DNA of 36,004 bases from a bacterium. Lineage in GTDB: Bacteria; Patescibacteriota; Minisyncoccia; UBA6257; GWB1-50-10. The notes beneath the pieces are model-generated. The model did no database searches. It had not been told where the DNA came from and saw only the letters and a list, made by a program, of their open reading frames with translations. Position numbers and translations under genes: made by a program. Every line of letters begins with the position of its first letter. Within the stretch, counting starts at the first letter, position 1. Where the stretch lies: the NCBI GenBank assembly GCA_021814545.1, contig JAKAID010000004.1, forward strand, positions 1-36,004, written 5' to 3'. This document shows, one piece after another, positions 1 to 36,004 of the stretch.

Positions 1-1616
1 ATCGTTTCACGCTTCCTTTTATCCTCTTCCGCGTGCGCAGCCGCCTCGGCCTTCAGGCGCTCTATCTCATCTTTGTTCAAGCTCGTCGATGCCTCGATTT
101 TTACCGTCTGCGACTTTCCTGATGCCTTATCTTTCGCGGATACGCTCAAGATGCCGTTCGCGTCGATATCGAAGGTTACCTCCACCTGCGGCACGCCGCG
201 GGGCGAGGGCGGGATACCGTCGAGAATGAAGCGCGCGAGCGTCTTGTTGTCTGCCATGAGCGGGCGCTCACCCTGGCCAATATGGACCTCTACCGAGGTC
301 TGGTTGTCCGCCGCGGTCGAGAAAACCTGCGTCTTTGCGGTCGGTACCGTCGTATTCTTCTGAATCATGGGCGTCGCCACGCCGCCAAGCGTCTCAATGC
401 TCAAGGTGAGCGGCGTTACGTCGAGGAGAAGAATGTCCTTCACATCGCCCTGCAAAATACCCGCCTGCACCGCGGCACCGACTGCTACCACTTCGTCCGG
501 GTTGATGCCCTTGTGCGGCTCTTTACCGAACAACTTCTTTACCGCCTCCTGAATAGCAGGCATGCGCGTCTGGCCGCCCACGAGGAGCACCTCGTTTATG
601 TCGCCTATCTTCAAGCCTGCGCCCTTGGGGGCCGCGGCCGTCACCGCTTCTTTTACGAGCGCAATCGAGTGGTCGATCATGTCCTGCACGAGACTCTCAA
701 GCTTTGCACGCGAGAGTTTCATTACGAAGTGCTTCGGACCTGATGCGTCAGAAGTAATGTAGGGCAAATTTATCTCCGTTTCCATTGCGGTCGAGAGCTC
801 ATGCTTTGCGCGCTCCGCGGCTTCCTTCAGGCGCTGGACCGCGAGCGGGTCTTTTGAAATATCCACGCCCTCTGCCTTCTTATATTCGGCAATAAGGTGG
901 TCCATGATGCGCTTATCGAAATCATCGCCGCCAAGGTGCGTATCGCCGCCCGTTGCCTTTACCTCTACCGTCTGCTCTTTTGTTTCGGCATCAAAACCTA
1001 TCTCGAGCACCGAAATATCGAACGTACCGCCGCCGAAGTCATACACGGCGATTTTCTCGTTCTTCATACGGTTCATGCCGTAGGCGAATGCCGCCGCGGT
1101 CGGCTCGTTCACAATGCGGCGCACCTTAAAGCCCGCGATTTCTCCCGCGTTCTTCGTCGCCTGGCGCTGACTATCATCGAAATACGCCGGCACGGTGATG
1201 ACCGCCTCGTCGATAGATTCGCCGAGCTTCGCCTCCGCATCCGCCTTCAGTTTCTGCAATATCATCGAAGAGATTACTTCCGGCGAGTGCCATGTCTCAC
1301 CCATCTTCACTTCTATGCCGCCCTGCGCGGACTCCCGCACTTCGAACGGAAACAATGTGCGATCGCGCTGCACTTCCGTATCGTTGAATTTGCGGCCAAT
1401 GAGGCGCTTCACTGAGTAAATAGTGTTCTTCGGGTTCACGACCGCCTGGCGCTTCGCCAAGAGGCCGATGAGGCGCTCGTTCGCCTTGCTCATCGCAACG
1501 ATAGAGGGCGTGGTGCGGTTACCTTCGTGGTTCTCGAGGATTTTCGGTTCGCCGCCCTCCATTACCGCCATTGCCGAATTCGTCGTTCCAAGATCGATGC
1601 CTAATATTTTTGCCAT
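1..1616 (-). CDS. dnaK: Molecular chaperone DnaK (Hsp70), 3' end truncated by window edge
   Basis: Minus-strand translation from ATG at 1616 reads [41 protein letters not shown]... with [16 protein letters not shown] and [14 protein letters not shown]; no stop before the window edge. Confidence 0.97.
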
Positions 1617-1621
1617 AGTTG

Positions 1622-2110
1622 TTATTTAGATTTTTTTGCCTTGCTCACGATTACCCGCACCGGACGTATTACCTTCTCATTCAATGCATACCCCCTCTCG
1701 ATTACTTCTACTATCGCACCCTCAGGAAGCTCCGACTCGATTTCTCCCAACGCTTCGTGACGCGCGGGGTCAAACATCGTTCCCTTCTCCGCGCGGATGG
1801 ACTGGAGTCCGTGGCGCTTCAGCGCATCTTCAAGCTGGGTTTTGATGAGCATCATGCCCTTTCCTGCCGCACTCTCCGGGCCCGTCGCCGTGATACCGAG
1901 GTCGAAACTGTCCAAGACCGCCACTACGTCGCGCACGATAGCCTCATTCCCCATTTTCACCATTCGCTCCGTGCGCTCCGCTTCGTCTCGTTTGAAATTG
2001 ATAAGGTCCGCTTTCGCCCGCTTCCACCCCTGCAAATACTCTTCTCGCTCCTTCTTGCAACTCTCCAACTCATCGATCACTCCCTCCGTATTTTTTATTT
2101 CTTCGTCCAT
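1622..2110 (-). CDS. grpE: Nucleotide exchange factor GrpE
   Basis: 162 aa; coiled-coil N-terminus and GrpE C-terminal motif ([40 protein letters not shown]); lies between hrcA and dnaK. Confidence 0.95.
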
Positions 2111-2111
2111 A

Positions 2112-2816
2112 TTATTCTTCGTTATGTTTCTTTTTCTTCTTGCCCGACTTCAGCCCTTTAAACAACTCAACCGATTGCTGGTAATCCATTCGCTTCGGAC
2201 CGATCGAGAGCAGTAATATCGTTCTGTCCCCTTCGTCGTACCGCGCCGCGATAACAGAGAGCTGATCAGAGTGTGTTACGGGACTCTCGCCCACGAACAC
2301 GCGGGGCCACATCTCACCCTCCTTCCACCAATCGCGCTTCTTTGTCAAACGTTCCTCCAATTGTTCAAAATCTTTCACCACGCCTACCAGCTCGTCTTTC
2401 GTTTCTGTTTCCAAGTGCTCAAGCAGTTCGCGAAGCCCGCTGCCGTACATTGTACCCCTTTTCGGGTCATATCCGACGCTCAACACCCTCAGTTGCTCCG
2501 ATATCTGCTGTACCACGGATTTCATATCATTCACAAAGAGCTCGCACTTCTGCTCTTTCTCCTCAACCGCTGCCTCGCGCGCGAGTAGGGTATCCGCAAA
2601 ATACCGGTAGGCCTTATCTGACGGAAAACGCCCGCCCGACGGGTGTTCCTGATAAAAAAATCCCGCCTCGGCGAGGGTATTTAACTCCCATCGAATCATT
2701 GCCGGCTTAATGCCGAAATCGTGGAGTTCGTAGAGATATTCCGAAGTGATGGGCTTCCCGTTCTTGATGAAATCCCTCACCGCGAATTCAAGTATCGCCC
2801 GTGTGCGATCCTTCAT
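2112..2816 (-). CDS. hrcA: Heat-inducible transcription repressor HrcA (short form)
   Basis: Start re-assigned to ATG at 2816 (MKDRTRAILEFAVRDFIKNGKPITSEYLYE...); C-terminus ...VIAARYDEGDRTILLLSIGPKRMDYQQSVELFKGL matches the HrcA GP.RM.Y signature; preceded by a CIRCE element. Confidence 0.88.
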   Translation of the reverse strand: MKDRTRAILEFAVRDFIKNGKPITSEYLYELHDFGIKPAMIRWELNTLAEAGFFYQEHPSGGRFPSDKAYRYFADTLLAREAAVEEKEQKCELFVNDMKSVVQQISEQLRVLSVGYDPKRGTMYGSGLRELLEHLETETKDELVGVVKDFEQLEERLTKKRDWWKEGEMWPRVFVGESPVTHSDQLSVIAARYDEGDRTILLLSIGPKRMDYQQSVELFKGLKSGKKKKKHNEE

Positions 2817-2823
2817 ATCCAAA

Positions 2824-2852
2824 AGTATAGGATTAGCACTCAAGGGCGTCAA
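2824..2852 (-). promoter_or_regulatory. hrcA operon promoter (-35 TTGACG, 17-nt spacer, -10 TATACT)
   Basis: Minus strand TTGACG (2852-2847), 17 nt, TATACT (2829-2824), then 7 nt to ATG at 2816; -35 and spacer overlap CIRCE. Confidence 0.88.
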
Positions 2853-2859
2853 GTGCTAA
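2833..2859 (-). promoter_or_regulatory. CIRCE operator (HrcA binding site)
   Basis: TTAGCACTC-N9-AAGTGCTAA on + (TTAGCACTT-N9-GAGTGCTAA on -); one deviation from TTAGCACTC-N9-GAGTGCTAA. Confidence 0.95.
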
Positions 2860-2878
2860 AATCGCCGCTTCGAGAGTG

Positions 2879-3712
2879 TTAGGGGCACGTAGCGGTCGAA
2901 GTCGTAATGTTACCGGAATTATTGATGCCGACATGGAAACACGCCCCGCCCGGAGAAACCAATATGAGCCCGTTTGAAGATGTCGCAAACCCAAGATCTC
3001 CCGCAACTTTTGTTTTTACTCCTGTCGCCGTAAGATCTGTCGGCGTCGTGCCCACACCGAGCTTGCCCGTAATATTCACATTCCCCGCAAAAAACCCATT
3101 GTTCCAGGCGGCGCTTGAACCGCCGAGGTCGAACGTGCCTGCGGCGTTAGGCACGAGACTCGAGTCGAATGTCGCCGCCGAGATGCGCGAGATGGCGCCG
3201 TGCCACGAACGCGCCACCTTCGCGCGCGCTACGTTCGTGTTGTAATTTAGCGTAAGGTCCACTTGCACGACCGCGGTTCCGCCTGCTACTTCGTATTTCG
3301 TTACGGAGAAATTACCCACGGTAACCGTGTCGTCGGTCAACGCGACCGTGGTGCTCGCCGTGCCTGATGCGTCGATGGTTTTCAAGTAGACCGCGGTCGA
3401 AGATGCGTCAACGTAGATGAGCGTCTGGTCCTGCGTCGAGGAGGACATACGGAGAGAGAGCGTGGTACTCGCGACCCCCGAAGGATTTTGGATAAGACTC
3501 GACTGGCGCACGAGGCGCTGGATGGCGTTCGCCACGAACGACACTTGCTGAGTCACATTGTTCATTGAGTTCTGCCGTACCTCCGTTTGCGTAACCGAGG
3601 TCAAAATGTTCACCAAAAACACCGCGCTTATCGAAAAGATGACCGCATAGATAAGCACCTCAATAAGCGTGAACCCTGACCGTCGGTTATCACGTTCCAT
3701 CTTTTTCATCAT
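2879..3712 (-). CDS. Type IV pilin / prepilin-like protein with N-terminal methylation motif
   Basis: MMKKMERDNRRSGFTLIEVLIYAVIFSISAVFLVNIL: class III prepilin signal (G|FTLIE) and hydrophobic helix. Confidence 0.9.
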   Translation of the reverse strand: MMKKMERDNRRSGFTLIEVLIYAVIFSISAVFLVNILTSVTQTEVRQNSMNNVTQQVSFVANAIQRLVRQSSLIQNPSGVASTTLSLRMSSSTQDQTLIYVDASSTAVYLKTIDASGTASTTVALTDDTVTVGNFSVTKYEVAGGTAVVQVDLTLNYNTNVARAKVARSWHGAISRISAATFDSSLVPNAAGTFDLGGSSAAWNNGFFAGNVNITGKLGVGTTPTDLTATGVKTKVAGDLGFATSSNGLILVSPGGACFHVGINNSGNITTSTATCP

Positions 3713-3721
3713 ATCATAGGG

Positions 3722-4528
3722 TCATTTGTAATAGACGCGGTTCTCTACGCGGAGGTCGACGTACTGCAGCGCATTCCAATCTGCGTGTTCCACAATGTTC
3801 TTTAATACCTTGTCGAGCTCATTGGGGACAAAATCAAAACTCAAAAGCAGCGGGCCGCCGCGCACAGGATAAATAGCCCACTCCCGCAAGTCCGCATCCC
3901 TTACCGTCACGCGGGTAATGGCGATGCCGGCCCTCCTCACCGCATCCACGGTGCGCATCATGTGGTCGAACTGCGCTCCGGGGAGCACGCGCGTGCCAAG
4001 GGCGGGTGCCGTTGTGCTCGCATCCTGGATGTTCAATAGGAGTGAGCCCTCAAGGTCCGGGGTATCGAAATACGCGATGCCCTGCGGGTCGAACCCTACG
4101 CAACGGTCCGCGCACCAGACGCCCGCAAATTCACGCTCGTGCACCACAATGCTCACTATCTTCCTTGCAAGGTCCGTGTGAAGAGTGACCGAATCAATGG
4201 CGGGCTCATTCAACTCCTCCCCGTGCATCTCGAGCGAATGCGGCCAATACAAAATATTTTCCCGCTTGAACAGGCGCGGAAGCAGCGGGCGCGTATCGAG
4301 TTTGTTTGCGAGCGTGCGGAGTACCTCATCGCTGTCAGTAAGCCTCGCGCCCTCTACCGAAATACCGGTCACGGTGAACACATTCGAAAACCAGACGAGA
4401 TAGACGGCACCCCCTATCGCGGCGGCAAGCGCGAGACTCACGAGTATAACAACAAACATTCGCCGCCGCTGTGCGCGCGGACGCCGCGCTACGAATTCAC
4501 CCCTCGTGCTATGCAAGTCCCGTGCCAT
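3722..4528 (-). CDS. FtsQ/DivIB-like cell division protein (single TM + POTRA-type domain)
   Basis: Basic N-terminus, one TM (FVVILVSLALAAAIGGAVYLVWF), then VFTVTGISVEGARLTDSDEVLRTL, typical of FtsQ POTRA. Confidence 0.7.
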   Translation of the reverse strand: MARDLHSTRGEFVARRPRAQRRRMFVVILVSLALAAAIGGAVYLVWFSNVFTVTGISVEGARLTDSDEVLRTLANKLDTRPLLPRLFKRENILYWPHSLEMHGEELNEPAIDSVTLHTDLARKIVSIVVHEREFAGVWCADRCVGFDPQGIAYFDTPDLEGSLLLNIQDASTTAPALGTRVLPGAQFDHMMRTVDAVRRAGIAITRVTVRDADLREWAIYPVRGGPLLLSFDFVPNELDKVLKNIVEHADWNALQYVDLRVENRVYYK

Positions 4529-4538
4529 TGTTTTGAAA

Positions 4539-5189
4539 TTAAGGGAATATCCGTATCGGGAACAAATAATCCTGCGATACGCCGTTGCCTTTCACTGAAA
4601 TCGTTGTCTGATAATCGCCCTCACGCGCCCAGCTGTGGCTTATCAGCTTCACCGATTCCTGGTCGACCGCACCCGTATCGCGAGCACCGTCGCCCCAGTT
4701 CGCCGTATAGGTCGTTCCGCGGTTGATGGAGAAGGTGAGCGGTGCACCTACGCGCGAAATGAGCGTCGCGGGAGGCGCGGGGGCGAGGTACTCGGCACCC
4801 GCCGGTACCACCATCGTGCCGCTCGCGTTACCCGAGAGCGCGGCAGCGGTGATAGGCGGCAGCGCGTCCGTTGAGCTTACCCCTATTATCGACTCTGCGG
4901 AATGCACGATACCCTTCCCGATACCGGTCAGCGCGCCCGAGACCTGTTCTTTTATTGCATCGAGCAGCGTCTTTTTCGCTTCGCCCACCACCTCGCTTGT
5001 ATACTCTTTTGTCTTTTCCTCCGCCTGCGTCTTTACCTCCCCTACCTTTTTCGTTACGTATTGTTGAACCTCCTGCCCCTTGCGCGCAACGGTGCCATTA
5101 TCCCACCAGCGGATATATGCAACATACGCCGCATATATTGCCGCGCAAAGGACCGCAAACCAAATGACTCTGCGAAGGAAATCACCCAT
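4539..5189 (-). CDS. Membrane-anchored protein with C-terminal PKD-like domain
   Basis: N-terminal TM, coiled coil, then YTANWGDGARDTGAVDQESVKLISHSWAREGDYQTTISVKG (PKD-like WGDG...H.....G.Y). Confidence 0.6.
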   Translation of the reverse strand: MGDFLRRVIWFAVLCAAIYAAYVAYIRWWDNGTVARKGQEVQQYVTKKVGEVKTQAEEKTKEYTSEVVGEAKKTLLDAIKEQVSGALTGIGKGIVHSAESIIGVSSTDALPPITAAALSGNASGTMVVPAGAEYLAPAPPATLISRVGAPLTFSINRGTTYTANWGDGARDTGAVDQESVKLISHSWAREGDYQTTISVKGNGVSQDYLFPIRIFP

Positions 5190-5196
5190 TTACTCA

Positions 5197-5202
5197 ATTG
5201 TA
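5197..5202 (-). promoter_or_regulatory. Candidate -10 (TACAAT) 7 nt upstream of ATG at 5189
   Basis: Minus strand TACAAT-TGAGTAA-ATG, immediately after the serS terminator. Confidence 0.55.
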
Positions 5203-5203
5203 A

Positions 5204-5227
5204 CAAAAACCCCGCCGTGTGGCGGGG
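5204..5227 (-). terminator. Rho-independent terminator downstream of serS
   Basis: Minus strand CCCCGCC-ACAC-GGCGGGG followed by TTTTTGTT. Confidence 0.93.
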
Positions 5228-5238
5228 CGTGTCTCCTG

Positions 5239-6510
5239 CTATTTCCCGATCGCCTCCTTGTGGAGGTACCCCTGGAGCACTTTCGGGACACGGATGGCCC
5301 CCTCTTTTGTTTGGTAGTTCTCAATAATGGCGATGAGCATCCTGCCTATCGCAAAGCCCGTGGCGTTCAGCATGTGGATGAACTCTTTTTTCTGTTCGCC
5401 CGTCGCGGCATCGGTCGCCTTGTACTTAATATTCACCCCGCGGGACTGGAAATCGGTCGTATTCGAACACGAGTTCGTTTCGCGATAGGTCCCCTGGCCC
5501 GGCAACCAGGTCTCCACATCGAACTGCCGCGCATCGGTCCACCCCATATCACCCGTGCAGATCTCCACCACGCGGTATGGCAGCTCAAGCTTCTGCATCA
5601 TTTCCTCCTGGCACGAGAGGAGGAAGCGATGTTCTTCTTCCGAGTGCTTCGGATTCGCAAATGAAAACATCTCCACCTTGTCGAACTGGTGCACGCGCAA
5701 GATACCCTTCGTATCTTTGCCGTATGAGCCCGCCTCTTTGCGGAAACACGTCGAAAATGCGACATAGCGGCGGGGTAGCGAGCTTTCTTCGAGTACCTCA
5801 TTCATATGAAGGGGGCCCATCGTATGCTCGGAACTCCCCACGAGGTACATTTCGTCTTTCTCCAGATAGTAGCGCTCGTCTTTCTGATCCGCGGCGAGGC
5901 GGCCCATACCCTCATAGACCTTCGGCTTTATCATCACCGGCGGCACCGCGGGCACAAACCCCTTCGCGGTAAGCGTATCGAACGCGAGCTGCACCAGCGC
6001 GAACTCGAGCATCGCCGCATCGCGCAGAAGATAGCCGAACCGGCTCCCGGACACCTCGGCCGCCTTTTTCACATTAATCAGTCCGAGATTCTCGCCGAGC
6101 GTCAGATAATCCTTCGGTGCGAAATCAAATTCCGGCTTCTTCCCTACCTCGCGCACCACCTTGTTCCCGCTCTCATCTTTACCTACCGGCACATCATCGA
6201 ACGGAATATTCGGGATACGCGAGAGCGCATCATCGCGTTTCGCCTTCAGGTCGGCCTGCGCCGCCTCGAGGTCCGCAAGCCGTTTCTTCAAAAGCTGTGC
6301 CTTGCTCAAAAGGTCCTCGCTCTGGCCCGCAGAGAGCTCCTTGCTCAATGCGTTCTGTTCAGCTTTCAACTGGTCAAAAATAGTGGTCTTCGCGCGCCAA
6401 TCTTCGTCCGCACGCAAAAACTTATCGACGATCTTCGGGTCCTGATTCTTCTTCTCCATCCCCGCGCGCGCTCTGTCCGCATGCTCACGAATGAAATTGA
6501 TATCAAGCAT
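5239..6510 (-). CDS. serS: Seryl-tRNA synthetase
   Basis: 423 aa; MLDINFIREHADRARAG, long antiparallel coiled coil, TCFRKEAGSYGKDTKGILRVHQFDKVE (class II motif 2), NATGFAIGRMLIAIIENYQ (motif 3). Confidence 0.97.
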   Translation of the reverse strand: MLDINFIREHADRARAGMEKKNQDPKIVDKFLRADEDWRAKTTIFDQLKAEQNALSKELSAGQSEDLLSKAQLLKKRLADLEAAQADLKAKRDDALSRIPNIPFDDVPVGKDESGNKVVREVGKKPEFDFAPKDYLTLGENLGLINVKKAAEVSGSRFGYLLRDAAMLEFALVQLAFDTLTAKGFVPAVPPVMIKPKVYEGMGRLAADQKDERYYLEKDEMYLVGSSEHTMGPLHMNEVLEESSLPRRYVAFSTCFRKEAGSYGKDTKGILRVHQFDKVEMFSFANPKHSEEEHRFLLSCQEEMMQKLELPYRVVEICTGDMGWTDARQFDVETWLPGQGTYRETNSCSNTTDFQSRGVNIKYKATDAATGEQKKEFIHMLNATGFAIGRMLIAIIENYQTKEGAIRVPKVLQGYLHKEAIGK

Positions 6511-6515
6511 AGTAG

Positions 6516-7961
6516 TTATTTCTCATGCCTCATCAGAGGGAACAGTACCGCCTCACGGACCGGCTTATCCATGAGCACTGCGAACAAGCGCTCCGAAAGT
6601 CCGAACCCGGCCGCAGGCGGCATGCCGTACTCGAGTGCCTCCAGAAAATCTTCGTCGATGCGCTGCGCTTCTTTGTCGCCCGCATCGCGCAACGCCATCT
6701 GCTCCTCAAAACGCGCACGCTGGTCCCGCGGATCATTGAGCTCCGAGAAGCCCTTGCCAAGCTCAGTGCCCGCCGCAACCACCTGGAACCGCGCCACGCG
6801 ATTTGGGTCGCGCTCTGTCCGCTTCGCGAGCGGCTCGATGTCGACGGGCGGGTCTACCAAAAAGCAGGGCTGCTGGAGTTTCGGCCGCACCGTTTTCTTG
6901 TAGATGAGGTCGATGAGCCTCCCGCGCCCGAGCCCTTTCTCTACCTCGAGCTTCAGCGCGTTCGCGTACTTCGCGAGCTCATCGCGCGTCGTGTTCGTAA
7001 GGTCGAGCCCCGTCTCTTTTTTGAACGCGTCGTAATAGTCAACGGTTTTCCAGGGGCCGCTCCAATCAAGCGTTACTCCCCCGTGGGTCGTTTCGAGTTT
7101 TCCAAAAATGTTCCGGATGATGTTTTTGTACATCTTCTCAACGAACCCCATCATATCGTGGTAATCAGCGTATGCCCAATAGCATTCCATCTGGGTGTAG
7201 TCCTGCAAATGTTCACGGTCGATGCCCTCGTTCCTGAAAATGCGGCCTATCTCGAACACTTTTTCAAAACCACCCACGAGAAGCCGCTTCAATGGCAGCT
7301 CGAGCGAGATGCGCAAATAATAGTCGGTATCAAGCGCATTGTGGTGCGTAATGAACGGCTCCGCATCGGCGCCGCCGGGAACCGGTTCTAAGACCGGCGT
7401 ATCCACCTCGCGGAAACCGTGGCTCACGAGCGCATTGCGGACCGTGCTCCAGAATATATTTTTCTTTACGAAAAGGTCGCGCACCTCAGGATTCAGCAAA
7501 AGATCGAGATAGCGCTTTCTTAATTTAAGCTCGGCGTCCTCAATGCCGTACCACTCCGAAGGAATGGGGCGCATGCTCTTCGCGACGATGCGGAACTCGC
7601 GCGCAAGGACGCTCGGCTCACCCCGCTTCGTCTTGAAAAGCGTACCGCATGCCTCCACGAAATCGCCGATATCGGTCGTTGCCTGCGCGCGCGCAAGGTC
7701 CTTGCACTCAGCATCGTTCAATACCACCTGGAATTTCCCCGACTCATCTTTAATATCCAAAAACACGATCTTCCCCTGATCGCGCCATGCGGACACGCGG
7801 CCCGCAACGCACACCGCGTTCCCTGCCGTGAGCAGCTCATCAAAACGAGCGCCAAGTTCGACAAGGCCCATGTCTCGCCGCACCTTCGCGGGGTAAGGGT
7901 CCCCCGTCTTCTTATACTCCTCGAGTTTTTTTCGGCGTTCTTCGATGATCTCGTCCAACAT
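6516..7961 (-). CDS. lysS: Lysyl-tRNA synthetase (class II)
   Basis: Start re-assigned to MLDEIIEERRKKLEEY; OB-fold VAGRVSAWRDQGKIVFLDIKDESGKFQVV; IGRIFRNEGIDREHLQDYTQMECYWAY; C-terminal GFGLSERLFAVLMDKPVREAVLFPLMR. Confidence 0.95.
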   Translation of the reverse strand: MLDEIIEERRKKLEEYKKTGDPYPAKVRRDMGLVELGARFDELLTAGNAVCVAGRVSAWRDQGKIVFLDIKDESGKFQVVLNDAECKDLARAQATTDIGDFVEACGTLFKTKRGEPSVLAREFRIVAKSMRPIPSEWYGIEDAELKLRKRYLDLLLNPEVRDLFVKKNIFWSTVRNALVSHGFREVDTPVLEPVPGGADAEPFITHHNALDTDYYLRISLELPLKRLLVGGFEKVFEIGRIFRNEGIDREHLQDYTQMECYWAYADYHDMMGFVEKMYKNIIRNIFGKLETTHGGVTLDWSGPWKTVDYYDAFKKETGLDLTNTTRDELAKYANALKLEVEKGLGRGRLIDLIYKKTVRPKLQQPCFLVDPPVDIEPLAKRTERDPNRVARFQVVAAGTELGKGFSELNDPRDQRARFEEQMALRDAGDKEAQRIDEDFLEALEYGMPPAAGFGLSERLFAVLMDKPVREAVLFPLMRHEK

Positions 7962-7977
7962 ACGCGTGTATGGCCTT

Positions 7978-8448
7978 TTATCCGATTTCCACCACTTCGT
8001 ACTCCACAAGACCGCTCGGTGCTTTCACTTTTACCTTGTCGCCCACCTTTTTCCCGAGAATTGCCTGGCCAATAGGAGATTCGTTCGAGATGAGGCCCTC
8101 GAGCGGTTTTGCCTCGTTCGAACCGACCACGGTGTACTGGATTAGTTTGCCCTCTTTCTTCAGTTTCACCCGCGTACCGATGCGGACGGTCACGCCGCCG
8201 CTCTCAAGCTTGATGATGGAAGAATTGCGCAGCAATTCCTCGAGTTCCTCGATGTGCACCTCAAGACGCGTCTGGTCCTCGCGTGCTTCCTGGTACTCCG
8301 CGTTCTCTGAGAGATCGCCCAAGTCCTTCGCGTGGCGGAGGCGTTCCGCGACCACTTTGCGCCCCTCTGACTTCAATTTTGCGAGTTCCTCTACGATCGC
8401 ATCGTAGCGCTCCTTCGTGAGATAGTTCTTTTTAATAACTGCTGCCAT
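7978..8448 (-). CDS. greA: Transcription elongation factor GreA
   Basis: MAAVIKKNYLTKERYDAIVEELAKLKSEGRKVVAERLRHAKDLGDLSENAEYQEAREDQ...; start re-assigned to ATG at 8448. Confidence 0.95.
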   Translation of the reverse strand: MAAVIKKNYLTKERYDAIVEELAKLKSEGRKVVAERLRHAKDLGDLSENAEYQEAREDQTRLEVHIEELEELLRNSSIIKLESGGVTVRIGTRVKLKKEGKLIQYTVVGSNEAKPLEGLISNESPIGQAILGKKVGDKVKVKAPSGLVEYEVVEIG

Positions 8449-8454
8449 AGATTT

Positions 8455-8460
8455 AGTATA
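8455..8460 (-). promoter_or_regulatory. Candidate -10 (TATACT) 6 nt upstream of greA ATG
   Basis: Minus strand TATACT-AAATCT-ATG. Confidence 0.65.
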
Positions 8461-8490
8461 ACCGATGCCCCCAACCAAGGGGGCAGCGAT

Positions 8491-10365
8491 CTATTGATTA
8501 TTATTTGCCTTGTCCTTCAGGCGGTTCTCATAGTACCACAGCAGTACGTCTTTGGCTACCGGGACCGTATTTGAGCTCCCCTCCCTCGAATTCTCGATAA
8601 GAATGAGAATGGCGATATCAGGGTCTTTGTAGGGCGCGAAGCCGACGAAGAATGCGTTCGTTTTCGTATTATTTTCGATCTGCGCCGTGCCCGTTTTTGC
8701 GGCCGCTTCGAACGGGAGCGTATGCAAGAGGAAGGCGGTCCCGTAGGACTTCGTGACCGCATCGCGCATGCCCTCGTGCACATCGGGGATGGCGCCCGCA
8801 ATCTTATCCTTCAGGTCGAAGAGTGCGGTCGGCGCGCTCTTCCACACTTCCTTCCCTGCCGCATCCGTCACCGTATCCGCAATGCGGGGCTTGTAAAACG
8901 TGCCGCCGTTCGCGACCGCGCTTATGTAGTTTAAGAGCTCCACCGGCGTGACCGAAAAATCTCCCTGGCCTATCGAAACGTTGTACGTATCGCCAATGCG
9001 CCATGGCTGGCCCGTTTTTTTCTCCTTCCATTCGGGGTCGGGCAGGAATCCGGTCTTTTCGCCAGGAAGGTCTATGCCGGTCTTTTGGTCGAGTCCGAAC
9101 GTCTCCCACCATTTTTTGAGCTCCTCGATGCCAAGCCCCTTCTGGTCTTTATACCCGCCGCCCACTTCGTAGAAATAAACGTTACTTGAGCGCGCGAGTG
9201 CCGCGTGAATATCCACCCAGCCTTGCGGACGCCAGTCCACAAAGCGGCTTGGTTTATCAGGATTATAGGGGTTCGGCAGCTCGATATAACCGATAGAGAG
9301 AATTTGCTTTAGGGGGTCAATAATGCCTTCGGTTAGCGCCGCAATGCTCACGAGCGGCTTGATGGTCGAGCCAGGGTTATACACGCCGCTTACTGCGCGG
9401 TTGAAGAGCGGCCGGCGCGCATCGACTATCGCATTCCCGATGTGCTGCGTATCGAACCCGGGTACGGAAACGAGCGCAAGCACCTCGCCGTTCTTCGGGT
9501 TGAACGCAAGCCCCACACCCACGTCCCTCCCGAGCGACTTCAAATGCTCCGCAAGCCGGTCATAAAAATACTGTTGGAAATCCTTGTCGATGAACGTTGT
9601 TATATTGTCGCCCGCCGTCGGCTCGCGCTCGACGCGCTCGCTCTTTATCTCCCCTTTTGCATTCTTGAATGCGACCTCTTTGCCGTTCACGCCACGCAGA
9701 TACTCATCATAGTAGGCTTCAAGCCCGCCGCGCCCCATCTCATCGTCCATCACGAGTGTGTTGTCGGCAGCAAGGTCATCTTTGCCCACGAGCCCGGTGT
9801 ACCCAATGACCTGCGAAAATACGAGCGGCACCTCATGGACCCGCTTGAACCCCTCCTCAATACGCACGCCAAGGTCAGGAGCCGCCGCGAGTGCCACAAG
9901 CTCGTCTTGGGTCACCTCATTCGTCAGAAGGATGCGGTCGGACACGTTCCAGTCCCGCTCCTCTATCTTTTTCCAGAGTTCGCCCTCATCCATCTTCAAA
10001 ATGGCGCCCACTCGAGTAAGTGCGGCATCGCGCGCTTCGGAGTCTTTGGGCAAAAGACGCGGGTAAAGATATACATTGAACGATGGCGCATTCTCCACGA
10101 GCGGCTTCCCGAAGCGGTCCTCAATGATGCCCCGCGGCGCCATCTTCACTTTCGCATCGCTCACGTTATCGAGCGCGCGCTCTGCGTACAGCGCGTGCTT
10201 CACTACGTTCAAATTGATGAGCTGCAGGCCCGCCGCCACCACCATGATTCCCGCGACCACAAAAAGCCCAAGAAAGGAACTTTGCGGAATGGGAACTTCC
10301 CGAAGATGTTCTTCGACACCCCGGTCGCTTAAAATGTCCTCAAATTGAATAGGCCTTTTCCCCAT
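8491..10365 (-). CDS. mrdA: Penicillin-binding protein 2 (elongasome transpeptidase)
   Basis: N-terminal TM, PRGIIEDRFGKPLVEN, SGVYNPGSTIKPLVSIAAL (SxxK), ARSSNVYFYEVG (SxN), AAKTGTAQ (KTG); next to mreD/mreC/mreB. Confidence 0.93.
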   Translation of the reverse strand: MGKRPIQFEDILSDRGVEEHLREVPIPQSSFLGLFVVAGIMVVAAGLQLINLNVVKHALYAERALDNVSDAKVKMAPRGIIEDRFGKPLVENAPSFNVYLYPRLLPKDSEARDAALTRVGAILKMDEGELWKKIEERDWNVSDRILLTNEVTQDELVALAAAPDLGVRIEEGFKRVHEVPLVFSQVIGYTGLVGKDDLAADNTLVMDDEMGRGGLEAYYDEYLRGVNGKEVAFKNAKGEIKSERVEREPTAGDNITTFIDKDFQQYFYDRLAEHLKSLGRDVGVGLAFNPKNGEVLALVSVPGFDTQHIGNAIVDARRPLFNRAVSGVYNPGSTIKPLVSIAALTEGIIDPLKQILSIGYIELPNPYNPDKPSRFVDWRPQGWVDIHAALARSSNVYFYEVGGGYKDQKGLGIEELKKWWETFGLDQKTGIDLPGEKTGFLPDPEWKEKKTGQPWRIGDTYNVSIGQGDFSVTPVELLNYISAVANGGTFYKPRIADTVTDAAGKEVWKSAPTALFDLKDKIAGAIPDVHEGMRDAVTKSYGTAFLLHTLPFEAAAKTGTAQIENNTKTNAFFVGFAPYKDPDIAILILIENSREGSSNTVPVAKDVLLWYYENRLKDKANNNQ

Positions 10366-10810
10366 ACCACGTGCGTACTATCCATATTACCCCACCTAAA
10401 AGCATGGTGTACACCAGTTCCCCCGTCACCGCGAAGAATGAGAAGGGCGAGGACCGGGAAAGCCAGAGTATCCCATAGAACGCTGCAAGCGCGCCAGGGA
10501 GAAGAATGAAAAAGTCCGCGTTCGCGTTACCCGTAAGACGCGGCCTTATAACCTGCATCGCCAGCACGAGGCCGGCAATAATACCAAGCTCGGGCCACCA
10601 GAATGGGCTCACGAATACAGAGGCCGCGATGAATGCCGCAAGAAGCGCACCGAGCTCCCTCCATGCCATCTTCCTGCACACCAGCACAGTGAATGCAATA
10701 AGCAATAAATTCGGAACAACGCCGCGCACATTCAACGCACCGCTTTGCTCAAAAAATAGCGCTAAGAGCACCGCGAGAGCAGAGGGTAAAATACGCGCAA
10801 AAAAACGCAT
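10340..10810 (-). CDS. mreD: MreD-like rod-shape membrane protein
   Basis: Multi-TM 156 aa protein between mreC and mrdA; identified mainly by synteny and hydrophobicity. Confidence 0.7.
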   Translation of the reverse strand: MRFFARILPSALAVLLALFFEQSGALNVRGVVPNLLLIAFTVLVCRKMAWRELGALLAAFIAASVFVSPFWWPELGIIAGLVLAMQVIRPRLTGNANADFFILLPGALAAFYGILWLSRSSPFSFFAVTGELVYTMLLGGVIWIVRTWYGEKAYSI

Positions 10811-10814
10811 GGGA

Positions 10815-11504
10815 TTAGGGGAAGTTCGTGACCACGTATACCGAGGCGAGGTCCTCGACGTTATACGCGATCGTTATGTCCGCCACCTGCCACACTTTTT
10901 TTTCATCAAGATGCGCGGAACCTACCACGCCCACGTGAAGACCCATCGGATACTCGGGAGAAATATTTCTGATGTCGTCCCCCTCCTTGATGGCCGAGGC
11001 CTTGGGAATGAGCTCAAGCCGCGGGTCGTTCGCGCCCTGGAGCACCGCCTTTACTCCGTCGCCCACCACCGCACTTGATTTCCACGCAGGGTCAAAAATG
11101 GTAATAACCTCGCTTACGCGTTCTTTTACTGCGGACACCCTGCCGAGCAATACGCCGCGCGCAGCGAGCACCGGCATCCCCACCTTCACACCATCCCCCG
11201 CCCCCTTATCTATCATGAGCGCATTCTTGTCGTTGAAGGGATAGTGCGAATAAACCTGTGCCTCGAGCAGCGTGTCGGCAGCGGCTGCCCGCGCAAATTG
11301 CTGGCCCTCGAGCTGCGCCCGCAATGATTCATTCTCGGTCTTTAATGCATTCCACGATTTAAAATTATATCCAGACCCTAAAACACCCTCGAGCATGCCG
11401 CGCGCACCCCAGAGTGCGTTCGTTGCCGCCTCGCGGTAGAAGAACAAGGCCGCAACAATGCACAGAATCGTTGCGGTCGTCAAAAATCCTTTGAATGTCT
11501 TCAT
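10815..11504 (-). CDS. mreC: Rod shape-determining protein MreC
   Basis: TM + coiled coil (NESLRAQLEGQQFARA) + LMIDKGAGDGVKVGMPVLAARGVLLGRVSAV motif. Confidence 0.9.
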   Translation of the reverse strand: MKTFKGFLTTATILCIVAALFFYREAATNALWGARGMLEGVLGSGYNFKSWNALKTENESLRAQLEGQQFARAAAADTLLEAQVYSHYPFNDKNALMIDKGAGDGVKVGMPVLAARGVLLGRVSAVKERVSEVITIFDPAWKSSAVVGDGVKAVLQGANDPRLELIPKASAIKEGDDIRNISPEYPMGLHVGVVGSAHLDEKKVWQVADITIAYNVEDLASVYVVTNFP

Positions 11505-11516
11505 GAACGGAATTCG

Positions 11517-12542
11517 TTATCCTTCAAGTTTCAGGCGAGAAAAATTGTTCAGAAGGTGCTTATGTTCATCGAATTTCTCGCACACCAACCCCGTACCGCG
11601 CGCAACACAGGTCAGCGGATCCTCCACGATCTGCACGCTCACCCCTATCTCCTTCTCGGCGACCGGACCGATGCCGCGCAGCAGACTTCCTCCTCCGCAG
11701 AAGAACATGCCGTTCTTGTAAATATCGCCCACGAGTTCGGGGGGGGCCGACTCAATAAGATCCTTTAGTGCCTCAACAACGAGCTTTAAGGGGCGCACGA
11801 GCCACATGCGCACCTGCGTGTCACGGACCGCTATCTCACGCGGCAGGCCGTTACCCACGTCCCTGCCCCGGACCACAAGCTCAAGCTTCTCGCCAGTAGG
11901 TATCGCGGAACCCACCGCTATCTTTATTTCCTCAGCGGTCGGCTCACCGATGTGGAGGCGCAGTTCTTCGCGCACGCCTTTAATTATTTCGTTATTCAGC
12001 AAGTCGCCCGCGATTTTTAAGCGCTTCGATACCACTATCCCGTTCATGGAGATAATGGCCATGTCGGTCGTACCCGCACCGATGTCTACGATAAGGAACG
12101 CCGAAGGCATGTTGATATCGAGATGGCTCCCGAACGCCGCCGCGAGCGGCTGTTCGATAAGATGAACGGAGTTCGCGCCCGTTTCCTTCAAAAGGTCCTC
12201 TACTGACTTCCGCTCCACCTCGGTAAGGTTTGTCGGCACACTTACCACGGTCGTGGTGACCCAGGACCACGGAATCTTCTCATTCTTCAGGAAGCTCTGG
12301 AGCATTTCCTTCACCATATCGAAGTCGGCGATAACGCCGTTGTTGATGGGGCGAATTGCGGTGATGTGCGCCGGTGTGCGCGAGAGCATTTTCTTCGCCT
12401 CGCTTCCCACGGCGACCACGCGGTCGGTGCGATTGTTGAACGCAACGATGGTCGGCTCGTTCACTACCACACCCGCGCCCTTCAGATAGATCTGCGTCGT
12501 GTCCGTGCCCAAGTCGATACCGATGATTTTCTTGAATATCAT
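11517..12542 (-). CDS. mreB: Rod shape-determining protein MreB (paralog 1)
   Basis: MIFKKIIGIDLGTDTTQIYLKGAGVVVNEPTIVA; VDIGAGTTDMAII; upstream of mreC/mreD. Confidence 0.94.
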   Translation of the reverse strand: MIFKKIIGIDLGTDTTQIYLKGAGVVVNEPTIVAFNNRTDRVVAVGSEAKKMLSRTPAHITAIRPINNGVIADFDMVKEMLQSFLKNEKIPWSWVTTTVVSVPTNLTEVERKSVEDLLKETGANSVHLIEQPLAAAFGSHLDINMPSAFLIVDIGAGTTDMAIISMNGIVVSKRLKIAGDLLNNEIIKGVREELRLHIGEPTAEEIKIAVGSAIPTGEKLELVVRGRDVGNGLPREIAVRDTQVRMWLVRPLKLVVEALKDLIESAPPELVGDIYKNGMFFCGGGSLLRGIGPVAEKEIGVSVQIVEDPLTCVARGTGLVCEKFDEHKHLLNNFSRLKLEG

Positions 12543-12547
12543 AAATG

Positions 12548-13801
12548 CTATTTTGCGAGATACGCGACAAGCTCCTTCTCCGTCATCATACGCGCTTCTT
12601 TCTCATTCCTCCGCTTCAGCTCGAACTTTCCCTGCTCCATCGTCTTCCCGCTCACGACCACCCGTAAGGGAATGCCGATGAGGTCGGCATCGTTGAACTT
12701 CTCCCCTGCCGAAAGTCCCTCGCGGTCGTCGTAGAGCACCTCTATCCCTTTTGCTTCCAGGGTAGTATAGAGCGCTTCCGCGGTTTTTTTCAAATCCGGC
12801 GTCATGGCGCCCAGCGCCAGGAGGTGTACCGCAAAAGGTGCCACGCTCTCCGGCCAGATAATGCCCTTGTCGTCGTGCGAAACCTCAACGATGGTGCCCA
12901 CAAGCCTATCAACGCCGATGCCGTACGAACCCATAACCACCGGATGTTCCTCGCCCTTATTGTCCTTGTAATGAAGCTTCACGGGCGATGAGAACTTCGT
13001 GCCGAGCTTGAAGATATTGCCCACCTCGACGCACGTTACGCTCTCGAGCTTCCCCTTCGTGCATGAGGGGCATTTGTCGCCCGCCTTCGCCGCAGTTATC
13101 TCGCGGTTCTGCGCGAACTGACATGCGCGGCAGAGCATCACCTCGTCCTCGCCCGCTTCCGTTTCCACCATGAACTCGTGAGAGAACTGTTTTGAAAAGT
13201 CACCGCCTGACGCCTCGGTCACATATGCGGTGAGTCCCATGCGCGCGAACACTTTCTTATATGCTTCCTTTGCACGCTCATAGAACTCCGCGAGCGAATC
13301 CTCGTCCGTGTGAAAACTATAGAGGTCTTTCATCGAAAACTCGCGACCGCGGAGCAACCCCGACTTCGCGCGGGGCTCGTTCCTGAACTTCGTCTGTATC
13401 TGATATACCGACTTGGGAAGGTCTTCGTACGAGAATATTTCGAAACGCGCAAGTTCCGCCACGATTTCCTCGTGCGTGGGCCCAAGTCCAAACTCGTGCC
13501 CCGCCTCATCCTTCAGGCGATACATGATTTTCTTCAACCCTTCCCAGCGGCCGGTGCGCTCCCAAGAAGCTTTGGGGTGGAGTGCCGGCATCAATACCTC
13601 GGCGCTTCCCAAGGCATTCATTTCCTCGCGGATGATGCGCTCCACCTTTGTACGCACGCGAAAACCGAGCGGTAGATACGCATGCACGCCCGCCATGAGC
13701 TTGTAAATAAAGTTGCCGCGGGTAAGCGCCTTTGCGTTATAGGCAACCTCGTCTTTGGGGAATTCTTTTTGCGTTTTGAGGAAAAGTTCTGACTGTTTCA
13801 T
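12548..13801 (-). CDS. proS: Prolyl-tRNA synthetase (short form)
   Basis: 417 aa; MKQSELFLKTQKEFPKDEVAYNAKALTRGNFIYKLMAGVHAYLPLGFRV; TKFRNEPRAKSGLLRGREFSMKDLYSFH; VMGSYGIGVDRLVGTIVE. Confidence 0.95.
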   Translation of the reverse strand: MKQSELFLKTQKEFPKDEVAYNAKALTRGNFIYKLMAGVHAYLPLGFRVRTKVERIIREEMNALGSAEVLMPALHPKASWERTGRWEGLKKIMYRLKDEAGHEFGLGPTHEEIVAELARFEIFSYEDLPKSVYQIQTKFRNEPRAKSGLLRGREFSMKDLYSFHTDEDSLAEFYERAKEAYKKVFARMGLTAYVTEASGGDFSKQFSHEFMVETEAGEDEVMLCRACQFAQNREITAAKAGDKCPSCTKGKLESVTCVEVGNIFKLGTKFSSPVKLHYKDNKGEEHPVVMGSYGIGVDRLVGTIVEVSHDDKGIIWPESVAPFAVHLLALGAMTPDLKKTAEALYTTLEAKGIEVLYDDREGLSAGEKFNDADLIGIPLRVVVSGKTMEQGKFELKRRNEKEARMMTEKELVAYLAK

Positions 13802-13802
13802 A

Positions 13803-14888
13803 TTAGTGGATTATCTTACCGATATCGTGCGCGGTCACGATTATCATAAGGACCATGAGCGCCGCGAACCCTACCGCATTCACGATTTGCTGAACACGAA
13901 GCGGCACCGGCGAACCTTTAAGCTTCTCGATAAGGATGAAGAGGATGCGGCCGCCATCGAGCGCAGGAAATGGAATGAAATTGAGCACCGCGAGGTTCAA
14001 AGAAATGAGCGCGACAAGCTGGAAAAGGTAGACGAACCCGAGCTTCCCCGTTTGCGCCGCGATGCTGAAAATCCCCACCGGCCCCGCAACGCCGCGGAGC
14101 GCATCCGAGGGCGTATTCATAAGCCCTTTGATAACCGTGTAGAACCCCTGCGCCGTATCCCAGAATACTTCCATTGAAGCCACGAACCCTTTGCCGACGG
14201 CCGCAAAGAACGACACCTTCGGAATGCCTATCTCGTCGAGCGAAATACCCATCGCACCCTGTCCCGCGGGCGGATTCTTGCGCGAGGTGACCTGGAGCGT
14301 GAGCGGTGTGTCTCCCCGCATAAGGTCGAGCGTAATTACCGTACCCGCTGCTTTCTTTACTGCCGTAACAAACGCCTCGTTCGCGATAGGTTCAGAGAAC
14401 ACCGCCCCCCCTATTTCTGCACCGGCGATAATGTCGTTCGTGCGCACGCCCGCGACCGATGCGGGAGAATTAGGCGCCACCTCGGAAATAATGAGGTGTG
14501 AGGGGCTCCCCACCATAAAGACCGCGGAGAACACGAGCCAGCCCGCAAGCACGTTCATTACAACTCCTGCGCTTAAAATAACCACGCGCTTCCACACCGC
14601 CTGCTTTCCGAAACTCCGCGAGACATCCGTAACATGCGTCTCTCCTTTCTCCACCGCAGCCCCCCTTTCCGCCTCCTCGTCCTCTCCTGCGATATGCACG
14701 AAACCGCCGAGCGGCAAAAGGTTCAGACTATACGTCGTCTCTCCGATTTTCCTACTCAAAAGCCTCGGTGGGTAGCCGAACCCAAATTCCTCGACGCGCA
14801 CGTTGAAGAATTTCGCCGCCGCGAAGTGCCCTATCTCATGCGCGAGAATGAGCACGGCAAGGCTTATAATAACGACAAAAACGGTCAT
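13803..14888 (-). CDS. rseP: RseP-type site-2 protease with PDZ domain
   Basis: N-terminal HEIGHF (HExxH) in TM helix, PDZ-like EVAPNSPASVAGVRTNDIIAGAEI, C-terminal NFIPFPALDGGRIL. Confidence 0.93.
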   Translation of the reverse strand: MTVFVVIISLAVLILAHEIGHFAAAKFFNVRVEEFGFGYPPRLLSRKIGETTYSLNLLPLGGFVHIAGEDEEAERGAAVEKGETHVTDVSRSFGKQAVWKRVVILSAGVVMNVLAGWLVFSAVFMVGSPSHLIISEVAPNSPASVAGVRTNDIIAGAEIGGAVFSEPIANEAFVTAVKKAAGTVITLDLMRGDTPLTLQVTSRKNPPAGQGAMGISLDEIGIPKVSFFAAVGKGFVASMEVFWDTAQGFYTVIKGLMNTPSDALRGVAGPVGIFSIAAQTGKLGFVYLFQLVALISLNLAVLNFIPFPALDGGRILFILIEKLKGSPVPLRVQQIVNAVGFAALMVLMIIVTAHDIGKIIH

Positions 14889-14893
14889 ATGGA

Positions 14894-15457
14894 TTAGCTT
14901 TCTATTTCTTTTATCTTTGCGGCAAGCGTATGTTCGATATCTTTATTTGCCTGGTCCGTGACCTTCTGCACCTCATCGCGTGAACGGAACTTCTGGTCCT
15001 CGCCTATCTCGCTTGCCGCGAGCTGCGACTCGATACCTTTGTTCGCCGCTTCGCGGTGCTGGCGCACCTGGATGCGGTACTGCTCCGCGAGCTTCTTCAC
15101 GTGTCTTACAAGCTCTTCGCGGCGCTCCGCGCTCAACTCCGGAAGAAAAATGCGAATGGCATTCCCCTCAACGTTCGCAGTAAGGCCAAGTGTCGAGGAC
15201 TCGATCGCCTTTGCCGCGGGCGCCACCGCTCCCGCATCCCATAACTGCACGGTCAATTCGCGCGGCGGGGTCACCGTAACAGAGCCCAGGTGTTTGAGCG
15301 GCGTCATCTCACCGTAATAACCCACTTTGATGTCTTCGATGAGGGCCGATGAGGGCCGATTCGCGCGCACGCCGCCCAGCTCGCGCTTGCACTCCTGCAG
15401 CACGAATGCGATGCCTTTTTTGAAGTCTTCAACCGGATTTGCCATAGGTGTGTTCAT
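14894..15457 (-). CDS. frr: Ribosome recycling factor
   Basis: Start re-assigned to MNTPMANPVEDF (or the internal MANP); RPSSALIEDIKVGYYGEMTPLKHLGSVTV and EERREELVRHVKKLAEQYRIQVRQHREAANK match Frr. Confidence 0.93.
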   Translation of the reverse strand: MNTPMANPVEDFKKGIAFVLQECKRELGGVRANRPSSALIEDIKVGYYGEMTPLKHLGSVTVTPPRELTVQLWDAGAVAPAAKAIESSTLGLTANVEGNAIRIFLPELSAERREELVRHVKKLAEQYRIQVRQHREAANKGIESQLAASEIGEDQKFRSRDEVQKVTDQANKDIEHTLAAKIKEIES

Positions 15458-16220
15458 TATATGGGCGGCTTCCTTTATATTCAACCGCTTTCTTCTGGAG
15501 CGGCGCATTCACATTGAACTGCGCTACAAGGAGCGCGCGCTCAAGAAGCCAGCGTAGTGTCGCGCTGTTCTTCACGAGGTCGCGTTCGCGGAGCGCCACG
15601 ATGCGTGCTTCAAGCTGTGCGCCTACTTCATCCGCGACCGGCGGTTCGTCCGCGAGAAGCGCGAGTGCCCTCCCTACCCTGCCATACGCGCGCGAGGCGA
15701 TGCGTGCCGCCTCCGCGGACGAACATTTTTTCTCTTTCACCAGAAATGCCGCAAGCGCACAAGAAGACATGCGCGGAAAATATATTTTCGTGAGGCGCGA
15801 GAGGAGGGGCGCAGTGAGCGCCTGACTGTCGTACGTCACGAGCACGAGAAGCCCGTGCGCGGGAGGCTCCTCAACTATCTTCAAGAGCGCGCCCTGTGCC
15901 TCCGGCGTCAATGCCTCTGCGCCATCTATTATCGCGACGCGGCGCGAGGAACGCACCGGCGTTTGCCACAAAAAATGCTTCAGCGCGCGCACCTCGTCAA
16001 TGCCCAAATTGCCTCTTTCATTCGGCGAGACCCGCATCCGGTCAAGGAGCGGCTCCGCGGAAACCTCGAAAATGCCCCGCTCAATGCGCGCAGCAAGGTG
16101 TTCCGCAAATAATGCCTTACCTATCTCGCGATCACCGTCAAAAAGATAGGCGTGACCGAGTTCCTCCTTTGCTATGAGTGTTTCAAATGTCGACCGCAAT
16201 TGCTCGTGGCCGGATACCAT
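15429..16220 (-). CDS. holB: DNA polymerase III delta' subunit-like AAA protein
   Basis: GHEQLRSTFETLIAKEELGHAYLFDGDREIGKALFAEHLA; RVAIIDGAEALTPEAQGALLKIVEEPPAHGLLVLVT; C-terminus overlaps the frr start. Confidence 0.8.
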   Translation of the reverse strand: MVSGHEQLRSTFETLIAKEELGHAYLFDGDREIGKALFAEHLAARIERGIFEVSAEPLLDRMRVSPNERGNLGIDEVRALKHFLWQTPVRSSRRVAIIDGAEALTPEAQGALLKIVEEPPAHGLLVLVTYDSQALTAPLLSRLTKIYFPRMSSCALAAFLVKEKKCSSAEAARIASRAYGRVGRALALLADEPPVADEVGAQLEARIVALRERDLVKNSATLRWLLERALLVAQFNVNAPLQKKAVEYKGSRPYNEHTYGKSG

Positions 16221-16229
16221 ATATGAAAA

Positions 16230-17234
16230 TTAGCGCCTCAAGAGCGTGCGCTTGTAGACGTCGAGGTGGCTCAAGATGGTCGAAGTTCCCTTTGCCACGC
16301 AAAGGATGGGCTCCTCTGCCACATAGGCCGACACGCCAAGCGAGCGCTTGATGAATTCCTCAAGGTCGCGGAGCTGTGAGCTGCCGCCTGAGAGAATAAT
16401 ACCCTTTTCCATGATGTCTGCGGCAAGTTCGGGCGGAGTCACATTAAAGACGGACTGGACCGAATTCATGATATCGACAAGGTGCCCATTCAACGCTTCG
16501 GCGACCTCGTTCGAATTGATGACCATATCCTTCGGGAGACCGGTATGAAGGTCGCGCCCGCGTATCTTCATCTCCATCTTGTTGCGGTTCTGCATCGCCG
16601 TACCAATGGTAATCTTAATGTTCTCTGCGGTGTTCTCGCCTATCGCAAGGCCATATTTCTTTTTGATGTACTCGCTTATCGCATTATCGAAGCGGTTCCC
16701 TGCAACGCGAAGACTCGCCCAGGTGACGATGCCGCCGAGCGAAATGACCGCCACCTCGGTGGTACCGCCACCGATATTCACGATCATGTTGCCTTCCGCG
16801 GAATGAATAGGAATACCCGCACCAAGCGACGCGAGGAGCGGCTCTTTTACAAGGTATACTTCTTTTGCGCCCGCCTCTTTCGCGGCGTTCATCACCGCGC
16901 GATGCTCGGTCGAGGTAATACCGGCGGGAACCGAGATGACCACTTCGGGGCGCACCACGTTAAAGGCGCCGATGCTCTTCGAGATAAAATACTTCAACAT
17001 CGCCTGCGTAATGTAGTACTCGGCGATAACGCCGTCCTTCAGTGGCCGATAGGTCACAATGTCGTCGGGCGTGCGCCCTACCATTTCTTTCGCGTCGAGC
17101 CCCACCGCGAGCACGGAATTGTCCGGCTTTCGGAGCGCCACGACCGTCGGCTCGTTTATCACGATTCCTTTTTCGGGCAAAAATACGAGCGTATTCGTCG
17201 TTCCAAGGTCAATGCCAATCTTCCGCGTAAACAT
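16230..17234 (-). CDS. MreB/Mbl-like actin homolog (paralog 2)
   Basis: [45 protein letters not shown]...; NIGGGTTEVAVISLGGIV; LSGGSSQLRDLEEFIKRSLG. Confidence 0.94.
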   Translation of the reverse strand: MFTRKIGIDLGTTNTLVFLPEKGIVINEPTVVALRKPDNSVLAVGLDAKEMVGRTPDDIVTYRPLKDGVIAEYYITQAMLKYFISKSIGAFNVVRPEVVISVPAGITSTEHRAVMNAAKEAGAKEVYLVKEPLLASLGAGIPIHSAEGNMIVNIGGGTTEVAVISLGGIVTWASLRVAGNRFDNAISEYIKKKYGLAIGENTAENIKITIGTAMQNRNKMEMKIRGRDLHTGLPKDMVINSNEVAEALNGHLVDIMNSVQSVFNVTPPELAADIMEKGIILSGGSSQLRDLEEFIKRSLGVSAYVAEEPILCVAKGTSTILSHLDVYKRTLLRR

Positions 17235-17320
17235 AATTGTGCATTCACTTTACTATACCCCCCGCGAGAAATGCAAACTTCTTGCGAAAACGCGTAGGTG
17301 AGGTATACCTAATAAGGAAT

Positions 17321-18673
17321 ATGGCACTCAAACCGCACACTCGCTCGTTCGTGAAGGTCGCGTTCGCCGCGCTCTTTCTCGTCCTTGCCCCCTACCTCAT
17401 CGTGAAGATGCTCGGATTTGTAATAGACCTCAAACATTGGCGGCTTGCAAAAGCGGGTTCTCTCTACGTGAAATTCCTGCCGCGCGAGGCGACGCTCGCA
17501 ATAAACGATGAGCCCTATCCGGCGAGCGCGGGTTATTTGAGCCATGATATTTATATTCCCGGTCTCGCCCCTGACACGTACGATGTTTCACTCACGCTCA
17601 ACAACTACTCACCCTGGCGCAAAAAACTCGTCGTCGAACCGGGCAAGGTCGCCTTCGGCTCCGATATCGTTCTCTGGCCTGAACGCATATCCACTGAAGG
17701 CAGTTCCACCAATATTTCCTTCTTCCGCCTTACAAGTGGCGGCGTAGTTACGAACGGCACCTCCTCCGCATTAAGTTTCCAAAGCGTGGCACTCCGCGGC
17801 AGCACTGTTTTCGCCTCAATGCCTGACTCGAACACCATCGTCACGAAGAGTGCAGACCGCTACTACGCTATTGACCTTGCGACCCCTGGGACCGCGATAC
17901 CTATCAGCGAGCGATTCGCCGCCCTTCAACGGCTCCTCCTTCGTACCACATCCGTGCAGCCTATGCGCGATATCCGTATCCACCCCTTTAGCCCCGCAAA
18001 GCTCCTCATTATGAGCAACACTTCGGTCTATCAGTACGATATGAAGAAAGACGAGCTTGAAATACTTATCAAAGCCGACAAGCTTACCGCGTTCACTGCC
18101 GATGACGATGAGGTCCTCACGATCGACGGCAAGGGGGCGCTTATCGCCGAAAATCTTCTTGTGCACACCATCACGAAATATCCTGCCCACCTCGGCTTTG
18201 CGCGGCACATTGTATCAGACGCAGGTGGGAAGCGGCTTCTTATCGAAGACGAGGCGCATGACCTCTACCTTTTTGACCGCTCTCTCCAAACGCTCAAAAA
18301 GGTAGGTACGAATGTCGTCTTCTCTTCTTTCTCCCCCGATGATACGCGCGCGATTTTTATCGATGCGAACAACACCATGAGCGTGCTCTACCTCGTCGAC
18401 AACGAAGAGAATGTGGTACGCCATGCGGGCGATATCGATACGTTCATATTAGAAAATGGCGAGGAGGCCGCTACCTTTGCGTGGGTTCCTTTCGCGCCCA
18501 ACTATTTCTTTATCCGCGCAGATAGCAAGCTCCTCGTTGAAGAATTCGACGTGCGTCCGCCCCGCAACATCGCGGTACTTGCCCGCAACGCACGCGACTT
18601 TGCACTCGCGGGCGACCACCTCTATCTCCTCCGCACGAACGGCACGCTAAGCTGGGGACCGGTGAGGCCGTAA
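17321..18673 (+). CDS. Membrane-anchored PEGA-domain protein with likely beta-propeller
   Basis: Start re-assigned to MALKPHTRSFVKVAF; TM; PEGA-like REATLAINDEPYPASAGYLSHDIYIPGLAPDTYDVSLTLNNYSPWRKKLVVEPGK; repeated beta-rich segments. Confidence 0.65.
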   Translation: MALKPHTRSFVKVAFAALFLVLAPYLIVKMLGFVIDLKHWRLAKAGSLYVKFLPREATLAINDEPYPASAGYLSHDIYIPGLAPDTYDVSLTLNNYSPWRKKLVVEPGKVAFGSDIVLWPERISTEGSSTNISFFRLTSGGVVTNGTSSALSFQSVALRGSTVFASMPDSNTIVTKSADRYYAIDLATPGTAIPISERFAALQRLLLRTTSVQPMRDIRIHPFSPAKLLIMSNTSVYQYDMKKDELEILIKADKLTAFTADDDEVLTIDGKGALIAENLLVHTITKYPAHLGFARHIVSDAGGKRLLIEDEAHDLYLFDRSLQTLKKVGTNVVFSSFSPDDTRAIFIDANNTMSVLYLVDNEENVVRHAGDIDTFILENGEEAATFAWVPFAPNYFFIRADSKLLVEEFDVRPPRNIAVLARNARDFALAGDHLYLLRTNGTLSWGPVRP

Positions 18674-18674
18674 T

Positions 18675-18704
18675 AAAAACTCCTGCCTTTGGGCAGGAGT
18701 TTTT
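18675..18704. terminator. Bidirectional rho-independent terminator between convergent genes
   Basis: AAAAACTCCTGCC-TTT-GGGCAGGAGTTTTT; A/T runs on both sides. Confidence 0.95.
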
Positions 18705-18712
18705 CCGAAAGT

Positions 18713-19144
18713 CTAACGTTTCCTCCATTGCTGGGGTCGGCGCGCTTTGCGCATACCCGGCTTCTTGCGCTCCACCATACGCGGGTCGCGCTTCAAGAAC
18801 CCGAGTGTCTTCAACCTCCCACGCCAGATGGGGTTAATAAGCACGAGTGCGCGCGAGATACCAAGACGGATAGCCTCAGCCTGAGTGCCTACGCCGCCGC
18901 CAAGCGCCTTCGCGGAAACATCATAATCTTTGATCGAGAGTGTCTCGAACGGGGCGAGCACCGTGCGGCGATGCTTCTCCACGGGGAAGTACTTCGTAAA
19001 ATCCTTGTCGTTTATAACAACGCTGCTACCGGTCTTTCCGGCGTGCACGCGGACGCGGGCAACCGCCGTCTTCCTGCGGCCCACCGCCTCGAAGTAGCGT
19101 CCACCCCTCGTTGCTTTTGCTGTTTTTGTCGTTTTCGTCGCCAT
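18713..19144 (-). CDS. rpsI: 30S ribosomal protein S9
   Basis: RYFEAVGRRKTAVARVRVHAGKTGSSVVINDKDFTKYFPVE ... DPRMVERKKPGMRKARRPQQWRKR. Confidence 0.98.
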   Translation of the reverse strand: MATKTTKTAKATRGGRYFEAVGRRKTAVARVRVHAGKTGSSVVINDKDFTKYFPVEKHRRTVLAPFETLSIKDYDVSAKALGGGVGTQAEAIRLGISRALVLINPIWRGRLKTLGFLKRDPRMVERKKPGMRKARRPQQWRKR

Positions 19145-19146
19145 GG

Positions 19147-19488
19147 TTAATCGCTGATCTTCAACCTCCTCATCCGCTTCGCCTGCAACCTATTCTTCGG
19201 AAGCATGAGGCGTACCGCATGCCGAAGGACGAACGCAGGATTCTTCTCGAACACGTTCTCGAACTTCCTCTCCTTCAAGTGCCCGAGCGGACCGGTATGC
19301 TTGTAGTAGACCTTCTGCTCAGCTTTCTTGCCGGTAAGTTCAAGCCCTTTGATGTTCTTCACTGTTACCGTGTCCGTACCCTCGAAACGAGGCTCGTACT
19401 TCGCGCTCTTCTTGCCCTGCAAGATGACCGCAATCTCCGAGGCGACCCTTCCCAGCTTTTTATTTTTTGCGTCAATTACGTACTCCAT
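19147..19488 (-). CDS. rplM: 50S ribosomal protein L13
   Basis: MEYVIDAKNKKLGRVASEIAVILQGKKSAKYEPRFEGTDTVTVKN; YYKHTGPLGHLKERKFENVFEKNPAFVLRHAVRLMLPKNRL. Confidence 0.97.
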   Translation of the reverse strand: MEYVIDAKNKKLGRVASEIAVILQGKKSAKYEPRFEGTDTVTVKNIKGLELTGKKAEQKVYYKHTGPLGHLKERKFENVFEKNPAFVLRHAVRLMLPKNRLQAKRMRRLKISD

Positions 19489-19490
19489 AG

Positions 19491-19841
19491 TTATACAAAT
19501 TCTATCCTCGCCATCTTCGATGCGTCGTGCACCCGCGGCTTCGCGATCTTTATGACGCGCGTGTAGCCGCCTTTCCGGTCCGCATATCGCGGCGCGATAT
19601 CATGATAGAGCTTATATGCGGTCGCCTTTGGCAAGTAGCGCATAAGGTGCCTCAAACCGGTCACATTCTGCTTCTTTCCATGGGTAATAAGCCTCTCCAC
19701 GAAACCGCGGAGCTCCTTTGCGCGCGCCTCGGTCGTCACAATCTTCTCGTGCTGTACAAGATTTTGCGCGAGACCCTTTATGAAGGCCTTACGCTGACCG
19801 CGCTCGCGTCCAAATTTTCGTCCTTTTTTTGCGTGCCGCAT
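19491..19841 (-). CDS. rplQ: 50S ribosomal protein L17
   Basis: Start re-assigned to MRHAKKGRKFGRERGQRKAFIKGLAQNLVQHEKIVTTEARAKELRGFVERLIT. Confidence 0.97.
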   Translation of the reverse strand: MRHAKKGRKFGRERGQRKAFIKGLAQNLVQHEKIVTTEARAKELRGFVERLITHGKKQNVTGLRHLMRYLPKATAYKLYHDIAPRYADRKGGYTRVIKIAKPRVHDASKMARIEFV

Positions 19842-19842
19842 A

Positions 19843-20586
19843 TTATTTCTTCTTCGCTTTCTTTTCTTTCGGTGCTTCGATGACCGTCTTCTCCACCTCG
19901 ATCGCTGCAAGCTTCTCGAAATGATCTTTCAAAATATTCACTGACTTGTGGAATGCCTCCGAGGGGGTAATGGAGCCGTCCGTTTCCACCTCAACGATGA
20001 GGCGGTTGTAGTCGGTCCTGTCGCCCACGCGCATATTCTCCACCGAGAACGCCACGCGCACCACCGGCGAGAAGATGGCGTCGAGCACGATGGTCCCCAC
20101 CGGGAGCCGCTCGAGCTTGCGCGCCTCGCTCGGCACATATCCAAGACCCTTCTCTACCGTGATTTCCATATCAAGGTCCGCGGTCTTTTTCGAGAGTGTC
20201 GCGAGGTGAAGGTCCTCATTAATAACCTTCACGAACGTGGTCGACTGAATGTCGCCCGCGGTCACCTCCTTCTCCCCCTTCACGTGAAGCGAGAGCACCT
20301 GCGGCTCATCCGCGAGGAAGTGAAAACGCACCTTCTTCAAATTGAGAATGAACTCCACGATATCCTCCACCATGCCCGGCAATGCCGAGAACTCATGGTC
20401 AGCGCCCTTCACCTTGATTTGCGTGATGGCGCCGCCCGGAAGCGAGGAAAGGAGTACGCGGCGAAGCGCGTTACCAAGGGTCACGCCGTAACCGGTGTAC
20501 AATCCCTCGACGTGGAACACGCCGACATTGTCCTTCTCCGAAATCTTCTTCCCTACGACCGATTCGCTAAGATGCGCGTATTTCAT
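19843..20586 (-). CDS. rpoA: RNA polymerase alpha subunit lacking the C-terminal domain
   Basis: YTGYGVTLGNALRRVLLSSLPGGAITQIKVKGADHEFSALPGMVEDIVEFILNLK; ends ...NILKDHFEKLAAIEVEKTVIEAPKEKKAKKK, 247 aa. Confidence 0.97.
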   Translation of the reverse strand: MKYAHLSESVVGKKISEKDNVGVFHVEGLYTGYGVTLGNALRRVLLSSLPGGAITQIKVKGADHEFSALPGMVEDIVEFILNLKKVRFHFLADEPQVLSLHVKGEKEVTAGDIQSTTFVKVINEDLHLATLSKKTADLDMEITVEKGLGYVPSEARKLERLPVGTIVLDAIFSPVVRVAFSVENMRVGDRTDYNRLIVEVETDGSITPSEAFHKSVNILKDHFEKLAAIEVEKTVIEAPKEKKAKKK

Positions 20587-20593
20587 ATAGTTA

Positions 20594-20599
20594 ATTGTA
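20594..20599 (-). promoter_or_regulatory. Candidate internal -10 (TACAAT) 7 nt upstream of rpoA ATG
   Basis: Minus strand TACAAT-TAACTAT-ATG in the rpsD-rpoA gap; no clear -35. Confidence 0.4.
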
Positions 20600-20604
20600 T
20601 AGTA

Positions 20605-21204
20605 TTAGCGCGAATAAAATTGGCCGACCAAATTAATATCGAATGGGAACCGCTCTTCCTCCGCGTTCGATGCCGCTACGCACTCGCCCTCAAGCTTTTC
20701 TGCATCAAGCTTAAGCCATTTCGGGATTTCGAGCGTCTTCAGACGATCCTGGATACCCTCGAACAGCTTCGAATCGCGCGACTCTGGACGAATTTCTATC
20801 TTGTCGCCCACGCGTACGCGGAACGAAGGGATGGTGGTCTTCCTGCCATTCACGCGGATGTGGCCATGCGACACCATCTGGCGCGCCACGCGCGGCGATT
20901 TTGCAAAGCCGAGGAGATAGGTCACGAAATCAAGCCTCTCGCGAAGTTCGCGCGCGACGGACTCCTTCGGACCGTCGAAGAGGCGGCGCATCTGGCGGTC
21001 ATTCAGACCGAAAAAGAACATGATTTTCTGCTTCTCTTGGAGCTGGCGACCAAAATCAGAAATGTTCTTCTGGCGCTTCCCTCCGTGCTGGCCCGGACGC
21101 TGCGGGCGGCGCACCGTCACGCATTTCGGCGAACTACAACGATCCGCTTTAAGGAAAAGCTTTACGCCAAGCGACCTCTCTTTTTTCTCTTTGATCCTTC
21201 GCAT
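20605..21204 (-). CDS. rpsD: 30S ribosomal protein S4
   Basis: KCVTVRRPQRPGQHGGKRQKNISDFGRQLQEKQKIMFFFGLNDRQMRRLF; S4 domain RQMVSHGHIRVNGRKTTIPSFRVRVGDKIEI. Confidence 0.97.
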   Translation of the reverse strand: MRRIKEKKERSLGVKLFLKADRCSSPKCVTVRRPQRPGQHGGKRQKNISDFGRQLQEKQKIMFFFGLNDRQMRRLFDGPKESVARELRERLDFVTYLLGFAKSPRVARQMVSHGHIRVNGRKTTIPSFRVRVGDKIEIRPESRDSKLFEGIQDRLKTLEIPKWLKLDAEKLEGECVAASNAEEERFPFDINLVGQFYSR

Positions 21205-21214
21205 GTTCTTGAAA

Positions 21215-21664
21215 TTATATCCTCCTTACCTTGCGCGGCTTCGGGCCGTTGTGCGGAACTGGAGTGACATCTTTTATGGAAAGTATCTCGAATCCTTTCG
21301 CGGCGAGTGAACGGACCGCAGAATCGCGGCCTTTGCCGATGCCCCGCACCAAGACGTCGATTTTTATCGGGCCGGACTTCTTCACCTTTTCCGCAATGGC
21401 TTCCGCAACCTTTGAGCCGGCAAATGGCGTTGCCTTCTTGGGGCCCGAAAATCCGAGCGAGCCCGCCGAGAGCCACGCAACCGTGTTCCCCTTCTCATCG
21501 GTGACCGTCATGATGGTGTTGTTCAAAGATGCCTGAATGAACACCTTGCCTTTCTCCACGCGGAGCTTACCTGATTGCTTTACTTCCGCAACCGCGTTCT
21601 CAATACCCGCCTGGTCTTTCAAGGCTTTCTCGTTCGATTCAGTTGCAACTTTTTTCTTTCCCAT
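21215..21664 (-). CDS. rpsK: 30S ribosomal protein S11
   Basis: GKVFIQASLNNTIMTVTDEKGNTVAWLSAGSLGFSGPKKATPFAG...DVTPVPHNGPKPRKVRRI; roughly 35-aa N-terminal extension. Confidence 0.97.
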   Translation of the reverse strand: MGKKKVATESNEKALKDQAGIENAVAEVKQSGKLRVEKGKVFIQASLNNTIMTVTDEKGNTVAWLSAGSLGFSGPKKATPFAGSKVAEAIAEKVKKSGPIKIDVLVRGIGKGRDSAVRSLAAKGFEILSIKDVTPVPHNGPKPRKVRRI

Positions 21665-21679
21665 TTGTTTCGTTCGTGT

Positions 21680-22063
21680 TTACTTCAGCTCAACCTTGCG
21701 CTTTCCGCTTCCTGCCGTCTTCCTCACGTTTCCGCGAATAGTACGGGAGTTCGTCTTCGTGCGCTGGCCCCTTACCGGCAGACGGCGCAGATGGCGGATG
21801 CCACGATACGCCTTAATTTCTTTCATGCGCGCAATGTTGTGCTTGATAACCTGGCGCAATTCTCCCTCTATCTTGAAGCTCTTCTCGATAGCGGATTGGA
21901 TCTTGTTAATATCATCGGCGGTGAGCTCTTTCGCGAGCTTCTTTGCATCAATCTTCGTTTCCGCGACGATGCGCTCCGCGCGCGTGCGGCCCACGCCGTA
22001 CAAATACGTGAGTGCTACTGTAACCTTCTTATTATCCGGAATATTTACACCAATAATCCTCAT
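21680..22063 (-). CDS. rpsM: 30S ribosomal protein S13
   Basis: MRIIGVNIPDNKKVTVALTYLYGVGRTRAERIV...YRGIRHLRRLPVRGQRTKTNSRTIRG. Confidence 0.97.
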   Translation of the reverse strand: MRIIGVNIPDNKKVTVALTYLYGVGRTRAERIVAETKIDAKKLAKELTADDINKIQSAIEKSFKIEGELRQVIKHNIARMKEIKAYRGIRHLRRLPVRGQRTKTNSRTIRGNVRKTAGSGKRKVELK

Positions 22064-22069
22064 GAATTT

Positions 22070-22183
22070 TTAGCCTTGCCTTTGTTTGTGCTTTTTGTTC
22101 TCGCAAATCACATAGACGCGCCCCTTGCGACGGACGGTTTTGCATTTCATGCAGATTTTTTTTACGGACGCGCGTACTTTCAT
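22070..22183 (-). CDS. rpmJ: 50S ribosomal protein L36
   Basis: Manual translation: [37 protein letters not shown] (37 aa), CxxC...C..H pattern; below the ORF-track cutoff. Confidence 0.97.
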
Positions 22184-22220
22184 AATATAAAAAGTCTAAC
22201 CTTTTTTTCGCCTTCCTCGG

Positions 22221-22290
22221 CTCGGAAACAAGAAAGAATACTTTCTTATTTCTCTCGCCATCGTTGGCGATAAAAAATGCTCTTTCCGAG
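22221..22290 (-). ncRNA. Predicted three-way-junction 5' leader of the rpmJ-rpsM-rpsK-rpsD-rpoA-rplQ transcript
   Basis: P1 CTCGGAAA/TTTCCGAG (22221-22228 with 22283-22290, 8 bp), P2 22230-22236/22241-22247 (7 bp), P3 22255-22260/22265-22270 (6 bp), all perfectly paired. Confidence 0.55.
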
Positions 22291-22296
22291 TAGCAC

Positions 22297-22325
22297 TATA
22301 CTACCCAATTCCCCTTTATTTTACA
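22297..22325 (-). promoter_or_regulatory. Candidate promoter of the rpmJ operon (TTGTAA / TAGTAT)
   Basis: Minus strand TTGTAA-N17-TAGTAT just upstream of the structured leader. Confidence 0.5.
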
Positions 22326-22331
22326 AGTCTT

Positions 22332-22556
22332 TTACAGCCTCCGCACGATGCGCCCCCTCCTGTCGTCATAAGGTGTCATTTCCACCACGACCTTGTCGCC
22401 AGGAATGACCCTGATACGGTGCAGCTTCAGCTTTCCGCCAAGGTGCGCGAGAATGGGCTCTTTTCCTCCCTCAAGCGCCACGCGAAAGAGCAGACCAGGC
22501 AATGCTTCCTGAACGACTCCCTCCTTTTTTATAACGCTCGATGAATCTTGGCCCAT
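22332..22556 (-). CDS. infA: Translation initiation factor IF-1
   Basis: 74 aa; [60 protein letters not shown]. Confidence 0.95.
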
Positions 22557-22621
22557 TAGCTATCTTGTTTTTATAGCGAGTTCAATTATATGAACAATAT
22601 GATATGAAGTCAACCCCTGCC

Positions 22622-24208
22622 CTACTTTACATTAATGGTAATGCGCGCAAGGTCACTTGGCACCGCGTGCACCCAAAACGGCCACAGCTCAAGCGTGCCG
22701 CTCTTTAGCCCCTGGAGTTCGGAAAGCGAGGCGCGTGCCGCGGCCTCATCCTCCCCCGCGAGACTTTCGCGCAACGTATCGGTCGCGACCGCAGCGATGA
22801 GCGTCACAGAACCCGTCGCGTGCACTCGTATCGCGCCGTTCACGAAATCGTATTCCGGAGTCCCGTACTGGAGCGCCATGTCCGCAACGCGCTCTCTATC
22901 CTTTGCGCCCCCCGACACCTCTTCTGTAAGCGCGCTCTTCAGTGTCGATTCGTCGAACACTATCTCCCGTATCTCGCCCTCCATAAAGATGCTGAACTTC
23001 TTTTCGTCCTTATCACCCAGCTGTACGTTCTTATTCGTAACCGCAAAATGCGTGCTCCCGGGAAGCGCCTTGTAGGGGCCCGCCATCACGAGAAGCATCT
23101 TTTGGAGCGAGGTGTTCAGCGCGTCCTCCACCTTCTTCTCGCCCGCCGCGCGGTCGGCGTCCGAAGGAACCGAACGCTCCCCCACCACACCACCCGTCAT
23201 CGCTGATGCCGACTCACCATAGAACCCCGCAAAGCGAGGCGTCCCCTTGAAACCGGGAATGGTCCACCTCGTAACGGGGCCGATATTGTACGCCTCGCCC
23301 GGCTCCGCTGCGGAAACCGCCACATCAAGCATTGAGGGCTCGATTTTCCCGTTCACCACCTTCGCGCCGGGAATGGTCACGCCCTTATCGAGGCGGAACA
23401 TCTTCCCGTCCGGCGTTTCGAATCTCGTTTGCGCCACAAGCGGCTGCGGCACGGAGCTGTACGCGTTATACACGGTTATCGTTCCCGCGGCCTTATTGTT
23501 CACCTTCATCACTCCGCTCGCCGGAAAATCCAGTGCGATGTTGCCCTTCTGCACAAAAAGTTCCGCGGGTACCTGAAGCACGCCGCCCACCGTTGCGACT
23601 TCCCCGTACTTTTTATTTATGTCGAGCGTTTCGTCGATGGGCGCGCTCCTTGTTTTGAGCTCAAGCGTGATGGTCGCTCGCGGGAGTCGCACGTAGGCGC
23701 CCCACGCCGCGGAAATGATGCTCAACACGATAACGATAAGTAGTACGTTGCGGCGGAAACGCGACGGCTTCACCACCCCTTCTTCCGCCTCGCGCGGCGC
23801 CTCCACCTCGACGCAAAGCGGCACTTCCGTAGGAGCTTCGTCAAAATTCCGCACCTTGATATCTCTCTCCGCGGGGGCCGAAGAAGCTCTTTTTACTTTT
23901 GGCGCACGGCGCACAATGTCGAGCGTCGGTCGCTCCGCCCTGCTTTTGAAAATGGGGTTCGATGCGGTGATGCGTGCGAGCGCCGAAAGTTCGAGCACGC
24001 GGTCATCGATGGATTCCACGGTAAGCCTTTTCTTTGCGGTGGCGCTCTCCCGCTTCAACACCTGGAAATTACTCGCCGCGCTCCCCAACGCCGAGCCCTT
24101 TGGCACGTTCAACACTACGGACTCCCCCCGCGCGCGGATTATCTTATCTACGGCCACTTCAAGGCCGTCCGTCCTTCCTAAAAATATCTTTGATGCTTCG
24201 GGTGCCAT
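22622..24208 (-). CDS. TM protein: N-terminal alpha/beta domain, one TM, large extracytoplasmic baseplate-J-like region
   Basis: N-terminal VAVDKIIRARGESVVLNVPKGSALGSAASNFQVLKRESATAKKRLTVES; TM NVLLIVIVLSIISAAWGAYV; beta-rich segment GTITVYNAYSSVPQPLVAQTRFETPDGKMFRLDKGVTIPGA. Confidence 0.55.
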   Translation of the reverse strand: MAPEASKIFLGRTDGLEVAVDKIIRARGESVVLNVPKGSALGSAASNFQVLKRESATAKKRLTVESIDDRVLELSALARITASNPIFKSRAERPTLDIVRRAPKVKRASSAPAERDIKVRNFDEAPTEVPLCVEVEAPREAEEGVVKPSRFRRNVLLIVIVLSIISAAWGAYVRLPRATITLELKTRSAPIDETLDINKKYGEVATVGGVLQVPAELFVQKGNIALDFPASGVMKVNNKAAGTITVYNAYSSVPQPLVAQTRFETPDGKMFRLDKGVTIPGAKVVNGKIEPSMLDVAVSAAEPGEAYNIGPVTRWTIPGFKGTPRFAGFYGESASAMTGGVVGERSVPSDADRAAGEKKVEDALNTSLQKMLLVMAGPYKALPGSTHFAVTNKNVQLGDKDEKKFSIFMEGEIREIVFDESTLKSALTEEVSGGAKDRERVADMALQYGTPEYDFVNGAIRVHATGSVTLIAAVATDTLRESLAGEDEAAARASLSELQGLKSGTLELWPFWVHAVPSDLARITINVK

Positions 24209-24215
24209 GAGTTGG

Positions 24216-25379
24216 TTAGCCTTCGTGCGGTACGAGCCATTTTACGCGACGATGGAGCAGCTGGTTCAAAAATACATACTGCGGATGCATATAAGGATAG
24301 TATACCAGTGTGATGAGCGCTGCGCGCTCTTCTGCGGCTATTTCGGCTATGCGGGAACCGGCGCGGAATGAGAATTGCTCCACGGGTTCGGGGTCACGGA
24401 ATACCGCTATCCGTATGCGGCCGTCATCAACGAAGTCGTTCGGCAAACGCGCGCGGCCGTGCGCGGTCGTACGGACTGGTATTCGCTCCTTCCCCATCGC
24501 CCGCTTCGCGGTCTTCGCGACGAGGTCCTTCATCGCAGCTACCTCTTTTCGCGCGATGGCGGTCAATGCGTTGCGCATACGTTCGGATATTTGATTTTTG
24601 GCATACTGCCGCAGCACATCTCCCACGATCGCATCCGGTACGCCAAAATAGCGTCCGATAGCGCTCGTCACGAACGCATTCCCCCATGCACACCGCCCGA
24701 GATGGGTCGTCTCCCCGCTCTTCGTTATGTACACATCAGCCATGTGGTCGCCGATGTCGACAAGCACATTATCCCCGCCAAGGCTTTCAGAGAGCAACGC
24801 CCCGCGTTCAATGACCATCGGCGCCTCGCTAAATGATGCGGAGAGACGCTCAAGCGTGGGGAGGAGCGCACGCGTCACGAACGTCACGCGAAACTCGATA
24901 ACAAGTTCGCCCCCCTTGAAATCGAGTGGGTTAAACACCTTATGGCCATGAATGCGCACCCCGCAGACCGCAATATTCCCGACTACAAGCTCAAGCTCGC
25001 TCACGCCGAGTTTTTTCGCTGCGAGGGGGCGGTACCGATTCAAAAAATTCCACAGCGCGTGGAAGAGAAGAGCATCAAGTTCTTCGGCCCCGATAGTCGC
25101 TTCTGGATTCTCGCGCGTTGCCCGTACCACACCCTTTATCGTCGCTGCGTGGGCCGCGTCGAGCGCTACCACCGCGCGGTCGCAGTTTCCGGCCGTTTTC
25201 TGCGCGGCGGTGAATGCATCAAAGGAGCGGAACTCCCTCTGCGTGCGGACCCTTATCATTTTTGCGCGTTCGTTCGCCTCAAGCACGGTTGCCATGATGC
25301 CCCCTTCGCGCTGCTCAAGCAGCAGCACGCGTGAACCCTTTTTAACCATGCTGCGCAAGGAACGCAAAAGACGCTTCAT
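24216..25379 (-). CDS. FtsA/PilM-like (actin/ASKHA-fold) protein, degenerate nucleotide-binding motifs
   Basis: VDIGDHMADVYITKSGETTHLGRCAWGNAFVTSAIGRYFG resembles the phosphate-2/adenosine region of FtsA/PilM; VVALDAAHAATIKGVV resembles phosphate-1. Confidence 0.5.
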   Translation of the reverse strand: MKRLLRSLRSMVKKGSRVLLLEQREGGIMATVLEANERAKMIRVRTQREFRSFDAFTAAQKTAGNCDRAVVALDAAHAATIKGVVRATRENPEATIGAEELDALLFHALWNFLNRYRPLAAKKLGVSELELVVGNIAVCGVRIHGHKVFNPLDFKGGELVIEFRVTFVTRALLPTLERLSASFSEAPMVIERGALLSESLGGDNVLVDIGDHMADVYITKSGETTHLGRCAWGNAFVTSAIGRYFGVPDAIVGDVLRQYAKNQISERMRNALTAIARKEVAAMKDLVAKTAKRAMGKERIPVRTTAHGRARLPNDFVDDGRIRIAVFRDPEPVEQFSFRAGSRIAEIAAEERAALITLVYYPYMHPQYVFLNQLLHRRVKWLVPHEG

Positions 25380-25952
25380 CTATGTGATGATCTTGGTTGC
25401 CTCCAAAAAACGCGCATAAAGATTAAGCGTTTGTTCAGCAACCCGCGCCGACGGCACGAATGTCGCATCGTGCGCTATCGTGTTCCTCATCCGATGCGCC
25501 CTGAAAAGCCCATTCACCACTGCGGGGCTCATCCTTGCCGCGTTCAGCCTTCCGAAGCGTTCTGCGGTATCGCGCCCCACGAACCCGGCCTCCTGAAGCA
25601 GCTTATCAACGATCGCATCCGCACTCATGATCGCATCGCGGTATGATGCGGGCGGGTTCGCGTTCGCCGTCTTCTTCACCTCGTCCCATTGCGATGCGTA
25701 CTTTTCTCTCACGCCCGCCCGTTTCAAAATCTCCGCAATGTTCGGCGGCAACGCGCGAAGATCTATTTTTATGCGGTACGAAAGCGCCTTCTCCGTATAC
25801 ACATACATAAGCCAAAGCGCGACCGCGTCGAGCGCAATAAATACGACACGCGCAATTTCATACACGAGCGTCCAGGGCACATGCGCCACGAGGGCGTCGA
25901 ATGAGCCCACGATCGCTCCGATGATATCCATAGGAAATGTTATCGGGGTCAT
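25380..25952 (-). CDS. Membrane-anchored HEPN-like helical protein
   Basis: N-terminal TM (YEIARVVFIALDAVALWLMYVY) then an all-helical region with RAHRMRNTIAHDATF, matching the R-N-x3-H (Rx4H) HEPN-type motif. Confidence 0.5.
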   Translation of the reverse strand: MTPITFPMDIIGAIVGSFDALVAHVPWTLVYEIARVVFIALDAVALWLMYVYTEKALSYRIKIDLRALPPNIAEILKRAGVREKYASQWDEVKKTANANPPASYRDAIMSADAIVDKLLQEAGFVGRDTAERFGRLNAARMSPAVVNGLFRAHRMRNTIAHDATFVPSARVAEQTLNLYARFLEATKIIT

Positions 25953-27358
25953 GATGTGGATTTCTTTTTGAATCTCTCGAGATCTTCCTCCGCACCGAAA
26001 ATGTCGAGACCTGCGGGCGGACCCGCCTTCTTACTCTCCACGCGCCGCATGTGGGGCGCGGTCAATACGCCTGTCGGCGCAGGATGATAAATGGTCGCAA
26101 GTTCATCTGTTACAAGCTCATAAGAAACGGAATCAAAATTCCACTCCATAAAGAACGAGGTGAAAAGTTTCCCTGTAAATGTTTCCGGCGGATTTACGCG
26201 GTTACGAAGATTGTGGAGGAGGCGCTGTTTGCGATATTCGAGCCGCTTATCGACATAGACGTGTGGGAATTTCCACTTGTCTATTCTTGTGGTGGTACCG
26301 GAGTTCGCCTTAAACGCGTTCATATTCGGCGCGCTATACTGATTGAACGCTCCCGTAATGCCGCCCCGCGCAAAACCGGACCCCTCTTTCAAAATGGTGC
26401 CCGGCGACATATAGCACAACCGCACCAGTGTATTAAATGCGGGCTTCGTAAGTTTATTCTCAACCGCATTAATAACCTCGGTTTTTTTCGCAGTATGCGC
26501 CACCGGCATTTTCGCCTCGCCTCCCGTTTCCACGAGTTCCGGCGCGCGCAGTTTCTTCACGAGCTCATCATACGTCTTTGCCCAATCTTTTCCTGCGGGA
26601 GAAATGAGCATCTGCACCACGACCACTTCGCCTCCCTTGATTTTTGCAAGCGTTTCGAGAAACACGGAGAGCGGGTCGATTTGTTTTTCTGCGGAACCCG
26701 TTTCAAACATGGGATATGTTTTAAGTGGGTACGCGCCCTCCTTCGCCAGAATGAACTCGGTGCCCCATAGGTCCATCCCCAATGCATAGAGTTCGGCAGT
26801 GGTTGCGGGAAGTTCGCGCATGTAATCCTTCACCTCCGTTATCTCCACGTCGGGATACTGCGAAAAAAAGGCCACCTCGGTGAGGTTCGTGTGCTTCTTG
26901 GGCATACGGAGATAAAAGTGTATTTGCCCGCCAAGACTTACAAGTTCCAGAGAGAACCAAAGTGGCACCTGCCCCTCGATATATTTTTCGCGCCAATTGC
27001 CAGGCGCATTCCCCATACCGTGCAGCGCCTGGAACACGTGCTCCATGGACTTCGCACTCTTCTCAAGCTCGCGCGGTATTCTTATTTCGAATAGTGCGTA
27101 TTTTTCGGGTGCCGCCTCTTTTTGCTTATATTTCTGCTGCTGCACGTACAAGAACAATTCACGCAGTAATTCCCAAAATATCAAGAAAAGCCAGAACCAC
27201 CATGTGTACTTAATGAACGTGAAGAAGAAAAATGGTATTTGCCGAGGGTCAAGGAGCGGCAGCGATGCGCCGAACACTATCATAAAGAGCCATATCTCCC
27301 AGTGAGAGAACAGCGTAACAAAGAAATCTACTACATGATCATAAAGGTCTCGGAACAT
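25949..27358 (-). CDS. Uncharacterised membrane protein with N-terminal TM helices and large soluble domain
   Basis: WEIWLFMIVFGASLPLLDPRQIPFFFFTFIKYTWWFWLFLIFWELLRELFLYV; then LFEIRIPRELEKSAKSMEHVFQALHG...FYLRMPKKHTNLTEVAFFSQYPDVEITEV. ATGA overlap with the next gene. Confidence 0.55.
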   Translation of the reverse strand: MFRDLYDHVVDFFVTLFSHWEIWLFMIVFGASLPLLDPRQIPFFFFTFIKYTWWFWLFLIFWELLRELFLYVQQQKYKQKEAAPEKYALFEIRIPRELEKSAKSMEHVFQALHGMGNAPGNWREKYIEGQVPLWFSLELVSLGGQIHFYLRMPKKHTNLTEVAFFSQYPDVEITEVKDYMRELPATTAELYALGMDLWGTEFILAKEGAYPLKTYPMFETGSAEKQIDPLSVFLETLAKIKGGEVVVVQMLISPAGKDWAKTYDELVKKLRAPELVETGGEAKMPVAHTAKKTEVINAVENKLTKPAFNTLVRLCYMSPGTILKEGSGFARGGITGAFNQYSAPNMNAFKANSGTTTRIDKWKFPHVYVDKRLEYRKQRLLHNLRNRVNPPETFTGKLFTSFFMEWNFDSVSYELVTDELATIYHPAPTGVLTAPHMRRVESKKAGPPAGLDIFGAEEDLERFKKKSTS

Positions 27359-27397
27359 TCGCGGGTGGTATCCTTATTCTACACAAATCATGTTCTT

Positions 27398-27434
27398 AAC
27401 AAAACGCCCTCGCGGTGTGCGGGGGCGTTTTGTT
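27398..27434 (-). terminator. Rho-independent terminator downstream of the sigma4-HARE gene
   Basis: AACAAAACGCCCTCGC-ggtgt-GCGGGGGCGTTTTGTT; 16-bp stem with one G.T pair and T-rich 3' end. Confidence 0.92.
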
Positions 27435-27441
27435 CGATAAT

Positions 27442-28455
27442 TTATGCTTCTTTGATGGAATACTTGTTGTTCTCAAGGCGCTTGAAGTGCTTGCGATTCT
27501 GAAGGCTCAAAAGAATAGTGTTCTCTTTCAAGAAACGCTGTTTGTTGACGAGCTGGACCACTTCTGACGATGACAGCGGACCATGCTTCTTCAAAAGCGA
27601 CACGATTACCTCGCGCACCGTTCCCGGCTCGAACCCGTGCTCGCGAAGCCCGTACATACCGCGCCCTACCAATACGAAGCGCTCATCTTTGATAAGTTCG
27701 TTGTGCACAGTCTGAACGTGCGCGCGCTTCTTATCGAGACCGAACTCATTGATGGACTTCGCTACGTGCTCGAAGTGAAGGGGTTGGCCATGCTTTTTGA
27801 GCACCAAATACGCTTTATCGCGGATAGTTTTCGGTTCTATCTCCGCCCACTCGCGCAATCCGATATCGCCGAACACGTTCTCACCAAAATGCTTCGGGAT
27901 AGCAAGGTAATGGCACGAGGCGAGCCCCTTGCAGAGCGGCAGATACGTCTTCTCGCGAAGTATCTGGTTTCTATCTCCGTTCTTGAAGAACTGGGTCAGC
28001 TCCTTCGTGAACTCTTCAAAGCGCTTCTTCGCCTCTTCGTTCGCATACCAAAATGCGTGCACGCCATCGTCTTCTTTATGATACTGCGGAATGCCTGCAG
28101 TAAGGAATATGAAGCGCAGCTTCTGGTCGATATATTTCGTTTCAGCGTCATTCAACAGCTTCTTCATCTCCGCGATAAAGGTGTCGTCGCGACGTACAGA
28201 ATCTACCGAGTTCAAATGTGTCGATGCCGCATCAATGAGCTCTTTCGCGCCCGCGCGGACGTCCTCCCGTATCTTCGCGATGACCTGCTCTTCTATCTGG
28301 CGCACGCGCTCGCGCGTAATGCCAAGCTCATCGCCTATCTCCTGGAGCGTTGCGCGCTTCCCCGTTTTCAAACCAAAACGGCCCGTGAGCACCTTGCGCT
28401 GCTTCGGGGTGAATTCCGCCACAAGCTCGTTGATGAACTGGTCAATGTTTTTCAT
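27442..28455 (-). CDS. Sigma-70 region 4-like HTH protein fused to HARE-type winged helices
   Basis: N-terminal FTPKQRKVLTGRFGLKTGKRATLQEIGDELGITRERVRQIEEQVIAKI (sigma region 4); later TIRDKAYLVLKKHGQPLHFEHVAKSI...RFVLVGRGMYGLREHG (HARE-HTH-like) and a second wHTH-like segment. Confidence 0.75.
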   Translation of the reverse strand: MKNIDQFINELVAEFTPKQRKVLTGRFGLKTGKRATLQEIGDELGITRERVRQIEEQVIAKIREDVRAGAKELIDAASTHLNSVDSVRRDDTFIAEMKKLLNDAETKYIDQKLRFIFLTAGIPQYHKEDDGVHAFWYANEEAKKRFEEFTKELTQFFKNGDRNQILREKTYLPLCKGLASCHYLAIPKHFGENVFGDIGLREWAEIEPKTIRDKAYLVLKKHGQPLHFEHVAKSINEFGLDKKRAHVQTVHNELIKDERFVLVGRGMYGLREHGFEPGTVREVIVSLLKKHGPLSSSEVVQLVNKQRFLKENTILLSLQNRKHFKRLENNKYSIKEA

Positions 28456-28523
28456 GTCCGCTGCGATTTTTGTATGAATGTAATATACACTATTTGCAAT
28501 ATAAGGTCAACCCCTTACATAAA

Positions 28524-28543
28524 GACCCCTCTTCCGAGGGGTC
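28524..28543 (-). terminator. Rho-independent terminator downstream of secF
   Basis: GACCCCTC-ttcc-GAGGGGTC with a short T-rich flank on the minus strand (TTTATG). Confidence 0.75.
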
Positions 28544-28555
28544 TCTTGTACAATA

Positions 28556-29455
28556 CTATTCGCTTTTCCTCCCCCAAAGATAGAGGATGGGGCTTGCGAG
28601 GAAGATGGACGAGTAGGTGCCGAAGACGGTTCCCACAAGCATCGTAAGAATGAAATAGTAGAGCGAGGGAGGACCGAACACGAGGAGCGCCACGAGCACA
28701 ATAACGAGCGTAAGCGTCGTATTCACCGAGCGCGCAAAGGTCTCTCGCACACTGTGGTTGATAACGTCCGCAAGCGACATGCCCCGCCCGCGATGTATCA
28801 AGATGTTCTCGCGTATCCTATCGAACACCACGATAGTGTCGTGCACGGAGAAGCCCATCACTACGAGGAGCGCCACAATGAAGTTCGTATCTATTTCGAT
28901 ACCCTTGAAATACCCAAGGAGCGCCAAAAGACCCACGGGGATGCTCACATCATGGAAGAGCGTGATAAGGGTCGCCATGCCGTATTTCCACGAGCTTATC
29001 GGCTTTGAAACCTTGCGGAACGCATACGCGATAAAGAGCGAGATGCCGAAGAGCACCAGCACGATGGCTTCTATCGCCTTATTGCGAAGCTCAACGCCGA
29101 TCGTAGGGCCGATGCTCGAGAAACTCAATTCGGTGAACTGTCCCACGTTCTGCAATGCGGCGCGGTACGCCTCATGCCCCGCTTCGTCCATGCTCGGCAA
29201 TCGGAATGAGAACGAACCATCAGTATTCTGCTTCACCGAATGTTCCGCCCGTCCCACCACTCCCTCAACCGCACCCTTGACCGCATCCACGGAAACGGTC
29301 GAGCTTGCGAACCTCACCTCCCACTGCGTGCCGCCGCGAAGGTCGATGCCTTCTTTTAAGCCCACAGTCGCCACGAGCACCCATGCGGCAATGACCATCG
29401 TGCCCGAAATGCCAAGAAAGATATTCCTTGCTGCAATAAGATTAAAATGTTTCAT
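28556..29455 (-). CDS. secF: Protein translocase subunit SecF
   Basis: KEGIDLRGGTQWEVRF; GFSVHDTIVVFDRIRENI; NTTLTLVIVLVALLVFGPPSLYYFILTMLVGTVFGTYSSIFLASPIL. Confidence 0.96.
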   Translation of the reverse strand: MKHFNLIAARNIFLGISGTMVIAAWVLVATVGLKEGIDLRGGTQWEVRFASSTVSVDAVKGAVEGVVGRAEHSVKQNTDGSFSFRLPSMDEAGHEAYRAALQNVGQFTELSFSSIGPTIGVELRNKAIEAIVLVLFGISLFIAYAFRKVSKPISSWKYGMATLITLFHDVSIPVGLLALLGYFKGIEIDTNFIVALLVVMGFSVHDTIVVFDRIRENILIHRGRGMSLADVINHSVRETFARSVNTTLTLVIVLVALLVFGPPSLYYFILTMLVGTVFGTYSSIFLASPILYLWGRKSE

Positions 29456-29462
29456 AGGTCGG

Positions 29463-30725
29463 TTATTTAAGGAATGCGCGCAGCATAAGGCGCGTCGTGG
29501 TGATAGCCGAGAACATGCTCATTACGACCCCGAGAAAGAGCGTGAGCGCAAAGCCCTGCACGAAGCTCGATGTAAAGAAGTAGAGCACTCCTGCCGTTAT
29601 CATGGTCGAAATGTTCGAGTCCCGAATGGATGTCCACGCGCGACGGAACCCCTCTTCTATCGCCGCTGCATGCGGAATGCCCTTCTTCATCTCTTCTTTC
29701 GTGCGCTCGAACACGAGAATGTTCGCATCAACCGCCATGCCGATCGAGAGCACGAACCCCGCGATGCCAGAGAGCGTCATCGTGATGGGGATGAGCTTGA
29801 ATACGCCCATAGTAAGAAGCGTGTACACGACAAGCGCGATTGAGGCGAACACGCCGAGGGTGCGGTAGTAGATGAGCATGAATACCATCACTGCGAACAA
29901 ACCGATGGCGCCTGCATAGATCGCCTTATCGAGCGAATCCTTGCCGAAATCGGACCCGATGGTCTGCTGGTTCACAAGCGTGATAGGGGCAGGCAATGCG
30001 CCGGCGTTGAAGCGCTCCACGATCTGCTGTGCGCGCGAGAAACTGAACTGACCCGTGATGCGCGCCTTGCCTCCCGAGATCTTACCCTGCACCCGCGGGC
30101 AGCTATCATTCACGCTATCCGGAATGATGGGCTGGCCATCGATAAAGAGACAAATGGGCTTATTTACGTTCGCCTCGGTGAGCTTCTCGAACAGGACCGC
30201 ACCTTCATCGTTCAATGAAAAATCAATTTCGGGAACACCCGTGTTGGGGTCGCGCCCTACCTGCGCACTGACCACATAGCGTCCGTTCAGGTCGGTCGGC
30301 ACAAATACCGCCGAGCTCGTGGACTTCGGATCGGGCTGCACCTCGCGGAACTCGAGGAAGGGCGTTTCACCGATCATGCGGATCGCCTGGTTCACGTCTT
30401 TCACACCTGCAAGCTCGACCGCCAAGCGGTCGCTCTCACCCACCTTCTCGGTATACACTTTCGGCTCGGCAACGCCGAACAGGTTCACACGCTTTTCAAT
30501 CACATCCCGAAGCCCGCGCACTACCGAATCTCGATCCTCGCTCTTCACCTTGCTCACATCTATCTCGTACGTGAGCGACGTGCCTCCCGCAAGGTCGAGG
30601 CCAAGGCTCCACGGACGGAATTTACTTATCCGCTGCCAGAGGGGCTCGTAGGCAAACGCGCCTGCGGCAATAGAAACGACGATGATGAGCGTGAGGAACG
30701 CGAGCAACCTGTTTCGATCGTGCAT
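29463..30725 (-). CDS. secD: Protein translocase subunit SecD
   Basis: WSLGLDLAGGTSLTYEIDVSKV; GMAVDANILVFERTKEEMKKGIPHAAAIEEGFRRAWTSIRDSNISTMITAGVLY. Confidence 0.96.
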   Translation of the reverse strand: MHDRNRLLAFLTLIIVVSIAAGAFAYEPLWQRISKFRPWSLGLDLAGGTSLTYEIDVSKVKSEDRDSVVRGLRDVIEKRVNLFGVAEPKVYTEKVGESDRLAVELAGVKDVNQAIRMIGETPFLEFREVQPDPKSTSSAVFVPTDLNGRYVVSAQVGRDPNTGVPEIDFSLNDEGAVLFEKLTEANVNKPICLFIDGQPIIPDSVNDSCPRVQGKISGGKARITGQFSFSRAQQIVERFNAGALPAPITLVNQQTIGSDFGKDSLDKAIYAGAIGLFAVMVFMLIYYRTLGVFASIALVVYTLLTMGVFKLIPITMTLSGIAGFVLSIGMAVDANILVFERTKEEMKKGIPHAAAIEEGFRRAWTSIRDSNISTMITAGVLYFFTSSFVQGFALTLFLGVVMSMFSAITTTRLMLRAFLK

Positions 30726-30738
30726 AATGGCCCTAGTG

Positions 30739-30744
30739 TATAAT
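30739..30744 (+). promoter_or_regulatory. -10 TATAAT 7 nt upstream of ATG at 30752
   Basis: TATAAT-agaaata-ATG. Confidence 0.7.
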
Positions 30745-30751
30745 AGAAATA

Positions 30752-31783
30752 ATGCGAAATCAACTTACGGTATTACTGGTCGGCGAAGTGGACCGCGAGT
30801 TGCGCGGTGAGGTGTTCCAAGCTCAAAAAGTGAAGAGTGCGCCTCACTATTTCGAGATATCCATCCCCCACCCCGTCATCGTCGGCGAGGCGAAATCAAG
30901 CATCGACAATGTTCCCCTTGTCTTCTCCATTAAGGGGTATCCGCCTGATATTCTCCTTATTGAAAGTACGATCGAGGTAAAGGATGTATTCGACCATGAG
31001 GCCATGGCGAAACTCGAATCCGCTATCTACGAACAGAGCTACAAGATACTCGCTGAACACGGCGGGAGCCGCGATTATAGCGAAACGTACTCGGTCTTCA
31101 GCGTTTCCGGCTATGCGGGTGAACCGGAGCAATTCCTCAAGCACTCCCCCGCCATCGCCTCGCTCCTCAAGTCGGAGCGGCTTGAGCTCGACCCCAAGGA
31201 AATCGAGCACACGATGTCCGCACAAATAAAGTACGCAAAGAACGACCTCGCCATCATCGACTGGGACGGCGCCTTCCTCTTCGACCCTGAGGGCGACGTG
31301 CTCCCCACAATAGAACTCCTTACCCTCGCGAACCTTCAGCTCCTTCGCGCGCGCATCCTTGATCGCCAGCTCGATGACCGCTTGAAGCACGTGAGTAAGT
31401 TCATCAAGCGCCCCGAATCGAGCAAAAAACTTTTTAAAGTATTCGACAACGCTGAACTTTCGGAAGACCTCCGCCAGATCATCAAGATAATCATGTCCTC
31501 CATCGCGGAGGTGCAGCTCCTCGAGCGCGATATCAAGCTCATCGGCGACTGGTACTCCGCGCGCCTCTATGACCTTGCCACGCACAAATTCAAGGTGAAT
31601 GAGTGGCGCGCCACCATTAAGGAAAAACTCGACCTCCTTGAGGACGTGTACGGCATCGTAAAAGAGAACTTCTCTATTTCAGAAAAAGACCGCGCCGAAT
31701 GGATACAAATCATCGCCTGGTTTTTCCTCCAAATCGGCTGGTTCGTGCTCATTATTATCGAGTTCCTCTATTTCACGAAGTAG
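30752..31783 (+). CDS. Uncharacterised helical protein with C-terminal TM anchor (possibly DUF155/RMD1-like)
   Basis: Long helical region NLQLLRARILDRQLDDRLKHVSKFIKR...IAEVQLLERDIKLIGDWYSARLYDLATHKF and C-terminal TM IIAWFFLQIGWFVLIIIEFLYF; family assignment weak. Confidence 0.5.
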   Translation: MRNQLTVLLVGEVDRELRGEVFQAQKVKSAPHYFEISIPHPVIVGEAKSSIDNVPLVFSIKGYPPDILLIESTIEVKDVFDHEAMAKLESAIYEQSYKILAEHGGSRDYSETYSVFSVSGYAGEPEQFLKHSPAIASLLKSERLELDPKEIEHTMSAQIKYAKNDLAIIDWDGAFLFDPEGDVLPTIELLTLANLQLLRARILDRQLDDRLKHVSKFIKRPESSKKLFKVFDNAELSEDLRQIIKIIMSSIAEVQLLERDIKLIGDWYSARLYDLATHKFKVNEWRATIKEKLDLLEDVYGIVKENFSISEKDRAEWIQIIAWFFLQIGWFVLIIIEFLYFTK

Positions 31784-31810
31784 GGCTGAATTCGGACATG
31801 AGAAGGCACA

Positions 31811-31883
31811 GCCCGATACTCTTGGCGAGAGGGTAAGACTTGGGCGTCGCCCAGGAGACACCCCCGAGCCAAGAGTATCAGGC
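31811..31883. repeat. Structured palindromic intergenic repeat, copy 1 (complete)
   Basis: Outer stem GCCcGATACTCTTGGC / GCCAAGAGTATCaGGC (15/16 bp), internal GGGT/ACCC, apical CTTGGGC-GTC-GCCCAGG; 51/54 identical to 35951-36004. Confidence 0.85.
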
Positions 31884-31908
31884 GAGTATCCGCGTTGACG
31901 GAACTCGC
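31882..31908. other. Second hairpin adjoining repeat copy 1
   Basis: GCGAGT-a-TCCG-cgttga-CGGA-ACTCGC: 6 + 4 bp stem with a 1-nt bulge. Confidence 0.65.
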
Positions 31909-31914
31909 TTAACA

Positions 31915-32760
31915 TTATTTGAACGCCATCACGAAGCGCGCGGGGTCCACCGACACCGAATTCACTTTGAGCGAGAGGTGGAGGTGCGGCCCCGTTGCGT
32001 ATCCCGTGTGGCCAAGAAGCCCTATCACCTTCCCCCGCTCGACCACGTCGCCCTCCTTCACAAATTGTTTTTGAAGATGCATGTAGAGCGAGTAGATTCC
32101 CTCGCCATGGTCGATAATAATAACCTTCCCATACACGGTATCCGCGTACACGCGTTTTACCACGCCGCCGCTCATCGCGCCTACTGCCGCCCCCTCAGGA
32201 CCCGAGAGGTCAATTCCCCAGTGATGGATGATGGAATTGCCCGTTTTACGGGTCTCGCCGAACGTACTCCCGAATCTCGTGTTGTTCGCAAGCGGCAAGC
32301 CGAATGATTTATTGAAATACACCTTGTCGGTCCGGGCCTTCACCGCGGCATCAATGTCCACTTTCTGCTCGGCAAGTTTCGTGGTGAGCCCTTTTTCGGT
32401 GAGACCGAGCTCTTTCGGGATGCCGAGGTCGACTACCACGAATTTTTTTGCACGCACCGTTATCGCGCGAGTAAACACTGCCCCGTCCGCGAACGAAGCT
32501 GAGAATGGATACGAACCGGGCTTCTTCATTGCGGGTATCGGAATGACCGCCATTGATGCTTTCCGATAGGCAAAAAACTGGACCGCTGCGCCATCAAAGC
32601 TACCTGACACCGGCGCTGAATCGCCCGCGAGCGTTACCACAAGCGTATCGCCCTGATACGGTGTGGTATCGGAAATGGAGGCATTAATGCCCCGCGCGTG
32701 CGCCACAGGCGCTGCAAGCGCTATCGCCACCACAACAAATGCAAGCAAGCGTTTCATCAT
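31915..32760 (-). CDS. Secreted M23-family metallopeptidase (LytM-like)
   Basis: Start re-assigned to MMKRLLAFVVVAIALAAPVAHA (signal peptide); HWGIDLSGPEGAAVGAMSGGVVKRVYADTVYGKVIIIDHGEGIYSLYMHL; GYATGPHLHLSL (HxH). Confidence 0.92.
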   Translation of the reverse strand: MMKRLLAFVVVAIALAAPVAHARGINASISDTTPYQGDTLVVTLAGDSAPVSGSFDGAAVQFFAYRKASMAVIPIPAMKKPGSYPFSASFADGAVFTRAITVRAKKFVVVDLGIPKELGLTEKGLTTKLAEQKVDIDAAVKARTDKVYFNKSFGLPLANNTRFGSTFGETRKTGNSIIHHWGIDLSGPEGAAVGAMSGGVVKRVYADTVYGKVIIIDHGEGIYSLYMHLQKQFVKEGDVVERGKVIGLLGHTGYATGPHLHLSLKVNSVSVDPARFVMAFK

Positions 32761-32765
32761 ACATA

Positions 32766-32771
32766 AGTATA
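32766..32771 (-). promoter_or_regulatory. -10 TATACT 5 or 8 nt upstream of the M23 peptidase ATGATG start
   Basis: Minus strand TATACT-TATGT-ATGATG. Confidence 0.6.
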
Positions 32772-32804
32772 ACGAACGAGCGGGCCTCTTTCTTACAAAT
32801 AAAA

Positions 32805-32832
32805 AGGCCGCAATGTAATTGCATTGCGGCCT
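32805..32832 (-). terminator. Rho-independent terminator downstream of tgt
   Basis: Minus strand AGGCCGCAATG-CAATTA-CATTGCGGCCT then TTTTATTTG. Confidence 0.93.
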
Positions 32833-32840
32833 CACTTCGT

Positions 32841-34016
32841 TTACTTGCGCGTGATGCGCGCGAGCGTCTCTTTCTTGAACGCCACGAACCGGTCCTCCAA
32901 GATGGAGTGCCGGATTTTCTCCATGAGGTCGTTGAAGAAGTAGACATTGTGGAGCGTCGCAAGACGTCCCGCCTCCGCATCCTTCGCGTGGAAGCGCTCG
33001 TAGAGCTCGCCTTTCGTACGGCCGCCCTTACAGACCGGGCACCCGCACGCGGGGTCAATCGGCTCTTTCGCGCCCCTATTCTTGCCGCGCTTCACATCGA
33101 ACCGGCCGTCGAGCGTCCACAGGCAGCCATGGCGCGCCTCGCGCGTTGGGATGACGCAATCGAACGTGTCGATGCCGTGCTCCACGCCGTCGAAGAGGTC
33201 ATCGACCTTCCCGATGCCGAGCAGATGGCGCGGCTTTTCTTCGGGGAGATGCGGCATGCTCCACTTGAGCACCTTCATCATCTCGCTCCGCGACTTGCCG
33301 AGCGAACCGCCGATAGCAAAGCCGTCGAACGGGAGCGAACCGATGAATCGGGCGCCCAACGTGCGCGGAAGCCAGAATGCCCCTCCTTGCACGATGCCGT
33401 AGAGCATCTGGTCCTTGCGCCGTTTCGCGGTAAGGCAACGCTTTGCCCACGCGTGGGTGCGCTGGAGGGCACGGAAGGTATACCAGGGCGAATGGAGCGG
33501 CGAGGTGCACTCGTCGAACGCGAGAATGATATCCGCGCCGAGCTTCTCCTGAATGGCGACGGAGCGCTCGGCATCGAGATAGCACCGTTCGCCGCCATCC
33601 ATGAAATACGCCCCATCTTTTGTGATGGTGACAAGGTTGTCCTCCGCTTTCCCCTTCTTGCCGTTCGCTTCCGGGAACATGGGAGCGATTTTCCCCACGC
33701 CGTGTTCGCGTGCGAACCCGAGCGAAAATACCTGGAAGCCGCCCGAATCGGTCATCACGATGCCGTTCCACCCGAGCGCCTTGTGAAGGCCCTCGTACGA
33801 ATCGAGCTTCCCTCCGAGCGTACGCCAGAGATGGTAGGTATTCGAAATGACCATCTGCGTCTTCGTTGCCGCGAGGTCTTCGGCACCAAGCGTGCGGACC
33901 TTCGCATGCGTGCCAACCACGACGTAGCTCGGCGTTTGCGCCACTCCGCCGTGCGGCATTGTCAACGTACCGACTCGTGCCCGCGAAAGCTTATCTTTTT
34001 TGATTATCTCGAACAT
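32841..34016 (-). CDS. tgt: Queuine/preQ1 tRNA-guanine transglycosylase
   Basis: VISNTYHLWRTLGG; IVMTDSGGFQVFSLG; GIVQGG; IGGSLG; RHLLGIGKVDDLFDGVEHGIDTFDCVIPTREARHG; zinc motif CGCPVCKGG...H. SD AAGGAG precedes the ATG. Confidence 0.96.
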   Translation of the reverse strand: MFEIIKKDKLSRARVGTLTMPHGGVAQTPSYVVVGTHAKVRTLGAEDLAATKTQMVISNTYHLWRTLGGKLDSYEGLHKALGWNGIVMTDSGGFQVFSLGFAREHGVGKIAPMFPEANGKKGKAEDNLVTITKDGAYFMDGGERCYLDAERSVAIQEKLGADIILAFDECTSPLHSPWYTFRALQRTHAWAKRCLTAKRRKDQMLYGIVQGGAFWLPRTLGARFIGSLPFDGFAIGGSLGKSRSEMMKVLKWSMPHLPEEKPRHLLGIGKVDDLFDGVEHGIDTFDCVIPTREARHGCLWTLDGRFDVKRGKNRGAKEPIDPACGCPVCKGGRTKGELYERFHAKDAEAGRLATLHNVYFFNDLMEKIRHSILEDRFVAFKKETLARITRK

Positions 34017-34063
34017 GCGTTCTCCTTTCGTGAGTTAAGAGCCGTCTCACCATACAATAAATA

Positions 34064-34084
34064 CGCCCCTTACGTAAAGGGGCG
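34064..34084 (-). terminator. Terminator downstream of the FAD-linked oxidase
   Basis: CGCCCCTT-acgta-AAGGGGCG, T-rich on the minus-strand 3' side (TATTTATT). Confidence 0.8.
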
Positions 34085-34091
34085 CACTCCG

Positions 34092-35753
34092 TTAGCTGCG
34101 CTTCATGTGCGCCATTGCATATTCCATGCTCGCGCCCACCTTCTTCCCCGGGTTGAAGATGCCCTGCGGATCGAAGATATTTTTTACCTCTTTAAAAAGT
34201 CCATACACGCGCTCGCCGAACATCGCCTCAAGGTATGGACTCCGGATAAGGCCGTCATTATGCTCCGCGGTGATAGAGCCGCCGAAACTCAACACCAGTG
34301 CATATACCTCGTCCATCGCAGGCTTTATCTTCGCACGCTCCCTCTCGTCCGCGAGCCTCATAAGCGGAATGATGTGAAAGTTCCCGTCGCCGAGGTGCCC
34401 CGCGATGGTCGTAAAAAACCCATACTTGTCCAATATCGCCATGAGCTTCGGGAGGAACTCGGGGATATGCTCGGGGCGCACAATAATGTCATCGACGAAG
34501 GGCGCGGTCTGCATACCTTTCACCCGCTCCCGCAACAGGTTGAAGCTCTCGCGGCGGATGACCCAGTATTTTGCGGATGCTCTTTTTGTGCGCGCGATGC
34601 GATACGGCACCTGGACGTTCGTCAATTCTTTTTCCGCGCTCGCTAAATATCTGTCTATTTCCTCCTGACTCTTCCCTTCAAACTCGGCGAGTACCACGAG
34701 CTTGGGCACGCCTTTCCTCAAAACCATAATGAACTCCGGCAAAAATGCGAACATGAGCGAGAATGGGTTCAATGCGAGTATTTTCAAAAATCCCCAGAAG
34801 TATTTGAGCGCAAGCGAGAAAGTCTTGTCGTCGAATGACTCCAGACTCGTCGGCTGGAGCGGGGTCAGCGCATTCAATACCGGTACCGCCTCGTTCAAGT
34901 CATTCAAAAAGAGCGCGACCATGCCCGCGTAAGGCTTTGCTTCCACGAGACGAAACTCCGCCTCGGTCACGAGCGCGAGCGTTCCCTGCGAACCCACGAG
35001 AACTTTGGTAAGGTCAAACCGTTTCCCGTCCCACACGTCCCAGATGTTGTAACCGGCCGAATTCTTCGAAACGTTCGGCTTTGCTGCGCGTGCGACGTCA
35101 TAATGCTCTTCGAGGAGCGCGTGCATGTTTCGGTACACCTCGCCTTCGAACGTGGGGAGCGCCTCTTTCGCCTTCAATTCTTCGAGGGTAAGGGGCTTCA
35201 CCTCGTATTCATTGCCGTCCGCGAACACCGCCTTAAGGCGCCGCACAAAATCATGCGTTTTCCCGTAGCGCAGTGTTTTTTCTCCGCCCGAATCGTTCGA
35301 CACCATGCCGCCCATCGCGCACAGCCCCCGTGATGCGGGGTATGAGGGCAGGAGCAAATGCTGCCGCAACGTTTCTTTTTCGAAGTCTCGGTAAAAAACT
35401 CCCGGCTCCGCCACAATAAACCCCTCCGGGTCCCCTCCGGTAAAATTGAGGAGCGGCTGCACCTTCCCCATATGCGTGAAGTGCTTTGTAAAATCAAGCA
35501 CGATGGATTCGGTAAGCGGACCGCCGCCCATATCCGTTCCCGCGGAACGCGCCGTAATCGACACCTGCTCTCCACGTCGGCGCGCCTCCCCCGCTCGCCG
35601 CACTATCGCCTTTACGTCATCGGCATCTTTGGGGAACACGACCGCTGTCGGCATCACCTCAAAGAGACTCGCGTCGCGGCTGTACGCGGTGCGCGTCCGC
35701 TCGTCTGCCATCACTTCTCCTTTTATGGTATTTTTTAGTTCTTCGAAATTCAT
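34092..35753 (-). CDS. FAD-binding oxidoreductase (GlcD/D-lactate dehydrogenase-like)
   Basis: Start re-assigned to MNFEELKNTIKGEVMADERTRTAYSRDASLFEVMPTAVVFPKDADDVKAIVRRA; GGMVSNDSGGEKTLRYG; TTIAGHLGDGNFHIIPLM; C-terminal GIFNPGKKV. Confidence 0.93.
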   Translation of the reverse strand: MNFEELKNTIKGEVMADERTRTAYSRDASLFEVMPTAVVFPKDADDVKAIVRRAGEARRRGEQVSITARSAGTDMGGGPLTESIVLDFTKHFTHMGKVQPLLNFTGGDPEGFIVAEPGVFYRDFEKETLRQHLLLPSYPASRGLCAMGGMVSNDSGGEKTLRYGKTHDFVRRLKAVFADGNEYEVKPLTLEELKAKEALPTFEGEVYRNMHALLEEHYDVARAAKPNVSKNSAGYNIWDVWDGKRFDLTKVLVGSQGTLALVTEAEFRLVEAKPYAGMVALFLNDLNEAVPVLNALTPLQPTSLESFDDKTFSLALKYFWGFLKILALNPFSLMFAFLPEFIMVLRKGVPKLVVLAEFEGKSQEEIDRYLASAEKELTNVQVPYRIARTKRASAKYWVIRRESFNLLRERVKGMQTAPFVDDIIVRPEHIPEFLPKLMAILDKYGFFTTIAGHLGDGNFHIIPLMRLADERERAKIKPAMDEVYALVLSFGGSITAEHNDGLIRSPYLEAMFGERVYGLFKEVKNIFDPQGIFNPGKKVGASMEYAMAHMKRS

Positions 35754-35766
35754 ATCTAATAGATTC

Positions 35767-35772
35767 AGTATA
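35767..35772 (-). promoter_or_regulatory. Candidate -10 (TATACT) upstream of the FAD-oxidase gene
   Basis: Minus strand TATACT-N13-ATG at 35753. Confidence 0.55.
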
Positions 35773-35824
35773 GCGCGTTCGAAAACAAAATCCTCGCAAC
35801 TATGGGTGCAGCCAACAGAACAAG

Positions 35825-35909
35825 AGCGTACAAGAAGGCCCCTCTCAACCCGCTCACGCCCCAGAGGGCTCCGCTTCGGTTTAGGTTTCGAGAAACCTTC
35901 TTGTGCACT
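35825..35909. other. Structured intergenic segment with long-range inverted repeat
   Basis: GTACAAGAAGG (35828-35838) pairs with CCTTCTTGTGC (35896-35906), 9 bp contiguous; internal CCCTCT/AGAGGG (35840-35845/35863-35868) and an alternative AGGTTTC/GAAACCT (35883-35889/35892-35898). Confidence 0.55.
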
Positions 35910-35950
35910 CCTTGCTGGTTTTCTTAATGCCTCATTCGAGCACAAGCGAA

Positions 35951-36004
35951 GCCCGACACTCTTGGCGAGAGGGTAAGACTTGGGCGTCGCCCCGGAGACA
36001 CCCT
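35951..36004. repeat. Structured palindromic intergenic repeat, copy 2 (truncated by window edge)
   Basis: 51/54 identical to 31811-31864. Confidence 0.85.

Follow-up and report, generated by a model that had tools for sequence, protein, structure and literature searches.

Coupling proteins (T4CPs) of the VirD4/TraG/TrwB type and the HerA/DUF87 superfamily combine a membrane N-terminal part with a cytoplasmic motor. In Patescibacteria, 5,713 VirD4 homologues were counted in 2,918 genomes in work on the T4SS; 148 of them were near virB4, and their role was left open (PMC12102498). Protein families enriched in the CPR include many unannotated membrane proteins along with the standard T4P set (PMC6744442). 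Two other known designs are relevant here: the cytoplasmic FtsA/PilM-fold proteins, among which PilM has a gene followed at once by one for a bitopic membrane protein, and the barrel found in phage baseplate J/gp47 and in GlxA. The envelope machinery that Patescibacteria use for life on other bacteria is poorly known.

In this study, a window of 36,004 nt, which is a whole 36-kb contig of a 561-kb genome in 16 contigs, was analyzed around a four-gene operon (genes A to D) on the minus strand. The nearest named relatives of this genome are Patescibacteria, for example Candidatus Jorgensenbacteria and Harrisonbacteria. The operon and its flanking features, in the direction of transcription, are as follows.

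27442..28455, minus strand: protein with sigma-70 region 4 and HARE-HTH; conserved neighbor upstream of A, context outside the system
27398..27434, minus strand: intrinsic-terminator-like hairpin with a 12-bp GC-rich stem, between the sigma-r4/HARE gene and A
25949..27358, minus strand: gene A, 469 aa; membrane-anchored, by homology orthologous to the N-terminal half of VirD4/TraG-family ATPases in Patescibacteria and split from the ATPase half
25380..25952, minus strand: gene B, 190 aa; TM-anchored, HEPN-like, with a conserved R-N-X3-H; putative accessory, class-level family
24216..25379, minus strand: gene C, 387 aa; pseudo-actin with a predicted FtsA/PilM fold, forming a third clade within the superfamily; the window's lineage lacks the ATP-binding motif
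22622..24208, minus strand: gene D, 528 aa; bitopic, with a predicted baseplate-J/GlxA barrel in a beta-rich ectodomain
22585..22613, minus strand: promoter-like site TTGACT-17-TATAAT between D and infA; consensus match only

The original prediction placed four coupled or adjacent genes here, and its coordinates and spacings matched the open reading frames exactly: A and B share ATGA (a 4-nt overlap), B and C are separated by 0 nt, and C and D by 7 nt. Since all four belong to conserved protein families, they are not chance ORFs. Terminators, in the plural, had been proposed upstream; one hairpin was confirmed. The 61-nt stretch that spans it (27390-27450) folds at -24.6 kcal/mol (z -6.5), and the terminator consensus scan, with a loop limit of 8 nt, missed it. 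This hairpin, terminator-like by its fold, would insulate the operon from the sigma-r4/HARE gene. At the other end, the promoter-like site between D and infA indicates that the ribosomal block 3' of D probably has its own transcription start.

The operon probably joins parts of two ancient envelope modules of Patescibacteria, A with its ATPase and C with D, at a junction formed at the level of the genus, and is not one co-inherited system. Both modules appear to be undescribed within open-licence PMC papers: no experiments on A, B, C or D were found there, and a keyword search of the Saccharibacteria Tn-seq and pilus papers (PMC10633639, PMC12206443) returned nothing on C-D or A-ATPase. A, its ATPase and D are near-universal in a bacterial group that ranks among the largest, and D, the almost constant partner of C, is open to direct tests in Saccharibacteria that are in culture and genetically tractable.

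Gene order in relatives and the link between the modules

Two blocks recurred in the fetched loci, secD-secF-(sigma r4+HARE)-A-B-ATPase and dnaG-rpoD-alaS-C-D-infA-rpsM-rpsK-rpsD-rpoA. Many members of the family have the blocks at a distance from each other or on separate contigs, whereas the window's genus has them joined as A-B-C-D. Three other genomes (G012, G026 and G028) carry A-B-ATPase-C-D, G023 has the same order without a B ORF in the gene calls, and elsewhere in relatives A-B-D or A-B-x-D was found. The contiguous quartet is thus confined to the window's genus, or has the ATPase inserted in a few other genomes. The outgroups L198, L203, L208 and L271 show sigma r4-A-ATPase-...-alaS-(C)-D-infA. 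This indicates that the two blocks were probably close together in an ancestor and were later rearranged in several ways, one of which is seen in the window.

The quartet is not an obligate unit, because C was undetected in 25 of the 59 relatives of the window's order, where A and D are mostly kept, and because B and C showed no dependence in their co-occurrence among relatives (Fisher P 0.74). As C evolves fast, some of its apparent losses may only mean that the search missed it. The proposal of a four-gene system, for which conservation of the genes as neighbors had been set as the test, failed it in part: conservation holds for each of the pairs A-B and C-D. No other functional link was as strong as the C-D pairing. 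Among 89 genomes in which C was clear and D was listed, representing 53 families, 86 have C as the gene just before D on the same strand.

The link between A and D is looser. Of the 56 genomes with both listed, 16 have A no more than 10 kb upstream of D and on its strand, and half of these (8) are of one family; counted by family, the arrangement occurs in 7 of 30, with a chance of 3e-6 under random placement. Most genomes have A and D at a large distance or split between contigs. Moreover, both modules adjoin housekeeping genes (secDF, alaS, infA, ribosomal genes), so their linkage may be inherited gene order. As housekeeping gene order can yield linkage without shared function, joint action of the two modules is regarded as possible but doubtful. 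That nearly all Patescibacteria have an undescribed envelope machine in which C and D hold a VirD4-like motor composed of A and the ATPase at the membrane, for contact with the host cell or uptake from it, is decidedly unlikely.

An alternative that comes only a little short of an even chance is that the modules have unrelated functions. C, as a third FtsA-like protein, and D would form a cell-wall or division scaffold that positions peptidoglycan enzymes such as MltG via D, A and its ATPase would be a separate translocase, and the adjacency of the modules would be housekeeping synteny only. Other classes have C-D flanked by alaS on one side and ruvX-mltG on the other, and the latter follows directly in several sampled loci; ruvX is near C-D in other loci sampled outside the class, and LysM/CHAP hydrolases lie beyond ruvX-mltG. 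A contig labeled Chloroflexi even carries alaS-D-mltG without C. These neighborhoods, and the distance between A and D in most genomes, argue for unrelated functions. However, in Patescibacteria the MltG neighborhood of C-D alternates with the infA/ribosomal one, so the neighbors may mean little, and the seven families with A before D exceed chance.

Gene A and its ATPase half

The N-terminus of A has hydrophobic segments at aa 12-30 and a Trp-rich stretch at about aa 40-75, in agreement with the large TM protein that had been proposed. A had no match above cut-off in Pfam or NCBIfam, its profile found none among PDB sequences, and a scan of viral contigs for A gave no match. The family is present in 96 of 99 relatives and in 283 of 287 Patescibacteria genomes across the phylum, and many of its matches lie within long open frames. 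In all ten genomes checked outside the window's class, A is followed directly by an ATPase domain in the same chain (E 1e-63 to 1e-74 for the A part, 1e-174 to 1e-200 for the ATPase part), giving single proteins of 880-1190 aa. Within the window's order they are encoded separately, either side by side or at a distance. Thus, A and the ATPase are two halves of one protein elsewhere, and homology shows A to be the N-terminal membrane half of a VirD4/TraG-family ATPase. Either the protein was split in the window's class or the parts were joined in other classes; the direction is not rooted.

The orthologous ATPase half in the window's genome is a 575-aa protein (G000:C16:47223-48947) directly after dnaG-rpoD-alaS; that is, the gene has moved to another contig, behind alaS. 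Its orthologues were found in all 14 genomes searched, with 62-83% identity outside the query genome, and it corresponds to the ATPase adjoining A in the outgroup families G061 and G083. The ATPase half matches the Pfam families TrwB, T4SS-DNA_transf, TraG and DUF87 (PF10412, PF02534, PF12696, PF01935), and an unlinked partner of A (L144:8224-9951) also contains a T4CP-type P-loop ATPase domain. The membrane N-terminal part is therefore tied to a T4CP-type ATPase both by fusion outside the class and by gene adjacency in relatives. The window's genome also encodes a 783-aa fused paralogue containing both parts; its gene adjoins pilin and PilB genes, and A aligns with its residues 33-364 (hhalign probability 99.6%).

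Two ideas were set aside. An ATPase (k6) that some relatives encode between B and C was considered as the missing orthologue and rejected; it is an extra paralogue present in part of the family, with identities of 44-46% in three genomes and 37% in a fourth. The idea that cysteine-rich 590-aa proteins beside A-B-ATPase in relatives might share the zinc finger of the ATPase was dropped, as only CxxC...CxxC is alike.

A would dock the separately encoded ATPase at the cytoplasmic membrane, and the two together would probably form a coupling-protein-like motor or translocase that pumps protein or DNA. The original prediction stated that no pilus ATPase is present. This is true of the window; the genome has pilB and pilT elsewhere. 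The missing motor is instead the VirD4/TraG-type ATPase belonging with A. Through this tie a membrane partner is assigned to the VirD4-type ATPases of Patescibacteria, of which the literature counts about two in each genome. The usual T4CP membrane anchor is smaller than A. In contrast to T4CPs, the N-terminal half has its own gene in the window and no Pfam or PDB match.

A further explanation is that A and its ATPase are the T4CP of the VirB4-type secretion system of Patescibacteria, to which C and D would add extra envelope parts; we regard this as tentative and somewhat unlikely. The Pfam matches of the ATPase partner to TrwB, TraG and T4SS-DNA_transf are consistent with it, and about two VirD4 homologues per genome (PMC12102498) would fit a split pair plus a fused paralogue, as seen in the window's genome. 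However, only 148 VirD4 homologues lie near virB4, and in one tested species the VirD4 homologue was non-essential whereas other T4SS genes were essential (PMC12102498). In addition, no T4SS genes were recognized near A in the window's locus or in the fetched loci of relatives.

The C-D pair

C had been described as a degenerate FtsA/PilM-like protein, and its structural model agrees. It has no TM segment, and the AlphaFold model (38 sequences; pLDDT 87.4, pTM 0.87) matched FtsA (E 3e-16) and PilM (E 5e-14) in Foldseek with prob 1.0, at TM-scores of only about 0.5, which perhaps reflect differing domain placement. In a tree of 56 proteins, which is unrooted and has several long branches, a branch with support 99/96 puts FtsA and PilM on one side and all C proteins on the other; the PilM clade is supported at 100/100, and the FtsA clade contains no C. 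The phosphate-1 motif DxG[TS] is kept in 15 of 15 C proteins of other classes and in none of the 32 from the window's clade. This suggests that C of the window's lineage no longer binds ATP and would act as a static adaptor. C makes up a third FtsA/PilM-type lineage, one branch of which turned pseudo-actin.

FtsA is the best structural match of C, and the basic, Trp-containing C-terminal helix of C could recall a membrane-targeting helix. The terminal helices are amphipathic and basic in many members, though not uniformly, and membrane binding through a terminal helix is offered as a suggestion. Unlike FtsA, C is located away from ftsZ and has lost the ATP motif in the window's clade. The genome also has a separate canonical FtsA on contig C12, adjoined by an FtsZ-like ORF (named FtsZ from sequence), and a separate canonical PilM on contig C2.

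The model of D (46 sequences; pLDDT 88.8, pTM 0.56, with a disordered linker) consists of an alpha/beta cytoplasmic domain (aa 1-91), the linker (92-148), one membrane-spanning helix (150-174) and an ectodomain rich in beta structure, in line with the TM protein with a large beta-rich exterior that had been proposed. The barrel of the ectodomain matches GlxA and phage gp47 in Foldseek; against phage Mu gp47 the match has prob 1.0 over 110 columns (rmsd 2.8). Pfam searches gave the GlxA domain in 26 of 30 family members and Baseplate_J (PF04865) in 3 of 30. The family occurs in 183 of 192 genomes of the phylum and in 58 of the 59 relatives of the window's order. The same barrel thus lies within the D ectodomain; unlike baseplate J/gp47, D is encoded on the chromosome, spans the membrane once and has a cytoplasmic domain. 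Its surroundings showed no structural genes of phages, and its context across the phylum is housekeeping; this chromosomal setting speaks against a place for D in a phage tail or another contractile system. We propose that C would bind the cytoplasmic alpha/beta domain of D as a scaffold under the membrane, and that the D ectodomain may anchor or organize an envelope structure, acting in the wall or outside.

The likeness to PilMNO noted in the original prediction holds for the fold of C, which like PilM is cytoplasmic and is encoded directly before a bitopic partner (in the same 86 of 89 genomes), and does not extend to membership. That C and D belong to a PilMNO-type inner-membrane platform of a type IV pilus is very improbable. 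The genuine pilM-pilN-pilO-pilB-pilT operon of this genome is on another contig (G000:C2), apart from the window, the tree separates C from PilM, and no pil genes were recognized beside C-D in the window's genome or in the loci of relatives. D also differs from PilN and PilO in build, with its baseplate-J barrel and alpha/beta cytoplasmic domain, and had no Pfam match to either.

Gene B

B had been called a TM-anchored HEPN-like protein. One TM segment (aa 33-51) was found, together with a C-terminal domain that carries R156-N157-X3-H161; the motif is at least 90% conserved and fits the HEPN RX4-6H. Pfam support for the HEPN part is weak: HEPN_Swt1 matched 6 of 23 B members, with a best E of 0.0035, and B of the window itself had no HEPN match. 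Membership of HEPN is plausible at these low scores. A membrane HEPN-based defense or toxin system, to which the retained R-N-X3-H and the weak HEPN_Swt1 matches might point, is extremely improbable, given that B is a family conserved at class level (82 of 93 genomes) in a housekeeping setting, with neither a nucleotidyltransferase partner nor signs of a mobile context in view. B may instead be a membrane-anchored HEPN-like accessory linked to A in the window's family; it adjoins A wherever it was detected in the fetched loci of that family.

Flanking genes of the operon

27442-28455, minus strand: sigma-70 region 4 and HARE-HTH fusion, directly upstream of A
30752-31783, plus strand: 343-aa ORF, family unknown, upstream of secD on the opposite strand

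The product of 27442-28455 is an RpoE(delta)-like transcription factor at a conserved position; its gene lies directly upstream of A (the membrane half of a VirD4/TraG-family ATPase) in most A-bearing relatives and in outgroup classes. Relatives of the 343-aa ORF (cluster k30, ~340 aa) occupy the matching place in several genomes.

ATPase-associated loci

L144:8224-9951: C-terminal treble-clef zinc finger (PF23477) of the separately encoded 575-aa ATPase
L143 (G000:C16:1-19000): second PilB, pilin-like proteins and fused A-ATPase paralogue
L090, L094, L101, L104, L114, L117, L119 (relatives): cysteine-rich protein arrays

PF23477 was matched neither in the fused paralogue nor in the one protein tested of k6, an additional ATPase paralogue. 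The fused paralogue is adjoined by a second PilB and by pilin-like proteins bearing Laminin_G_3 lectin domains; since the main pilMNO-B-T operon lies on contig C2, the genome has two pilus ATPase loci. Downstream of A, the HEPN-like B and the ATPase, several relatives carry arrays of up to four ~590-aa proteins with an N-terminal CxxC...CxxC pattern, repeated at the C-terminus in some. One of these proteins had no match in a Pfam search, and the arrays are absent from this position in the window's genus.

A possible D outside Patescibacteria

L209 (PMLK01000035.1, contig labelled Chloroflexi): alaS-D-mltG

D, the bitopic barrel protein, has a clear Baseplate_J domain here (E 4e-8). This locus is possibly a trace of D beyond Patescibacteria, or else a mislabelled bin.

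Follow-up and report, generated by a model that had tools for sequence, protein, structure and literature searches.

What is the long branched hairpin that lies between two convergent genes on contig JAKAID010000004.1 of a Patescibacteria genome (GCA_021814545.1), and why does it recur there? The window, which is the whole stretch of DNA analysed here, comprises 36,004 nucleotides, and the original prediction described this hairpin (copy 1) as a dispersed intergenic repeat, possibly REP/MITE-like or a repeated structured RNA. The stem-loop was found where it had been placed (Table 1), with an outer stem forming 15 of 16 pairs, an inner stem, and an apical hairpin in which CTTGGGC (31839–31845) pairs with GCCCAGG (31849–31855) around a GTC loop. 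The RNA fold of 31800–31920 had an energy of −59.1 kcal/mol, compared with −32.6 (sd 3.9) for dinucleotide shuffles (z −6.8, 0/200). The neighbours were indeed convergent, a 343-aa ORF and an M23 peptidase. The lack of a terminator-like U tract after the stem was borne out at copy 1, and the copy alignments likewise contained no U tract of the kind expected of an intrinsic terminator. A second hairpin (31881–31908), said to follow directly, was present in the fold but was not conserved in other copies, and thus it lies outside the element and is particular to this locus.

Table 1. Features of the palindromic element and its surroundings in the window.
Feature	Position	Strand	Remark
Flanking gene, 343 aa, no Pfam family	30752..31783	+	stop 27 bp left of element
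Palindromic element copy 1, whole unit common to other copies	31811..31883	+	model R1 match, E 3.6e-13
Outer stem, left arm	31811..31826	+	sequence free between copies, pairing kept
Inner stem P2, 5' side GGGT	31831..31834	+	covaries to GGCT, GAGT, AGAC and others in other copies
Near-invariant apical core TAAGACTTGGGCGTCGCCC(A/C)GGAG	31834..31857	+	AAGA internal loop, hairpin CTTGGGC-GTC-GCCC(A/C)GG, AG of 3' internal loop
Inner stem P2, 3' side ACCC	31860..31863	+	
Outer stem, right arm	31868..31883	+	
Flanking convergent gene, M23 peptidase	31915..32835	-	stop 31 bp right of element
Copy 2, left two thirds, cut by contig end	35950..36004	+	complete in contig C10 (127-bp contig overlap)

The window and contig C10 share 127 bases at their ends, and C10 carries copy 2 in full. 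This second copy, claimed to be identical at 51 of 54 positions, exists at 35950–36003, but the match is 52/54 (96%). The search for further copies in the window's own genome (561 kb), which had been proposed, gave 11 good matches, representing about 10 distinct copies after removal of the contig-overlap duplicate. Another short repeat (GGTTTAGGTTTCGAGAAACCTTCTTG-like) was observed beside several of these copies, including at 35879–35950 of the window.

When a single copy was used as the query, 14 of 60 related genomes matched, mostly over the 30–35-base core. A covariance model (R1) was built from 18 copies and leans to one core type. Of 43 genomes in the family, 22 were positive with this model, at 1–28 copies each, as were 12 of 199 in the order and 2 of 384 in a phylum-wide draw (strict filters); up to 32 copies occurred in another Paceibacteria-type genome. 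The sampled genomes were mostly metagenome bins. As the original prediction had anticipated, modelling the copies and searching related Patescibacteria revealed dispersed copies with covarying stems. A search of species genomes with the core pattern gave, among the matches listed, Kaiser-, Adler-, Jorgensen-, Wolfe-, Nomura-, Parcu-, Peregrini- and Saccharibacteria, and no real copy outside Patescibacteria was present among those matches. The named records with copies span Paceibacteria, Saccharibacteria, and Peregrinibacteria, and the distribution was patchy even between related genomes. Spread outside the phylum, suggested by a match in a Prevotellaceae bin, was rejected as this match had no stem and arose by chance; viral carriage was rejected as IMG/VR contained no exact core match. 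No family among the 4227 Rfam covariance models corresponded to the element, with only weak chance matches to microRNA models, and a literature search of limited range found no report joining Patescibacteria with palindromic elements. Copy 1 is one of a family of dispersed palindromic elements that had not been filed before.

The elements are ~75–110 bp long, with arms of 15–45 bp whose feet and termini vary freely between copies. The apical core, ~25 nt in length, is nearly invariant across the phylum and follows the pattern TAAGACTTGGGC, then GTC or NNNC, then GCCCCGGAG. Its tip is the hairpin CTTGGGC-loop-GCCCCGG, in which the loop is either GTC or NNNC, such as TAGC, AAGC, AAAC or GAGC. 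Below the tip there is a conserved, non-Watson-Crick internal loop with AAGA opposite AGAC or AGC, followed by an inner stem (P2) of 4–6 variable pairs, often a tandem GA/GA internal loop, and then the outer stem. Two-sided changes were found in 22 of 30 pairs of alignment A3, including 20/20 in the outer stem and 2/4 in P2, and 86.7% of the cells pair. The covariation score was 0.596, against 0.212 for shuffled alignments and no more than 0.198 when partners were slid. These changes strongly support a dispersed repeat with compensatory stem changes; they are far too abundant for copies conserved only as coding sequence, the outcome that had been named as fatal to the idea. Isolated mismatches in the stems were strand-biased (G.T 113 vs. 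A.C 50, p 9e-7; A.G 48 vs. C.T 4; purine-purine 65 vs. pyrimidine-pyrimidine 9), which indicated that the given strand is the one with conserved folding, although this asymmetry could be partly mutational in origin.

A total of 126 distinct copies were placed, using gene calls from our own simple gene finder. The prediction that the repeat is intergenic held for about two thirds of them (85), but the other 41 lie in frame inside protein-coding genes; a few of these ORFs (such as L008, L037, and L071) are doubtful, so the in-gene count is approximate. For 67 of the 85 copies outside ORFs, the nearest gene boundary was a 3' end. The copies were dispersed in both orientations and shared no gene neighbourhood, and between tandem genes the folding strand was antisense in 34 cases and sense in 18. 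No clean recent empty site was found: genomes G064 and G065 are 97–99% identical around two sites, where the intergenic stretches have been replaced. We therefore infer transposition from the distribution of the copies, not from an event seen directly. At one copy site of G065, its sister G064 carries a different palindrome (CCCAGCTAGTCCATGGACTGGCTGGG).

The copies inside genes leave the reading frame open and intact, adding about 25 amino acids to their hosts. These include the essential or housekeeping genes mnmA, ligA, uvrB, uvrC, tsaD, valS, gatB, and trmD, and Pfam confirmed MnmA, UvrC, TsaD, ValS, GatB, TrmD, Tgt, MurB, UvrB, YchF, TypA/BipA, a class V aminotransferase, Obg, a class I tRNA synthetase, and a mannosyltransferase. 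The MnmA insert lies between the ATGHY and DQSYF motifs, at a position for which the solved structures show, by alignment, a variable loop of ~10 residues; it is present or absent within one genus, a genus-mate (G003) being without it. The LigA insert aligns to a variable loop of a solved structure, and this loop is 8–9 aa long in insert-free congeners. Peptides predicted to be encoded by the inserts in LigA or MnmA include SEGPKTWASAPER and VSGATPK. Five of the six frames are readable, two open in sense and three in antisense, and one sense frame is closed by a TAA in the core. The sense to antisense ratio of the in-gene copies was 15:26, as compared with the 40% sense predicted from the open frames (p 0.75).

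Both loops also receive other sequences. At six loci of Saccharibacteria congeners, apparently unrelated in-frame palindromic inserts (e.g., CGGCCGGCCCGTCGCCACGGGCGGCCGGCG) occupy the same LigA loop, which is thus a hot spot common to several coding-palindrome families. At four further loci, LigA contains a core variant (TAAGCTTGGGCAAGCGCCCTTGAGCG and relatives) in both orientations, a sister subfamily missed by the core pattern. At four loci in genomes without the element there, the MnmA loop holds a different in-frame insert family (..SLRSSD..RRSA.GG..PRAA..), and at three loci in relatives it holds translated simple repeats such as LPITNYQL.

Although the arms of copies in the same genome vary almost without restriction, each copy pairs with itself. 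Over arm positions 16–30, the true combinations formed 9.1–14.7 pairs on average, against 5.5–9.4 when arms were swapped between copies of the same genome; the contrast was weak in G000 (10.2 vs. 9.4), where the copies are mostly alike. Most of the 28 copies in G604 had near-perfect stems of ~30–45 bp at 36% identity between copies. Across the family, some arms contained the stop codon of the neighbouring gene. In nearest-neighbour comparisons, 124 pairs had become a different Watson-Crick pair through changes on both sides, and single changes led to G.U in 59 cases, to A.C in 22, and to other mismatches in 18. In G603 and G604 there were 27 double changes, 14 of them of transversion type with no G.U route, vs. 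3 single changes, which suggests the copying of one arm from the other. Outside these two genomes, single changes to G.U outnumbered those to A.C (42 vs. 18), suggesting selection on structure. Both processes seem to act, and we infer the division between them; the continued pairing of old copies could reflect a host function.

Four other explanations were weighed against a selfish mobile palindrome. REPs moved by an IS200/IS605 RAYT (Y1) transposase are also short dispersed palindromes near gene 3' ends (PMC3733652), and such a relationship had been thought plausible if a RAYT gene were present. Neither the window's genome nor G065, with its at least 10 copies, contained Y1_Tnp (PF01797), which leaves the relationship unsupported; the reverse transcriptase family PF00078 was missing from the same two genomes and was rejected as a mobiliser. 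The window's genome is 94% complete, and a mobiliser gene may thus have been missed. The conserved part is the tip, not the foot, and the freely varying feet bear no conserved GTAG or CGTC tag. The termini differ between copies, with no conserved terminal inverted repeats as in a classical MITE. Nor did the clustered copies of G604 form transposon-like pairs around a transposase, since their identified neighbours were housekeeping genes (topoisomerase I, ParB, peptidyl-tRNA hydrolase, signal peptidase, dUTPase, and an AAA protein). An element of the REP/RAYT type is therefore most improbable. A functional structured RNA, maintained by the host in many copies, for instance as a 3'-UTR element for stability, processing or regulation, would agree with the RNA-like anatomy of conserved internal loops and covarying stems, with the preference for G.U-type intermediates, and with the position near 3' ends. 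Against this part of the original prediction, the strand with conserved folding is more often the untranscribed one, a third of the copies lie in coding genes in both orientations, the distribution is patchy even inside one genus, and there is neither a common gene neighbourhood nor an Rfam family; we regard it as unlikely.

The concerted evolution of the arms in G603 and G604, together with the near-perfect but mutually dissimilar arms of some G604 copies, would also be expected if the element were mainly a by-product at the DNA level, in which template switching during replication perpetuates a long perfect palindrome that has no dedicated mobility. That explanation accounts neither for the dispersal nor for a core invariant across the phylum, and correction of this kind would erase the conserved mismatched loops, which makes it quite improbable. 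Hairpin insertions inside essential genes would also fit an intron-like or ribosome-bypassed element, comparable to the mobile byp hairpins of yeast mitochondria, that is removed at the RNA or translation level. An open frame and a frame-compatible length would be needless in an insert that is removed, yet the in-gene copies keep both, and their sense to antisense ratio follows the number of open frames; we give this explanation hardly any credence.

Copy 1 probably belongs to a family, confined to this phylum, of small selfish palindromes that are non-autonomous and behave like the Rickettsia palindromic elements. Such an element would spread in folded single-stranded form, more likely as DNA than as RNA, since the usually untranscribed folding strand fits single-stranded DNA better. 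The tip may be recognised by a putative factor that is encoded by the host or has since been lost. Insertions would survive only where they are harmless, that is, after stops, in surface loops and in frame; selection against harmful insertions would explain the bias to 3' ends, the surface loops and the frames. The arms would be kept paired by structural selection and, in some genomes, by arm-to-arm copying through template switching as in quasipalindrome correction. More tentatively, and rather doubtfully, the transmissible unit might be only the ~36-nt core (P2 plus the tip), with long perfect arms remade at each insertion or replication as the flanking strand is copied by folding back. If so, the stem would consist of host sequence, with the element converting its target into a palindrome, a way of propagating that, to our knowledge, is undescribed for any mobile element. 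We know of no dedicated transposase for the Rickettsia palindromic elements.

According to PMC10969869, those elements (Ogata 2000/2002) are ~150 bp long. The likeness includes dispersed multi-copy palindromes, in-frame positions in unrelated housekeeping genes and small host-dependent genomes (PMC10969869). The Patescibacteria element is set apart by its phylum, its length of ~75–110 bp, its copy-specific arms and a conserved core alone, in place of the sequence that the Rickettsia elements have in common within a family. GTAG REPs are short hairpins recognised as single-stranded DNA by the RAYT transposase (PMC3733652); the present element has neither RAYT nor a GTAG foot, and its arms are unconserved. 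CGTC-tagged REPs are 20–40 bp long, with 8–9-bp stems, an unpaired CGTC tag at the foot and a CCA tail, and they resemble our element in lying near gene 3' ends and inside genes (repair and replication genes in their case) with no associated transposase (PMC3733652). Unlike them, the Patescibacteria element has much longer stems, no foot tag and a conserved tip. In integron attC sites, structure rather than stem sequence is conserved, and one folded strand is recognised through unpaired marks; the element is similar in conserving structure over stem sequence, but no R/L boxes or cassette array were noticed.

Several dispersed copies per genome and in-frame insertion into unrelated protein-coding genes, the features by which coding palindromes are known, were both found in this family. 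Thus the life style is a known one, whereas the anatomy, with a conserved tip, free arms and no foot tag, differs from that of the Rickettsia elements and the REPs. Protein-coding palindromes have been described as a peculiarity of Rickettsia, and a Rickettsia-like life style now appears in a distant and very large radiation of bacterial symbionts with tiny genomes. The presence of the family in core genes such as mnmA, ligA, uvrB, gatB, and valS means that annotated Patescibacteria proteins carry repeat-derived inserts. As the arms are free while the tip is fixed, the recognised part (the tip, on one strand) can be separated from the merely structural part, and the old question of how coding palindromes move becomes directly testable.
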